Below, in pieces: positions 1-64,000 of a stretch of DNA of 64,000 nt (the first letter of the stretch is position 1; every line of letters starts with the position of its first letter). A program made the position numbers and the translations under genes. This DNA is from Haemophilus parainfluenzae (lineage in GTDB: Bacteria; Pseudomonadota; Gammaproteobacteria; Enterobacterales; Pasteurellaceae): positions 1,855,001 to 1,919,000 of the forward strand of contig NZ_UGHY01000002.1 in assembly GCF_900450995.1 (NCBI RefSeq). The letters run 5' to 3'. The notes beneath the pieces are model-generated. The model saw only the letters and a program-made list of their open reading frames with translations, was not told the DNA's origin and did no database searches.

Positions 1-63
1 TAGGAAAGCTCTTAAAAGGACAATTTTGGTTAAAGTAGTTTAAACAAAAAGTGCGGTTAAAAA
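1..63. other. Window edge, no gene seen
   Basis: No coding sequence can be supported in these 63 bases. They contain an exact uptake signal (AAGTGCGGT, 49-57), which is the left arm of a hairpin whose right arm lies beyond the adjoining IS element at about 1313-1322. Confidence 0.6.
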
Positions 64-89
64 TGATCTGACCCCAAAAAGTTAGACTG

Positions 90-977
90 TTATTTAAAGG
101 ATTGTTTTCGATATTGTATCGGACTCAGTCCTTTTAATTTTAGTTGAATCCGTCGATGATTATAGTAATCCAAATAATTTATGACAGCATCAACTATCTC
201 TTCTTTTGTTTTAAATTCTCGACCATAAAAACATTCCGTTTTTAATCGCCCAAAGAAACTTTCCATCGCGGCATTGTCCAAGCAATTCCCTTTTCTTGAC
301 ATACTTTGAATAATGCCATATTCAGCCAAGATTCAACGATAAGCTACCATTTGATATTGCCATCCCTGGTCTGAATGCAAAATGACACCACAAGCTTTAT
401 TTAATCCTTTGACAGCTTGCATTAACATGTCCTCTACTTGCGCCCAGTTTGGGGAATAGCTGAGATTATAGGAGACTATCTCATTGTTAAATAAGTCTAA
501 AATTGGGGATAAATAGACTTTACTCCCATCTTTCGCCTTAAACTCGGTGATATCGGTCACCCATTTTTGTTTCGGGGCTGTTGCGCTAAAATTACGTTCA
601 ATATGATTTGGGGCAATCACCCCTATCGTGCCACGATAGGTCGTAAATTTCTTGCTTTTTCTTGACCGCACTTGAAGCCCAAGTGTCTGCATTAAACGTT
701 GAACTTTTTTATGATTCACGCCTGGCAAGCTGGCATGAACACGTCGGTAGCCATAATCAGGATGATTGGCTTTGATGCGTTTAATGGCCTTTTTCAGCGG
801 CTCATCCTTATCCGGTTTAATCTGACGTTTCGCAAAAAACGTACTACGCGCTAACTGTGCAAAGCCTAAAAGCCATTTTAACGGATAACGTGTTCTTAAC
901 CTTTGGATAATTTCCGTTGCTCGGCTTCGTCCTGAAGCCTGAGCCTTCTCAACTCCTTTAGGTAGGCCACCTCCGCT
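90..977 (-). pseudogene. IS3 transposase orfB, nonsense mutation
   Basis: This is the DDE integrase-core half of the transposase, made in these elements by a -1 frameshift from orfA. Conserved blocks are visible: WVTDITEF, HSDQGWQYQ and NCLDNAAMESFFGRLKTE, the last carrying the final catalytic Glu. At 333-335 the codon CGA (Arg in copy 2, after MVAYR) has become TGA, which cuts the protein just after the second catalytic Asp region. The frame is otherwise open from 977 to 90. The copy probably cannot make active transposase but could be moved by copy 2. Confidence 0.88.
665..673 (-). repeat. Uptake signal inside IS copy 1
   Basis: An exact ACCGCACTT (AAGTGCGGT on the minus strand) lies inside transposase orfB, at codons for QVRS. 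The same signal is at 32364-32372 in copy 2. Confidence 0.9.
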
Positions 978-1249
978 TCAAGCTGTAAAATTCTCAGGCG
1001 TAAACGGTCTTCTTCAGTTTTGGGTGGCGGTGGCATTTTTGCATATTTGGGTTTCATTGGCGGTCGTCCTGATGGTTTACGGGGAATCAGTCCTTTTATG
1101 CCACTTTTTTCAAACCGTTTCAACCATGTCCTGACTAGGGCGTTGGAAGGAATATTGTAAAAACGCGCGGCTTCTCTAATACTCATTTTCCCATTCAAAA
1201 TAGGTTGAAGAACCTGTAATTTAAATTCGATTGCGTAGTGTTTACCCAT
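896..1249 (-). CDS. IS3-family transposase OrfA (copy 1)
   Basis: This 117-residue protein is the DNA-binding half of an IS3-family transposase. Residues 1-60 form a helix-turn-helix that begins with MGKHYAIEFKLQVLQ, and a leucine-rich coiled coil follows (RLRILQLEAEVAYLKEL, about 82-100). It differs from copy 2 at only a few residues. In intact elements OrfA acts with, or is fused by frameshift to, OrfB. Here orfB is broken, so OrfA alone would at most bind the ends and repress. Confidence 0.88.
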   Translation of the reverse strand: MGKHYAIEFKLQVLQPILNGKMSIREAARFYNIPSNALVRTWLKRFEKSGIKGLIPRKPSGRPPMKPKYAKMPPPPKTEEDRLRLRILQLEAEVAYLKELRRLRLQDEAEQRKLSKG

Positions 1250-1362
1250 AAAAAAATCTGCACCTCAATTGTTGGTTTGTTGAGTCCAACTTTTGGGGTG
1301 CAGATCAAAATGATCGCACTTTTTTATGAATTTTTAATCACAACTTATCATTTACAAAAAAA

Positions 1363-2076
1363 CTAGACATGCCGTTTTGCTGTTGATGTAAACGCAATTT
1401 TATCTGGTCGATAACTAATACTCCCATATTGAAACGGTCGCCCATCAGCCAAATAAGTGGTACTCGTCACATTCACAACCATGTTATACTCACCTAGATT
1501 TATCGCGTTTTTTTCTTCTTCGTTTGCATAGCGAAAGACAATTTTTCGTTGTGAGTGGCTAATTTTTAATTTTAATTCGTTTTCCAAGTAGTGATAAATA
1601 GAGTGTTCTGCGATTTCTCGGCTAATAAAAGGCACGATGCGGCGATCAAAATAAGACACTTCATGCTCAACCGCTTCACCATCAATTTCACGGAGACGAG
1701 CAATGCGGTAGAAATCGATCTGATCATTGACATTAAAGATATCCATCAATTCTTCTTCGCCTTGCACAATATACAAGCTGGTTAATGTCGTTTTTACTTG
1801 GTGTGTTGAGGCACTGTTTAATTCGCTAACGGTTTTAATTTCAGAAAGCATTTGTGGCTTAGATAAGTCATGCTCTAAAACAATCGAATTTCGACCTTGT
1901 TGCTTTTGAATATAGCCATCAATTTCAAGTAGAGAAAGCGCTTTTCGAATAGTATCTTTGGAAAAACCGTAGTTTTGCATGAGTTCATTTTCACTCGGAA
2001 GTTCTTGCAATGGCGCTAAATTACCACTGTTAATTTGGGTTTTTATATCGTTATAAACCTTCTTGTACTTACTCAT
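1363..2076 (-). CDS. GntR-family (TreR-like) transcriptional regulator
   Basis: This 237-residue protein has an N-terminal GntR winged helix (about 1-70, with LPSENELMQNYGFSKDTIRKAL as the recognition region, about 26-47) and a C-terminal UTRA effector domain (about 90-232). The form is that of trehalose- or sugar-responsive repressors such as TreR. It is divergent from the malQ-glgP operon, and the 195-bp intergenic region holds two perfect palindromes suited to a dimeric regulator. I infer that it controls that operon and itself, with a sugar or sugar phosphate as effector. The specific ligand cannot be read from the sequence. Its own terminator was the uptake-signal hairpin now split by IS copy 1. 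Confidence 0.85.
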   Translation of the reverse strand: MSKYKKVYNDIKTQINSGNLAPLQELPSENELMQNYGFSKDTIRKALSLLEIDGYIQKQQGRNSIVLEHDLSKPQMLSEIKTVSELNSASTHQVKTTLTSLYIVQGEEELMDIFNVNDQIDFYRIARLREIDGEAVEHEVSYFDRRIVPFISREIAEHSIYHYLENELKLKISHSQRKIVFRYANEEEKNAINLGEYNMVVNVTSTTYLADGRPFQYGSISYRPDKIAFTSTAKRHV

Positions 2077-2142
2077 TTTTAATCCTTTTATCGACCGTTC
2101 GTTACATAGGTATAGCTATAGCATATCATAAAACCCAAAATG

Positions 2143-2154
2143 TTATACGTATAA
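2143..2154. promoter_or_regulatory. Palindromic operator candidate 1
   Basis: TTATACGTATAA is a perfect 12-bp palindrome in the divergent control region between the GntR-type regulator and the malQ-glgP operon. Its size and symmetry fit a GntR/TreR operator; the assignment is inference. Confidence 0.5.
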
Positions 2155-2156
2155 AA

Positions 2157-2172
2157 TGTGATAAATATCACT
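2157..2172. promoter_or_regulatory. CRP-cAMP binding site
   Basis: TGTGATAAATATCACT matches the CRP core TGTGA-N6-TCACA at nine of ten conserved positions and is flanked by AAA and ATTTT. It would place the alpha-glucan operon under catabolite control, which suits a PTS-linked sugar cluster. Its centre is about 80 bp upstream of the likely start of the operon transcript. Confidence 0.7.
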
Positions 2173-2191
2173 ATTTTACGAAAATGTTTTA

Positions 2192-2209
2192 AACTTTTAC
2201 GTAAAAGTT
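2192..2209. promoter_or_regulatory. Palindromic operator candidate 2
   Basis: AACTTTTACGTAAAAGTT is a perfect 18-bp palindrome ending one base before the probable -35 box of the operon. A repressor bound here would block RNA polymerase. It shares the central TACGTA with the palindrome at 2143-2154, which suggests the same protein binds both. Confidence 0.6.
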
Positions 2210-2210
2210 A

Positions 2211-2238
2211 TTGCGTTAAAATATGTTTAGGTTAGAAT
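2211..2238 (+). promoter_or_regulatory. Promoter of the malQ-glgP operon
   Basis: TTGCGT (2211-2216) and TAGAAT (2233-2238) are separated by 16 bp. The malQ-glgP start codon follows 33 bp later, preceded by a GAGGAA ribosome binding site. Confidence 0.5.
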
Positions 2239-2271
2239 GAGCCAAAATCATGACTTCCTAGAGGAAATATT

Positions 2272-5200
2272 ATGCTTACTCGTTCAAGTGGTGTTCTTAT
2301 GCACATTACCTCGCTACCAAATGCATTCGGTATTGGTAGTTTTGGGCAATCAGCTTATGAGTTTGTTGATTTTTTAGTTGAAACTAAACAAACGTATTGG
2401 CAAATTCTTCCACTTACCACCACCAGTTATGGTGATTCACCTTATCAATCTTTCTCTGCAATTGCAGGTAATACTCACCTTATTGATTTTGATTTATTAG
2501 CTCAAATGGGATTATTGAAAGAAGCTGATTATGCATCAGTCAATTTTGGTGAAGATCCAACTAGTGTGGATTATGAACGAATCTTCTATGCGCGCCGTCC
2601 AATTTTAGAAACGGCAGTGAAAAATTTTTTAGCGAATCAATCATTCCAAGTTGATTTCAAGAATTTTGAGAAAAACAACCGCTTGTGGCTAGACGATTTT
2701 GCTGAGTTTATGGCAATTAAAGAGCATTTCGGCAATCAAGCATTGCAGAAATGGGATGATAAAAAAGCGGTAGCGCGTGATCCAAAAACATTAGAAAAAT
2801 ATCGTACTATGTTAGCGGATCAAATTCAGTACTTTAAAGTGACGCAATATTTCTTCTTCAAACAATGGAGCGAATTAAAAGATTACGCGAATCAAAGGGG
2901 CATTAAGATTATCGGTGATATGCCGATTTATGTGGCGGCAGATAGCGTAGAAGTTTGGACAAAACCGGAACTCTTCCAATTAGATAAAGAACGTAACCCA
3001 CTTTTTGTCGCAGGGGTTCCTGCTGATCAATTCAGTGCAACGGGGCAGCTTTGGGGTAACCCGCTTTACGATTGGGAAGAGCATAAAAAACAAGGCTATG
3101 CGTGGTGGATTCATCGTATTGAAGAAAGCTTCAAAATTTATGATGTACTTCGCATTGACCATTTCAAAGGTTTTTCCGATTATTGGCAAGTGGATGGAAA
3201 AGCCGATATTGCCAAATATGGTAGTTGGCAGCCAGGTCCAGGCTATGATTTATTTAAAGCTGTTAAAGAGCAATTGGGCAATTTACCGATTATTGCCGAA
3301 GATTTAGGTAATATTGATGATAAAGCCAGAAAACTGCTTGCAGATTGTAATTACCCAGGCATGAAGATCCTACAATTTGGTTTTGAAGATATCAGCGGAA
3401 AAAGCTTAGATAGCCCGCATTATTGCATACCGCATTCTATTGCTTATACAGGCACGCATGATAATGATGTGACCAATGGTTGGTATAACGGTCTTACCGC
3501 CCAACAGCAGCAATATATCAATGATTATACGCACCGTCATAATGATGAGTTGATTTGCCAAGCAATGATTCGTCAGCTCTTTGCAACGGTCAGCAATACA
3601 GCGATTGCCACAATGCAAGATGTTTTAGATTTGCCTGATAGTTCAAGAATGAATGTTCCTTCAACAATTGGTGGAAACTGGCAATGGAGAATGCAGCAAT
3701 CAGATTTAACACAAGATAAAAAAGACTTTTTAGCAAAAATGACCACGTTATATCAACGTGCTAATCAGGAAAACCCAATGATTAAATTTAGTACATTTGT
3801 AAAAAACGAAACCAATAAATCGCTTGAGCAATTAAGTGATAAAGAAACTTATATTCAATTATTAAATTACGTAAAAGCACTTTCTGCAGATAAACCTAAA
3901 AACACGGGTAAACGTAAGGTTTACTATATCTCAGCAGAGTTTTTAATCGGTAAATTACTTTCTAATAACTTGATTAACCTTGGTGTGTATCAAGATATTA
4001 AAGGAGAATTAGAAAGTGCGGGTAAATCATTAAGCCATATTGAAGATATTGAGCCTGAACCATCTTTAGGAAATGGTGGTTTAGGGCGTTTGGCTTCTTG
4101 TTTTATTGATTCCATGTCTACACTTGGCTTAAATGCTGAGGGGGTAGGTTTAAATTATCATTATGGGTTATTCAAACAAGTCTTCAAAAAGAATGAACAA
4201 CATGCGGAGCCTAATGATTGGATTGAAGATAATTCTTGGTTAATTCCAACGGATATTAGCTATGAGGTGCCATTTAAGAAATTTACGTTAACCTCTAAAC
4301 TAGATCGTATTGATATTCTAGGTTATAAGAAAGACACGAAAAACTATCTCAATTTATTTGATATTAAATCAATGAATCCTAAACTGATTAAAAAAGGTAT
4401 TGAGTTTGATAAAACTGCGATTGAAGAAAATCTAACATTATTCCTTTATCCAGATGATTCAGATAAAAATGGGGAATTACTGCGTATTTATCAACAATAC
4501 TTTATGGTATCAAATGCGGCACAGTTATTAATTGATGAAGCGATTGCTCGTGGCAGTAATTTACATGATTTAGCCGATTATGCGTATGTTCAGATCAATG
4601 ATACTCACCCTTCAATGGTGATTCCTGAATTAATTCGCTTATTAACGGAAAAACATCAGATTAAATTTGCAGAAGCGGTTGAAATTGTACGTAATATGGT
4701 GGGCTATACCAACCATACGATTTTGGCTGAAGCGCTAGAAAAATGGCCGTTAGATTATCTAGATGAAGTGGTGCCTCATTTAGTGATGATCGTTAAAAAA
4801 TTAGATAAATTAGTGCGTGCCGAGTATAAAGATCCTGCCGTACAAATTATTGATAAACAAAAACGTGTGCATATGGCGCATATGGATATCCACTTTTCAA
4901 ATTCTGTGAATGGTGTGGCGGCATTACATACAGAGATTTTGAAAAATTCAGAACTTAAAGCGTTCTATGCGTTATATCCCGAAAAATTCAATAATAAGAC
5001 AAACGGTATTACATTCCGCCGTTGGTTAGAGTTTTCTAACCAAGCATTAGCGGCTTACATCAAAGAATTGATTGGCGATGAGTATTTGCATGATGCAACA
5101 AAATTAGAAAAATTGTTAGCCTTTAAAGATGATAAAAAGGTTCATCAACAATTAGCGAAAATTAAGTTTGAAAACAAATTGGCATTAAAAGCATACCTTA

Positions 5201-6045
5201 AAGAAAATAAAGGTATTGATTTAGATGAAAATTCAATCATTGATACGCAAATTAAGCGTTTCCATGAATATAAACGCCAACAAATGAATGCGCTTTACGT
5301 GATTCATAAATATTTAGAAATTAAAGCAGGTAAATTACCAAAACGTAAAATTACCGTGATTTTCGGCGGAAAAGCGGCACCCGCTTATATCATTGCACAG
5401 GATATTATTCACTTAATTCTTTGTTTATCTGAGTTAATCAATAATGATCCTGAAGTGAATAAGTATTTAAACGTCCATTTAGTGGAAAACTATAATGTGA
5501 GCGTGGCGGAAAAACTGATTCCTGCAACCGATATTTCAGAACAAATTTCACTTGCCTCTAAGGAAGCTTCCGGTACTGGTAATATGAAATTTATGCTGAA
5601 TGGCGCGTTAACCTTAGGCACAATGGACGGCGCTAATGTTGAAATTGCAGAATTAGCCGGTGCTGAAAATATCTATACATTCGGTAAAGATTCAGAAAGC
5701 ATTATTAAACTTTATGAAACAGCAGGTTATGTTTCAAAAGAGTATTATGAAAACGACAAAGAGATTAAAAGAGCGGTCGATTTTATTCTGAATCCTGCCG
5801 TAGTGAAATTAGGCAATAAAACACGTTTAGAACGTCTTTATAATGAATTATTGAATAAAGACTGGTTTATGACGTTAATTGATTTTAATGCTTATGTTGA
5901 AGCGAAAGAACAAATCTTAGCCGATTATGAAGATCAAGATAGTTGGAATGAGAAAGTCGTTCACAATATCGCAAAAGCGGGCTTCTTCTCATCTGACCGC
6001 ACGATCGCTCAATATAATGCAGACATTTGGCATTGTGAGGGCTAA
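2272..6045 (+). CDS. 4-alpha-glucanotransferase / glycogen phosphorylase fusion
   Basis: This 1257-residue protein joins two complete enzymes. Residues 1-502 are amylomaltase (GH77, MalQ), with probable catalytic residues D296 (in LRIDHF), E343 (AEDLG) and D397 (THDND). Residues 503-1257 are a full-length GT35 glycogen/maltodextrin phosphorylase with the pyridoxal-phosphate lysine K1106 in EASGTGNMK. The junction is abrupt: a Met at 503, where a free phosphorylase would begin, follows the MalQ end with no linker. Together the activities lengthen maltodextrins and release glucose-1-phosphate. The phosphorylase half looks very like streptococcal GlgP as I remember it. It leads a three-gene operon with an exonuclease-fold gene and a PTS permease. 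Confidence 0.93.
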
Positions 6046-6054
6046 GGGGAAGCA

Positions 6055-6846
6055 ATGAAACTACTTACCCTGAATGTACACGCTTGGTTAGAAGCTAACC
6101 AAGCGGAAAAAATAGAGATTCTTGCTGAGACTATTGTGGAAAAGGGTTATGACATCATTGCCTTACAAGAGGTTAATCAATTGATGTCGTCTCCTGCTAT
6201 TTCGCCAACGTTAAAGCAAGATAACTATGGTGTCATTCTGTTAAATAAAATCAATCAACGAGTTGCACAGAAATACTCGCTTTTTTGGAGCAATTCGCAT
6301 ATTGGTTACGATAAATATGATGAGGGCATTGTGTTTTTAACGCGCTTGCCCGTTTATGATGTTGATGCGTTTTATTGTAGCCAACATCAACGTCTTGACT
6401 CGATTCTCTCGCGTAAAATCATTGGCTTGACGGTAGAATATCAAGGCCAGTTAATTGAATGTTATTCTTGCCATATCAATTTGCCAAATTGTGATGATGA
6501 AAAACAACTTGATAATATTCGTTATATTGTAGAGCGAAGTCAAAGTGCGAATCTTAAAATCCTGATGGGGGATTTCAATACTGATGCAATAAGCGATCAG
6601 CAAGCTTACCAGCAGATTAAATCCTTAGGCTTATTCGATACATTTGAAATGGCAGAGCAAAAGGATAGCGGTATCACTGTGGAGAAAGCGATTGACGGTT
6701 GGAAAGGTCATAGTGAAGAAAAGCGATTAGATTATATTTTTTTAAACCAAGCAAAAAGGGTTTTATCCAGTCAGGTTATTTTTAATGGTAAAAATAAACC
6801 GATTGTTTCCGACCATTTTGGCGTAGAAGTAGCTCTCATCTTGTAG
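6055..6846 (+). CDS. Endonuclease/exonuclease/phosphatase-family protein
   Basis: This 263-residue protein has the EEP fold. It has the metal-binding Glu in IIALQEVNQ (about 34-42), the GDFNTD motif (about 171-176) and the closing SDHFG (about 252-256). Members cleave phosphoester bonds in DNA, inositol phosphates or sphingomyelin; there is no signal peptide, so this one acts in the cytoplasm. It starts 10 bp after the fusion gene and ends 11 bp before the PTS gene, so it is co-transcribed with them. I recall similar genes beside PTS/maltodextrin genes in streptococci. A sugar-phosphate or nucleotide phosphatase role is possible, but the substrate is unknown. Confidence 0.75.
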   Translation: MKLLTLNVHAWLEANQAEKIEILAETIVEKGYDIIALQEVNQLMSSPAISPTLKQDNYGVILLNKINQRVAQKYSLFWSNSHIGYDKYDEGIVFLTRLPVYDVDAFYCSQHQRLDSILSRKIIGLTVEYQGQLIECYSCHINLPNCDDEKQLDNIRYIVERSQSANLKILMGDFNTDAISDQQAYQQIKSLGLFDTFEMAEQKDSGITVEKAIDGWKGHSEEKRLDYIFLNQAKRVLSSQVIFNGKNKPIVSDHFGVEVALIL

Positions 6847-6856
6847 GAGAATCAAT

Positions 6857-8521
6857 ATGAAAAAAATGCTCAGTTTTGAATTTTGGCAAAAATTCGGTAA
6901 GTGCCTAATGGTTGTGATTGCTGTGATGCCAGCCGCGGGTTTAATGGTGAGTATTGGTAACTCACTGCCTTTGATTAGCGATGCGAAATGGCTAGCGCTT
7001 GTCGGAAATATTATCGCCCAAATTGGTTGGGGGATTATTGGTAACCTTCATTTATTATTTGCTTTAGCGATTGGTGGTAGCTGGGCAAATGAGCGTGCGG
7101 GTGGGGCATTTGCAGCAGGCCTGGCTTTCATTTTAATTAACTTAATTACCGGTAACTTTTTCGGTGTGAAACTTGAAATGCTAGCGGATCCAAATGCACA
7201 TGTAAGTACAGTATTGGCCGGTGAAATTCCTGTGGCGAATTACTTTGTGAATGTGCTTGGGCAACCTGCGTTAAATATGGGTGTGTTCGTTGGTATTATC
7301 GCTGGTTTTGTGGGTGCAACAACTTTTAACCGTTACTACAATTTCCGTAAATTACCTGAAGTACTGACGTTCTTTAATGGTAAACGCTTCGTTCCTTTCG
7401 TTGTTATTTATCGTTCTGTATTAGTGGCGATCTTCCTATCATTATTCTGGCCTTTAGTTCAGACAGGAATTAATTATTTCGGTCAATGGATTGCTAACTC
7501 ACAAAACTCAGCGCCAATTTTAGCACCATTTATTTATGGTACCTTAGAGCGTCTATTACTTCCGTTTGGTTTACACCACATGTTGACTATCCCAATGAAC
7601 TATACTTCATTAGGAGGTACTTATGAATTCTTAACAGGTGTACAACAAGGTAAACAAGTATTTGGTCAAGATCCACTATGGCTAGCATGGATTTCTGACT
7701 TAATTAACCTTAAAGACGCGGGTAATGTAATCCAATATAACGAGCTACTTTCAACCGTGACACCAGCTCGATTCAAAGTAGGGCAAATGATTGGTTCAAG
7801 CGGTATCTTAATGGGCTTGACGCTCGCCATGTATATCAATGTGGATGAAGACAAGAAAAAACTCTATAAAGGTATTTTCCTTTCTTCTGCACTTGCGGTG
7901 TTCTTAACAGGTGTGACTGAACCAATTGAATACATGTTTATGTTTGTCGCATTATCACTTTATATTGTTTATGCGTTAGTACAAGGTTGTGCTTTCGCCA
8001 TGGCAGATATTGTTGACTTACGTGTGCATTCATTCGGTAACATTGAGTTCTTGACACGTACACCAATGGCGATTAAAGCCGGTATCGGTATGGATGTGAT
8101 TAACTTTATTTGGGTATCTATCCTCTTTGCAGTGGCTATGTTCTTTATCGCGAACTTTATGATTAAGAAATTTAATCTCGCGACAGCAGGCCGTAATGGT
8201 AACTATGATGCGAAAGGTTCAGATGAAGCTTCTAGTAATGAGCCAAAAGTTGCGGATGCTAGCGCGCAAGTTATTCAAATTATCAACTTACTTGGTGGAC
8301 GTAATAATATTGCAGATGTTGATGCTTGTATGACACGTTTACGTATCACCGTACATAATCCAGAGTTAGTGGGTGATGAAGCAAGTTGGAAACAAGCCGG
8401 TGCAATGGGCTTTATCGTGAAAGGCTCTGGTATCCAAGCGATTTATGGACCAAAAGCAGATGTCTTAAAATCTGATATTCAAGACGTGCTTTCATCGGGC
8501 GTAGAAATTCCTAAAATGTAA
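6857..8521 (+). CDS. PTS EIICB permease, glucose/maltose family
   Basis: This 554-residue protein has an EIIC membrane domain (about 1-450, roughly ten hydrophobic segments) with the conserved GLHHMLTIP region (about 237-245) and GVTEPIEYMF (about 351-360). A cytoplasmic EIIB domain (about 475-554) carries the phospho-accepting C491 in DACMTRLR. There is no EIIA domain, so phosphate probably comes from the host's EIIA-Glc. The family includes PtsG, MalX and streptococcal maltose permeases. With MalQ-GlgP next door, maltose or another alpha-glucoside is the likely substrate, although a PTS would deliver it phosphorylated. Last gene of the operon. Confidence 0.88.
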   Translation: MKKMLSFEFWQKFGKCLMVVIAVMPAAGLMVSIGNSLPLISDAKWLALVGNIIAQIGWGIIGNLHLLFALAIGGSWANERAGGAFAAGLAFILINLITGNFFGVKLEMLADPNAHVSTVLAGEIPVANYFVNVLGQPALNMGVFVGIIAGFVGATTFNRYYNFRKLPEVLTFFNGKRFVPFVVIYRSVLVAIFLSLFWPLVQTGINYFGQWIANSQNSAPILAPFIYGTLERLLLPFGLHHMLTIPMNYTSLGGTYEFLTGVQQGKQVFGQDPLWLAWISDLINLKDAGNVIQYNELLSTVTPARFKVGQMIGSSGILMGLTLAMYINVDEDKKKLYKGIFLSSALAVFLTGVTEPIEYMFMFVALSLYIVYALVQGCAFAMADIVDLRVHSFGNIEFLTRTPMAIKAGIGMDVINFIWVSILFAVAMFFIANFMIKKFNLATAGRNGNYDAKGSDEASSNEPKVADASAQVIQIINLLGGRNNIADVDACMTRLRITVHNPELVGDEASWKQAGAMGFIVKGSGIQAIYGPKADVLKSDIQDVLSSGVEIPKM

Positions 8522-8541
8522 TTTAGCCTAAACATTCATTT

Positions 8542-8572
8542 TATCCCCGCTTTTTAAGGCGGGGATATCATA
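8542..8572 (+). terminator. Hairpin after the PTS operon
   Basis: TATCCCCGC (8542-8550) pairs perfectly with GCGGGGATA (8559-8567). The following bases are only weakly T-rich, so termination strength is uncertain. Confidence 0.55.
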
Positions 8573-8656
8573 TTAATACCTTATATCGATATTGCTCATC
8601 TTTAATCTATCCCCAAATACTATCAACGTAGAAAACATTTCCATAATTTCTGTACT

Positions 8657-8698
8657 ATAAAAAAATACCACCCGTTGTGTAACGAGCGGTATTTATAG
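8657..8698 (-). terminator. Terminator of rnb
   Basis: AAATACC...GGTATTT arms with an inner CGTT/AACG stem are followed on the minus strand by a run of seven T residues. It lies 21 bp past the rnb stop codon. Confidence 0.7.
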
Positions 8699-8718
8699 TG
8701 TTAAAAGGAAAGTGGTCA

Positions 8719-10698
8719 TTAAATGATTAATTGACCAATAATACTGCGAGTTTCTTCTCGAACCTCGGTGAGTTTTACTTTCACTAAATCCCCGATTTTG
8801 TAACGGCGTTCCCCTTGAATATACAGTGCTAATTCATCAGCATTCACTTGCACTTCATCTTTATTCGGATGCAATGTAGAAGCTGGTACGAACATGGATG
8901 CCCCATTTTCTAATAATTGCATACGTAATCCACCACGCATCACATCTTGCACTTCTGCATCAAATTCAGCATTTTCTTCGACTTTATCAGCAAGATAGCG
9001 ACAATATAACCAGTCTGCAATATCACGCTCAACTAAGCGATTTTGGCGGCGTGCTTCTTGTAACCGAGCAAGCACTTCATCTTGTGGTTTTTCACAAGCT
9101 TGCTGTGTGAGCACGGCTTTAATTAAACGATGATTCACCATATCGGAATATTTACGGATAGGCGATGTCCAGGTCGCATAACCTTCTAATCCAAGCCCAA
9201 AATGTGGAGCAAGTTCGGATTTAAACTCCGCAAAGGTTAAATAACGACGTAAACGGAATTCTAAATAATCACCTTCAATCGGTTCAATATCATGACGCAT
9301 TTGGCAATAACCCTTTAAGGTTGCCAAATTTTCTACCGAATAACGCTCTGCAAGCTCGGCTTGATTTTCTTCATTAGCTAAATTTGCCATTAAGAAATTA
9401 TGTGCGTTTTCTAAAAATTTCTTATCAAACCCAGAGTGCGTATTAAAAATACCAGTTTGTGCTTGTTCAGCCAAGAATTGAGCCGCACAGATATTAGCAA
9501 TAATCATGGATTCTTCCACGATTTGATTTGCAATGCGTCGATATTCTGCTTTAATTTCTTTCACTTTGCCATTTTCAGCGAGAATAAAGGAGTAATCTGG
9601 TTTCTCTTTAAATAAAAGAGAATGCGTTTTACGCCATTGAATACGTGCTTTAGTAAATTGATGTAGCCAATCAATTTGCTGTGCAATTTCTGGTGTTTCC
9701 GGTTGCCATGCGTTATCCGCCTGTTCTAAATAATCCGACACTTTGTTGTAAGCCAATTTCGCTTTAGATTGAACATAAGCCGAAACAAAATGCGGTTTAG
9801 CTGTGATATCGCCTTCAAGATCCGTTTCGATATAACAAACAAGGGCTGGACGCGTTTCATTTGCGATTAACGAACATAATTCATCAGATAATTCGCGTGG
9901 CAACATTGGGATGTTAAAGCCTGGCAAATAATTAGTGAAACAACGCTGTTTCGCATCTTTTTCAATTTGTGAATCTAATGCAATGTAAGCCGTAGGATCT
10001 GCAATCGAAACGACTAATCGCCAGCCGGTTTGGGTACCATTTTGTTCGATAGGTTCGATGTAAAGAGCATCGTCCATATCTTGCGTGCTTTCAGAGTCAA
10101 TAGTGACAAAATGAAGTGCGGTCAGATCTTCGCGAGTTTGTTGATCTAATATTTCATAACTTTCTGCACCTTGCACAGGATGACGAGATTGCTCATGACG
10201 TGCTAATGTCACCCACCAAGGGGCTAATTCATCATCAGCACGGCAGATAAATTGATTGATAGTGGCATAGAAAAAGCGATCATCACGTAATGGGTGCGTT
10301 TTTAAATTAGCAACCACCCAATCGCCCTCTTGTAATTCTTCTTTGACGGATTTAGCTTGTTGCGCACCAATGGGTTGGTTGATACTTGGGTGATCTACTA
10401 AAACTTGCAATTTCTTGTCTTTATTGAACCGCACTTTGGCAATAAAGCGCGTGAGCATTGGCTCAATTAATTCTTCAGGTTCAGCTTGTTCTTTATCGCC
10501 TTGCTTTTCAATGGTGGCTTTGATTTTGTCACCGTGCATCACTTTTTTCATTGAGGGTGGGGCAATAAAGTAGCTTTTTTTATCGCACTCTAAAAAACCA
10601 TAGGCTTTATCAGTACTTTTTACCACGCCTTCAACGTGTTCTTTGCTATCGTGGATTTGTTGCTTAAGTTGTGCGAGTAATGGATTATCTTGGAACAT
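8719..10698 (-). CDS. rnb: Exoribonuclease II
   Basis: This 659-residue protein degrades single-stranded RNA 3' to 5' and takes part in mRNA turnover. Order: N-terminal cold-shock OB folds (about 20-170), the RNB catalytic core with the aspartate cluster in STQDMDDAL (about 200-210), and a C-terminal S1 domain (about 565-655). The length fits RNase II (about 644 in E. coli) and not the longer RNase R. The gene is monocistronic, 65 bp downstream of fabI and on the same strand, with fabI's terminator between them. Confidence 0.93.
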   Translation of the reverse strand: MFQDNPLLAQLKQQIHDSKEHVEGVVKSTDKAYGFLECDKKSYFIAPPSMKKVMHGDKIKATIEKQGDKEQAEPEELIEPMLTRFIAKVRFNKDKKLQVLVDHPSINQPIGAQQAKSVKEELQEGDWVVANLKTHPLRDDRFFYATINQFICRADDELAPWWVTLARHEQSRHPVQGAESYEILDQQTREDLTALHFVTIDSESTQDMDDALYIEPIEQNGTQTGWRLVVSIADPTAYIALDSQIEKDAKQRCFTNYLPGFNIPMLPRELSDELCSLIANETRPALVCYIETDLEGDITAKPHFVSAYVQSKAKLAYNKVSDYLEQADNAWQPETPEIAQQIDWLHQFTKARIQWRKTHSLLFKEKPDYSFILAENGKVKEIKAEYRRIANQIVEESMIIANICAAQFLAEQAQTGIFNTHSGFDKKFLENAHNFLMANLANEENQAELAERYSVENLATLKGYCQMRHDIEPIEGDYLEFRLRRYLTFAEFKSELAPHFGLGLEGYATWTSPIRKYSDMVNHRLIKAVLTQQACEKPQDEVLARLQEARRQNRLVERDIADWLYCRYLADKVEENAEFDAEVQDVMRGGLRMQLLENGASMFVPASTLHPNKDEVQVNADELALYIQGERRYKIGDLVKVKLTEVREETRSIIGQLII

Positions 10699-10707
10699 AG
10701 TTATATT

Positions 10708-10742
10708 TAAAAAAGAGAAAAGGCAGACTGAAAAGCCTGCCT
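10708..10742 (-). terminator. Terminator of fabI
   Basis: AGGCAG (10721-10726) and CTGCCT (10737-10742) form the stem. On the minus strand it is followed by TTTTCTCTTTTTT. Confidence 0.7.
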
Positions 10743-10763
10743 AAAAATAGATTGTACGAAAAA

Positions 10764-11552
10764 TTATTCTTCGCCTAATTCGCCCATTGCGGTGATGCTG
10801 AAACCTGCATCAACATGAACGATCTCACCAGTAATACCCGATGCTAAATCAGAGCATAAAAATGCCGCTGAGTTACCCACATCTTCGATAGTGACAGTGC
10901 GACGTAATGCAGCGGTTTTCTCAAAGGTAGAAAGCATTTTCTTGAAGTTTTTAATACCTGATGCCGCTAAAGTACGGATTGGACCCGCAGAAATCGCATT
11001 CACACGAATACCTTCTTTACCTAAATCCGCTGCCATTACGCGAGTTGCCGCTTCAAGAGACGCTTTCGCTAAACACATGACGTTGTAGTTAGGAATTGCA
11101 CGCTCAGCACCTAAGTAAGAAAGGGTTAACAACGCTGCATTTGGATTTAAGTAAGGACGTGCCGCTTGTGCCATAGCAACGAAACTGAATGCACTGATGT
11201 CGTGAGCAATACGGTAGCCTTCACGAGTTGCTGCGTTTACATAATCACCATCTAATTGGTCGCCTGGTGCGAATGCGATAGCGTGTACGAAACCATCAAA
11301 TTTTTCCCAACGTTTGCTTAATTCAGCAAAGCAGTTTTGGATGCTTTCATCGGTCGCTACGTCTAAAGGTAATACGATGTCAGAACCAAATTCTTTTGCA
11401 AATTCTTCTACGCGTGGTTGTAATTTATCATTTAAATAAGTGAAAGCAAGCTCAGCGCCTTGTTCTTTCATTGCTTTTGCGATCCCGTAAGCGATAGAAC
11501 GGTTGCTTGCAAGACCTGTCACTAAAATACGTTTACCAGTTAAGAAACCCAT
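10764..11552 (-). CDS. fabI: Enoyl-[acyl-carrier-protein] reductase (NADH)
   Basis: This 262-residue short-chain dehydrogenase catalyses the last reduction of each fatty-acid elongation cycle. It shows the FabI-type nucleotide-binding start [19 protein letters not shown] and the catalytic YNVMCLAK pattern (Tyr and Lys at about 156 and 163). The C-terminal THVDAG-like segment ([10 protein letters not shown]) is also typical. Length equals that of E. coli FabI. It is probably transcribed alone. The motif set is that of the triclosan-sensitive FabI class. Confidence 0.96.
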
Positions 11553-11636
11553 ATTTTTTCCTATGTTTGAGTTAAAAAATCGACGAGATTATACTTGTTT
11601 TGTGTGCTTTCGGCAATCAATCACACTTTGTACCAG

Positions 11637-12392
11637 TTAGGCCGGATTATCAATATCTTTAAATTCTACATCCAAGCCATATTCAGCCGCTAGCCATTCA
11701 CTTAACGCTTTAATGCCATAGCGTTCAGTCGCATGGTGACCAGCCGCAAAGAAATGAATACCTTGCTCACGAGCAGAGTGAATGGTTTGCTCCGAAACCT
11801 CACCGGTAATAAAGGCATCACAACCTTGTGCTGCAGCTAAATCAATATAGCCTTGTCCGCCACCAGTACAAATGCCAATTTTACGGATTAAGTGCGGTCC
11901 ATTTTCGGTGCAAATTAATGGTTTACGGTGAAGTACTTGTTCAATACGTTGCGCAAATTCTTCAGCGGTAATGGGCTCTTTTAACGTTCCCCAAACAGGA
12001 ATACTGGTTGAGCTATTTTCTAAAGGTTGAAGATCGCTAATCCCTAATAACTGAGCAAGTTTTGCATTGTTGCCTAATTCAGAGTGAACATCTAAGGGTA
12101 AATGGTAGCCATATAAATTGATGTCATTCACAAGTAAGGTTTTGATACGCTTGCCTTTCATGCCGCGAATACATGGATTTTCACTTTTCCAAAAATAGCC
12201 ATGGTGGACAAGTATCGCATCAGCTTGTTGTGCAACAGCATAATCAATTAGTGCTTGGCTTGCGGTGACACCCGTGATGATCTTTTTGATATCCGCTTTG
12301 CCTTCTACTTGCAAACCGTTAGGCGCATAATCGTTAATTCTGTCTGTGCTAAGTTTTTCGTTTAGTAAACGTTCAAGTTCTAGGTTGTTCAT
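11637..12392 (-). CDS. ybgI: Nif3-like dinuclear metal-centre protein
   Basis: This 251-residue protein of the Nif3/YbgI (GTP cyclohydrolase I type 2) family forms hexamers with a two-metal site. Metal ligands are visible in ILVHHGYFW, LPLDVHSELGN and AGHHATERYG. Function in bacteria is unsettled. The start is placed at MNNLELERLL (ATG ending at 12392). An upstream in-frame extension to 12476 would run through a strong intrinsic terminator hairpin and is rejected. Transcription could come from readthrough of that hairpin or from a promoter close to the gene. Confidence 0.85.
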   Translation of the reverse strand: MNNLELERLLNEKLSTDRINDYAPNGLQVEGKADIKKIITGVTASQALIDYAVAQQADAILVHHGYFWKSENPCIRGMKGKRIKTLLVNDINLYGYHLPLDVHSELGNNAKLAQLLGISDLQPLENSSTSIPVWGTLKEPITAEEFAQRIEQVLHRKPLICTENGPHLIRKIGICTGGGQGYIDLAAAQGCDAFITGEVSEQTIHSAREQGIHFFAAGHHATERYGIKALSEWLAAEYGLDVEFKDIDNPA

Positions 12393-12437
12393 GATTTCTA
12401 AGAAAAAAGAAAAAGGTGAGATATGGTAAGAGATTTC

Positions 12438-12522
12438 AAAAAAAATGGCTAGTGCAAAAGGAGTGGGGGAATGCACTAGCCAGTAGTGTGTTTGTCATAA
12501 CACAAGTTTACTATCTAAAACG
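12438..12522 (-). ncRNA. Candidate small RNA upstream of the Nif3-like gene
   Basis: A good promoter on the minus strand (TTGATC at 12556-12551, 16 bp, TATAAT at 12534-12529) predicts a start near 12522. The transcript ends in a perfect 10-bp stem (GGCTAGTGCA, 12481-12472, with its complement at 12456-12447), a 15-nt C-rich loop, then ATTTTTTTT down to 12438. The product would be about 85 nt. The loop contains CCCCCACTCCTTT, complementary in character to ribosome binding sites. The start region shows a 12-of-19 match to the Fur box. Alternatively this is an attenuated leader of the Nif3-like gene. Confidence 0.55.
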
Positions 12523-12528
12523 AGATTC

Positions 12529-12556
12529 ATTATATATTTAATTATATAAAGATCAA
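12529..12556 (-). promoter_or_regulatory. Promoter of the candidate small RNA
   Basis: Minus-strand TTGATC and a perfect TATAAT with 16-bp spacing. It does not sit at a normal distance for lpxL, which lies upstream and reads the same way, so it must serve the small RNA or the Nif3-like gene. Confidence 0.55.
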
Positions 12557-12560
12557 GAAA

Positions 12561-12586
12561 AAAATAAGGAAAATTTTCCTTATTTT
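12561..12586. terminator. Perfect palindrome downstream of lpxL
   Basis: A 26-bp perfect inverted repeat (AAAATAAGGAAAA and its complement) lies 48 bp past the lpxL stop codon and ends in TTTT on both strands. It is probably the lpxL terminator. Confidence 0.5.
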
Positions 12587-12633
12587 CGATATGTCGTTTT
12601 AGCATTCAAAAACAGATGAAAAATCAACCGCAC

Positions 12634-13569
12634 TTATGAATATAAACTTGCCTCATCTTCAGTTGGACGGGTTTTAAATCGACGATGTAGCCACATGTAT
12701 TGTTCCACACCTTTTAAGATTTCTTTTTCCACGACTTTATTCATTCTTGCAGCAATTGCAGTTTCATCTGAAAGATCAGAAAAATCCACTGGTGGAGAAA
12801 TACTGACCGTATAGCCTGAGCCATCTCTATTGCGTAATGGAGCAAATGGCACGACCTTGCAATTTGGTGCGGATTTAAGTAGATAATAACTCCCCGTCGT
12901 AGTTGCCGCTTCTTGTACAGCAAAGAAAGGCACAAATACCGCATTTTTTCTGCCGTAATCATGATCGGGCGCATACCAAATGGTTTCACCTTTACGTAAA
13001 GCTTTGAACATTCCACGTAGATCTTTTCGGTTCAGCATATCTTTATTTGAACGTAAACGACCTTTAATTTGTAACCAATCGAGTACTGGATTATCGTTAG
13101 GACGATAAACACCTATTCCAGGATGATGTAAGCCCACAATACGCGCGCCTAACTCAAGAGTGAGGAAATGAACACCCACAAAGATAATGCCGTCTTGAGC
13201 ATTTTCTTTTAAATAATTTAAGCCTTCAATTTTTGACCATTTTTTAATGCGCGCATCAGACCAAAACCACGCCATGCCAGTTTCAATAATTGCCATACCA
13301 ACGGCACGTAAGTTTTCTTGCAAAATGGCTTCACGTTCTTGCTCAGGCATTTCTGGGAAGCAGAGCTCAAGATTTCGACGGGCAATTGCAGCACGACGTT
13401 TTCCCACTTTTAGTTTTGAGAAAAGCCAGCCTAAGCCGTTGCCGATGTGACGTAAAATTGGATAGGGAAGTAACAAAAGGCTTCGCCAAATCGCCACACC
13501 AAGCCAAAAGCCCCAGTATTTAGGTGCAAGAAAGTGCGGTTGAAATTGAGGGAGTTTTTCGTTTTTCAT
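12634..13569 (-). CDS. lpxL: Kdo2-lipid IVA lauroyltransferase (HtrB/LpxL type)
   Basis: This 311-residue inner-membrane acyltransferase adds a secondary acyl chain to lipid A. It has an N-terminal membrane anchor (about 20-40) and the HX4(D/E) catalytic motif in VHFLTLE (His about 133). The later GETIWYAPDHDYG block, conserved in LpxL/LpxM, is also present. The length equals H. influenzae HtrB as I recall it, and the divergent neighbour hldE, another lipopolysaccharide gene, matches H. influenzae order. An uptake signal overlaps the start-proximal region (about 13534). Confidence 0.9.
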   Translation of the reverse strand: MKNEKLPQFQPHFLAPKYWGFWLGVAIWRSLLLLPYPILRHIGNGLGWLFSKLKVGKRRAAIARRNLELCFPEMPEQEREAILQENLRAVGMAIIETGMAWFWSDARIKKWSKIEGLNYLKENAQDGIIFVGVHFLTLELGARIVGLHHPGIGVYRPNDNPVLDWLQIKGRLRSNKDMLNRKDLRGMFKALRKGETIWYAPDHDYGRKNAVFVPFFAVQEAATTTGSYYLLKSAPNCKVVPFAPLRNRDGSGYTVSISPPVDFSDLSDETAIAARMNKVVEKEILKGVEQYMWLHRRFKTRPTEDEASLYS

Positions 13570-13666
13570 AATTCTTTTCTGGTTAGTTCGGCGTGTAGTT
13601 TATCGCAAATTTGAGTTGTGGTAAAATTGCACCAAATTTTTATTATTCCAACAGAGAGATTTCAAA

Positions 13667-15097
13667 ATGGCTCAATATTCTGCCAATTTTAATCAAGCAA
13701 AAGTGCTAGTGTTAGGCGATGTGATGCTTGATCGTTACTGGTTTGGTGCAACTAATCGTATTTCGCCGGAAGCACCAGTTCCTGTGGTTCGTGTACAAGA
13801 TAATGAAGAGCGTGCAGGTGGTGCAGCAAACGTGGCAATGAATATTGCTTCTCTTAATGTACCTGTGCAAATTTTAGGTTTAATTGGTCAAGATGAAACA
13901 GGTGCAGCCTTAACCAATTTATTACAACATCAAAAAATTGATTGTAATTTTGTGGCATTGGATACTCACCCAACCATTACGAAATTACGTATTTTATCTC
14001 GCCATCAACAGTTACTTCGTTTAGATTTCGAAGAAGATTTCCAAAACGTGGAATGTAATGAGTTGCTTGCGAAATTAGAAGCGGAAGTGAAAAACTTTGG
14101 TGCGCTAGTGCTTTCGGATTACGGTAAAGGCACGTTAAAAGATGTGCAAAAAATGATCCAAATTGCACGCAAAGCGAACGTACCCGTGTTGATCGATCCA
14201 AAAGGTACAGATTTTGAACGTTATCGTGGTGCGACTTTACTGACACCAAATATGTCAGAATTTGAAGCGGTGGTAGGTAAATGCAGTTCTGAAGAAGAAA
14301 TCATTGAGAAAGGTTTAAAATTAATTTCAGACATCGAATTGACCGCACTTTTAGTGACGCGCTCAGAAAAAGGCATGACATTACTTCGCCCAAATCAAGA
14401 GCCATTCCATCTACCAACTGTTGCAAAAGAAGTGTTTGATGTAACGGGGGCGGGCGATACCGTAATCAGTGTCTTAGCAACCGCACTTGCAGATGGTCGT
14501 TCTTTTGAAGAATCTTGCTATTTAGCTAATGTGGCGGCAGGTATTGTGGTCGGTAAACTGGGTACATCAACCGTTTCTACCGTAGAATTAGAGAATGCAA
14601 TCCATGGCCGTTCTGAAACAGGCTTCGGTATTATGTCAGAAAGCCAATTAAAAACTGCAGTAGCTCATGCTAAAGCGCGCGGTGAGAAAATTGTGATGAC
14701 AAACGGTTGTTTTGATATTCTTCACCCAGGCCATGTGTCTTATTTAGAAAATGCTCGCAAACTTGGCGATCGTTTAATTGTTGCCGTGAATACGGATGAC
14801 TCAGTCAAACGCTTAAAAGGTGAAAGTCGTCCAATTAATAATCTGAATGCACGTATGGCAGTATTGGCTGGTTTAGCTTCAGTGGATTGGGTAGTCTCTT
14901 TTGATGAAGATACACCACAACGTTTAATCGGCGATATTTTACCGGATTTATTGGTAAAAGGCGGCGATTACAAACCAGAAGAGATTGCAGGCAGTAAAGA
15001 AGTATGGGCGAACGGCGGCGATGTTCGTGTATTGAATTTCGAAAATGGCTGTTCAACCACAAACGTGATTGAGAAAATTAAAGCGCTGAAAGATTAA
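13667..15097 (+). CDS. hldE: Bifunctional heptose-7-phosphate kinase / heptose-1-phosphate adenylyltransferase
   Basis: This 476-residue enzyme carries out two steps of ADP-heptose synthesis for the lipopolysaccharide core. Residues 1-320 are a PfkB/ribokinase-type kinase, with the anion-hole motif DVTGAGDT (about 260-267). Residues 343-476 are a cytidylyltransferase-like domain starting [13 protein letters not shown], which holds the HxGH motif. Length is as in E. coli. It is divergent from lpxL. Confidence 0.95.
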
Positions 15098-15109
15098 TTT
15101 ATTAAGGCA

Positions 15110-15227
15110 TGAGTAGAATAAAGCTTGCCTTTATCCTGCTCAATCGTTAAAATTCAGGCTCCCTGTCATCGCTGAGTTAGAGATCGGCGAATGATGTATT
15201 AATAACACTACCTTTTAGGAGTAAAAA
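15110..15227 (+). promoter_or_regulatory. rpsO leader region
   Basis: The stretch before rpsO contains several short complementary segments and a clear TTTTAGGAG ribosome binding site at about 15213-15221. S15 represses its own mRNA through leader structures in many bacteria. I cannot fold it reliably, so a regulatory role is inference. Confidence 0.3.
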
Positions 15228-15497
15228 ATGTCTCTAAGTACTGAAAAAAAAGCAGCAATCGTTGCTGAATTTGGTCGCGATGCGAAAGATACTGGTTCTT
15301 CTGAAGTTCAAATCGCATTATTAACTGCACAAATCAACCACTTACAAGCTCACTTTGCTGAGCATAAAAAAGACCACCATGGTCGTCGTGGTTTATTACG
15401 TATGGTTTCTCGTCGTCGTAAACTTTTAGACTACTTAAAACGTACTGATCTTGCTTTATACCAAAGCACTATCACTCGTTTAGGTTTACGTCGCTAA
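15228..15497 (+). CDS. rpsO: 30S ribosomal protein S15
   Basis: This 89-residue protein binds 16S rRNA in the platform of the small subunit. It shows the typical [19 protein letters not shown] helix and the rRNA-binding [20 protein letters not shown] segment. Length equals E. coli S15. It has a strong ribosome binding site and its own intrinsic terminator, so it is probably monocistronic. Confidence 0.97.
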
Positions 15498-15519
15498 TTT
15501 TTATCACGATAGTAAAAAT

Positions 15520-15550
15520 AAAAGCCTTCGGATTACCGAGGGCTTTTTTA
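15520..15550 (+). terminator. Terminator of rpsO
   Basis: AAAGCC...GGCTTTTTT with an inner TCG/CGA stem lies 23 bp after the rpsO stop codon. Confidence 0.8.
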
Positions 15551-15571
15551 TTTTCTGCATATTAGAAAAAT

Positions 15572-15602
15572 AAAAAACGGTCAAAAATTTGACCGCTCTT
15601 TT
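15572..15602 (-). terminator. Terminator of prlC
   Basis: CGGTCAAA (15578-15585) pairs with TTTGACCG (15588-15595). On the minus strand it is followed by six T residues. The arms carry the hybrid uptake-like sequence AAGAGCGGTC. Confidence 0.65.
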
Positions 15603-15609
15603 TTAGTTA

Positions 15610-17649
15610 TTAGTTCGCAATGCCTTTATGGCGAAGCAATGCGTCTAGTTGAGGTTCACGCCCACGGAAGCGTTTGAATAATACCATTGGTTCTTCAGAG
15701 CCGCCGCGAGTGAGAATTTCATCTAAGAAGGATTTACCCGTAACCGGATTGAAAATTCCTTCTTCTTCAAAGCGAGAGAAGGCATCTGCAGATAACACTT
15801 CAGCCCATAAATAGCTGTAATAACCTGCTGCGTAACCACCAGCAAAGATATGGCTAAAGCTATGTGGTGCCCTTGCCCACTCAACACCTTTAATCACGGC
15901 AACTTTATCTTTCACTGCTTTTAAGGTATCAAGCACTTGGTTAGCTTTACCCACTTCAAAAGTATGATGAAGAGTAAAATCAAACAAGCCAAATTCAAGC
16001 TGACGTAACACAAACATCGCTGCTTGGTAGTTTTTCGCTTTCAGAAGTTGATTTAATTTTTCTTCTGGCAATGGTTCGTGTGTTTCAAAGTGACCAGAAA
16101 TAAAATCAAGCGCTTCTTTTTCCCAACACCAGTTTTCCATAAATTGACTTGGTAGCTCTACCGCATCCCAAGGTACACCATTGATACCTGCAACATCCGG
16201 CACATCAACTTTGGTGAGCATATGGTGAATGCCATGACCAAATTCATGGAAGAGAGTCGTGACTTCATCATGGGTGAATAACGCAGGTTTATCACCAATA
16301 GGCGCATTGAAGTTACACGTTAAATAGGCAACAGGTTTTTGAATTGAACCGTCAGCATTGCGTTTTCTGCCGATACAATCATCCATCCACGCGCCGCCAC
16401 GTTTATTTTCGCGTGCATAAAGATCGAGATAGAAACTGCCTCGTACTTCATCGGTTTCATCAATTAAATCAAAGAAACGCACATCTTTGTGCCAAGTATC
16501 TACGCCAAAACGTTCAACTGCACGAATATTAAAAATACGTTTAATTAATTCAAATAAGCCCGAAATAACGCGATCTTCAGGGAAATAAGGACGGAGTTCT
16601 TCATTATTGATCGCATATAAATGTTGTTTTTGTTTTTCTGAATAGAAACTGATATCCCAAGGTGCAAGTTCAGTGACGCCAAATTCTTTTTCACAATAAG
16701 CTTTGAGTTCAGCTAATTCTTTCTCGCCTTGTGCTTTTGAACGATCCGCAAGGTTATTTAAGAAGTCTAACACTTGTTGTGGATTTTCAGCCATTTTAGT
16801 GGCAAGTGAGCGTTCAGTATAGGTATTGAATCCTAATAATTTAGCTAGTTCCACACGTAACGTCATGATTTCTTCAATGATCGCGGTGTTATCCCATTTA
16901 CCGGCATTTGGACCTTGATCAGAAGCGCGAGTCGCATAAGCTCGATACATTTCTTCGCGTAATGCTGCATTTTCACAATAGGTCATGATTGGCAAATAAC
17001 TTGGGATTTCTAACGTAAAGCGATAGCCTTTTAAACCTTTACTTTCTGCAGATTGTTTTGCTGCAAGTAATGCGGATTCAGGAAGACCCGCTAATTCACT
17101 TTCATCTTCAATAACTTTTTCCCAGCCCATGGTGGCATCGAGTACATTATTACTAAATTGTGAACTTAATTCAGATAAGCGAGCAACAATCTCACCATAA
17201 CGTTTTTGTTTTTCTTCGGATAAACCGATACCTGAAAGCTCAAAATCACGTAATGCATTTTCAATGGCTTTCTTTTGCGCGACGGAATAAGTCGCAAACT
17301 CAGGGCTATTTTTTAAGGCTAAATAGGCATTGTATAACCCTTCGTGTTGACCGACCCAAGTGCTGTATTCAGAGAGTAGTGGTAAGCAGGCTTGGTACGC
17401 ATCACGTAATTCAGAGCTGTTTTTAACTGAATTTAAATGGGAGATTGGTGACCAAGCACGGCTTAGATGTTCGCCTGCTTCAGAAAGTGGTTCAATAAAA
17501 TTTTCCCAAGTAAAGTGCGGTTGTTTTAGAACTTGTTCAATGGCTTGACGATTTTCTTCGATGAGTTTTTGGATTGCTGGTTGAATATGCTCCGGTTTGA
17601 TTTGAGAAAACGGAGGTAAGCCTTCAATATGAAGTAATGGATTAGACAT
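15610..17649 (-). CDS. prlC: Oligopeptidase A
   Basis: This 679-residue cytoplasmic M3-family metallopeptidase degrades oligopeptides and cleaved signal peptides. The zinc site HEFGH (about 467-471, in LFHEFGHGIHHML) is intact and the length matches E. coli PrlC (680). It is divergent from a DUF454 gene followed by a solute-binding lipoprotein gene, the same neighbourhood that H. influenzae has around its prlC. An uptake signal lies inside the gene near 17513. Confidence 0.95.
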   Translation of the reverse strand: MSNPLLHIEGLPPFSQIKPEHIQPAIQKLIEENRQAIEQVLKQPHFTWENFIEPLSEAGEHLSRAWSPISHLNSVKNSSELRDAYQACLPLLSEYSTWVGQHEGLYNAYLALKNSPEFATYSVAQKKAIENALRDFELSGIGLSEEKQKRYGEIVARLSELSSQFSNNVLDATMGWEKVIEDESELAGLPESALLAAKQSAESKGLKGYRFTLEIPSYLPIMTYCENAALREEMYRAYATRASDQGPNAGKWDNTAIIEEIMTLRVELAKLLGFNTYTERSLATKMAENPQQVLDFLNNLADRSKAQGEKELAELKAYCEKEFGVTELAPWDISFYSEKQKQHLYAINNEELRPYFPEDRVISGLFELIKRIFNIRAVERFGVDTWHKDVRFFDLIDETDEVRGSFYLDLYARENKRGGAWMDDCIGRKRNADGSIQKPVAYLTCNFNAPIGDKPALFTHDEVTTLFHEFGHGIHHMLTKVDVPDVAGINGVPWDAVELPSQFMENWCWEKEALDFISGHFETHEPLPEEKLNQLLKAKNYQAAMFVLRQLEFGLFDFTLHHTFEVGKANQVLDTLKAVKDKVAVIKGVEWARAPHSFSHIFAGGYAAGYYSYLWAEVLSADAFSRFEEEGIFNPVTGKSFLDEILTRGGSEEPMVLFKRFRGREPQLDALLRHKGIAN

Positions 17650-17762
17650 AAATATTCCTTTTGCTAATAGTTTCTTTAATAAATTGCGGCAAATTCTATA
17701 ATATCAAGGTTGAAAAATCTAAAAAATCAGTGATAATTGCGTATCACTTTTATTTAGGATTT

Positions 17763-18242
17763 ATGATGGACGGCACTTCCTTTTTTTCTATTATCATTTT
17801 TTCTGGCATCATTGCTCTTGTGATCGTTGTAGGTGTTGTTTCACTTAAGTTTTTCCCAAAAACTTCTTTAACCAAGGCCATGTATGTTGCTCTTGGATGC
17901 ATTTCTTTAATATTAGGTGTTATTGGTATTTTTTTACCTATTCTTCCGACAACACCTTTTTTACTGCTTACACTTTACTCTTTTGCGAAAGGTTCTTCTC
18001 GTTTAGAACAATGGTTTTTAGGAACGAAGCTTTATCAAAAGCACCTAAAATCCTTTAATGAACGTCGTGCATTGACGAAAAAAGTAAAAATTTCTATTCT
18101 AACGTTTTCAACCACAATGCTTTTAATTGGCTTTTATTTTACCCCAAGCGTTGTGGGTCGAACGATCATTGCCATTTTAATTGCGGTAAAATATTGGTTC
18201 TTTTTCTTTTGGATTAAAACAGAAGACGTTGAAAATGGATAA
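17763..18242 (+). CDS. DUF454 (YbaN-like) inner-membrane protein
   Basis: This 159-residue protein has about four hydrophobic segments. The DUF454 signature lies between the second and third: LGVIGIFLPILPTTPFLLL (about 58-76), then a short basic loop. The start is set at the ATG at 17763, preceded by TAGGAT; an open-frame extension to 17661 lacks a good ribosome binding site and overlaps the prlC start region. Function is unknown. Its stop codon overlaps the start of the next gene, so the two are translationally linked. Confidence 0.78.
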   Translation: MMDGTSFFSIIIFSGIIALVIVVGVVSLKFFPKTSLTKAMYVALGCISLILGVIGIFLPILPTTPFLLLTLYSFAKGSSRLEQWFLGTKLYQKHLKSFNERRALTKKVKISILTFSTTMLLIGFYFTPSVVGRTIIAILIAVKYWFFFFWIKTEDVENG

Positions 18243-19797
18243 TTCTTTCCTTACTTGGCTTAAAAGTGCGGTTATTTTCGGTGTCGTTTTGGGATTGAGT
18301 GGCTGTGATAAATTAAACAGCCAGAAATCGATAAACACAGAAACGGATGAGCAACCAACACAAAGCCAGTCAATCAAACAAGAGAATACTTCAAAACCGA
18401 ATCGTACATTACTGACTCGGGCATTTACTCATCCCCCTTCTTTTGAGCCTTGGTTTGTTCGTTATCCAGAACAAGAGGGCTTATTACGTGATTTGTATGA
18501 AGGTTTAACGGCTTATGATCCGGAAGGGAGAATCGTGTCGGGTATCGCAGAAAGTTGGCAAACGAAAGACAACAAAACCTGGATCTTTACCTTGCGTGAA
18601 GGGCTTCGTTGGTCAAATGGTGATCCCTTAGTTGCCCAAGATATCATGCTTTCTTGGCAAGCACTGTCTCAATCAAATAGTCCTTTCAGATCCTATTTAG
18701 CTTATCTCAATTTAAAAAATGCGAAAGGCGTTTTAGAAAAAAATAAACCTTTTAGGAGCTTAGGAATTTATGCGGAAAATGACCGCACTTTACGCATTGA
18801 GCTCGATAAAGCAATCCCTTATTTACCGGAAATGTTGGCGCATATCAGCCTTGTGCCTCAATATCGCGATCCTGATTCCTCAGTGACAAACGGGGCTTAT
18901 ATGATCGAAAGCGAAAGCGTGAAAAGCATACACTTAACTAAAAATCCCTATTATTGGCAGAAAAATAATGTGGCTTTTGAGCGTGTAGAATATTTGCCTT
19001 TTATCGCCACTAAATTATCTGACTTTGATGTGGTGGTTGATGTACCAGAAGTGCATGCGGACCTTCAACATTTCCCACAGCTTTGCAGTTATTTTTATGA
19101 ATTTAATCTCAACGATCCTAAAGTTGCTAAGGCCGATTTGCGCAAGGCGATTGCTTCGTTGGTCTCTGTCACCAATATCGTGAATAATGAGATTCCCGCG
19201 GCAATTCCGAGTTCGTATTTTTTACCGAAAGCCATGTTAAATGGACAAGATTCAAGATGGGAGCCCGTTGTTGCAGAGCAGTTATTAGCCCAAAATAAAA
19301 TTAATGAAAGACATCCGCTACACTTAAATGTGCTTTATGATGAGACGCCATTGAATGTAAATATCGCACAACGTTTAGTGGGGCAATTAACTCAGTCCGA
19401 TATGTTGCGAGTAGATGCCCAACCAGTCAATTGGCAAACATTACAAATGAAACGCCAAAAAGGTGATTTCCAAGTCATTCGTTCAGGCTGGTGTGCGGAC
19501 TTTAATCATCCGATGGCATTCTTGGGTTTGTTCTATTCTAAAAGTCCAGATAATAAAAATGGCTACGATAATGCGGAATATGATCAGCTTTTTGAGCAAG
19601 CATTGAAAAGTTTAAATGAAAAAGAGCGGTCAGAAATTTACTTAAAATTAAGTGAGAAGATCCAACAGGAAAACCTTGCTTTACCGCTTTTCCAATACAC
19701 CATTCCAGTTTATCTTTCTCCAACTATTATGGGGGCGAAGAAAAATCCAGTGGGCGTCATTTACAGTAAGGATCTATGGCGACAAATTGAAAGCTAA
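18235..19797 (+). CDS. Orphan peptide-type solute-binding lipoprotein
   Basis: This 520-residue protein belongs to the OppA/DppA (SBP family 5) class. A lipoprotein signal ends in LSGC (lipid-bearing Cys at about 24), followed by a Gln/Ser/Thr-rich linker and the binding fold (from about 55), including GLTAYDPEGRIVSGIAESW. ATG at 18235 is preferred to an upstream TTG. No permease or ATPase gene follows; a terminator does. It must therefore use a transporter encoded elsewhere or act as a free binding protein. Substrates in this family include peptides, haem and glutathione, and the ligand cannot be called here. Confidence 0.8.
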   Translation: MDNSFLTWLKSAVIFGVVLGLSGCDKLNSQKSINTETDEQPTQSQSIKQENTSKPNRTLLTRAFTHPPSFEPWFVRYPEQEGLLRDLYEGLTAYDPEGRIVSGIAESWQTKDNKTWIFTLREGLRWSNGDPLVAQDIMLSWQALSQSNSPFRSYLAYLNLKNAKGVLEKNKPFRSLGIYAENDRTLRIELDKAIPYLPEMLAHISLVPQYRDPDSSVTNGAYMIESESVKSIHLTKNPYYWQKNNVAFERVEYLPFIATKLSDFDVVVDVPEVHADLQHFPQLCSYFYEFNLNDPKVAKADLRKAIASLVSVTNIVNNEIPAAIPSSYFLPKAMLNGQDSRWEPVVAEQLLAQNKINERHPLHLNVLYDETPLNVNIAQRLVGQLTQSDMLRVDAQPVNWQTLQMKRQKGDFQVIRSGWCADFNHPMAFLGLFYSKSPDNKNGYDNAEYDQLFEQALKSLNEKERSEIYLKLSEKIQQENLALPLFQYTIPVYLSPTIMGAKKNPVGVIYSKDLWRQIES

Positions 19798-19808
19798 AGC
19801 TGATTAAG

Positions 19809-19843
19809 AAAGTTGTTCATGGTGTGGTGAACAACTTTTTTAT
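19809..19843 (+). terminator. Terminator after the solute-binding lipoprotein gene
   Basis: AAAGTTGTTCA and TGAACAACTTT form a perfect 11-bp stem with an 8-nt loop, followed by TTTTATT. Confidence 0.85.
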
Positions 19844-19874
19844 TAAATTCAACGAAAAGTGTAGAGTTACGCTA

Positions 19875-19902
19875 TTTACTTTTTATTTTTGTCCGATATA
19901 AT
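19875..19902 (+). promoter_or_regulatory. Promoter of the merR-aas operon
   Basis: TTTACT (19875-19880), 16 bp, then a perfect TATAAT (19897-19902). It lies 31 bp before the MerR-type gene. Confidence 0.45.
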
Positions 19903-19933
19903 ACACAACAAATCAACCTAGAGGGAAATCCTT

Positions 19934-20575
19934 ATGTTAAAAATGAATGATTTGGTTAAGCTTAGTCAGACACCAAAATCCACGGTGCTGTACTATGTGA
20001 AAGAAGCTTTGTTGCCTGAACCGGTAAAAGATAAACCGAATTTTCATCTCTATGATGAATATTGTGTGGAGTTGCTCAGTTTTATTAAATATCTACAAAG
20101 CAATTTCAATGCGACGATTTCACAAATTAAAGCACTTTTTGCTCATCCTCATTTTGATTGGAATAATCCTTATGAAAGCCTTATTGGATTATTAGACATT
20201 ATCATGGGGGCTGAAAATGAAGTATTTTCAGTCGAGCAGCTCTCTGCAGAATTTCATCTTTCTGCTAAACAAATCGAAGACATGGTAGCAGAAGGATTAT
20301 TGAATCCTCGTGAAGGCATTTTTACAGCAAAAGAACGTGATATTTTGGCTATCTTGTCTCGTTGTAATGAAGCCGAAATGGAGGTAGTGAAAGCTTATTT
20401 GACTGCTGCAAAAATGTTAGCAGAAAAAGAGGTGAATGTGACTTTAGCTGCATTAGCCAATAGCGAACAAAAAGATGAAAAATTAAAACACTTATTTGAT
20501 TTATTATTGGTGTTAAAACCTTATCTCTTGAATATGAAAACCTTTAATCTTTATCAAGCGGAGAGTGCGAAATGA
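19934..20575 (+). CDS. MerR-family transcriptional regulator
   Basis: This 213-residue protein begins with a MerR-type winged helix: MNDLVKLSQTPKSTVLYYVKEALLPEP, then HLYDEYCVELLSFIKYLQ (about 1-60). The rest is helical with a second HTH-like segment (QLSAEFHLSAKQIEDMVAEGLL, about 97-118). No cysteine cluster for metal binding is seen. Its TGA overlaps the ATG of the LplT-Aas fusion gene (ATGA), so they form an operon. I infer that it regulates that lysophospholipid-recycling gene; the signal is unknown. Confidence 0.8.
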   Translation: MLKMNDLVKLSQTPKSTVLYYVKEALLPEPVKDKPNFHLYDEYCVELLSFIKYLQSNFNATISQIKALFAHPHFDWNNPYESLIGLLDIIMGAENEVFSVEQLSAEFHLSAKQIEDMVAEGLLNPREGIFTAKERDILAILSRCNEAEMEVVKAYLTAAKMLAEKEVNVTLAALANSEQKDEKLKHLFDLLLVLKPYLLNMKTFNLYQAESAK

Positions 20576-23500
20576 AACTCTTAAAATATACTGGCTTTGT
20601 ACCTTATTTAGCCATTGCCTTTATTAATGCCAGTGTGGATTTGGCACATAAAATTACCATTCAAAATGTGTTGCTGAAAAGTTTTTCAGGTGAGAGTTTG
20701 GTTGTTTTAACGGCATTAATTAATGCGATGATTTTATTGCCGTTTATTTTCTTATTTTCGCCTTCGGCATTTATTAACGATAAATTTTCTCGCACCAATG
20801 TGATTCGTTATAGCAGTTTAGCGGCTGTGGCGATTAGTGCTGGGATTTTATTGAGTTATATGACGGGAATGTTTGCTATTTCCTTTGTACTGACATTGAT
20901 TTTGGCAGCACAAAGTGCGGTCTATTCTCCTGCCAAATATAGCATTATTAAATCGATTGTGGGCACTGAAAATATCGGTATGGCAAACGGTGTCATTCAA
21001 GCGCTTACTATTGTGGCCATTCTATTTAGTTCTTTTGCTTTTTCTTTCTTCTTTGAAGCGCATTATGTGGCATCAGATGATCCGAATGAAGTATTACAAA
21101 GTGTTTGGGTTATAGGTGTAACATTAGTATTACTGAGTGCACTAGAAGCCTATTTTGCGTTTAAAATCCCATTCTTTAAGCAAGAAGCTGAAAATACGGA
21201 TGGCCAGTTTAATATGAGAAAATACCTTTCTTTAGGGTATTTAAAAGATAACGTTCGCACATTAAAAGCAGATCAAAATATTTGGTTGAGTGTTATTGGA
21301 TTAAGCCTGTTTTGGGGCGTGTCACAAATTATTGTGGCGGCATTCCCTGCGCATTATAAAGCGATGTTCAATGAAGATAATGCTATTGTCATTCAAGCGA
21401 TTCTTGCGGTGAGCGGCATAGGGCTTGCGCTTGGTTCATATCTTGCGGGACGCGCTTCTCGTTTACATATTGAGTTAGGTATTGTCCCGCTTGGTGCATT
21501 GGGTATTTGTGTGTCGTTATTCTTCTTAACACTAGCACAAAGTGGAGTGGTATTAGCACTTTGTTCTTTTGTCTTTGGTTTCTCTGGTGGCTTATTAATC
21601 GTGCCATTGAATGCGACGATTCAGTATTTCGCACCGGAGAAAATCAGCGGCAAAATCATGGCAGGTAACAACTTTGTACAAAACGTGTTCATGGTAGTGT
21701 TTTTGCTATTAAGCATTGTTTTTGTACAACTTAATGTTTCGACTCAAGGTTTATTCTTAGTGACTTCTGCTACATGTTTTGCTGCAAGTTTATATACCAT
21801 GTCGAAAGTGCCTCATTTATTTACGCGTTTATTCTTGCTCTTTGCGTTAAAAGCGAATTACCGTTTTCATGTGGATGGGTTAAAAAATCTTCCACAAAGT
21901 GGTGGAGTGTTGTTATTAGGTAACCATATTAGCTGGATTGACTGGTTAGTATTACAAGCGGCTAGCCCGCGTGCGATTAAATTTGTGATGTATCGTCCAA
22001 TTTACAAAAAATGGTATCTCACTTGGTTCTTCCGTATTTTCAAAGTGATCCCTATTGGTGGTGGCTCAAGCCGTGAATCTATTGAAACCATTCGTGAATA
22101 TTTAGCGCGTGGTGAAGTAGTGGCTTTATTCCCAGAAGGTCATATCAGCTATAACGGTCAAATCAATGAGTTCCAAAAAGGCTTTGAGCACGTATTAAAA
22201 GATTTAGAGAATGTGATGACTGTTCCTTTCTATTTACGTGGATTATGGGGCAGCAGCTTCTCTCGTGCAGATTCTTTCTATAAGAATTTAACTAAACGCC
22301 AAGGCAAACGTGAAATTTTAGTGGCATTTGGTAAACCAATTCATGGCTTTATTGATGCGACAGCAATGAAGCAAAAAGTACTCGAACTTTCTTTCTCTGT
22401 ATGGGAAAAAGTCATGAGTAAACGTAAACCGCTTATGCATCATTGGTTGAATTCAGCAAAATCAAATTTATTCAAAGAGGCCGCGGTAGATGCACAAGGT
22501 ACTAAACTCAATAATCTGAAATTTATTGCGGTAGTGCTAATGTTTGTGGAAACCTTAAAAGCTGCTTTAGGGAATGAAAAAAATGTCGGTGTGCTATTAC
22601 CAAGTTCATCAATCGGGGCAATTATCAATATGACCTTAATGGTGATGGGCAAAGTACCGGTAAATTTAAACTACACGCTAAGCCCTGAAGCGATGGAAAA
22701 AGCGTTGAAAAAAGCTAATATTTCGCAAGTCATTACCTCTGAAAAATTCTTGGATAAGTTGAACGCAAAAGGTTTTGACTTTAGCCAAGTGGTGGCTGAT
22801 AAAGCCCTCTTTATGGAAAATTTAGGGAAATTGATCACTAAAGTGAATAAAGTGCGGTCATTTTTAACCGCGTTTTTGGCGCCACAATGGTGGATTAAAT
22901 TACGTTACTTTGCAGACGTAAGCTTGGAAGATACTGCAACCATCTTATTCAGTAGTGGTAGTGAAGGTGATCCAAAAGGCATTGAATTAAGCCATAAAAA
23001 CTTACTGACAAATATTAAACAGATCGGTGAATTATTAAACTTCCACAAAGATGATGTGATTTTGAATTCCTTACCCATTTTCCACTCATTCGGCTTAACA
23101 GTGACAACTTTATTGCCATTGTGTGAAGGCATTAAAATGGTAAGTGTAGCGGATCCGACAGATGGGGCGACAGTAGGAAAAATGTGTGCTCGACATCGTG
23201 TGAGCATTTTATTTGGTACTTCAACGTTCTTTAGATTGTATGTACGCAATAAGAAATTCCATCCGTTAATGCTACAAAACGTACGTATGGTTATTGCGGG
23301 CGCCGAAAAATTGAAAGCGGATGTCAAAGAAGCATTCAAACTTAAATTTGGCTTGGAAATTTACGAAGGTTATGGTGCAACTGAAACAGCACCGGTAGCT
23401 AGTGTAAATATGCCTAATTTACTTGATCCGGAAACCTTACAAGAATTTACCTTCAATCAAGCTGGTACCGTAGGTATGCCATTACCGGGCACCATTATTA

Positions 23501-24021
23501 AAATTGTGGATCCGGAAAGCTTGCAAGAATTACCAGTTGGCGAAGACGGTTTGATCTTGATTGGTGGTGGGCAAGTCATGAAAGGTTATTTGAATGCACC
23601 AGAAAAAACAGCAGAAGTGATTGTTGAAATTGATGGTGTACGTTATTACAAAACTGGCGATAAAGGTCATATCGATCATAACGGCTTTATTACCATTGTG
23701 GATCGTTATTCTCGATTTGCTAAAGTCGGCGGTGAAATGATCAGCCTCGGCAGCGTGGAAGAGAAACTTTCACAAGTATTTGATGAAGAAAATCAATTTG
23801 TTGCGGTCGCTTTGAGCGATGATAAAAAAGGCGAGAGCATAGTGCTTTTAATTAAATCTACGCTTTCTTTAGATGAGATCAATGAGCGTATTAAAGGATT
23901 AAATGTACCGCCGATTATGCTTCCAAGCCAAGTCTTTTTAGTAGATGAAATCCCGATGCTCGGAAGTGGTAAAGTGGATTTCAAAGGGGCGAAGAATTTA
24001 GCCATGAATTTGGTTAAGTAA
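20572..24021 (+). CDS. aas: Lysophospholipid transporter / acyltransferase / acyl-ACP synthetase fusion
   Basis: This 1149-residue protein combines three activities of lysophospholipid recycling. Residues 1-415 form an MFS transporter like LplT, which flips lysophospholipid inward. Residues 430-620 are a PlsC-type acyltransferase with HX4D (H452, D457) and FPEGH. Residues 640-1149 are an AMP-forming acyl-ACP synthetase with SSGSEGDPKG (about 794-803) and YGATET. In E. coli LplT and Aas are separate neighbours. The gene overlaps its MerR regulator by 4 bp and ends at a bidirectional terminator. Confidence 0.92.
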   Translation: MKLLKYTGFVPYLAIAFINASVDLAHKITIQNVLLKSFSGESLVVLTALINAMILLPFIFLFSPSAFINDKFSRTNVIRYSSLAAVAISAGILLSYMTGMFAISFVLTLILAAQSAVYSPAKYSIIKSIVGTENIGMANGVIQALTIVAILFSSFAFSFFFEAHYVASDDPNEVLQSVWVIGVTLVLLSALEAYFAFKIPFFKQEAENTDGQFNMRKYLSLGYLKDNVRTLKADQNIWLSVIGLSLFWGVSQIIVAAFPAHYKAMFNEDNAIVIQAILAVSGIGLALGSYLAGRASRLHIELGIVPLGALGICVSLFFLTLAQSGVVLALCSFVFGFSGGLLIVPLNATIQYFAPEKISGKIMAGNNFVQNVFMVVFLLLSIVFVQLNVSTQGLFLVTSATCFAASLYTMSKVPHLFTRLFLLFALKANYRFHVDGLKNLPQSGGVLLLGNHISWIDWLVLQAASPRAIKFVMYRPIYKKWYLTWFFRIFKVIPIGGGSSRESIETIREYLARGEVVALFPEGHISYNGQINEFQKGFEHVLKDLENVMTVPFYLRGLWGSSFSRADSFYKNLTKRQGKREILVAFGKPIHGFIDATAMKQKVLELSFSVWEKVMSKRKPLMHHWLNSAKSNLFKEAAVDAQGTKLNNLKFIAVVLMFVETLKAALGNEKNVGVLLPSSSIGAIINMTLMVMGKVPVNLNYTLSPEAMEKALKKANISQVITSEKFLDKLNAKGFDFSQVVADKALFMENLGKLITKVNKVRSFLTAFLAPQWWIKLRYFADVSLEDTATILFSSGSEGDPKGIELSHKNLLTNIKQIGELLNFHKDDVILNSLPIFHSFGLTVTTLLPLCEGIKMVSVADPTDGATVGKMCARHRVSILFGTSTFFRLYVRNKKFHPLMLQNVRMVIAGAEKLKADVKEAFKLKFGLEIYEGYGATETAPVASVNMPNLLDPETLQEFTFNQAGTVGMPLPGTIIKIVDPESLQELPVGEDGLILIGGGQVMKGYLNAPEKTAEVIVEIDGVRYYKTGDKGHIDHNGFITIVDRYSRFAKVGGEMISLGSVEEKLSQVFDEENQFVAVALSDDKKGESIVLLIKSTLSLDEINERIKGLNVPPIMLPSQVFLVDEIPMLGSGKVDFKGAKNLAMNLVK

Positions 24022-24040
24022 AGAAAATCGTAATAAATAA

Positions 24041-24073
24041 AAGGGCGGTCAATTTGATTTGACCGCTCTTTTT
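24041..24073. terminator. Bidirectional terminator between aas and ilvE
   Basis: GGGCGGTCAA and TTGACCGCTC form the stem, with A and T runs outside. It serves two convergent genes. The right arm is the hybrid AAGAGCGGTC sequence on the minus strand. Confidence 0.75.
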
Positions 24074-24090
24074 ATTGATAGATAAATAAA

Positions 24091-25122
24091 TTATTCTACT
24101 TTTACAATCCAGCCTTCAGGTGCTTCCACATCACCGAATTGGATACCGGTTAACTCGTTGTAAAGCTTACGTGTAACAGGACCTACTTCAGTTTCTGAAT
24201 AGAACACGTGGAATTTGCCTTTGTGTTGAATACCGCCTACTGGCGTAATGACGGCAGCAGTACCACAAGCCCCTGCTTCGGCAAATTGATCAAGTTGATC
24301 GATATACACGTCACCTTCAATGGCTTCCATACCTAAACGTTCTTTTGCAATGTGAAGTAATGAGTATTTAGTTATACTTGGTAAAATAGATTCAGATGCT
24401 GGTGTGATAAATTTATTATCTTTGGTGATACCAAAGAAGTTTGCCGCACCCACTTCTTCAATTTTAGTATGTGTTTTTGGATCGAGATAGATCGCATCAG
24501 CGAATTTACGTTCTGGCGTACCTTCTTCTGCGGCTAGTTCATGTGGAAGCAAACTTGCTGCGTAGTTACCACCTACTTTTACACCACCGGTTCCCATAGG
24601 TGCAGCACGGTCGTAATCAGTCGTAATGAAATTAGATGGTGCTAAACCACCTTTGAAATAAGCGCCAACAGGGCAGCAGAATACAGAGAAAATAAATTCA
24701 GGTGCGGTTTTTACACCGATATTCGCGCCTGTACCAAAGAGGAATGGACGTAAATATAATGTTGCGCCAGATCCGTAAGGACCTAACCATTCTTGGTTTG
24801 CTTTCACCACTTCTTTACAAGCTCGGATAAATAATTCTGTTGGCATTTGTGGCATTAATAAGCGATCAGAGGTATGTTGCATGCGTTTTGCATTTTGATC
24901 TGGACGGAATAAGTTGATTGAACCATCTTTACAACGATAGGCTTTTAAGCCTTCAAAGCATTGTTGACCGTAGTGAATAGCCGTTGAACCTTCGTGGATA
25001 TGTAGCATATTATCGGTGGTGAGTTTACCTTCATCCCATTTGCCATCTTTCCAATGTGCGATGAATCGGTAATCTGTTTTGATATAACTAAATCCAAGAT
25101 TGTTCCAGTCTAAGTCTTTCAT
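24091..25122 (-). CDS. ilvE: Branched-chain amino acid aminotransferase
   Basis: This 343-residue class IV PLP aminotransferase interconverts leucine, isoleucine and valine with their 2-oxo acids. It has the larger eukaryote-like or Gram-positive-like BCAT form (about 340 residues) and not the 309-residue E. coli type. The probable PLP lysine lies in [13 protein letters not shown] (about 178-190). It stands alone, convergent with aas and close to the 3' end of the GcvB RNA. Confidence 0.92.
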
Positions 25123-25305
25123 TTTGCTTCCTTAATTTGTATAAATAATTTTATGAATGGAAATGCAGTTAATCTACACCATTACGATAACTATGAAAAC
25201 CTTTAAACACAAAAATATTGTGATTTCTCAAAATTTTTATTGGATTTTCAAATTTGTGAAGTTGGTCAGGAAATAAAATTTTGCTTATGCTAAAATGCCA
25301 AGAAT

Positions 25306-25481
25306 AAAAAAACGCCGCTCGAAACGAGCAGCGCTTAACCAGAATGGTTTAATATATACAGGAAGTAAATGAGTAACTTAATTGTTACTCCAGTTCGGAG
25401 AACCGAACTATATGCAAACACAACATCATACTTAAGTCTGAAACTCATTAACTTGTAAGGAATTACCAATCATTAAGTATG
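25306..25481 (-). ncRNA. gcvB: GcvB small regulatory RNA
   Basis: This Hfq-dependent RNA represses amino-acid and peptide transport genes. The GU-rich seed GATGTTGTGTTTGCA (minus strand, about 25431-25417) and the later ACTTCCTGTA segment match the conserved R1 and R3 regions of enterobacterial GcvB. Three hairpins are visible (CATACTTAA/TTAAGTATG, GTTCGG/CCGAAC, GAGTAAC/GTTACTC) and then a terminator, GCGCTGCTCG/CGAGCGGCGT followed by T7. It is divergent from gcvA, as in other gamma-proteobacteria. R1 appears shorter than in E. coli. Confidence 0.93.
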
Positions 25482-25486
25482 GGGGT

Positions 25487-25515
25487 ATTGTAGATAGAAG
25501 GTGATGGAAGGACAA
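25487..25515 (-). promoter_or_regulatory. gcvB promoter
   Basis: Minus-strand TTGTCC (25515-25510), 17 bp, TACAAT (25492-25487), giving a start near 25480. CTAAT-type GcvA half sites lie just upstream at about 25548-25552 and 25580-25584. Confidence 0.6.
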
Positions 25516-25604
25516 ATGATGTTTTTTTATTTGATGCATAAAAAAAACTAATCCGAATTAAATCTTCGTTATTGTAAACTAAAATTTAGCTGTTGGGAAG
25601 AATT

Positions 25605-26498
25605 ATGTATAAACGTTTGCCTCCCTTGAATTCATTGAAGTCTTTCGAGTCTGCTGCACGACATTTAAGCTTCACAAAAGCGGCAGATGAACTTTTTGTG
25701 ACACAAGCCGCAGTGAGCCATCAAATAAAATTATTAGAAGATTTTTTAGGTGTTGAGCTTTTTATTCGTAAAAATCGTTCACTCGAATTGACGGAATTTG
25801 GGAAAGCCTACTTTGTTGATATCAATAGAATATTACGAAAATTAAATGAAGCAACCGAACGTTTATTAACACTTAAAGCAGAGCCACATTTGGCAATTAG
25901 TGTACCACAAACCTTTGGTATTCAATGGCTTGTGCCACATTTGAGTGATTTTAATAAGCAACACCCTGAAATTGAGGTACGCTTGAAGGGCGTCGATCAA
26001 GATGAAGGTTTATTGAATAAAGAAATTGATATTGCCATTTATTATGGAAAAGGTGATTGGGAAAATTTACAGGTTGATCGTTTAGGCGAAGAAAACCTCG
26101 TGATTTTGGCCGCGCCTTCATTGCTTGAGAAAATACCAGTAAGTTGTCCTAATGATTTGAAAAAGCATACGCTGATTCATACGCATACTCGAGATAACTG
26201 GCAAGCGATGGCGGATTATCTCAAATTAGATGATTTGAATATTCAGCAAGGCCCGTTATTTAGCCACACCTTTATGGCATTGCAAGCGGCCGTTCATGGG
26301 CAGGGGATTGCGTTAGCTAATCGTATTTTGGCTCAGCAAGAAATTGAAAACGGTCATTTGCAAATTGTGTTACCAACCGAATTGCGGGATCCAAAATCAT
26401 TCTATGTGGTCAATCATTTAGATCGTTTAGATGATGAACAAATTCAAGCCTTTAGAAAATGGATTAAAGATTCAATTAAATTAGGAAAACATGAATAA
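25605..26498 (+). CDS. gcvA: Glycine cleavage regulator, LysR family
   Basis: This protein of 297 residues (ATG at 25605) activates the glycine cleavage operon and gcvB. It has a LysR winged helix (about 1-62, [20 protein letters not shown]) and a periplasmic-binding-like effector domain. The divergent GcvB RNA and downstream rlmM reproduce the conserved gcvB-gcvA-rlmM order. Four extra upstream codons would start at a GTG/TTG-type codon at 25593; the ATG has GGAAG in front and is preferred. Confidence 0.92.
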
Positions 26499-27579
26499 AT
26501 TAGCATTATATTGTCGAATTGGCTTTGAAAAAGAAGTCGCCGCAGAAATTACCGACCAAGCTTCTGAGCGTGGTGTATTTGGTTTTGCTCGCGTGGTAGA
26601 AAACAGCGGCTATGTCATTTTTGAATGCTATCAACCAGGCGATGCGGATCGCTTAGCGCGAGAAATCCCTTTTAATCGTTTGATTTTTGTGCGTCAAATG
26701 ATCGTTGTTTCAGATTTCTTAGAAAATCTCGATCCTCAAGATCGTATCTCGCCAATTATGGCTCAATATAAACGCATAGCAGAAGACATTAATCTTAAGC
26801 AAGCGGTAGAGCTATTTGTCGAAACAGCAGATACCAATGAAGCCAAAGAGCTTTCGACATTTTGCCGAAAATTTACCGTGCCGTTACGCCAAGCGTTGAA
26901 AAAACAAGGTTGGTTACAAGGTAAGCCGAATGCAAAGCGCGGTCAGATTTTACATTGTTTTTTCACTCAGCCGAATTGTTGCTATGTAGGGTATTCTTAT
27001 CTTGGCAATAACTCTACCCATTTTATGGGGATACCACGTTTGAAATTCCCAGCGGATGCGCCAAGCCGTTCAACTTTAAAATTGGAAGAAGCGATTTTAA
27101 CCTTTATTCCTCGAAATGAAGAAAGTAAACGCTTAAATGAAAATATGGTTGGCGTTGATCTCGGTGCTTGCCCTGGCGGTTGGACTTATCAATTAGTGAA
27201 ACGTGGTTTATTTGTGTATGCAGTTGATCACGGCAAAATGGCGGCCAGTTTGCATGATACTGGCAGAATAGAACATTGCCCAGAAGATGGATTTAAATTT
27301 CAACCGCCAAAACGTAATCATATTGATTGGCTTGTGTGTGACATGGTGGAGCAACCAAGTCGAATTGCGAATTTAATAGGGAAATGGTTGATTAACGGCT
27401 GGTGCAGAGAAACCATTTTCAACTTGAAATTGCCAATGAAAAAACGTTATCAAGAAGTGATGTTGTGCTTAGAAAATCTTGCGGTGATATTGGCAGAAAA
27501 AGAATTGGAATTTGATATTCAAGCAAAACATTTGTATCACGATCGCGAAGAGATTACGGTGCATATTGCATTAAAATAG
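26491..27579 (+). CDS. rlmM: 23S rRNA C2498 2'-O-methyltransferase
   Basis: This 362-residue SAM-dependent enzyme methylates C2498 of 23S rRNA. It has an N-terminal THUMP-type region (about 1-170) and a Rossmann methyltransferase domain with [14 protein letters not shown] (about 223-236). It overlaps gcvA by 8 bp. Length is as in E. coli RlmM (366). Confidence 0.93.
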
Positions 27580-27585
27580 AAAAGC

Positions 27586-27627
27586 AAAGAGCGGTCAAAA
27601 AACATTGAATTTTTTGATCGCTCTTTT
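27586..27627. terminator. Bidirectional terminator between rlmM and cmoB
   Basis: AAAGAGCGGTCAAAAAA and TTTTTTGATCGCTCTTT form a long stem between convergent genes. It carries the hybrid uptake-like AAGAGCGGT arm. Confidence 0.8.
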
Positions 27628-27637
27628 ATTTAAGCAA

Positions 27638-28603
27638 TTATTTATTGGCTAAAATCACTGCGCGAGTTGGAGCTTGATAGCCTTCGATGGTTTTACTGTG
27701 ATCATTTGGATCTAAGAAATCAATCAAACTTTCATTTTCTAACCAATCTGTTTTACGTTGTTCTTCTAATGTAGTGGTGGCGACATCCACACAACGCACA
27801 TTAGTAAAGCCGACTTTTTCCAACCAATTGATGAGTGCAGCAACAGAAGGAATAAAATATACGTTTTTCATTTTGGCATAGCGATCTGAAGGCACTAATA
27901 CCGTATTGACATCGCCATCAACTACTAAGGTTTCTAAGACGAGCTCGCCACCTTTTACTAATTGATTTTTTAGTTGAGTGAGATGATCAAGCGGTGATTT
28001 ACGATGATAAAGCACCCCCATTGAGAATGCCGTATCAAATGCCGCAAGTGGTTGCATTTCTTCAATGCCTAATGGGATTAAGTTAGCTCGTCGATCATTA
28101 TTTAATAATTTTCGAACGGCTTCAAATTGGCAAAGGAAAAGTTCGGTTGGATCAATACCCACCACCATTTTTGCACCTGCACCAACCATGCGCCACATAT
28201 GGTAGCCACTACCGCAGCCCACATCTAAAATGGTACGATCTTTTAATGGCGCAAGATGAGGCAAAACACGCTCCCATTTGAAATCAGAACGCCATTCGCA
28301 ATCCACGTGAATATCAAATAAATGATAAGGTCCTTTTCGCCACGGCATCAATTGCTTCAAATGGTGGATAATACGTTGTTTTTCGCCTTCCGAAAGTGGG
28401 GAAGTGCGGTCAGATTTCACCGCATTTTTTAAATCGATGGTATCTGCCTGCAAATCAGGGAGAAAATCTACGATTTTTGACCATTTGCCATAATCACCAT
28501 GGGTTTGTTTTTCCCATTCTTTTAACTGCAAAGGCAACGTTTCTAGCCAAGCAGATAAATTGGTGGTGGCAATTTGCTGATAAAAAGGACGAAAATCAAT
28601 CAT
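27638..28603 (-). CDS. cmoB: tRNA U34 carboxymethyltransferase
   Basis: This 321-residue enzyme converts hydroxyuridine to 5-carboxymethoxyuridine at tRNA position 34, using carboxy-SAM made by CmoA. The SAM motif [16 protein letters not shown] is at about 120-135. Its ATG overlaps the putP stop by one base (TAATG), so it is translationally coupled to a proline transporter with no known functional tie. cmoA is not in the window. Confidence 0.93.
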
Positions 28604-30117
28604 TATTTTGCTTCCTTATAGGCTTTTTCGGCTTTCTCAAAGGTTTCTTTAACTTCATTTTCTGGTTCGGCAGAAAGGAGAGAAACCACAATAATTGCAA
28701 GGCTAGCGAGAGCAAATCCAGGAATCATTTCATAAACATTAAACCACTCACTGGTTTTAGGAATGATGGATTTCCAAGCAAATACGACAACTGCGCCGAC
28801 AACCATGCCAGCCATCGCCGCTGATGAAGTCATGCGTTTCCAGAATAAGGAGAAAAGCACCACAGGACCAAATGCAGAACCAAACCCAGCCCAGGCAAAT
28901 TCAACGAGTTTTAGTACTTTGCTGTTTTCATCTTGAGCAATCCAAATTGCAATGCCCGCGATAACTAAAACCATTGCACGACCTAACCAAACTAATTCTT
29001 TTTCAGCAGCTTTTGGACGAATAAACCCTTTATAAAAATCTTCAGTAATAGAGCTTGAAGAAATTAATAATTGTGCAGAAAGTGTACTCATCACAGCCGC
29101 TAAAATTGCAGACAGTAGAATACCGGCAATCCATGGATTAAAGAGCAATTTAGCCAGTTCAATAAATACTTGTTCTGGTTCATTATTTACTACGCTCGCA
29201 ACACCAGGATTCGCAAAGAAATAAGGAATGCCGAAGAAACCAATACCAATCGCACCTGCTAAGCAAATCACCATCCACGTCATACTAATACGGCGTGCTT
29301 TGATTAATGATTTCACCGAATAAGCCGCCATAAAACGCGCAAGGATATGCGGTTGACCAAAATAACCTAAGCCCCAAGCCGCTAAACTTAATAAACCTAA
29401 TGGCGTGGTAGAACTAAATAAATCGGTAAAGTCTTTACTTGCAGCAACTTCAGCTTGATGGAGTACTTCCGTAAATTGTGATGTATCGCCCAAACTTAAA
29501 AAGATGAAGAGTGGCGTTAAAATTAAGGCAAAAATCATCAAAGTAGCTTGAATGGTATCAGTCCAACTCACCGCTAAAAATCCACCGATAAAGGTATAAA
29601 TAATCGTCGCTAATGCGCCGTACCAAATGGCGGTGGAGTAGTCGACTGAGAATAGGTTTTGGAATAATTTAGCACCCGCAACTACACCTGAAGCACAGTA
29701 AATCGTGAAGAATACTAAGATGATTGATGCAGACACAATTTTTAAGAGATGATGCTTTGTACCAAAGCGATGGTGGAAATATTCCGGTAATGTGAGAGCA
29801 TTGTTGTTAAATTCGGTATAGATCCGTAAACGACCCGCCACGAGTAGCCAGTTAAAATAAGCTCCAAGGATTAAACCAATGGCGATCCAACCTTCTACTA
29901 GGCCAGATACATATACTGCACCTGGCAAGCCCATTAATAGCCAGCCGGACATATCAGATGCGCCAGCTGACATGGCGGTTACAAAACTCCCGAGTTTACG
30001 GCCACCTAAAATGTAATCGGATAAGTTGTTTGTATAATAATAGGCAAGGACACCGATTAAAATCATGCCGAAAATATAAATACTAAAAGTAATAAGTGTT
30101 GGGTCTAAACCAAACAT
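28603..30117 (-). CDS. putP: Sodium/proline symporter
   Basis: This 504-residue sodium:solute symporter has about 13 membrane spans. The SSS signatures are seen in [31 protein letters not shown] (about 37-67) and [19 protein letters not shown] (about 336-354). ATG at 30117, preceded by GGGGTA, is chosen over an upstream in-frame TTG at 30129. It is the first gene of a putP-cmoB pair. Confidence 0.9.
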
Positions 30118-30232
30118 TAAGTACCCCAAAAAGTCATGAAAATTTGAGAAAGGTCATATTTTACCTTATTTGGGTCTATTATTCTATTTTCCTTTTCGAT
30201 AGACTTATATCATTAAAACTAAGGTCGAAAAA

Positions 30233-31708
30233 ATGAATTCTGTTGAATTATTAATGAATGTTACGCCCAATGAAACCCGCGTTGCGTTGGTGGAAACGGG
30301 CGTTTTAAAAGAAGTTCATATTGAACGTCAAGCCAAACGTGGCATCGTGGGGAATATCTATAAAGGGCGAGTAACCCGTGTTTTACCGGGGATGCAATCT
30401 GCGTTTGTGGATATCGGTTTAGAAAAAGCCGCATTTTTACACGCTTCCGATATTGTTTCACATACCGAGTGTGTGGATGTGAACGAACAAAAGCAATTCC
30501 GTGCAAAAAGCATTTCTGAACTCGTACGCGAGGGGCAGGATATCGTGGTACAAGTGGTGAAAGATCCTTTGGGCACCAAAGGCGCAAGATTAACCACCGA
30601 TATTACGTTGCCTTCTCGTTATCTTGTTTTTATGCCTGAAAATAGCCATGTGGGTGTATCACAACGTATTGAAAGCGAAGAAGAACGCGCAAGATTAAAA
30701 GCGCTAGTTGAGCCTTTTTGTGATGAATTAGGCGGCTTTATTATTCGTACTGCTACCGAAGGCGCAACGGAAGAAGAATTGCGCCAAGATGCAGAATTTT
30801 TAAAACGCTTATGGTGTAAAGTGCTTGAGCGTAAAGGCAAATATCCAACCCGTTCTAAAATTTATGGCGAACCTGCATTGCCACAACGTATTCTGCGTGA
30901 TTTTATCGGTGCTAATTTAGAGAAAATTCATATCGATTCCAAACTTTGTTTTAACGAAGTGAAAGAATTTACCGATGAATTTATGCCTGAATTAAGTGAT
31001 AAATTAATGCTTTATACGGGCAGTCAGCCGATCTTTGATATTTATGGTGTAGAGCGTGGCATTCAAAATGCACTTGAAAAACGCGTAAATTTAAAATCAG
31101 GTGGATATCTCATTATTGAACAAACCGAAGCCATGACGACCATTGATATCAATACGGGCGCATTCGTTGGCCATCGAAATTTAGATGAAACCATTTTTAA
31201 CACCAATATTGAAGCCACTAAAGCCATTGCACAGCAGCTACAACTGCGTAATCTAGGCGGTATTATCATTATTGATTTTATTGATATGCAAACCGATGAG
31301 CATCGTAATCGCGTGATTGAATCCTTGGAAGAGGCCCTATCAAAAGATCGCGTAAAAACGAATGTAAATGGTTTTACTCAACTTGGTTTAGTGGAAATGA
31401 CGCGTAAACGTACTCGCGAAAGTTTAGAGCACGTTTTGTGTGATGAATGCCCAACTTGTCAAGGTCGTGGACGCGTAAAAACGGTTGAAACAGTATGCTA
31501 TGAAATTATGCGTGAGATCATTCGCGTTAACCACTTATTTTCGAGTGAACAATTTGTGGTTTATGCCTCTCCAGCCGTAGCGGATTATTTAATCAAAGAA
31601 GAATCGCACGGTTTATTGCCAGAGGTTGAAATGTTCATCAGCAAACAGGTTCAAGTCAAAACAGAACAGTACTACAACCAAGAACAGTTTGATGTGGTGG
31701 TGATGTAA
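30233..31708 (+). CDS. rng: Ribonuclease G
   Basis: This 491-residue endoribonuclease matures the 5' end of 16S rRNA and degrades mRNA. Order: S1 domain (about 38-125), 5' sensor/RNase H-like region, catalytic DNase I-like region with TTIDINTGAF (about 302-311) and the IIIDFIDM block, then the zinc-link CPTCQGRG (about 405-412). It lacks the long RNase E tail. Its downstream uptake-signal terminator is split by IS copy 2. Confidence 0.95.
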   Translation: MNSVELLMNVTPNETRVALVETGVLKEVHIERQAKRGIVGNIYKGRVTRVLPGMQSAFVDIGLEKAAFLHASDIVSHTECVDVNEQKQFRAKSISELVREGQDIVVQVVKDPLGTKGARLTTDITLPSRYLVFMPENSHVGVSQRIESEEERARLKALVEPFCDELGGFIIRTATEGATEEELRQDAEFLKRLWCKVLERKGKYPTRSKIYGEPALPQRILRDFIGANLEKIHIDSKLCFNEVKEFTDEFMPELSDKLMLYTGSQPIFDIYGVERGIQNALEKRVNLKSGGYLIIEQTEAMTTIDINTGAFVGHRNLDETIFNTNIEATKAIAQQLQLRNLGGIIIIDFIDMQTDEHRNRVIESLEEALSKDRVKTNVNGFTQLGLVEMTRKRTRESLEHVLCDECPTCQGRGRVKTVETVCYEIMREIIRVNHLFSSEQFVVYASPAVADYLIKEESHGLLPEVEMFISKQVQVKTEQYYNQEQFDVVVM

Positions 31709-31787
31709 AAGACAAAAGTGCGGTCAAATTGATCTGCACCCCAAAAGTTGGACTCAACAAACCAACAATTGAGGTGCAAATTTTTTT

Positions 31788-32141
31788 ATGGGTAAACACT
31801 ACACAATCGAATTTAAATTACAGGTTCTTCAACCTATTCTAAAAGGAAAAATGAGCATTCGAGAAGCAGCTCGTTTTTACAATATTCCTTCCAACGCCCT
31901 AGTCGGGACATGGTTGAAACGGTTTGAAAAAAATGGCATAAAAGGACTGATTCCCCGTAAACCATCAGGACGACCGCCAATGAAACCCAAATATGCAAAA
32001 ATGCCACCGCCACCCAGAACTGAAGAAGACCGTTTACGCCTGAGAATTTTACAGCTTGAAGCGGAGGTGGCCTACCTAAAGGAGTTGAGAAGGCTCAGAC
32101 TTCAGGACGAAGCCGAGCAACGGAAATTATCCAAAGGTTAA
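31788..32141 (+). CDS. IS3-family transposase OrfA (copy 2)
   Basis: This 117-residue protein has an N-terminal helix-turn-helix (about 1-60) and a C-terminal leucine-rich coiled coil (about 82-100). It provides DNA binding for transposition and is the upstream part of the OrfAB fusion. Its end overlaps the orfB frame from 32060 onward. An A-AAG motif at about 32077-32080 is one possible shift point, but no classical slippery heptamer is visible. Confidence 0.9.
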   Translation: MGKHYTIEFKLQVLQPILKGKMSIREAARFYNIPSNALVGTWLKRFEKNGIKGLIPRKPSGRPPMKPKYAKMPPPPRTEEDRLRLRILQLEAEVAYLKELRRLRLQDEAEQRKLSKG

Positions 32142-32947
32142 GAACACGCTATCCGTTAAAATGGCTTTTAGGTTTTGCACAGTTAGCGCGTAGTACGTTT
32201 TTTGCGAAACTCCAGATTAAACCGGATAAGGATGAGCAGCTGAAAAAGGCAATTAAACGCATCAAAGCCAATCATCCTGATTATGGCTACCGACGAGTTC
32301 ATGCCTGTTTACCAGGCGTGAATCATAAAAAAGTTCAACGTTTAATGCAGACACTTGGGCTTCAAGTGCGGTCAAGAAAAAGCAAGAAATTTACGACTTA
32401 TCGAGGCACGATAGGGGTGATTGCACCGAATCATCTTGAACGCGATTTTAGCGCAACGGCCCCGAAACAAAAATGGGTAACTGATATCACCGAGTTTAAG
32501 GCGAAAGATGGGAGTAAAGTCTATTTATCTCCAATTTTAGACTTATTTAACAATGAGATAGTCTCATATAATCTCAGCTATTCCCCAAACTGGGCGCAAG
32601 TAGAGGACATGTTAATGCAAGCCGTCAAAGGATTAAATAAAGCTTGTAGTGTCATTTTACATTCAGACCAGGGATGGCAATATCAAATGGTAGCTTATCG
32701 TCGAATTTTAGCTGAACATGGCATCATTCAAAGTATGTCGAGAAAAGGGAATTGCTTAGATAATGCCGCAATGGAAAGTTTCTTTGGACGATTAAAAACG
32801 GAATGTTTTTATGGTCGGGAATTTAACAGTAGAGAAGAGATAGTTGATGCTGTCAGGGATTATTTGGATTACTATAATCATCGACGGATTCAACTAAAAT
32901 TAAAAGGACTGAGTCCGATACAATACCGAAAACAGTCCTTTAAATAA
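32060..32947 (+). CDS. IS3-family transposase OrfB (copy 2)
   Basis: This is the DDE integrase catalytic half, in the -1 frame relative to orfA. The frame is open from 32060 (the limit given here) with no good ATG near its head, so expression as an OrfAB frameshift fusion is likely. An HTH-like region (YGYRRVHACLPGVNHKKVQRLM) precedes the catalytic core with TDITEF (Asp), HSDQGWQYQ (Asp) and AAMESFFGRLKTE (Glu). Arg replaces the stop found at the matching place in copy 1. Confidence 0.85.
   Translation, partial: SGGGLPKGVEKAQTSGRSRATEIIQRLRTRYPLKWLLGFAQLARSTFFAKLQIKPDKDEQLKKAIKRIKANHPDYGYRRVHACLPGVNHKKVQRLMQTLGLQVRSRKSKKFTTYRGTIGVIAPNHLERDFSATAPKQKWVTDITEFKAKDGSKVYLSPILDLFNNEIVSYNLSYSPNWAQVEDMLMQAVKGLNKACSVILHSDQGWQYQMVAYRRILAEHGIIQSMSRKGNCLDNAAMESFFGRLKTECFYGREFNSREEIVDAVRDYLDYYNHRRIQLKLKGLSPIQYRKQSFK
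32364..32372 (+). repeat. Uptake signal inside IS copy 2
   Basis: Exact AAGTGCGGT followed by CAA within orfB. It gives the mobile element its own DNA uptake mark. Confidence 0.9.
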
Positions 32948-32998
32948 CAGTCTAACTTTTTGGGGTCAGATTAAATTCGACCGCACTTTTTACCTTAA

Positions 32999-34396
32999 CT
33001 ACTTCAATCTTTCTAGTTGCTGAATAATGGCTTCATCAGGTTGTGATTGGATTTTTCGCATACGTATAAAGAGTAAAGTGGCGGCAATGGTTAATGCAAT
33101 GATAAACGCAACCCAGAAGCCTTTTGCACCGATGCTTGGAACAATCCAATCCGTTCGGGAAAGAATATACCCAACAGGGATACCTACGCCCCAATAAGCA
33201 AGTAACGTGATATAAAGGATGATTTTTGTGTCTTTATAGCCACGTAAAATACCGCTCACAACGACTTGTACTGAATCTGAAAATTGATAAATCGCCGCCA
33301 TTGCTAATAAGCTGCCTGAAAGGGCAATAACGGTGGCATTATCTCCTACAATTAATGCGGCAATCTCTGCACTAAATACCCAAATCACTAATGCTAATAC
33401 ACTTGCTGCGATCAAGCCAAGAATAATAGCGGCGTGAGCCATGATTTTGGCTTTTTGTGGCGCATGATTACCGAGCTCTTGCGCCACTAAAATGGTTGCC
33501 GCCATCGCAATAGACATTGGGAACATAAAGGCTACGGCACTGGTGTTTAAGGCAATTTGGTGGCTGGCGACCACATCTGCGCCTAATGGGGAAAGTAATA
33601 AACTACTTAAGGCAAACAGTGAGACTTCACTGCACAGCGCAATGGCAATAGGTAAACCAAGTGCGGTCAATTTTTTCAGTGTTTTGATGTCAGGTTTTTC
33701 AATAATCTTTTCAAAGACTTTCAAACTACGTTCATTATAGTTTTTGGCCGAATAGGTAATCATCAATATTGCCATCGCCCAGTTGACAATAGCCGTTGCT
33801 ACACCACAACCGATACCGCCCAGTGCAGGTGCACCAAATTTGCCGTAAATAAACATATAATTCAGTGGAATATTCAGCATTAACCCCATGAAGGTAATCA
33901 CCATAGCCGGTTTGGTCTTAGCAATGCCATCATTCAAACAGCGGAAATTAATCAGCAATAAATAGGCTGGTAAGCCCCATACCATCGCACGCAAATAATT
34001 CATCGTCACATCAGCCATGTGGGCATCCATATTCATAAACTGTAATATGAAATCATTATGATAGATGATGAGTGCAAGGGGAATCATCACTAAAAATGAA
34101 ATCCAAAGGCCTTGTCTAACTTGGTGGGCAATGCGATGGCGCTGCCCAGAACCGTTTAAATAGGAAATTGTTGGTGGCAAGGCGAGTAATAACCCCTGCC
34201 CGAAAAGTACCAAAGGTAGCCAAATGGAGGCACCAATACCGACACCGCCTACATCAGCCGAGCTTACACGCCCCGCCATAATCACATCCACGGTGCCCAT
34301 GCCAGTTTGAGCTAACTGGGCAAGACCGATAGGTGTCGCAATTCGGATAAGTTTTTTAATATCAATACGGTATTGAGAAAAAAGACGAGAATTCAT
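32999..34396 (-). CDS. hmrM: MATE-family multidrug efflux pump
   Basis: This 465-residue sodium- or proton-coupled exporter has twelve hydrophobic spans and the MATE signatures in [28 protein letters not shown] (about 16-43) and [12 protein letters not shown] (about 245-256). Length matches H. influenzae HmrM and E. coli MdtK. The start is set at MNSRLF (34396). A longer frame to 34480 would run across the divergent ribE promoter and start, and is rejected. It shares a 45-bp intergenic region with ribE. Confidence 0.9.
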
Positions 34397-34402
34397 AAAT
34401 TT

Positions 34403-34411
34403 TGCTATAAT
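34403..34411 (+). promoter_or_regulatory. Extended -10 promoter of ribE
   Basis: TGCTATAAT, an extended -10 box, is 30 bp before the ribE start. The leader is too short for an FMN riboswitch. Confidence 0.5.
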
Positions 34412-34441
34412 ATTGGAAAAATTTTTAATGAAGGAATAATA

Positions 34442-35059
34442 ATGTTTACAGGTATTGTACAGGGCATCGCCCAAATTCATGCAATTAAAGACAGCGATAA
34501 TTTTAGAACACAGATCGTAAAATTACCAGCTGAAATGCGAAAAGGCTTAGAAATCGGTGCATCAGTGGCAAATAATGGCGTGTGTTTAACAGTAACTGAA
34601 ATTTACGATGATCTAGTGAGCTTTGACTTAATGCAGGAAACCTTGCGCATCACCAATCTCGGTAACTTAAAAGCCGGGGATTTTGTGAATATCGAACGTG
34701 CAATGCAAATGGGCGCAGAAATTGGTGGGCATATTTTATCTGGTCACGTTTATTGTACCGCAAGCGTTTCACAAATTATTGAAAGCGAAAACAATCGTCA
34801 GGTTTGGTTTAAATTACCTACTAAAGACGTGATGAAATATATTCTTACCAAAGGATTTATCGCGATTGACGGCATAAGCCTTACCATCGGTGAAGTGAAG
34901 AATGATGAATTCTGTGTAAATTTAATTCCAGAAACCCTACATCGAACCCTGATCGGCAAACGTCAAATCGGTGATTTAGTGAATATCGAAATTGATCCGC
35001 AAACACAAGCGATTGTAGATACGGTGGAGAATTATTTAAAAGCAAGAGGATATAGTTAA
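34442..35059 (+). CDS. ribE: Riboflavin synthase alpha subunit
   Basis: This 205-residue enzyme dismutates two lumazines to riboflavin. Two homologous lumazine-binding domains are visible: MFTGIVQG (1-8) with NGVCLTV (about 42-48), then HILSGHV (about 98-104) with IDGISLTI (about 141-148). ATG at 34442 is the family start, and GAAGGAAT precedes it. It stands alone; other rib genes are not in the window. Confidence 0.95.
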
Positions 35060-35083
35060 TTAAGATTACTATAAGGAGGAAAT

Positions 35084-35359
35084 ATGTTTAAAGATGAAAT
35101 TGCTCTTATTCGCTTTTTAGGCAGAGAGTTTATTGTCATGTTTAATGTGTTTTTTATATTTCCGCTTTCAATTATTTTAGTGCTGATTGGCGTTATTCAT
35201 GGTGTAATATGGAATGTACTTTTAGGTATTGCATTTACTTACCTCGTATTTCTTGTCTTATTTAGGATATTAATCTATTTTTTATATAAAAAATGGGAGA
35301 GAGAGCATCAGAAAAAAAAGCAAGAAGAGAATGAAGTTAAATACATTATTATTAAATAA
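35084..35359 (+). CDS. Small hypothetical two-span membrane protein
   Basis: I do not recognise this 91-residue protein. It has two hydrophobic segments (about 18-40 and 44-66) and ends in a strongly charged tail (KKWEREHQKKKQEENEVK, about 68-85). A strong AAGGAGGA ribosome binding site precedes the ATG. It is 24 bp after ribE and ends only 17 bp before the degenerate first CRISPR repeat. It may be co-transcribed with ribE. Position beside the array is suggestive, but nothing in the sequence ties it to CRISPR function. Confidence 0.6.
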   Translation: MFKDEIALIRFLGREFIVMFNVFFIFPLSIILVLIGVIHGVIWNVLLGIAFTYLVFLVLFRILIYFLYKKWEREHQKKKQEENEVKYIIIK

Positions 35360-35376
35360 TAAATTTATACTGTATT

Positions 35377-35412
35377 GTAATAACACCCTTTTTTATTTCG
35401 CAGTGCTATAAT
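35377..35412 (+). repeat. Degenerate first CRISPR repeat
   Basis: Mismatches are at repeat positions 3, 4, 7, 9 and 18; the last 18 bases, including the -10 box, are perfect. It is the cas-distal end of the array and the 5' end in the crRNA direction. Confidence 0.9.
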
Positions 35413-37592
35413 TAATTTTTTGCCATCTTGTGCAATCGCGTTGTTGTAGCTCCCTTTTTCATTTCGCAGTGCTATAATAATGTTGTTTTTATTAACTATG
35501 TGGATTTTGTTGTAGCTCCCTTTTTCATTTCGCAGTGCTATAATGAACAAAAGCTAATAATTCATCAAGTCTTGGTTGTAGCTCCCTTTTTCATTTCGCA
35601 GTGCTATAATCATACGTTCTTTATCCTGCTCATAAGATAAAGTTGTAGCTCCCTTTTTCATTTCGCAGTGCTATAATCGGCTTATCTACGTGGGAAAACT
35701 AGCTAATGTTGTAGCTCCCTTTTTCATTTCGCAGTGCTATAATTTTTATCGTATCGCTAAAAACACCACGATCGTTGTAGCTCCCTTTTTCATTTCGCAG
35801 TGCTATAATTATAGAGCGGTGGAAAGACAGGCGCTCAAAGTTGTAGCTCCCTTTTTCATTTCGCAGTGCTATAATGATTTTTTGTTGTTTTCGGAGTGTC
35901 GTAAAGTTGTAGCTCCCTTTTTCATTTCGCAGTGCTATAATTATCCTGATCCCGTTTAGCTTCCCGTTCGGGTTGTAGCTCCCTTTTTCATTTCGCAGTG
36001 CTATAATCGACTTTTGAAAAATATACTTTTTCCATATGTTGTAGCTCCCTTTTTCATTTCGCAGTGCTATAATTATCCTGATCCCGTTTAGCTTCCCGTT
36101 TGTGTTGTAGCTCCCTTTTTCATTTCGCAGTGCTATAATGCCTCACTTCGCGTTTCGCAAGATACGCAAGTTGTAGCTCCCTTTTTCATTTCGCAGTGCT
36201 ATAATAATTCAGCGTGGGTTATCTTGGTGGCATTAGTTGTAGCTCCCTTTTTCATTTCGCAGTGCTATAATTTTGTCTTTTTTAATTTGTTAAGAAAGGC
36301 CGTTGTAGCTCCCTTTTTCATTTCGCAGTGCTATAATAAATTTAATAAAAAAGAGCTAGTTTTAACTGTTGTAGCTCCCTTTTTCATTTCGCAGTGCTAT
36401 AATCGCTGACGGGGTGAATGACCGTTTGTGAAAGTTGTAGCTCCCTTTTTCATTTCGCAGTGCTATAATTTCTTCAAAACTTCATAGTGTGGAGTTGGAG
36501 TTGTAGCTCCCTTTTTCATTTCGCAGTGCTATAATCATGATTCACCCCCTTAAAGTTTTTTGAAAGTTGTAGCTCCCTTTTTCATTTCGCAGTGCTATAA
36601 TCAGTGGGTCAATATGGTTGCGATCTACATAAGTTGTAGCTCCCTTTTTCATTTCGCAGTGCTATAATCGTGGATTTTCGTAGGATTAGTATTTTACGGT
36701 TGTAGCTCCCTTTTTCATTTCGCAGTGCTATAATACCGTCTCACGACTTAATGCGTTACTAATTGTTGTAGCTCCCTTTTTCATTTCGCAGTGCTATAAT
36801 TGTTAGATCCTAGCTATTAGTTAGCTTTTGGTTGTAGCTCCCTTTTTCATTTCGCAGTGCTATAATTCGTCTGCGTTGCTGTTGTAGGGGTTTGAAGTTG
36901 TAGCTCCCTTTTTCATTTCGCAGTGCTATAATCCATTTCTATATTAATCCAAAGATTTTAAAGTTGTAGCTCCCTTTTTCATTTCGCAGTGCTATAATTA
37001 TAAAAACTAAAGCAAGTAAAGTTAAACCGTTGTAGCTCCCTTTTTCATTTTGCAGTGCTATAATACACGCCTTTTATGGATGGGGAGTATCGCTGTTGTA
37101 GCTCCCTTTTTCATTTCGCAGTGCTATAATCCCAACAAAATCCTGACGGTTCACCTTATGGTTGTAGCTCCCTTTTTCATTTCGCAGTGCTATAATTAAT
37201 CCAATAATGAGACTACCTGATTTTTTGTTGTAGCTCCCTTTTTCATTTCGCAGTGCTATAATGGTGTGGTTATTCGTACTGAAGACTTTGTGGTTGTAGC
37301 TCCCTTTTTCATTTCGCAGTGCTATAATTTTCATTAATAATTTTCACTAACCCAGAAGGTTGTAGCTCCCTTTTTCATTTCGCAGTGCTATAATTCAGAA
37401 GCCATTTCTTCAAACACATTAGTAGTTGTAGCTCCCTTTTTCATTTCGCAGTGCTATAATGCCTCACTAATTTAATAGATAACAAATAAAGTTGTAGCTC
37501 CCTTTTTCATTTCGCAGTGCTATAATCTTTAAAACTTGCATTATCAACAGCGACCGGTTGTAGCTCCCTTTTTCATTTCGCAGTGCTATAAT
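35377..37592 (+). CRISPR. Type II-C CRISPR array, 34 repeats and 33 spacers
   Basis: The 36-nt repeat starts GTTGTAGCTCCC, has the middle TTTTTCATTTCG and ends CAGTGCTATAAT. Repeat 1 (35377) is degenerate, with five mismatches all in the first 18 nt. Repeat 26 (37029) has one change (CATTTTGCAG). Spacers are 30 nt, except 31 nt at 35611 and 36602. The repeat is almost the Neisseria meningitidis II-C repeat. Its 3' end is an extended -10 box (TGCTATAAT), so each spacer is probably transcribed from the preceding repeat, left to right, toward the cas genes. Spacers 9 (35942) and 11 (36074) differ at only two bases. Confidence 0.98.
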
Positions 37593-37599
37593 AGGGACA

Positions 37600-37640
37600 G
37601 CAAAAAGCCCCATGCCGCAAGGTTTAGGGGCTTTTGTTTT
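37600..37640. terminator. Terminator between CRISPR array and cas2
   Basis: AAAAGCCCC and GGGGCTTTT arms around a 15-nt loop start 8 bp after the last repeat. T runs occur on both strands, so it can stop crRNA transcripts from the left and the cas operon from the right. Confidence 0.8.
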
Positions 37641-37653
37641 GCCTAAAAAACGG

Positions 37654-37980
37654 CTAAAAAAGCAATAATTGATTTGAATTAACCTTTTTTTCTTGCAGTT
37701 TTTTCTCTCCCACTAAAATTTCCATACTCGCAAATTGTTTTTCTGTAATAGATAAACATCGAATTGAGCCCTCTTCAGGTAAGTGTGCGACGAGTCTTTT
37801 ATGATGTTTTTCTAACGCGTCTCTCCCTTTAATAATTCGAGTATAAATAGACAGTTGCAACATTTGATAACCATCTTTAAGTAAAAATTGACGGAATTGG
37901 TTTGCCGCCCGCATTTTTGCTTTAGTGGTGACCGGTAAATCGAATAGAACGATCATACGCATAAATACTTCCTCACTCAT
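37654..37980 (-). CDS. cas2: CRISPR-associated endonuclease Cas2
   Basis: This 108-residue adaptation protein dimerises and holds two Cas1 dimers for spacer integration. It has the ferredoxin-like core with [11 protein letters not shown] (Asp about 14), then [25 protein letters not shown]. It ends NSNQLLLF, as I recall for Neisseria II-C Cas2. The ATG at 37980 overlaps the last codons of cas1 by 8 bp. A longer frame to 38067 lies wholly within cas1 and is rejected. Confidence 0.93.
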
Positions 37981-38887
37981 ATTGATATTCCTGCAATGTA
38001 TCAATCTCGGGTAACTGCAATAATGCTGCATTTTTTTGAGTAAGTGCAATTTGTAAAGAGGCAACACTTTTATCTATGGCAGTTAAAACACTCACTTTTT
38101 CTTGGTTAAAGAATAGTTGATGATGCAAGATTTTGATTAATTGCTGTTTTGATAGAGGACTAAGATTTTGGGAGAGTAATTCTTTTTCGAGTAAGTTCCA
38201 TACCAGCAAATCAACAAGAGGGCGAAAAGGCTCAATAAAATCATCCGCTAAATTAAAGGCATTCAGTTCACTATGATGAAATAAACCTAATTGTGGTAGC
38301 CAACCATAAAGTACAAGGCTTCTTGCCACAGCTGAACGCACAACGGTATAAGCATAGTTCAGATGTATATTAATGGCATTGTCTTCTTTTCGTCTGAAAT
38401 GAGTGCCGAATAATCCAGAGAAATAAATGACCGCACTTTGTGCTTCAAGATTATCTTTATCGCCTGATTTCACTAAATTAGCGAGCCGGAGTAACCGTTC
38501 TGATTTTTCTCGAAGCTGACAGAGTGATAAGACTTTTGCTTGATTACGAATTTTTTGTTGCACAATGCGTTGCCAAAGTTGTTTTTTCAGTGGCAAGCTC
38601 GTTTCAAGTTGTAATTTAAGGGTTTTTAATTGTCGATAATATTGATTAAAAGGGAGCCATTGACCACAAGGTAAAAATTGTTCATCGCAACTTAATAAAG
38701 TGATTCCGTATAAACCGAATGCCGAGAGTAAAGGAAGGGTAATCACCGTTTCTCGGCTTTCCACAACTACAATAGCAATATCTTCTAAAGGAACGGTAAA
38801 TTCGTTTCCTTCTTGTTGAATCAGCATTTGTTGCTGATGCAAAGAGAGTTTTCCCCCTTTACTAATAAGAAGACTTCTCCATGTCAT
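37973..38887 (-). CDS. cas1: CRISPR-associated endonuclease Cas1
   Basis: This 304-residue integrase inserts new spacers. It starts [20 protein letters not shown], typical of subtype II-C Cas1. The helical C-terminal catalytic domain has the metal ligands in the [16 protein letters not shown] (Glu), [17 protein letters not shown] (His) and FRPLVD (Asp) blocks. It lies between cas9, 56 bp upstream, and cas2, which it overlaps. No csn2 or cas4 is present, which confirms subtype II-C. An uptake signal lies inside at 38430-38438. Confidence 0.95.
38430..38438 (-). repeat. Uptake signal inside cas1
   Basis: Exact ACCGCACTT on the plus strand, so the signal reads on the minus strand, the coding strand of cas1. 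Confidence 0.9.
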
Positions 38888-38943
38888 AATATATCCTTAC
38901 AAAAAAATCCCCATACGTAATACGTATGAGGATTAAGTTGAGA

Positions 38944-41900
38944 TTAACGAATAGCTTGGCGTTTACTTGGTTTACATAAACGAATATTTTTCCCAAGTTC
39001 ATCTATTTGATATTTTTCAAAGGAAAGAGCTAGTTTTATTCCAACACTTTGATGAATACCGCCTTTTGCTTTAGATTTTTCTAGATCATGTTCCTTAATA
39101 ACAATATTACCTGTTGCTCGGTCAAGCCCATTAAAGTAACCCCAAATGGTTTTCTTTTTAGTGACTAATTTCACTAAGTCATTTGGGTGTAATGAAAATT
39201 TGAAAGTTGCAGAGTTATCCATCACTTCCCAATCTTCCTCATCTTTATATTGTGTCGCAGCTTTATTAGGCAAAATACCTTTAGCTACTTGCCAGGTATA
39301 AATTGGTACAAGGAAATATTTTCCATTTTTAGTGAAGACATCCACTCTCACCATAGAGGCATTATCCGCGACACCATTACCCTCACGGACTAATACGCCA
39401 GATTTTTGTACTTGCTCTACTCGTACTGATTTAACAATAGCCCCACCTTTTTTCATAAAAGGTTCCGAAAACGCTTTAGCAGGATCATCATTAAACGCCT
39501 CTAGACGAGCTTTTAAAGCATCATAAAGATCTTTTTCACGTTCACGATTTACCATCAATTCTAAATCTTTTAATTTTAATTTAGTGAGTGGAATTTTAAT
39601 CACGCTTATCCCTTCATTGAGACGTTTCGCGGATTTCACGGTTTCCATGTGTCCTTGACCGGTCATTTTGCGTGTTGGCATTCGAGATACAAATAGAGGT
39701 TGGACAAATTCATGATTTGCTTGTGGACGATCAGGCAATCTATTTTCTAGCTCCAGTTTAGGATTATCACTAAAAATTCGGATTTCAACTTCTTGTTTGA
39801 AAAATTGCCATGGTGCAGGGAAGTGTAATGGAATAATTTCACCAGTTTCACGATCTATTCGTTCACCAGTGAATACATCACCTGCTTCAAAACGAACAAA
39901 ACGTGTGATTTTTTTCTGCATAGCGACGGTTGAGCAAGCGACCACAACGGCATCTAAAGCGTGATGGCGGTCATTGTCTTCACGTGATTTTGCTAATCCC
40001 CAACGGCCACGAAGTAAAGCAGTAATTTGCCCGTTGGAAGCAAATACTTTGCGTTTTCCTTCACCTGTTAAGTGCATATTATCTGCAATAAAGTTACATA
40101 AGAAACGAGCAACGTAGCGCGTATCATTTAAGTTACGCTCGATAAAGCCTTTTTCATCAAGTTTTTGGCTTAGGATGCGTTGTTTTTTTGCATAAGGGAA
40201 TGCGCTCGTTTCAACTAATGCTTTGAAAGCTCTCCAGCGTTCGCTGTCATGTTTACCATCAAGCCATTCAAAAGGGGTTAAATTGCCTTTGTTTTGATTT
40301 TCATTAGCAATCACTAGTACTTTATTGTTGAAGCTATCATCCCAAGTGCGGGAAAACGGTAGGGCGTGATCGACTTCTACATAGCCTTTTTCTAATAAAC
40401 GGTGTAATTCGATAGGTTTGCCGGAATATAAACATTTTGCATTTTGTTGTTTATAAAGTCGCATTTTTAAAATGTCTTTGGCTTTAGGTTCACCAGCAAA
40501 ATGAGGGAAGTACTCTTTAAACTCATTGATTGCGTTTTCTCGCTGTTTACGATTTTCTTCCTGACGTTTTTCTAGTTCACGACGATCTTTGTAAGATTTG
40601 CCAACTTCTCGTCCTGTTTCAATATGAATACGAGCGGGCGAACCATATAATCTCACTACACCATTAATCACTTTTCGAGCCTGCGTGAGTGTTCTTAAAA
40701 CCACAGGATTACGGATTTCATCAGCTGGAATCTGTGGTAAGAAGTGATAGCTTTCTTCTGTTTTTTTACCATAATGATCGCCATAAATTTCACGACAAGC
40801 CTCGTCATAGCGTAGTCCTTGTTGCATTAATGGTAGAAGTTTATATAAAGCTTTAAGAGATAATTGGATAAATTTATCAAAACTAAGATTTTCCAATAAG
40901 GCATTTAATACAGGTTGAGAGAGTTTGCCCGCTAAGTAAGCGCTGATATCTTCATCAGTTTTATATAATGAAAATGCCGTACCAATTTCATCTAATAATG
41001 TTGGATTTGCCTTTAATTCTGCCCATTCAGCTTTTAGGTTATTACCTTCTAATACCTTGCGAATTTGGTGATAGGCTTTCATTTCCATCAGAGTTGTTTT
41101 GGTTTCAATGGCTTTTTTATCTTCACCGGAATAACGGACGCCTTTAAAGATTGCATCATCAGATAAATTTAATATTGAACGTACTTGTGCATAAGTTAAT
41201 TTAGCTTTTTCATAAGGTTGTTCGATTAACATTAAACGTTCATTATCACTTAAGGCACGCTCTAAGCCATTTTCTTGAATACGTAAATTATTTAATTTCG
41301 TTATCCAAACAAAACGTTCAGCAGTATAGGTATTTTTAGCTGCCTTATATTCATCTTCAAAAGTACATTTACCGAGCATTTTTAAAATGGCTTCACCAGA
41401 TAAGGCAGGTTTTTGCCACATTAAAAGTGCGGTTAAATTTTCTAATAATTTTTCTGAAGCGAATGGATTACCAAAGTGTTGTTGACGCGAGAAGAGAAGT
41501 TCCATTTCGGCGAGTAAGTCTAGTCGGCTAAATGTGTGAGTATAGGCGCCTTGCTGGTTACGGATATGGCCTTCTTCGCTCTCAAATTTTTTTACAGCAA
41601 GTTCTGCAGGCGTACGATATGTAGCTTGTTGCAGTAATTCATGGTTACTGGCTACACCGCTTAATAACGCGCCTAGCTCTTTATTTTCGCTTTTACTTTC
41701 ATTTTTACGCTGAGATAAATAACCACGGTGCTTAATTAAATGTAATAACACAGCAGCCCATTCTTGGCGTTCTAGTTTTCGATCTAGACCTTCGACACGT
41801 AGCTGCCAAAGTTGATGAGGAAGATGTTCATCAGTGGATAATAGGATATTTTCTGATTTTAGAAGTCGTTTTGCTTTTTTCAGGCGAGCAACGCGACGTT

Positions 41901-42108
41901 GAGTTAATCGACGAGCGGAGCGGGCTAAGCGGCGAGAAAGCGCGAGACTTTCACCTGTTTTGGGCATTTCTGCTCGTTCGAAAGTACGAACACCAACATC
42001 AATTAAACGCAGAGGATTCTCTTTTTCGTCAATTTCAACTACAGCCCAGCCAACAGAGGCGATACCAAGGTCAAGACCAAGGATATAATGTAAGTTTTTA
42101 TTTTCCAT
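38944..42108 (-). CDS. cas9: Type II-C CRISPR endonuclease Cas9
   Basis: This 1054-residue effector cuts target DNA guided by crRNA:tracrRNA. RuvC-I is [17 protein letters not shown] with D13; the arginine-rich bridge helix is at about 57-84; RuvC-II is [10 protein letters not shown] with E497. HNH is [20 protein letters not shown] with H581, and RuvC-III is [11 protein letters not shown] with H716 and D719. All nuclease residues are present. The C-terminal PAM-interacting region starts at about 850. Length and motifs fit the Nme/Hpa II-C group. AAGGAAC precedes the ATG. tracrRNA is divergent, and cas1-cas2 follow in the same operon. There are no stop codons or gaps, so the system looks functional. 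Confidence 0.98.
41425..41433 (+). repeat. Uptake signal inside cas9
   Basis: Exact AAGTGCGGT on the plus strand, antisense to cas9 coding. Confidence 0.9.
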
Positions 42109-42172
42109 AAGGTTTGTTCCTTTTTATTAGTTTTTTGTTTAAATTTTAACAGATTTTTGTATAAAAAATATA

Positions 42173-42201
42173 TTGACGATAAAAAAATAAATAGCTAGAA
42201 T
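42173..42201 (+). promoter_or_regulatory. tracrRNA promoter
   Basis: TTGACG (42173-42178), 17 bp, TAGAAT (42196-42201), predicting transcription from about 42208. It is close to consensus for sigma-70. Confidence 0.75.
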
Positions 42202-42207
42202 TCACCT

Positions 42208-42312
42208 CGTTGTAATGGCACTGCGAAATGAAAAACGTTGTTACAATAAGAGAAAAAATTTCTCGCAAAGCTCTGTCCCTTGAAATGTAAGTTTCAAGGG
42301 ACATCTTTTTTT
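42208..42312 (+). ncRNA. tracrRNA
   Basis: The anti-repeat contains GCACTGCGAAATGAAAAA (42218-42235), which is perfectly complementary to 18 nt of the CRISPR repeat. A bulge and a second paired segment ending TACAA (42242-42246) follow. Two more stems follow: GAGAAA/TTTCTC, then the terminator GTCCCTTGAAA/TTTCAAGGGAC with T7. The architecture matches Neisseria II-C tracrRNA. Length is about 105 nt. It is divergent from cas9. Confidence 0.93.
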
Positions 42313-42354
42313 GCTTATTTAGAAACTAAAGATGTGAGAGTAGGTTAACAAAAA

Positions 42355-42392
42355 CAAAAAAACGCTTAATAAAATTATTAAGCGTTTTTTTA
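42355..42392. terminator. Bidirectional terminator between tracrRNA and the DedA-family gene
   Basis: AACGCTTAATAA and TTATTAAGCGTT form a perfect 12-bp inverted repeat with A and T runs outside. An exact uptake signal (ACCGCACTT) follows at about 42417-42425. Confidence 0.75.
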
Positions 42393-42434
42393 TTGACGAA
42401 AATTTATAAAGTTTTGACCGCACTTTATAAGAAA

Positions 42435-43040
42435 TTATTTAGCCTGTTTCTTCGCTTTTTTCCATTTCCAGAATAAGAAAATCGCTAATGCGCCAACAAG
42501 GATATAAATCACGAGTTGGCCTTTTTTAATTTGTTCGTGTAACCAATCTAAGTTTTTCGCACCAAATTCACCAAGGTAAACCCAAATTGGCACGGAAATA
42601 ATCGCGGCGCAGAAATCAATTAATACAAAGCGAGTGTAGCTGACACGGCGGGTGATGCCTGAAACCATATAAATTGGTGCGCGTAATCCTGGAAGGAAAC
42701 GAGCTACAAATAAAACACGGTTGCCGTATTGGGCAAATTTTTCACGCACCATTTTGAGGCGTTCTAATGTTACAATTTTACGCATTGGTCGGAAACGTAA
42801 AATTCGGGTGCCGTAAATGCGACCAAGCCAGTACATGGTTGAGTCACCAGCAAGTACACCAATCATACTCACGACTAACATTAAGTGGGAATTGACGCTT
42901 TCAGGATAGAGGCCAGCGATTACACCGCCGGAGACAAGCGTGATATCTTCTGGAATAGGTACACCAAAGCCACAAATAATCAGAACAAATAGCACCGCCC
43001 AATAACCGTAATCGGTAAAAAAGCTGATAAGAAATTCCAT
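42435..43040 (-). CDS. DedA-family membrane protein
   Basis: This 201-residue protein of the DedA/VTT (SNARE-associated) superfamily probably helps recycle undecaprenyl phosphate or other lipid carriers across the inner membrane. The family blocks are visible: GFGVPIPEDITLVSGG (about 24-39), FARFLPGLRAPIYMVSGI (about 115-132) and the basic C-terminus. Four to five hydrophobic segments are seen. It is monocistronic, divergent from rplY. Confidence 0.85.
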   Translation of the reverse strand: MEFLISFFTDYGYWAVLFVLIICGFGVPIPEDITLVSGGVIAGLYPESVNSHLMLVVSMIGVLAGDSTMYWLGRIYGTRILRFRPMRKIVTLERLKMVREKFAQYGNRVLFVARFLPGLRAPIYMVSGITRRVSYTRFVLIDFCAAIISVPIWVYLGEFGAKNLDWLHEQIKKGQLVIYILVGALAIFLFWKWKKAKKQAK

Positions 43041-43164
43041 TTGAAACCCACTTACAATCAGTTAGTTAAAATTAATTAAAAATTGGGGCTTATTTTAATC
43101 GCTTTGCCTTGAAAAGCCTAGAAAAAAATTGCTGTGTAAATTTGCATTGTGGGGCTGAATATTT

Positions 43165-43240
43165 TATAATCCGTCGCTCTCAAAGTTTGTCTTTGAGCAA
43201 ATTTAGGAAAATTGCTGGGTCGCCTGCAATTTTTTATTTT
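43165..43240 (+). promoter_or_regulatory. rplY promoter and probable attenuator leader
   Basis: A perfect TATAAT (43165-43170) is followed by the hairpin CTCAAAG/CTTTGAG (43179-43197). A second hairpin, AAAATTGC/GCAATTTT (43208-43233), runs directly into TTTTTTATTTT. The second element looks like an intrinsic terminator inside the 5' leader, 27 bp before the rplY start, as expected for L25 autoregulation. An L25 leader family is known in gamma-proteobacteria; I cannot confirm a match. Confidence 0.6.
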
Positions 43241-43266
43241 AAACTTTTAATCAAGAGAACATTAAA

Positions 43267-43554
43267 ATGGCATTTAAATTTAACGCTGAAGTTCGTCAAG
43301 CGCAAGGTAAGGGTGCGAGCCGCCGCCTGCGTCACAACGGTCAAATCCCTGCAATCATTTATGGTGGCAGCGAAGCACCTGTTTCAATCATCTTAAATCA
43401 CGATGAATTAAACAACGCACAAGTTCACGATTCTTTCTATAGCGATGTAATCACTTTAGTGGTTGAAGGTAAAGAAGTTGCAGTGAAAGTTCAAGCAATG
43501 CAACGTCACCCATTCAAACCAAAATTGGTTCACATTGACTTCAAACGTGCTTAA
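43267..43554 (+). CDS. rplY: 50S ribosomal protein L25
   Basis: This 95-residue protein binds 5S rRNA (loop E). It is the short form of the L25/CTC family, with [20 protein letters not shown] (about 17-36) and the C-terminal [15 protein letters not shown]. It lacks the long CTC tail. A longer overlapping frame from 43109 is in another phase and is not real. It is flanked by its own leader and terminator. Confidence 0.96.
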
Positions 43555-43571
43555 TTTTTAGCTTGTGATAA

Positions 43572-43606
43572 GAACACCAATAATGATGAGTTATTGGTGT
43601 TTTTTT
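43572..43606 (+). terminator. Terminator of rplY
   Basis: AACACCAATAA and TTATTGGTGTT form a perfect 11-bp stem followed by six T residues. Confidence 0.88.
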
Positions 43607-43658
43607 CTTTTCGGGCAAAGTGCGGTCAAATTTGAAATCGTTTTAGGAGTATTTTCCA

Positions 43659-44453
43659 ATGAAGATAGCCTTAGGCATTGAATATAACGGAAAACAGTAT
43701 TGTGGCTGGCAGCGACAAGAGAAAGTGCGTAGCGTACAAGAAGAATTAGAAAAAGCGTTATCTTTTGTGGCAAATGAAAAAATTGAAGTGTTTTGTGCGG
43801 GCAGAACAGACTCTGGTGTGCATGGTACAGGGCAAGTCGTACATTTTGAAACCACAGCAGTTCGTCCTGAAAAAGCTTGGGCATTTGGTACCAATGCGAA
43901 TTTACCTGATGATATTTCAGTGAGTTGGGCAAAAGTGGTGGATGATGAATTTCATGCTCGTTTTTCGGCAACCGCGCGTCGCTATCGTTATATTTTATAT
44001 TGTAATAAATTGCGTTCAGCCATTTTGCCGGAAGGAATTACCCATTGCCATTTAGATTTGGACGAAAAGAAAATGTACCAAGCGGGGCAGTTTTTATTGG
44101 GAGAAAATGATTTTTCTTCTTTCCGTGCGGCACAGTGTCAATCAAATACCCCTTGGCGAAATGTGCATCATTTAAATGTGGTGCGAAAAGGGCAGTACAT
44201 TATTGTGGATATTCAAGCCAATGCTTTTGTGCATCATATGGTACGCAACATTGTGGGAAGCTTGATTGAAGTCGGTGCCGGTAATCAACCTGTTGAGTGG
44301 ATGAAATGGTTGTTAGAGCAAAAAGATCGTAAATTAGCTGCTCCAACAGCGAAACCCGAAGGCTTATATTTAGTGAATGTCATTTACCCTGAAAAATTTG
44401 CGATTCCACAGAAAAATTTAGGGCCATTGTTTTTAGAAGATAATCTCATCTGA
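43659..44453 (+). CDS. truA: tRNA pseudouridine(38-40) synthase
   Basis: This 264-residue enzyme isomerises uridines in the anticodon stem-loop. The catalytic Asp is in [18 protein letters not shown] (Asp about 52), and [14 protein letters not shown] (about 182-195) is conserved. Length is as in E. coli TruA. It precedes accD and folC, a common gamma-proteobacterial order. Confidence 0.95.
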
Positions 44454-44518
44454 CTAGCAAATTTCGCTAAATTATGATTAAATATGCAAACTTTTCTAGT
44501 TAATAAAAAAGGTAAAAA

Positions 44519-45409
44519 ATGAGCTGGATTGATAGAATTTTTAGCAAAGGAACCTCTTCCTCTGCATCACGTAAAGCCAACGTACCAGAAGGGGTTTGGA
44601 CAAAATGTACCTCTTGTGAACAAGTTCTTTACGGTGAAGAAGTAAAACGTAATTTATATGTTTGTCCAAAATGCGGCCATCATATGCGCATTGATGCTCG
44701 TGAGCGCCTTTTAGCCTTATTAGATGAGGGTTCAAGCCAAGAATTATCGGCTGATTTAGAACCAAAAGATATTCTTAAATTTAAAGATTTAAAAAAATAT
44801 AAAGATCGTATTACTGCTGCACAAAAAGAAACCGGTGAAAAAGATGCGTTAATCACAATGACTGGTACACTTTACAACATGCCTGTAGTCGTTGCCGCAT
44901 CTAACTTCAATTTCATGGGCGGTTCAATGGGCTCTGTTGTGGGCTCAAAATTCGTAAAAGCGGCAGAAAAAGCAATTGAATTAAACTGTCCATTTGTATG
45001 TTTCTCTGCAAGTGGTGGTGCACGTATGCAAGAAGCGCTTTTCTCCTTAATGCAAATGGCAAAAACTAGTGCTGTCTTAGCAAAAATGCGTGAAAAAGGT
45101 GTGCCGTTTATTTCCGTATTAACGGATCCGACATTAGGTGGTGTATCTGCAAGTTTTGCGATGTTAGGTGATGTGAACATCGCTGAACCAAAAGCATTAA
45201 TTGGTTTTGCAGGACCACGTGTTATCGAACAAACTGTGCGTGAAAAATTACCAGAAGGCTTCCAACGTAGTGAATTCTTACTCGAGAAAGGGGCGATTGA
45301 TATGATCGTGAAACGTTCAGAAATGCGTTCAACCCTTGGAAACCTTTTAAGCAAACTTACCAATCAACCTTCACCTTTTGTTGAAGTAGAAGTTGTTGAA
45401 CATGAGTAA
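44519..45409 (+). CDS. accD: Acetyl-CoA carboxylase carboxyltransferase subunit beta
   Basis: This 296-residue subunit forms malonyl-CoA with AccA. It has the N-terminal four-cysteine zinc finger (C30, C33, C49, C52) and the crotonase-like carboxyltransferase core, including [11 protein letters not shown]. Its stop overlaps the folC start (ATGAGTAA), so the two are translationally coupled. accA is elsewhere. Confidence 0.96.
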
Positions 45410-46718
45410 TACAATGAATTTAAAAGCCACTTCGCCACTCGCTGAGTGGCTTTCTTATTTGGAAAACAGTCATTTTAAAGCTATTGATTTAGGGCTGGAT
45501 CGTATTAAATACGTGGCAGAAGAATTGGATCTTTTGAATCCCGCCCCCTATGTGATCACGGTAGGGGGAACAAATGGTAAAGGCACGACTTGTCGTTTGC
45601 TTGAAACTATTTTGTTAAATCACGGTTTGCGTGTGGGTGTGTATTCTTCACCTCATTTATTGCGTTATAACGAACGTGTTCGTATTCAAAATCAAGACTT
45701 GCCGGATGAAATGCATACCGCTTCTTTTGATTTTATTGAAAAACATAAAACGCAGTCCCTCACTTATTTTGAATTTAGCACTTTATCAGCGTTGCATTTA
45801 TTCAAACAAGCGAAGCTTGATGTCGTCATTTTAGAAGTAGGGCTTGGTGGACGCTTAGATGCAATCAATATTGTGGATAATGATCTGGCAGTTATCACCA
45901 GTATTGATATTGATCATACGGATTTTCTTGGTTCAACTCGCGAAGAAATTAGCTTTGAAAAAGCGGGGATTTTCCGTGCGAATAAACCGGTTGTAATTGG
46001 CGAGCCAAATGTTCCGCAACCTATGTTAGAACAAGCGGAGAAATTACATTGCCATGTTTCACGCCGAGATGTCACTTGGTCGTTTAAAGCTAATGAACAA
46101 ACTTGGATGTGGCTGAGTAATAAAGTGCGGTTAGAAAATCTGCCGTTTTGCCGAATTCCATTAGCTAATGCCGCAACTGCTTTGGCTGTTGTTGAACAGA
46201 TGCCTTTTGATATTTCTGTCGATACCATTAAACGTTCATTAATTGAAGTGGAATTGGTGGGTCGTTTCCAACAATTGAAAGGTAATCAATTAGAAAAATT
46301 GGCAAAACGCTCGAATGTATCCTATTCACAGTTGCCAAAAGTGATCATTGATGTTGGGCATAATCCTCATGCGGCAAAATATTTAGCTGAAAAATTGACC
46401 GCACTTAAAACACAAATTTCAGGTCGCATTATTGCCGTTTGTGGTATGTTAAAAGATAAAGATGCCGAGTCGGTGTTTACCCAACTTACTTCCGTTATTG
46501 ACCAATGGCACTGTGTAACATTAGGCGGTTACCGTGGTCAATCGGGTGATGACTTAAATGCAAAATTAACAACAGTTTGTCCATCAGCAAAAAGTGTTTC
46601 TGAAGACTCTGTCATTGAAGGGGTTCAAAGTGCGGTTAAAAATGCAGATAAAAATGACATTGTGCTGGTATTTGGATCTTTCCACACCGTAGGGGAATTT
46701 TTAGAATATTTAGCTTAA
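45402..46718 (+). CDS. folC: Dihydrofolate synthase / folylpolyglutamate synthase
   Basis: This 438-residue Mur-ligase-like enzyme adds glutamate to dihydropteroate and folates. The ATP loop [12 protein letters not shown] (about 54-65) and the following [14 protein letters not shown], both FolC signatures, are present. The start ATG at 45402 overlaps the accD stop. An upstream TTG extension to 45393 is not preferred. Three uptake signals lie inside the gene (about 46123, 46398, 46628). Confidence 0.94.
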
Positions 46719-46728
46719 TGAATATAAT

Positions 46729-46757
46729 AAAGGCTGGTTTTGACCAGCCTTTTGTTT
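46729..46757. terminator. Bidirectional terminator between folC and yfcH
   Basis: AAAGGCTGGT and ACCAGCCTTT form a perfect 10-bp stem between convergent genes, with T-rich flanks. Confidence 0.85.
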
Positions 46758-47642
46758 TTAAAGTATTTTGTGAAAGTAATTACTCAATTCTGAGTATTGG
46801 AATGTAAATCCGCAATCTAACAAATGTTTTGGATAGGCATTTTGGCTATCTAAAAGAATGCAAGCACGCTCACCTAGAATAGTAGTTAATAAAAATTGAG
46901 GTACTTGAGCAAAACAAGGTCGATGTAATGCTTTACCTAATAGTTGGTTGAATGTCCCGTTTTTAACGGGATGTGATGCAGTAAAATTAAATGCCCCTTC
47001 GCAAGCGTTATGATCAAGTAAAAAGAGCAGGCCTTTTATCATATCCTCTAATGCTATCCAACTCCAATATTGCTCACCATTCCCTAATTTTCCGCCTAAT
47101 CCGAAGCGATAGAGCGGTAGAATTTTAGCAAAAGCCCCACCTTTTGGAGAAAGTACTAATCCGGTTCTCACTAAACAGACTCTTGTGTTGGCTTGCTTTG
47201 CTGCATTTTCCCAATCAATACAAAGCTGTGCGGTAAATTGAGTACTTGGATTTGTATTTTCAGTGATCTGCTCGTCACCGCAGTTTCCATAAATTCCGGT
47301 TGCAGAACCTGAAATCAGAGCTGGGGGATATTCACTTTGGTTAATGAGTTGAACAAGCTGCTGTGTTAAATCAATGCGGCTATGACGTAGTTTTTCTTTT
47401 TGTTGAATCGTCCATTTTTTATCGAAGATTGGCTCACCGGCAAGATTAATAACAGCATCAAAGGTATTCAAGTCTTTGAGTGTTAAAAGTGCGGTCAAAA
47501 GTTGAGGTGTTTTTTCAGAAAAAACAGCTTGGGCTTTTTCAATAGAGCGAGTTAATACTGTCACGGTATCGCCACGTGAAAGTAGCGCTTCAACTAAGGG
47601 TTTTCCAACAAATCCCGTTCCGCCGGTCACTAAGATATTCAT
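46758..47642 (-). CDS. yfcH: NAD-dependent epimerase-like protein (SDR39U1/YfcH family)
   Basis: This 294-residue extended short-chain dehydrogenase has the nucleotide-binding [20 protein letters not shown] (1-20), [14 protein letters not shown] around the catalytic Tyr (about 112-125) and the DUF1731 C-terminal cap ([19 protein letters not shown]). Substrate is unknown. It overlaps argR by 4 bp, forming an argR-yfcH operon. Confidence 0.88.
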
Positions 47643-48097
47643 GATAGATTACTTTCAAAAAGCATTTGAATTTGCTCTAGAAGTGATTTGATTGTTATGT
47701 CTTTTGTTGGTGTTACAAAAATGGTGTCATCTCCCGCAATCGTACCCAAAATTCCTTCAGGTTTACCAATGGAGTCCAATAATCGGGCAATTAACTGTGC
47801 CGCACCGGGAGAGGTTTTAATGACGATAGCGAAATCATTGTGATCAATATCCAAAACCAGATTTTTTAATGGGCTGCTAGTGGCGGGGACGCTTAATTCA
47901 CTTGGTAAGCAATACACCATTTCCATTTTCGTATTTCTTGCACGAACTGCACCAAATTTACTTAGCATGCGTGAAACTTTAGACTGGTTAATGCTTTGAA
48001 ATCCTTGGTTTTTTAAGGCTTCAACAATTTCACTTTGAGAAGCAAATCGTTCTTGATTGAGCAGTTCTTTAAATGCTTTAGTTAATTGATCTGACAT
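47639..48097 (-). CDS. argR: Arginine repressor
   Basis: This 152-residue regulator binds ARG boxes as a hexamer with arginine. It has an N-terminal winged helix ([28 protein letters not shown], about 19-46) and a C-terminal hexamerisation and arginine-binding domain with [11 protein letters not shown] (about 121-131). The start is placed at MSDQL (48097) from similarity to known ArgR. An ARG box at 48132-48145 suggests autoregulation. It is divergent from mdh, as in E. coli. Confidence 0.93.
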
Positions 48098-48131
48098 AGA
48101 TATTCTCATATAGGGGAATTTGCATAAGAAT

Positions 48132-48145
48132 TGCATAAAAATTCA
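48132..48145. promoter_or_regulatory. ARG box
   Basis: TGCATAAAAATTCA fits the ArgR operator TGAATWWWWATTCA with one deviation in the first arm (C for A). It is 35 bp upstream of the argR start. Confidence 0.6.
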
Positions 48146-48283
48146 TTTTAGGCAATTAAAATAAACCTGTCATTTGAAAAGTTTGAACTAGATCGCATAA
48201 TTGAATTTCTCTGTTTGTAATTTATTAATGAAAACCTTAAAATCCTACCTAGTTAGGATTAATTAATACATGAGGAGTATTTT

Positions 48284-49219
48284 ATGAAAATTGCAGTATT
48301 AGGCGCAGCAGGTGGTATTGGTCAAGCATTAGCCTTATTACTTAAATTACAATTACCCGCTGAAAGTGAATTAGCACTGTATGATATTGCACCAGTGACA
48401 CCAGGTGTGGCTAAAGATGTGAGTCATATTCCGACAGCGGTTAAAGTAGAAGGTTTTGCAGGAGAAGATCCAACACCTGCACTTAAAGGTGCTGATGTCG
48501 TTTTAATTTCTGCAGGGGTAGCTCGTAAACCGGGCATGGATCGTTCAGATCTTTTCAATATCAATGCAGGTATCGTGCGTAACTTAATTGAACATGTTGC
48601 AAAAACTTGTCCAAAAGCTTGTGTAGGTATTATCACCAACCCTGTGAACACAACTGTTGCGATTGCTGCAGAAGTATTGAAAAAAGCGGGTGTTTACGAC
48701 AAACGTAAATTATTCGGTGTCACCACTTTAGACGTGTTACGTTCTGAAACATTTGTATCTGAATTAAAAGGCTTAAATGTTTCTCGTACAAGCGTACCAG
48801 TTATTGGTGGACACTCAGGTGTGACGATTCTTCCATTACTTTCACAAGTTCAATATGCTGAGTGGAAAGAAGAGGAAATTGCACCATTAACTAAACGTAT
48901 CCAAAACGCAGGTACTGAAGTGGTTGAAGCAAAAGCAGGTGGTGGTTCTGCAACACTTTCTATGGCTCAAGCGGCAGCACGTTTTGCGCGTTCATTAGTG
49001 AAAGGCTTAAGCGGCGAAACTGTGGTTGAATGTACTTATGTTGAAGGTGACGGTAAATATGCACGTTTCTTTGCTCAACCTGTACGTTTAGGTAAAGAAG
49101 GTGTAGAAGAAATTTTACCAATCGGTACCTTAAGCAAATTTGAACAAGAAGCTTTAGAAGCAATGTTACCAACATTGCGTGCGGATATTGAATTAGGCGA
49201 AAAATTTATTAACGGCTAA
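48284..49219 (+). CDS. mdh: Malate dehydrogenase
   Basis: This 311-residue NAD-dependent enzyme interconverts malate and oxaloacetate. It has the GAAGGIGQ nucleotide-binding loop (7-14), the arginine-bearing [13 protein letters not shown] and the catalytic H177 in [10 protein letters not shown]. Length equals E. coli Mdh. A GAGGAG ribosome binding site precedes it and an intrinsic terminator follows. Confidence 0.97.
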
Positions 49220-49235
49220 TTTAATTCTATTTCTG

Positions 49236-49267
49236 GAGAAGAGGAGTAGTCAGCTCCTCTTTTTTTA
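49236..49267 (+). terminator. Terminator of mdh
   Basis: AAGAGGAG...CTCCTCTT with a 7-nt loop is followed by T6, 20 bp after the mdh stop codon. Confidence 0.85.
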
Positions 49268-49304
49268 TACGAAAATGATTAAACATAAAAAAGTGAAGAA
49301 AAAT

Positions 49305-49366
49305 CGTGATTTAGCTCACAAATTTGAACATTGCTATTTGCAATGTAAAGGATTTTGCCGTATTCT
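49305..49366 (+). promoter_or_regulatory. CRP site and promoter of a candidate small RNA
   Basis: CGTGATTTAGCTCACA (49305-49320) is a near-perfect CRP site. TTGCAA (49338-49343), 17 bp and TATTCT (49361-49366) give a predicted start near 49373. The CRP site is then centred at about -61, the classic class I activation position. No gene follows before the next terminator. Confidence 0.6.
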
Positions 49367-49372
49367 TAAATC

Positions 49373-49451
49373 ACTAAAAATAAGTGCTATTTTTAAATAG
49401 CCGACATCTATTTTGCTTTCCGAGTAGTGCCCCAGTGGGGCACTTTTTTTT
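49373..49451 (+). ncRNA. Candidate CRP-activated small RNA
   Basis: The predicted transcript of about 79 nt has a 5' hairpin GCTATT/AATAGC (49386-49401). A single-stranded stretch rich in U and C (TATTTTGCTTTCCGAG) follows. It ends in a perfect terminator AGTGCCCC/GGGGCACT (49426-49444) with T7. It encodes no plausible peptide. The mdh transcript already ends at 49267, so this terminator needs another source. The layout (CRP site, hairpin, U-rich unpaired seed, terminator) resembles Spot 42, without sequence similarity that I can see. Confidence 0.55.
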
Positions 49452-49509
49452 GCCTTATTTTTAGTCGCAGCATAAAAAGTGATCTGCCCCCAAAAGTTGG
49501 ACAGGTTAG

Positions 49510-50315
49510 TTAACTTAAATATTGAGCTCGGTATTGCACTGGGCTCAATCCTTTGAAAGCAAGTTTAATGCGTTTTTGGTTGTAATACACTAAATATTCT
49601 TCAATTTCAGCCTGTAATTCAGTGATTGAATGATAAGTCCGAGAGTAAAAACACTCTGATTTTAGTATCGCAAAAAAACTTTCAATCACCGCATTATCGT
49701 AGCAATTTCCTCGGCGACTCATACTTTGCACCGCTTTACCCTCCAACATTTTTACCCATTCCTCCGTGCCATACAATACACCTTGGTCGCTATGAATAAT
49801 CGGGCATTCTGTCGGTTTAAGCCGACTAAGCCCTTGTTCTAACATCTTTTTTACCAATGAAAACTTTGGGCGTGTCGCAAAGTTATAGGCAATAATTTCT
49901 CGGTTAGCCAAGTCCATCAACGGTGAAAAATAGAGCTTCTCTTGCCCAACCTGAAACTCGGTAACATCGGTTACCCATTTTTGATTGAGTGCCGTTACTG
50001 TAAAATCACGATTCAGCAAATTCGGGCAATATGCGATGTTTTTCCTCGTTTTCCATGTCTTTTCTTGCGTAAAATGGAATGAATACCTAACTCGTTCATT
50101 AGCTTTAACACCGTTTTATGATTCAAATTAAAACCCATTTGGCGTAATTTAAACGTCATGGGGCGATAACCATCTCGTTTTCTGTTCTTTTTATACAGCG
50201 ATAAGATAGCCTCTTTTACCTCGTGATAATTTCGCTTAGTCTCTTTATAGTAAAAGCTTGAGCGAGGCATTTTAGCCACATGAAGTAAATCATTTAACGC
50301 ATGGTCCGGCTTCAA
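49510..50315 (-). pseudogene. IS3 transposase orfB, frameshifted
   Basis: This is a DDE integrase-core transposase in two overlapping frames: 50315-50013 (ends HIARIC) and 50019-49510. The shift falls in the run GGAAAAACA near 50043. Restoring one A would join GKRGK to NIAYCPNLLNRDF and recover a full protein with WVTDVTEF, HSDQGVLYG and NAVIESFFAILKSE (catalytic Glu). Upstream the frame continues into orfA (EKRKIIERLK), as in frameshift-expressed IS3 transposases. Confidence 0.85.
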
Positions 50316-50686
50316 TCTTTCAATAATTTTTCTTTTTTCTGTCGTTGTTTTTGACGATCGAGTGCCTCCAACTCCTTTAGGTAAGCAATCTCCGCACGAG
50401 CCAAGGCGAGCTCTCGTTGTAACTTTTTAAACGCTTTAGGTGAAAAGTCTGTGGTTTCTGGAATTTCAATGTCTTTCTTTTTCATCTTTGGCTTCGCTAT
50501 TTTCGGTGTTTGAAGGTTTTTATAAGGCGATTTTACGCCATCAAGCCCTCTTTCCCGAAATGCTTTTAGCCAATAAATGACGAGAGCGTGGGAAATTTGA
50601 TGAAGTTTAGCCACCTCACGGATACCATAATCCTGTTCGGTGACGAGTTTGATAATTTTCAAACGAAATTGATACGAGTAGGACAT
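50312..50686 (-). CDS. IS3-family transposase OrfA (second element)
   Basis: This 124-residue protein has an N-terminal helix-turn-helix (SYSYQFRLKIIKLVTEQDYG, then HQISHALVIYWLKAF, about 1-50) and a coiled coil near the end (ALARAEIAYLKELEAL). ATG at 50686 follows GAGGTG; a GTG three codons earlier is less likely. The A-rich 3' end (CAGAAAAAAGAAAAA) overlaps the orfB frame and may allow -1 slippage. Confidence 0.85.
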   Translation of the reverse strand: MSYSYQFRLKIIKLVTEQDYGIREVAKLHQISHALVIYWLKAFRERGLDGVKSPYKNLQTPKIAKPKMKKKDIEIPETTDFSPKAFKKLQRELALARAEIAYLKELEALDRQKQRQKKEKLLKD

Positions 50687-50731
50687 AATCTGCACCTCAA
50701 ATTAGGTGTCCAGGTTTTGGGGTGCAGATCA

Positions 50732-50775
50732 AAGTGCGGTCAAAAAACACTGGATTTTCTGACCGCACTTTTAAA
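50732..50775. terminator. Uptake-signal hairpin split by the IS, prs side
   Basis: AAGTGCGGTCA (50732-50742) and TGACCGCACTT (50759-50769) form an inverted uptake-signal pair downstream of prs. The stem is still intact on this side because the duplicated AAG rebuilt it, so it can still terminate prs. Confidence 0.75.
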
Positions 50776-50795
50776 ATGAATGCTAAGCGAAAGAA

Positions 50796-51743
50796 TTATT
50801 CAAACATTGCTGAAATAGATTCTTCATTACTGATACGACGAATTGCTTCAGCAAGCATGCTAGAAAGAGTCAGCACGCGTACTTTACCAAGCGCTTTCAT
50901 TTCAGGTGAAAGTGGAACAGTATCAGTCACCACGATTTCATCAATCGCATCGCTCGCTAAATTTTGTGCGGCTGCACCAGAGAATACAGCGTGAGTTGCG
51001 TAAGCAAATACGCGTTTTGCACCGCGTTCTTTTAATGCTTCAGCTGCTTTACATAATGTACCACCTGTATCAATCATATCATCTACAAGGATACAATCAC
51101 GATCTGCGACATCCCCGATAATATGCATAACTTGTGATACGTTTGCGCGTGGACGACGTTTGTCGATAATTGCCATTTCGGTATCGTTTAATAATTTCGC
51201 TACCGCGCGAGCACGTACCACACCGCCGATATCAGGAGAAACAACGATAGGATTGACAAGATCGGTTTTCTTCAAGATATCATCAAGTAAAACGGGTGAA
51301 CCGAATACGTTATCAACTGGTACATCAAAGAAACCTTGGATTTGCTCTGCGTGTAAGTCACAAGTTAATACACGGTCAATCCCTACTGTTGAAAGTAAAT
51401 CTGCTACCACTTTTGCAGTGATTGGAACACGAGCAGAACGCACACGACGATCTTGACGAGCATAACCAAAATAAGGAACAACGGCAGTAATACGGCCGGC
51501 AGATGCACGACGTAAAGCATCAACCATTACAATCAATTCCATCAGGTTGTCATTCGTTGGCGCACAAGTGGATTGAATAATAAACACGTCTGCACCACGC
51601 ACATTTTCATTAATTTGCACTTGGATTTCACCATCGCTAAAGCGTCCAACTGTGGCATCGCCTAATGAAATGTAAAGACGTTCAGAAATCTTTTTCGCTA
51701 GCTCAGGCGTAGCATTTCCAGCAAAGAGTTTAATGTCTGGCAT
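50796..51743 (-). CDS. prs: Ribose-phosphate pyrophosphokinase
   Basis: This 315-residue enzyme makes PRPP for nucleotide, histidine and tryptophan synthesis. It shows GNATPELA (9-16), the metal-ligand [11 protein letters not shown] block (about 129-139) and the PRPP-binding [15 protein letters not shown] (about 215-229). It follows ispE by 1 bp, the last gene of a lolB-ispE-prs operon, a widely conserved arrangement. Confidence 0.97.
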
Positions 51744-51744
51744 T

Positions 51745-52668
51745 TTATATAACCTCAGGTTGAGTGTAGATAGATTGGTTGGTCGAGAGTTGTTTCAACA
51801 TCGCATGTAATGGTGAAACGTTTAATCCTTTAGCAACAAAGCCGAAAAATTCCTTCGGTTTTTGTTGGAAAACAGCTTGTGCTGATTTTTCATCATCAAA
51901 TTCAGCAAAAACACAAGCCCCGGTTCCGGTTAATCTGGCTGGTGCATATTGTAGCAACCATAGTAGGGCTTTTTCAACTTCAGGATATTGAGTTCGCACG
52001 ACTTTTTCGCAATCGTTTGCAAACGGTTGATTCAAAAGTTCGGCAAGGGATCTTTTTTCTGTATTGCGTGGCAAATCGGGAGCGCTAAAAACTACTGCAG
52101 TAGAAATCGCAGTTTCAGGTTTTAGTACCACATAATATTTTTCTTGTGGTTCGCAGTATTGAATTTTTTCACCCACACCTTCTGCAAAAGCGGCTTTGCC
52201 ATGAACAAAGATAGGCACGTCAGCCCCAAGTTTTAGCCCAAGTTCGGCAAGTTCATCAATGGATAAATGGGTTTGCCATAAATAGTTTAAAGCAAGCAGA
52301 GCCGTTGCGGCATTGGATGAGCCACCGCCAATCCCACCGCCCATTGGAAGAATTTTATCTAAATGAATTGTTGCGCCGAGCGTACAGCCTGTTTTTTCTT
52401 GTAGGAGCGTGGCTGCACGATAGATTAAGTTTTGCTCTAGAGGTAAGCCTGGAATTTCTGGTGTAATATGGATTTGTCTATCTTGGCAAATATCAATGGT
52501 GAGCCAATCGCCGAAATCAAGAAATTGGAAAAGAGTTTGTAATTCGTGGTAGCCGTTTGGCAGTTTACCGTTTATATAGAGAAATAAATTGAGTTTTGCG
52601 GGGCTTGGAAAGCGGTTAGGCTTTCCAAGAGAAGTTGAAAGTGCGGTCGAAAAGTGATGAGTTTTCAT
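51745..52668 (-). CDS. ispE: 4-diphosphocytidyl-2-C-methyl-D-erythritol kinase
   Basis: This 307-residue GHMP kinase phosphorylates CDP-methylerythritol in the MEP isoprenoid pathway. [21 protein letters not shown] (about 23-43) and the ATP loop [15 protein letters not shown] (about 107-121) are clear. The start is set at MKTHHF (52668), whose ATG shares a base with the lolB stop (TAATG). Confidence 0.94.
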
Positions 52669-53291
52669 TAGAACGCCCATTCATCCACACGAATTTTTAG
52701 GGTTTGCGATGTGCTTTTGTTCTTTAACAGAATATTTTCAGGCATCGAATTATCGGCATGATAACTTAAGTAATCGGCTGTCCACATCGAGCCATCAAGT
52801 GGGTAGCTAAATTCGGATAAAAGATGATTCGTTCCAACTTGGTAATCTGCGTTATCTGCTGGCTGACCTTTTAACCAATAAGATAAGTGCTCTAATGGCA
52901 CATCCATTCCGATGATTTCGCGTAACAATAATTTGGCATTTTTATCAGATTGTTGATTGCCTTTATTATCTGAAATCGTCATGCCATTAGGATGCATTTC
53001 CATAGTTAGCGTCGTTTTGCTAATCAGAGAATAAAGTTTTAACTTATAGGCTTTAGGGTTTTGATATTGCCATTCAAAGCGACTAGAAAAACGCTCTTGT
53101 GGACTGATGTAACCAATTTGTCCTTTTGTGCTATAAGATTGAATTTGTTTGATTTTTTTGAGGTGCTGTTGCCACGTAATATCGTTCTTATCAATATGTT
53201 GAACATCTGTTGGGCGTTCTGAATCAAGGGTACAAGCAGACAAGATCACACTTGCAAATACAGGTGCGAGAAGAGATTTTAATAATTTCAT
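52668..53291 (-). CDS. lolB: Outer-membrane lipoprotein insertion protein LolB
   Basis: This 207-residue lipoprotein receives lipoproteins from LolA and inserts them in the outer membrane. The signal peptide [20 protein letters not shown] ends in a lipobox LSAC (Cys 20). The LolB-type sandwich follows, with [24 protein letters not shown] frame extension to 53318 is not needed. First gene of lolB-ispE-prs. Confidence 0.92.
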
Positions 53292-53355
53292 AACAAAATA
53301 TTTACTAAAAAATTGCACATATTGTAAGGGTTAGTTTACTTTTAGTAAAGCTTGA

Positions 53356-54600
53356 TTAAGCATTTAAGCGAGTTTTCTCGGCTTTCACTGCGGCAATTCT
53401 TCGACGTGTTAATTCATCTCGAATACCTTGCTTTTCAAATCCATCGGAAATCACTTGTTGCACATCAACGGCTAGAGCAGCTTGATAAAGTGTTTTGAGG
53501 TAATCAATTTGCGGATATTCTTTATTTTCAAAGCCAGTTCGTCCGCGAGTATCAGATAAACATACCAATAAAAATTCCTCAAATCGCTGAGGCTTGCGCC
53601 AAACATCAAAAGTATTAAAGAGTTTCACTACTGTTTCTGGGCGAAGTTCTAATGCTTTGTGTGCATGCGTGTGATATTCGCAAGTTAATTCGCCTAATTC
53701 TTGAAGATAATTAGGGACTCTAAGGCGTTTGCATAATGAACGAGTCGGTTTAATCCCCGCTTTTTCATGTCCATGATGACTAGGCCACATTTCTTTTGGG
53801 GTAAGGGCTTTTCCAAGATCATGACAAATCGCAGCAAAACGGACCGCACTTTTATTCAAATTGCTATTTTTTGTAAGCTTAACGGCTTGTTGCAATACGA
53901 GCATGGTATGAACAAAGCTATCAATTTCAGGATGATATTTGGCTGGGTTCGGTACACCATCTAAGGCGGCAATTTCAGGGAAGAACACTTTGAGCGCGCC
54001 AACTTGATGCAGCGTTTCAAAATAAATTTCAGGATGCGGTTCGTTTAATGCTTTTTCTGTTTCCATCCAAACACGCTCAGCCGTTAGGTGGGCGAGTTCG
54101 CCTTGTTCAGTAAGTTCAGCCATTAATTTAAGGGTTTCTTTGGCAATAGAGAAACCTAAATGATGAAAGCGAGCAGCAAAGCGAGCAACACGTAATACAC
54201 GAAGTGGATCTTCAGCAAAAGCGGGGGAAATATGACGTAAAATACGTTGGTGAATATCTTCTACGCCATGATAAGGATCGTGCAGTTTGCCATCTTTGTC
54301 TTGGGCAATGGCATTAATTGTGAGATCTCGACGAATTAAATCCTGTTCAAGCGTAATATCATCTGAAAAATCACAAATAAACCCAGTGTAGCCTTTGCCT
54401 GATTTTCGTTCTGTACGGGCAAGCGCATATTCTTCATGGCTTTCAGGATTGAGAAAAACAGGGAAGTCTTTGCCAACTCGTTGGTAACCTTGAGCTAGCA
54501 ACATTTCTGGTGTGGCACCCACGACAATCCAGTCACGATCTTTAATCGGTAAACCTAAAAGTTGATCACGTACAGCACCGCCGACAAGATAAATTTCCAT
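53356..54600 (-). CDS. cca: CCA-adding tRNA nucleotidyltransferase
   Basis: This 414-residue enzyme adds or repairs the 3' CCA of tRNA. It has the class II nucleotidyltransferase signature [20 protein letters not shown] (4-23) with catalytic Asp residues. A C-terminal HD domain ([13 protein letters not shown], about 247-259) gives phosphohydrolase activity in E. coli. Length is as in E. coli (412). Confidence 0.96.
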
Positions 54601-54661
54601 TTTGCTCTCCCGTCAAAATATAAAGAAAAGGTAGGCAAAAGCCTACCTCAACGATGAATCA

Positions 54662-55270
54662 TTACCAGCTATCACGGCGTTTACGTCTAGGTAAAATGTA
54701 AGGTAATACAAGACCAATTAACAAACCTACGCCCAACACAGAACCACCATAGATAAACCATTGAATTGCGATTTCACGTTTATTGGCATCAAGCATGGCT
54801 TCTAAATCACGATTTTTATTTTTCGTCATTTCTAATTCACGTTTAAGTTGTGAATTTTGTTCAAGCAATTCACTGCTTTGTTGTTCAGCTTGTTTGCTAC
54901 GGCGTTGAATTTCGTTTGTGCGTTGTTGCCAATCTGAATCGACACGATTCAGCTTTAACGTTAATTCTTGTACCTGTGCTTTTAATTTTGGATTTTCTTC
55001 ACGGCTACTTGGTGTAGAGCTTAGTTCAGAGGTTAAAATCCAAGCTTCACGATTTTTATTATCACGAATTAGGGTGTACTTTCCTTGTTGTTCCAAGACT
55101 GTTACCGCTTCGCCAGATTGGATTGCACCTGCGATCTTAAATTGATCACCTGCACCACGACGTAAATAGGTGTTCAGACTTTCTGTCACATATTGCGTTT
55201 CAGCTTGTACTGTTCCAATGGTTGAGCCCAATAGAACACAAGAAAATAAAAGTTTACTCACTTTTGACAT
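54662..55270 (-). CDS. ygiM: SH3-domain membrane protein (YgiM/TIGR04211)
   Basis: This 202-residue protein has a signal peptide (MSKVSKLLFSCVLLGSTIGTVQA), then a bacterial SH3 domain (SLNTYLRRGAGDQF, about 30-85). A long coiled coil (about 95-165) precedes a C-terminal membrane span (about 170-192) and a basic tail. Topology is periplasmic domain with C-terminal anchor. Function is unknown. The start is placed at the signal peptide Met (55270). Confidence 0.85.
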   Translation of the reverse strand: MSKVSKLLFSCVLLGSTIGTVQAETQYVTESLNTYLRRGAGDQFKIAGAIQSGEAVTVLEQQGKYTLIRDNKNREAWILTSELSSTPSSREENPKLKAQVQELTLKLNRVDSDWQQRTNEIQRRSKQAEQQSSELLEQNSQLKRELEMTKNKNRDLEAMLDANKREIAIQWFIYGGSVLGVGLLIGLVLPYILPRRKRRDSW

Positions 55271-55294
55271 AATACTTCCTAGATTCGTGAAGGA

Positions 55295-55326
55295 AGTGCG
55301 GTTAGAAAATGAAACAAACCGCACTT
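55295..55326. terminator. Uptake-signal inverted pair between pit and ygiM
   Basis: GAAGTGCGGTTAGAAAATG and AAACCGCACTTATAAT form an inverted uptake-signal pair: AAGTGCGGTT/AACCGCACTT. It lies just downstream of pit and upstream of ygiM on the same strand. Confidence 0.65.
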
Positions 55327-55338
55327 ATAATAATTATA

Positions 55339-56601
55339 CTAGTGGAAAACCGCGCGAAGGATGTAGAAAATCACAATCGCAAAGAATGCCCCAGCAGGTA
55401 ACGTCACAACCCATGAACTAATGATGTTACGGATAACCGTCAAGTTAAGCGCCGCAATACCACGTGCGAAACCGATACCTAAGATTGCACCCACTAAAGT
55501 TTGTGTGGTAGAGATTGGTAAACCTGTACCAGATGCCACAACAACAGTCATCGCCGTTGCAAATTGTGCAGCAAAACCACGACTTGGGGTTAAATCTGTA
55601 ATTCCTGACCCTACGGTTGCCATCACTTTTTGTCCCATTGCGATAAGACCAACAGCGATACCTAATGCACCTAAAGGTAAAATCCACCAAGCTAAATCAC
55701 CACCACTCAGGATTTTCCCGCCATTTTGCACGATTGATACCACAGAAGAAAGCGGACCAATTGCATTGGCTACGTCATTAGAACCATGTGCGAACGCCAT
55801 AGCACAAGCGGTTAAAAGCATTAAGATACTAAAAATCTTTTCTACTGATCCGAACGATCCTTTTCTTGCTTTTGCTGTAAATGCTTTGCTGCGGAAGTAG
55901 AAATGGCAGAAAATCATACCAACAACACTGATAAGCAATGAAATAATGAGCGTTTCATTGTTGGAAAGATTTAAACCAACGTGTTTTAAACCTTTTGCCA
56001 TGGTAACGATACAAAGTACGAATACGGTAATCGCCATGTAGTAAGGCCCGTATTTTTGTGCGTTTTTCAGCGGTTCTTCTGTATCGAAAATGAGTTTCTG
56101 GATACTTGCAAAGATGGTATAAGCTAAAAGCCCTGCGATCACGGGGGTGATAAACCAGCTTCCAACGATCCCACCAATAGTAGACCAGTCAACAGAACTT
56201 GGACCAATCGTAATACAAGCAAAACCAATTAAAGCCCCAATGATGGTGTGAGTACCTGAAACAGGCCAACCCATTTTAGTAGCGATAAATAACCAAGCTC
56301 CTGATGCAAAGAGAGCAGAAAGCATTCCCAATGCCAATACGTCTGGCATTTCGACAAATTGAGTGGGGTCGATCACACCACTTTTGATAGTTTCTGTTAC
56401 TTCACCACCGGCTAAATAAGCCCCGGCAGATTCAAAAATAAGGGCAATAATAATTGCTTGTTTGGCTGTAATGGTACCAGAACCAACCGAGGTACCCATT
56501 GAGTTTGATACGTCGTTGGCACCAATACCAAATGCCATAAAAAAACCGAATACCGCGGTAATTAAGACTAACCACGAACCGTATGCATTAATAATTTCCA
56601 T
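55339..56601 (-). CDS. pit: Inorganic phosphate transporter, PiT family
   Basis: This 420-residue membrane carrier takes up phosphate with a proton or cation. The duplicated PiT signatures are GANDVSNSMGTSVGSG (about 27-42) and HGSNDVANAIGPLSS (about 271-285), within about ten spans. The PhoU-like gene lies 35 bp upstream on the same strand, so the pair is an operon, the usual arrangement for this family. Confidence 0.93.
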   Translation of the reverse strand: MEIINAYGSWLVLITAVFGFFMAFGIGANDVSNSMGTSVGSGTITAKQAIIIALIFESAGAYLAGGEVTETIKSGVIDPTQFVEMPDVLALGMLSALFASGAWLFIATKMGWPVSGTHTIIGALIGFACITIGPSSVDWSTIGGIVGSWFITPVIAGLLAYTIFASIQKLIFDTEEPLKNAQKYGPYYMAITVFVLCIVTMAKGLKHVGLNLSNNETLIISLLISVVGMIFCHFYFRSKAFTAKARKGSFGSVEKIFSILMLLTACAMAFAHGSNDVANAIGPLSSVVSIVQNGGKILSGGDLAWWILPLGALGIAVGLIAMGQKVMATVGSGITDLTPSRGFAAQFATAMTVVVASGTGLPISTTQTLVGAILGIGFARGIAALNLTVIRNIISSWVVTLPAGAFFAIVIFYILRAVFH

Positions 56602-56636
56602 AGTGATTTCCTATGTTGTAGTTAATGTCGTCAAAA

Positions 56637-57317
56637 TTAGGAACGGGCTAGCATTAATTCAATGCGAGATCCTACACGTTGAGCTTGATCGGCTAATACG
56701 CCCACCCATTCGATGATTTTGTATAAGAACATCACATCGATAGGGTTATAACGACTTTCAATCGTGTAGAGCATTTTGCGTAATTTAATTTGCATTTGAT
56801 CCGTATCATCTTCAATGCTGTCTAGCTCTTGAATCATATGGTTCACTAACTTTAATTCACGGCCTTTAAAACCAGTTTCAAGTAGTTTATCCATTTCTTC
56901 AATCACTAAATGAGCTTGATGAATAGAATCTAAACTACGTTGAACATAATGCAAAAATTCTTCCTGCATTTCTTCAGGAATACCAAATTGGCGACCAATC
57001 ATGCGGCCAGCAATATCTTTAGCATAGTTAGCTAATTTGTCTTGTTGGGTGACTAATTCGAGTAAATCGGTACGATCAATGGGTAAAAATAAACCGCGAG
57101 GCAATTTCAAACGGATTTCGCGTTTTAGACTATCTGCTTCACGTTCACATTGAGAAATGTCTAGACGTGTTTTTTCTGCATCATCCCATTGTTTTACAAA
57201 GGTATGTTGGAAGAATGGAATTAATAAATCACAACATTCAGTCACTTTGTCAGAATGTTTCTGTAGTGGTTTTAAAGGAGAATGGGCAAATAATCCGAGA
57301 ATATTATTCATTGCCAT
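56637..57317 (-). CDS. PhoU-like (DUF47/TIGR00153) phosphate transport accessory protein
   Basis: This 226-residue all-helical protein of the DUF47/PhoU-related family has conserved CEREADSLKREIRLKLPRGLFLPIDR (about 58-83). It is always or nearly always paired with a PiT transporter and probably regulates it. The start is set at MAMNNILGLF (57317); a longer frame to 57338 is unneeded. First gene of the pair with pit. Confidence 0.87.
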   Translation of the reverse strand: MAMNNILGLFAHSPLKPLQKHSDKVTECCDLLIPFFQHTFVKQWDDAEKTRLDISQCEREADSLKREIRLKLPRGLFLPIDRTDLLELVTQQDKLANYAKDIAGRMIGRQFGIPEEMQEEFLHYVQRSLDSIHQAHLVIEEMDKLLETGFKGRELKLVNHMIQELDSIEDDTDQMQIKLRKMLYTIESRYNPIDVMFLYKIIEWVGVLADQAQRVGSRIELMLARS

Positions 57318-57454
57318 AGGTGTTTTACTCCATAACAAGGGTTAAAATTTCGGTTGCATATTACCTGATTTTATAAGGAAATACACGAAAAAGATCTTGA
57401 TTTGTATAAAATTATCTGTATATTTAAACAGTTAAAGTAATAAGGAAAAATAAA

Positions 57455-58477
57455 ATGAGTAATGAAGTTGAATTAAAGCTTGCAGTTACCTCTGATGCTT
57501 TCGATACCTTAAAAATACATCTCAATCAATTCAAAATCTTAGAACAAAATAAAGTCTTTCTGGGAAATACCTATTTCGATTACCCCGACCATTTTTTGGC
57601 GAAACAAAAAATGGGATTGCGTGTCCGTCAGGAAAATAATGATTTTACACTTACCTTAAAAACTGACGGAAAAGTGGTTGGTGGGTTGCATAGTCGTCCA
57701 GAATACAATTTATCTATACCTGATAATTCCGTACCCACAACGGAACAATTAACCTCATTGTATCCATTTGAAAGCTTGCCTTCCGCTACATTACAACCAA
57801 TTTTCTCAACAGATTTTAACCGCACTTTTTGGTTAATTGCGTTTGGTGCATCAAAAATTGAAGTGGCCTTTGATCAAGGAAAAATTTTATCAGGGGAAAA
57901 AATACAGCCTATTTGTGAAATTGAATTTGAATTAAAAGAAGGGCTCGTTTCAGATCTTTTCCATTTTGTCTCACTTTTACCTTTTGAACAGGATGTCTAT
58001 TTTAGCTCAGCAAGCAAAGCAAAACGCGGCTATCAATTAGGCAGCAAACCACTACTGATTGATTGGTTAAATAAATGGCGGGATTTCTTAAAAGAAGAAC
58101 GAGAGAGAAGTGCGGTTGATTCTCGCGAACAATTAAGTGCAGTCATGAAAATGGAGCAGCAATTGATAGAGGAAACTCTTTCATTCCCAACGGATGTGTT
58201 TGCTTTCGATTTTATGAAAACCGTTGAACGTGTCGGCGCATTTTTCAATCTTTATCATTATTATGATGACAACAAAGCCTTGTTTGAAAAACTGGAAGAA
58301 AATCGATCAGCTGAGTTATTAGCAAGTAATCAATTTTTCCTTAATGAAATAAAAGGCTTGATTACCTTTCATAGCGAAACAAAAGATAATTTTCAAACTA
58401 TTGAGAAGTTAAAAGCCTTATTAAAGAGCCGTGCGTATTTTGAAAGAATGCTTGGCTTAATGATGTTGATGGCGTAA
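57455..58477 (+). CDS. ygiF: CYTH-domain protein, inorganic triphosphatase-like
   Basis: This 340-residue protein starts with the CYTH triphosphate tunnel domain: ExExK at E4, E6 and K8 (in EVELKLAV), then GLRVRQEN and FTLTLKTDG. E. coli YgiF (433 residues) hydrolyses tripolyphosphate. Here the C-terminal helical CHAD-like part (about 200-340) is short. It is probably co-transcribed with radA, 26 bp downstream. Confidence 0.8.
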   Translation: MSNEVELKLAVTSDAFDTLKIHLNQFKILEQNKVFLGNTYFDYPDHFLAKQKMGLRVRQENNDFTLTLKTDGKVVGGLHSRPEYNLSIPDNSVPTTEQLTSLYPFESLPSATLQPIFSTDFNRTFWLIAFGASKIEVAFDQGKILSGEKIQPICEIEFELKEGLVSDLFHFVSLLPFEQDVYFSSASKAKRGYQLGSKPLLIDWLNKWRDFLKEERERSAVDSREQLSAVMKMEQQLIEETLSFPTDVFAFDFMKTVERVGAFFNLYHYYDDNKALFEKLEENRSAELLASNQFFLNEIKGLITFHSETKDNFQTIEKLKALLKSRAYFERMLGLMMLMA

Positions 58478-58503
58478 AACGGGTTCTCGAAAGGATAATA
58501 AAA

Positions 58504-59883
58504 ATGGCAAAAGCTCCTAAAACCGCTTATGTATGTAATGATTGTGGTGCTGAGTTTTCGCGCTGGCAAGGGCAATGTTCAGCCTGTAAAGCGTGGAATA
58601 CGATTAGTGAAGTGCGGTTAATTTCAGCCTCAAATTCTGCAAAAAATGATCGTTTTAGTGGTTATGCAGGAGAAACCCGTGCAAAAATCCAAACACTTTC
58701 TGAAATTAGCTTACAAGAGACACCACGTTTCACCAGTGGATTTAAAGAATTAGATCGCGTGTTAGGCGGCGGGATCGTACCAGGGAGTGCCATTTTAATT
58801 GGTGGGCATCCTGGTGCAGGGAAAAGTACCTTGTTACTTCAAGTCATGTGCGGATTAGCGAAAAATATGACCGCACTTTATGTAACAGGGGAAGAGTCAC
58901 TTCAACAAGTGGCTATGCGAGCTAATCGCTTAAATCTGCCGACAGATAAATTAAATATGTTATCTGAAACCTCAGTTGAGCAAATTTGTAATTTGGCGGA
59001 TCAATTAAAACCGCAAATTATCGTAGTAGACTCGATTCAGGTTATGCATCTTTCAGATATTCAATCCTCTCCAGGGAGTGTGGCACAAGTGCGTGAATGT
59101 GCCTCTTTCCTGACTCGTTATGCGAAAACCCGACAGGTTGCCATCATTATGGTTGGGCATGTCACCAAAGACGGCACCCTTGCTGGTCCGAAAGTATTGG
59201 AACATGCCATTGACTGTTCGTTATTGCTGGAAGGAGAGGCTGATTCCCGTTTCCGTACGTTACGTAGTCATAAAAACCGTTTTGGCGCAGTGAATGAGCT
59301 AGGGGTATTCGGTATGACAGAGCAAGGATTGCGCGAAGTGAAAAATCCATCGGCAATTTTCTTAAGTCGTGGAGATGAACAAACGCCTGGTAGCTCGGTA
59401 ATGGTTCTTTGGGAAGGAACGCGTCCGCTTTTGGTGGAAATTCAAGCGTTAGTGGATCATTCCATGCTTGCAAATCCGCGCCGTGTGGCGGTGGGGTTAG
59501 AGCAAAATCGTTTAGCTTTATTGCTTGCGGTATTACATCGTCATGGTGGACTACAAATGTCGGATCAAGATGTTTTCGTGAATGTCGTTGGTGGTGTAAA
59601 AGTCGGGGAAACTGGAGCAGATCTTGCGTTATTGCTTGCATTAATTTCGAGTTTCCGTAATCGTCCATTGCCACAAGATTTAGTTGTCTTTGGTGAAGTC
59701 GGGTTAGCAGGTGAAATTCGTCCGGTAACTAGTGGTCAAGAACGCATTAGTGAAGCGGCAAAACATGGTTTTAAACGCGCGATTGTCCCTTTCGCCAATA
59801 AGCCGAAAAGTGCGGTTGAGAATATGGAAGTTTTTACGGTGAAAAAACTCGCTGATGCACTTGCCATTTTGGATAATTTCTAA
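58504..59883 (+). CDS. radA: DNA repair protein RadA
   Basis: This 459-residue RecA-like helicase speeds branch migration during recombination, including natural transformation. It has the zinc finger CNDC...CSAC (about 11-30), Walker A GGHPGAGKST (about 99-108), the RadA-specific KNRFG motif (about 258-262) and a C-terminal Lon-like domain. All key residues are present. Two uptake signals lie inside. Confidence 0.96.
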   Translation: MAKAPKTAYVCNDCGAEFSRWQGQCSACKAWNTISEVRLISASNSAKNDRFSGYAGETRAKIQTLSEISLQETPRFTSGFKELDRVLGGGIVPGSAILIGGHPGAGKSTLLLQVMCGLAKNMTALYVTGEESLQQVAMRANRLNLPTDKLNMLSETSVEQICNLADQLKPQIIVVDSIQVMHLSDIQSSPGSVAQVRECASFLTRYAKTRQVAIIMVGHVTKDGTLAGPKVLEHAIDCSLLLEGEADSRFRTLRSHKNRFGAVNELGVFGMTEQGLREVKNPSAIFLSRGDEQTPGSSVMVLWEGTRPLLVEIQALVDHSMLANPRRVAVGLEQNRLALLLAVLHRHGGLQMSDQDVFVNVVGGVKVGETGADLALLLALISSFRNRPLPQDLVVFGEVGLAGEIRPVTSGQERISEAAKHGFKRAIVPFANKPKSAVENMEVFTVKKLADALAILDNF

Positions 59884-59965
59884 AAAAATCTTGTCCTATT
59901 GTTGTCTGATTACTGAAAGTTTTTGATAAATTAGATAGAATATGCGCCGCACATAAGGAAAGGTT

Positions 59966-60445
59966 ATGGAAAAGAAATTAAATAAAGCGTTGGATAGCAT
60001 TGATATCAAAATCTTAAATGAATTACAACGCAACGGTAAAATCTCTAATATCGATTTATCAAAGAAAGTGGGGTTATCGCCAACGCCTTGTTTAGAAAGG
60101 GTAAAACGCTTAGAAAAACAAGGTGTGATTATGGGCTATCGGGCGCTATTAAATCCTGAATTACTGGATGCGCCTTTATTGGTGATCGTTGAAATTACGC
60201 TCGTGCGTGGTAAACCTGATGTTTTCGAAGAGTTTAATGCAGCGATTCAAGCGCTTGATGAAATTCTCGAATGTCATTTGGTATCAGGTGATTTCGATTA
60301 TTTACTCAAAACACGTGTAGCAGATATGGCGGCATATCGAAAATTATTGGGTACCACATTATTGCGCTTACCAGGTGTGAATGACACCCGAACTTATGTT
60401 GTAATGGAAGAAGTGAAACAAACTAATTATCTCGTACTAAAATAA
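59966..60445 (+). CDS. lrp: Leucine-responsive regulatory protein
   Basis: This 159-residue global regulator has an N-terminal HTH (IDIKILNELQRNGKISNIDLSKKVGLSPTPCLERV) and a C-terminal RAM/AsnC effector domain (about 70-155). Length and sequence are those of true Lrp and not a shorter AsnC paralogue. It starts 82 bp after radA and ends 3 bp before ftsK, as in other gamma-proteobacteria (lrp-ftsK-lolA-rarA). Confidence 0.92.
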   Translation: MEKKLNKALDSIDIKILNELQRNGKISNIDLSKKVGLSPTPCLERVKRLEKQGVIMGYRALLNPELLDAPLLVIVEITLVRGKPDVFEEFNAAIQALDEILECHLVSGDFDYLLKTRVADMAAYRKLLGTTLLRLPGVNDTRTYVVMEEVKQTNYLVLK

Positions 60446-60448
60446 AAA

Positions 60449-63238
60449 ATGATTAAACGAATTACAAAACGATTTACACCGAAACAATATTTAGCAGAAT
60501 TATTACTCGGATTGACCGCACTTTTAGGTTTATATTTAATCGTGGCATGGTCAAGCTATACGCCATTAGATAACTCTTGGTCTACAGCAAGTTTTCAAAC
60601 TGAAACCATCAATAAAGCCGGTGCTTTTGGCGCTTGGTTAATTGATGCGTTTTTTGTTTTTCTCGGCTATGTAGGTCATCTCATTCCGTTTGTCATTTTT
60701 ATCGTACCAATTTATTTACTGAAAACCAAAGCGGTGCATTCTCTCTCTGTAACCCGTATTGCATTACGTTCCTTTGGTTTTATTGCTCTCATCGTTGGCT
60801 TAACTATGATGGCAACATTGTTGCTTTCAAATACGAACTACTATTTAGCTGGTGGCGTGTTTGGTGGCAGCTTAGTGGTGAATTTATATCCTACACTCGG
60901 TAAGTTTGGCTGTATTTTAGTGGGCTTTATTTGTGCAGTTGTAGGCTTTATTTTCTGTTCCGGTGCATCATTAATTCGTTTAATTGTAAAATTCTACCAT
61001 TGGCTGACAATGAAAAATCAGCCGGCAGAAGAGGAGCATGTAGAACATACTTCTGTAGATGATCTTGAACAAATTGTGATTGAGGTACCTCAACAACTTG
61101 CTTTCTCTGATTCTCAATTGGAAACTGAATCTACAGAAGATGAAAAAGAGGAGGGGGCTGAAAATACCTTTGTTAAGCCCGAGCAACTCATTAATACTAG
61201 TGGGCTATCCTCACCGAGTGCTTCAGAGCCAGCAGATGTTGAAAAATTAGAAGATAAGTTTAAAGGCTTCACGGTTGAATCTGACAATTTACCGAATGTG
61301 TCTATTTCTGCCTCTTCTTCCGTTGAATTACCAACAAAAGAAGATTTTTCAGCAACATGGAAAAACTCACAAGTGAATTCTCAAAGTGCGGATGATTCAG
61401 ATGATATTTTTGAAGAAAATGTCATACCAAAAGTGTCACTAAAAACACCTGAAAATACGACTGCACTTTATCCTACTTATGATGAACCTTTAGAATCAGA
61501 CAATGATGGTTTAGAAGATGAACTAGCGCGTCAGTTTGCTGCGCAAGAGCAAGCTCGTATGCAAGAAATGGAAGTGCGAGCAAAAGCCTCAAATGCTGAA
61601 GATGCATTAAAAGTGATCTTGAATGAGCCGACAGCTTCGTCAGTTAAAGCGCGTGAAATTCATATTGAGAATGCAACTGAAACAACCTATAAGCCGTATT
61701 TCGATACGCTTATTCACCCAGCATTCCAACAACCAACGAATAAACGTGAAAAACCAACAACACCATTACCAAGTTTAGATTTACTTGAGCATCGTCCAAC
61801 GCAGGCTCAAGACATTACGCGTGAAGAGATTTTAGACACCTCCGCACGCATAGAACAACAATTAAAGAATTTTAATGTCAAAGCTACGGTACAAGATGTG
61901 TTAGTAGGGCCTGTGGTGACTCGTTATGAGCTTGAATTACAACCGGGTGTAAAAGCATCCAAAGTAACAAGTATAGATACCGATTTAGCACGTGCATTGA
62001 TGTTCCGTGCGATCCGTGTGGCAGAAGTGATTCCAGGCAAACCTTATATTGGTATTGAAACACCAAATGCGCACCGTCAAATGGTGCCATTGCGTGATGT
62101 GCTCGATAGCAATGAATTCCGTTCATCCACATCATTGCTTTCAATGGCTTTGGGTAAAGATATTAGCGGAAAACCCGTTGTGGTTGATTTGGCTAAAATG
62201 CCTCACTTGCTTGTCGCGGGTTCAACAGGCTCGGGTAAATCTGTTGGTGTGAATACCATGATTTTAAGTTTGCTTTTCCGTGTGACACCGGATGAAGTGA
62301 AATTTATTATGATTGACCCGAAAGTGGTTGAACTTTCTATTTATAACGATATTCCACACTTGCTTACTCCTGTGGTGACGGATATGAAAAAAGCGGCGAA
62401 TGCATTGCGTTGGTGCGTAGATGAAATGGAACGTCGTTATCAATTATTGTCAGCCTTACGTGTGCGTAACATTGAAGGGTATAACGAAAAAATTGAAGAA
62501 TATGAAAAACTCAATATGCCAATTCCAAATCCAATTTGGAAACCGGGTGATACAATGGATAAGATGCCGCCTCCATTAGAAAAATTGAGTTATATTGTTG
62601 TGATCGTTGATGAGTTTGCTGACTTAATGATGGTTGCAGGCAAACAAATTGAAGAGTTAATTGCTCGCTTAGCACAAAAAGCTCGTGCGATTGGTATCCA
62701 CTTGATTTTAGCAACACAACGCCCTTCAGTAGATGTAATTACAGGATTAATTAAAGCTAATATCCCAAGCCGTATTGCCTTTACTGTGGCAAGCAAAATT
62801 GACTCTAGAACGATTCTGGATCAGGGCGGTGCAGAAGCCTTATTGGGCCGTGGTGATATGTTATATTCAGGACAAGGCTCTTCAGATCTTGTTCGTGTAC
62901 ATGGTGCCTTTATGAGTGATGATGAGGTGGCGCGTGTAGCAGATGATTGGCGTGCACGCGGTAAACCAAATTATATTGATGGCATTTTAGACGGCGCGGA
63001 TGATGAAGATTCTGGTGAAAAACCAACGGCAAGCAGTGGCGATCTCGATGCATTATTTGATGAAGTCGTTGAGTTTGTATTAAGCACAGGCAATACCTCG
63101 ACTTCTTATGTTCAACGTAAATTTAGTGTTGGGTTTAACCGAGCTGCTCGAATTATGGATCAGCTCGAAGAACAAGGTATTTTAGGCCCAATGAAAAATG
63201 GAAAACGAGAAATTTTAGCTCGACGTTCCGAATATTAA
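60449..63238 (+). CDS. ftsK: DNA translocase FtsK
   Basis: This 929-residue septal motor segregates chromosome ends and activates XerCD at dif. It has four N-terminal membrane spans (about 15-180), an acidic variable linker (about 185-410) and the alpha/beta motor with Walker A AGSTGSGKS (about 590-598). The C-terminal gamma winged helix (about 865-929) reads KOPS. The linker is shorter than in E. coli (1329 residues), as is usual in Haemophilus. Confidence 0.96.
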   Translation: MIKRITKRFTPKQYLAELLLGLTALLGLYLIVAWSSYTPLDNSWSTASFQTETINKAGAFGAWLIDAFFVFLGYVGHLIPFVIFIVPIYLLKTKAVHSLSVTRIALRSFGFIALIVGLTMMATLLLSNTNYYLAGGVFGGSLVVNLYPTLGKFGCILVGFICAVVGFIFCSGASLIRLIVKFYHWLTMKNQPAEEEHVEHTSVDDLEQIVIEVPQQLAFSDSQLETESTEDEKEEGAENTFVKPEQLINTSGLSSPSASEPADVEKLEDKFKGFTVESDNLPNVSISASSSVELPTKEDFSATWKNSQVNSQSADDSDDIFEENVIPKVSLKTPENTTALYPTYDEPLESDNDGLEDELARQFAAQEQARMQEMEVRAKASNAEDALKVILNEPTASSVKAREIHIENATETTYKPYFDTLIHPAFQQPTNKREKPTTPLPSLDLLEHRPTQAQDITREEILDTSARIEQQLKNFNVKATVQDVLVGPVVTRYELELQPGVKASKVTSIDTDLARALMFRAIRVAEVIPGKPYIGIETPNAHRQMVPLRDVLDSNEFRSSTSLLSMALGKDISGKPVVVDLAKMPHLLVAGSTGSGKSVGVNTMILSLLFRVTPDEVKFIMIDPKVVELSIYNDIPHLLTPVVTDMKKAANALRWCVDEMERRYQLLSALRVRNIEGYNEKIEEYEKLNMPIPNPIWKPGDTMDKMPPPLEKLSYIVVIVDEFADLMMVAGKQIEELIARLAQKARAIGIHLILATQRPSVDVITGLIKANIPSRIAFTVASKIDSRTILDQGGAEALLGRGDMLYSGQGSSDLVRVHGAFMSDDEVARVADDWRARGKPNYIDGILDGADDEDSGEKPTASSGDLDALFDEVVEFVLSTGNTSTSYVQRKFSVGFNRAARIMDQLEEQGILGPMKNGKREILARRSEY

Positions 63239-63274
63239 TTCTCTTAAGTTTCACTTTACAAAAAGGAAAGTAGA

Positions 63275-63901
63275 ATGAAAAAAACATTATTAAAAATGAC
63301 CGCACTTACTGCGCTATTAAGTGTGAGTAATTTTGCTTTTGCCGATGCTGCTGATGAGCTGCAAAATCGCTTAAATCAAGTGACAGTATTGAGCGCTGAT
63401 TTCTCTCAAACCGTGACCTCTGTTGGCGGTAAAAACGTCCAACAAGGAAGTGGAAAACTTCAAATTAAACGTCCAAATCTTTTCCGTATGGATACCAAAT
63501 CACCACAAGAAACACAAATTATTGCAGATGGTAAAACCCTTTGGTATTACGATCCATTCGTGCAACAAGTGACTGCTCAATGGGTGAAGGATGCGGTAAA
63601 TAATACCCCTTTCGTCCTTTTAACCAGTAACGATAAAAGCCACTGGAATCAGTATTCAGTGACGCAGAATGCGGATACCTTTGTGTTAAAACCGAAGGCG
63701 AAAAATAGCAATATTAAACAATTTGATATTCGTGTAGATACAAATGGTGTGTTAAAAAATTTCAGCACCACAGAAAAAGATGGTCAAACCAATCTTTATG
63801 TGTTGCGTAACATTACAAATCAAACACTAGCTGATAGCTTATTCCAATTTAGCGTACCGAAAGGCGTGGAATTGGATGACCAACGTAAAGGTAAAAAATA
63901 A
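63275..63901 (+). CDS. lolA: Outer-membrane lipoprotein carrier LolA
   Basis: This 208-residue periplasmic chaperone carries lipoproteins from LolCDE to LolB (also encoded in this window). A signal peptide (1-23, ending NFAFA) precedes the unclosed beta-barrel with LSADFSQTV and [19 protein letters not shown]. An uptake signal (GACCGCACTTACT, about 63299-63310) is encoded within the signal peptide. It follows ftsK by 36 bp. Confidence 0.95.
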
Positions 63902-63906
63902 TCCAT

Positions 63907-63937
63907 AAGGTGTGAATGATAATCTTCACACCTTTTG
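63907..63937 (+). terminator. Terminator of lolA
   Basis: AAGGTGTGAA and TTCACACCTT form a perfect 10-bp stem with a 7-nt loop, followed by TT. Confidence 0.7.
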
Positions 63938-63954
63938 CTTATTAAGGAAAGAAT

Positions 63955-64000
63955 ATGTCCAATCTTAATTTTGATTTTGCTGAAAATGACTTTCGCCCTT
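63955..64000 (+). CDS. rarA: Replication-associated recombination protein A (5' end only)
   Basis: Only 15 codons are in the window (MSNLNFDFAENDFRP...). The start sequence and the position after ftsK-lolA match RarA/MgsA, an AAA+ ATPase of stalled forks. AAGGAAAG precedes the ATG. The gene continues beyond the window. Confidence 0.75.
   Translation, partial: MSNLNFDFAENDFRP

Follow-up and report, generated by a model that had tools for sequence, protein, structure and literature searches.

The analysed window is a stretch of 64,000 nucleotides of Haemophilus parainfluenzae DNA. The element studied here is an IS3-family insertion sequence that lies between the converging ribonuclease G (rng) and MATE-family transporter genes, flanked by two inverted arms of the uptake signal sequence (USS), here called a USS dyad. 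The features of the locus, together with those of a second copy in the same window, are given in Table 1. The junctions of the element read AAAAGTGCGGTCAAAT / TGATCTG...CAGATTA / AATTCGACCGCACTTTT. Its ends are of the IS3 type, which is TGATCTG...CAGATCA in most copies, the window copy ending in ATTA. The sequence-only reading had placed the element at 31711..32992, where it is indeed found, but that span includes the flanking arms and the true ends are at 31730 and 32973.

OrfB matches the NCBIfam model transpos_IS3 with 327 bits (cut-off 160) and the Pfam domains rve and rve_2. The frames of orfA and orfB are different and overlap, and a fused OrfA-OrfB product is presumed to be made by frameshifting. 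OrfA has 117 aa and a single HTH_28 domain, and the long OrfA with two helix-turn-helix (HTH) motifs that occurs in relatives is absent from this element. Among the 120 matches listed by the protein search there was no specific element name; they include entries called ‘IS3 family transposase’ and one related to H. influenzae HI_1721. We take the element to belong to the IS150-like group, with the limits of this group as generally understood; IS150 is the closest named element among plasmid records.

Table 1. Features of the window element and its surroundings, with the second copy in the window and the odd-spacing dyads that contain element-end letters
Feature	Position	Strand	Basis
Ribonuclease G gene (rng), upstream of the dyad	30233..31708	+	NCBIfam equivalog, 935 bits
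USS dyad left arm AAAAGTGCGGTC, core AAGTGCGGT at 31716-31724	31714..31725	+	letters; empty dyads in sister genomes
Target duplication AAT (3 bp), left copy	31727..31729	.	letters
IS3-family element, 1,244 bp, ends TGATCTG...CAGATTA	31730..32973	+	ends from copy comparison
orfA, 117 aa, one helix-turn-helix (HTH_28)	31788..32141	+	
orfB reading frame lacking an ATG start, rve/DDE transposase	32060..32947	+	
USS core AAGTGCGGT within orfB	32364..32372	+	exact in 61/76 clade A copies, 0/51 clade B
Target duplication AAT (3 bp), right copy	32974..32976	.	letters
USS dyad right arm GACCGCACTTTT, core at 32980-32988	32979..32990	-	letters; empty dyads in sister genomes
MATE-family transporter gene, 3′ end facing the dyad	32999..34480	-	NCBIfam subfamily matE
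Second window copy (locus L034), likewise between USS arms	64..1307	-	letters
CAGATC/GATCTG dyads L266-L273	G074:C1:352550, 418547, 602467, 722675, 943152, 1985413; G077:C2:124151; G081:C1:161593		

Removal of the element and one AAT joins the flanks as AAAAGTGCGGTC-AAATTC-GACCGCACTTTT, which forms a 6-nt loop on a perfect 12-bp stem; the 3-bp duplication and the restored hairpin are letter by letter those described in the sequence-only reading. This hairpin folds with -18.5 kcal/mol, and 0 of 200 shuffles folded as well. The dyad starts 5 nt past the stop codon of ribonuclease G, and on its opposite side is the 3′ end of the MATE-family gene; since it stands between the 3′ ends of the two genes, it has the position of a putative terminator for both. 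A terminator rebuilt from an IS end and one USS arm was also considered for the occupied state and was rejected for its weak folding at the two junctions of the window element (z -0.3 and -1.8).

The two arms are present without the element at the rng site of five sister genomes (G081, G073, G072, G080 and G076). Genome G074 has imperfect arms and a short extra stretch (L226), the site is decayed or one-armed in G077 and G075 and absent in G078, and G079 gave no clear answer. The gene beyond the dyad is conserved in G081, G074 and G073 only.

The family search found matches at E <= 1e-100 in 12 of 140 genomes, which belong to two genera. The genome of the window has about 40 copies, comprising 38 near-full matches and two shorter ones (40 of 255 candidates were scored). 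For the clade of the window element, named clade A, these 40 loci were fetched together with 40 from six other genomes. Excluding two loci with no locatable ends (L048 and L146) and two with flanks identical to others (L163 and L165), 76 flank-distinct copies were scored, at 63 sites in seven genomes of two genera (39, 17, 12, 3, 3, 1 and 1 copies per genome). The set includes rearranged copies, L044 and L047 among them; the partial-match genomes G059, G061, G065, G067 and G078, partial matches within the scored genomes, and short left-end matches stayed outside the set. The pairs L162/L163 and L164/L165 of genome G058 have identical flanks on two contigs in opposite orientation, which suggests a duplicated or doubly assembled stretch. 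Locus L047 (G000:C2:918800-921532) is joined on its left to the interior of another element copy, beside the internal USS of that copy.

In all 76 clade A copies the inner edge of a USS core (AAG[TA]GCGGT, at most one mismatch) lies 3-7 nt from the junction, as against 80 of 37,074 controls (0.2%). Inverted cores on both sides (at most two mismatches, within 25 nt) were found in 63 copies, and in 27 of 11,407 controls taken from the same flanks (0.24%); the other 13 copies have a single arm, and none is armless. The sequence-only reading had proposed that the element targets inverted USSs as IS1397 and ISKpn1 target REPs, had asked how insertions would score against chance, and had named as its refutation a majority of other copies without an inverted USS; the proposal withstands this refutation, as most copies lie between inverted USSs. 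The distance from the junction to the nearest core is 5 nt for 47 copies and 6 nt for 23, together 70 of 76. Target duplications of 3 bp occur in 38 copies, 4 bp in 22, 5 bp in one and 2 bp in four, with none in 11; thus 61 of the 76 copies have a duplication of 3-5 bp, and those with no or a 2-bp duplication include the rearranged L044 and L047. As expected of a putative Rho-independent terminator as target, whose empty site would be a hairpin with A and T tracts behind a gene, a hairpin spanning the junction was scored at 62 of the 76 sites and at 14 of 1,602 controls.

Of the 53 copies that combine two arms with a 3-4 bp duplication, 35 have their cores 7-9 nt apart and 11 have them 19-22 nt apart. 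In H. influenzae, USS pairs show two spacing peaks at about 8 and 19-22, according to part of an earlier study (PMC1852404). In the 19-22 class the junction lies close against one arm, and this constant distance to one core in long-loop dyads rules out a plain targeting of the loop. Duplication-bearing insertions also occur beside lone USSs (L015, L018 and L154), and other copies with duplications (L019, L021 and L158) lie in the AT tract next to, but not within, a hairpin whose arms are in the opposite order. These insertions suggest a reading of the core that does not require a loop. Insertion in the loop, as formerly described, is not quite the rule, which is a distance of 5-6 nt from one core, also in long-loop dyads and at a few lone USSs.

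Not all dyads are used equally. The arm order AAGTGCGGT...ACCGCACTT is favoured, with 23 of 28 duplication-bearing copies as compared with 44 of 144 available arms (p 6e-7), where the 44 dyad arms include 13 called coding by a crude gene map. Short-spaced dyads are occupied in 27 cases and empty in 41, while long-spaced dyads are occupied in 3 and empty in 41 (p 8e-5), a comparison in which empty dyads are exact and hand-counted, occupied dyads may have mismatches, and one occupied and two empty dyads of middle spacing are excluded. The occupancy of short-spaced dyads is thus up to about 4 in 10 (27 occupied and 41 exact empty). The genome of the window contains 84 empty exact dyads of the favoured order and 31 two-armed occupied ones, about a hundred sites, which falls short of the hundreds of harmless sites once expected.

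It could be argued that the USS arms are part of the element ends and travel with them, as copy matches run into the flanks (query 4-1281 of 1282). The arms, however, vary by site and co-vary: the sites carry AAGTGCGGT or AAGAGCGGT, and the variable core base matches on both sides in 57 of the 63 two-armed copies. In addition, the duplications fall inside the arms, and the same dyads exist without the element in sister genomes. In the comparison with sister strains that the sequence-only reading had called for, the dyad was found without the element at the rng site and at four further sites, one of the queries covering five of nine prepared sites. The L010 site has no element in nine sister genomes, of which two show an extra stretch, and the same holds for the L017 and L029 sites in six each and for the L024 site in four. 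The arms of one site are complementary at -18.3 kcal/mol, which is only slightly better than the -16.3 kcal/mol of swapped arms (own arms better in 65%); because this test was weak, the argument relies on the co-varying core base. The empty dyads of sister species and the co-varying arms indicate that the arms are part of the target, which rules out their belonging to the element and leaves this explanation with practically no probability. At three sites, two species have insertions in opposite orientation (L024/L136, L037/L145 and L132/L156), so these dyads received independent insertions. An insertion close to random, followed by selection that spares only the copies in harmless terminators, would agree with the location of copies between genes and of dyads in intergenic regions. 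Nevertheless, random insertion and survival would not produce a fixed offset of 5-6 nt, with 0 of 76 copies lacking a core at 3-7 nt, and the use of one dyad in both orientations also speaks against it; the offset rules out survival as the only cause, and we regard the explanation as highly improbable.

A stronger alternative is that any stable Rho-independent terminator hairpin or cruciform is recognised, and that USS dyads are hit since they are common terminators in Haemophilus. The greater use of short-spaced over long-spaced dyads agrees with it, as do the relatives of clade A, whose duplication-bearing copies are in ordinary terminators or hairpins in 23 of 31 and 16 of 22 cases. A census of terminators in 464 kb of the window's genome (the window and twenty 20-kb stretches) gave 257 to 75 terminator-like hairpins, depending on the threshold, of which USS dyads form 19% to 44%. 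Of the hairpin insertions in this genome, by contrast, 29 of 30 have a USS dyad as their site (Fisher p 1e-17 to 1e-7), although non-USS hairpins make up 56-81% of the sample; separate home-made rules served to score the census and the insertion sites. The thirtieth (L028) has one exact USS arm, and the remaining 9 of the 39 copies gave no hairpin score. The one-armed and outside-hairpin insertions retain the distance to the USS core, and in long-loop dyads one core lies close to the junction, which a recognition of hairpins in general would not explain. We therefore consider this alternative unlikely for the window element, with a small probability left to it.

The relatives of clade A form two further groups. 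Clade B comprises elements of other Pasteurellaceae (H. aegyptius, Avibacterium, Mannheimia and others) with 56-62% OrfB identity, a length of 1.39-1.43 kb, ends the same or nearly the same as those of clade A, and 3-4 bp duplications. A duplication of at least 3 bp is present in 31 of 51 flank-distinct clade B copies, and hairpins account for 23 of the 31 (control 11 of 1,095), 19 of the 23 being non-USS; one of the elements, L199, is inserted in the ordinary terminator AAAAAAGCTCCGATTAA/TAAGTCGGAGCTTTTT. In six clade B hosts (G064, G067, G023, G026, G029 and G138) the same USS occurs in hundreds of copies. They contain 15 copies with a duplication, 10 of them in hairpins, and these hairpins are non-USS in 8 of 10 cases, as against 1 of 54 for clade A in same-USS hosts (p 9e-8). 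Many Avibacterium copies have no duplications and look recombined, and the ends of clade B locus L223 were not located. Clade C, more distant and from outside the Pasteurellaceae, has 16 of 22 duplication-bearing copies in hairpins (control 37 of 626). A USS core at 3-7 nt from the junction was found in 11 of 51 clade B copies and in 0 of 27 clade C copies.

The phylogenetic tree, which leaves out ten chosen rows without a full OrfB, grouped clade A in a monophyletic clade (100/100). Its sister is the Actinobacillus indolicus element L072 (pair 99/95, midpoint root), a two-HTH element located in a generic terminator. By a loose motif count, two HTH-like motifs are present in 41 of 47 OrfA segments of clade B, which are mostly 175-179 aa long, while those of clade A have 117-135 aa with one motif in 54 of 69 and none in 15 of 69. 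As the relatives target terminator hairpins in general, the targeting of USSs looks like a derived specialisation within a palindrome-targeting lineage. The simplest reading is that terminator targeting came first and the specialisation on USSs later, along with the loss of an HTH unit. The difference between one and two HTH motifs accompanies the change from generic terminators to USS dyads and may be its cause; it is a single event on the tree, and thus the link is a correlation only.

Several Pasteurellaceae species have in common one clade B insertion whose 40-base flanks are identical (L074, L077, L078, L208-L212 and L214), which suggests a shared mobile region. In Pseudomonas peradeniyensis, seven loci of a clade C relative (L116, L118, L119, L123, L124, L125 and L127) lie in one family of palindromic repeats, which are REP-like in appearance and are hit in both orientations. 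The plasmid-borne IS150 and ISKpn8 resemble the window element in OrfB (54-55% identity over 97%, among plasmid records), in their related ends and in having two long ORFs, but are grouped in the tree with non-Pasteurellaceae elements, apart from clades A and B. Both plasmid copies (L277 and L278) are located just upstream of a hok-family gene, and the junction of L277 is flanked by inverted GTTAAT/ATTAAC. IS150 itself may choose hairpins, judging from the letters at this junction.

Dyads with an odd spacing of 11-16 nt are found in the genomes of the genus that have full copies, with 8 in G074, 7 in G081, 3 in G077 and 2 in G000, and with 0-1 each in the other seven genomes of the genus. Since G000 has the most copies but only two of these dyads, their number does not follow copy number. 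Element-end letters, CAGATC or GATCTG, were found by hand count in 8 of 23 odd-spacing dyads. Eleven odd-spacing dyads were fetched, five of which are at sites that are occupied in a sister genome (L270 at L027, L272 at L034, L275 at L043, L267 at L135/L148 and L266 at L143). The dyads with element-end letters are probably scars of lost copies, and the junctions agree with a microhomology deletion between GGTCA or GGTGCA of an arm and the same letters in an element end. Dyads in which a repeat encloses CA or TA, such as AAT-CA-AAT, are possibly another kind of scar, and occur at the rng site (L226), at the L010 site of G074 and G081 (L263 and L244) and at L274-L276. The element L143 is present in a G081 dyad whose G074 counterpart is scarred, which suggests that sites are re-used.

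Taken together, we consider it highly probable that the element belongs to an IS3-family, IS150-like lineage that integrates at extragenic palindromes, and that its clade is specialised on inverted USS pairs of Haemophilus in terminator position. The sequences show integration 5-6 nt beyond a AAGTGCGGT-type core, in most cases with an inverted core on the far side as well, and mostly with duplications of 3-4 bp. The same dyads are hit repeatedly and in either orientation, in strong preference to the other terminator-like hairpins of the genome. The OrfAB transposase probably reads the USS core and the adjoining AT tract, and the second arm may assist as a second half-site or through a cruciform. 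IS3 elements transpose through an element circle, and OrfAB would act on such a circle here by analogy with other IS3 elements.

High selectivity for an abundant extragenic palindrome has been described for other IS3-family elements, namely IS1397 and ISKpn1 of enterobacteria and ISPsy8 of Pseudomonas syringae, which are highly selective for REPs and whose transposases set the choice of target, per evidence cited in PMC1525189. The likeness lies in this selectivity, transposases aside, and the target differs, being REP there and a USS dyad here. The sites used by the window element belong to a known class, the USS-pair terminators of Pasteurellaceae, which the consulted portion of PMC1852404 does not describe as a target of mobile elements. 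In open-access titles and abstracts we found neither an IS directed to USS pairs nor the terminator targeting of this lineage, and an earlier description in the subscription literature is possible.

A wider interpretation, which we put forward as a tentative and rather doubtful one, is that a terminator-targeting element shed an HTH unit and became a reader of the USS as a DNA sequence. With up to about 4 in 10 short-spaced dyads filled, a USS of its own, and losses by deletion between the element end and matching letters of an arm, each of which would leave behind a USS hairpin as a renewed target, the spread of uptake signals, the evolution of terminators and transposition would form one cycle, to which transformation would add movement. 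The internal USS core means that a fragment holding the element and its dyad carries up to three USSs. An advantage in transformation from proximity to preferred DNA, as the sequence-only reading had supposed, finds no backing in the consulted portion of PMC7811141, in which a second USS within 100 bp does not improve uptake and wider spacing is left without a conclusion.

Uptake signals are repeats of very high abundance. Their inverted pairs have so far been explained mainly by transcription termination, and the use of these pairs as a landing pad by a mobile element adds a new player. The existence of two clades with matching ends and related hosts, which differ in HTH number and in target, makes the question of how IS3 elements choose their targets testable. 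In addition, insertion into terminators could alter the read-through between neighbouring genes at dozens of places per genome.
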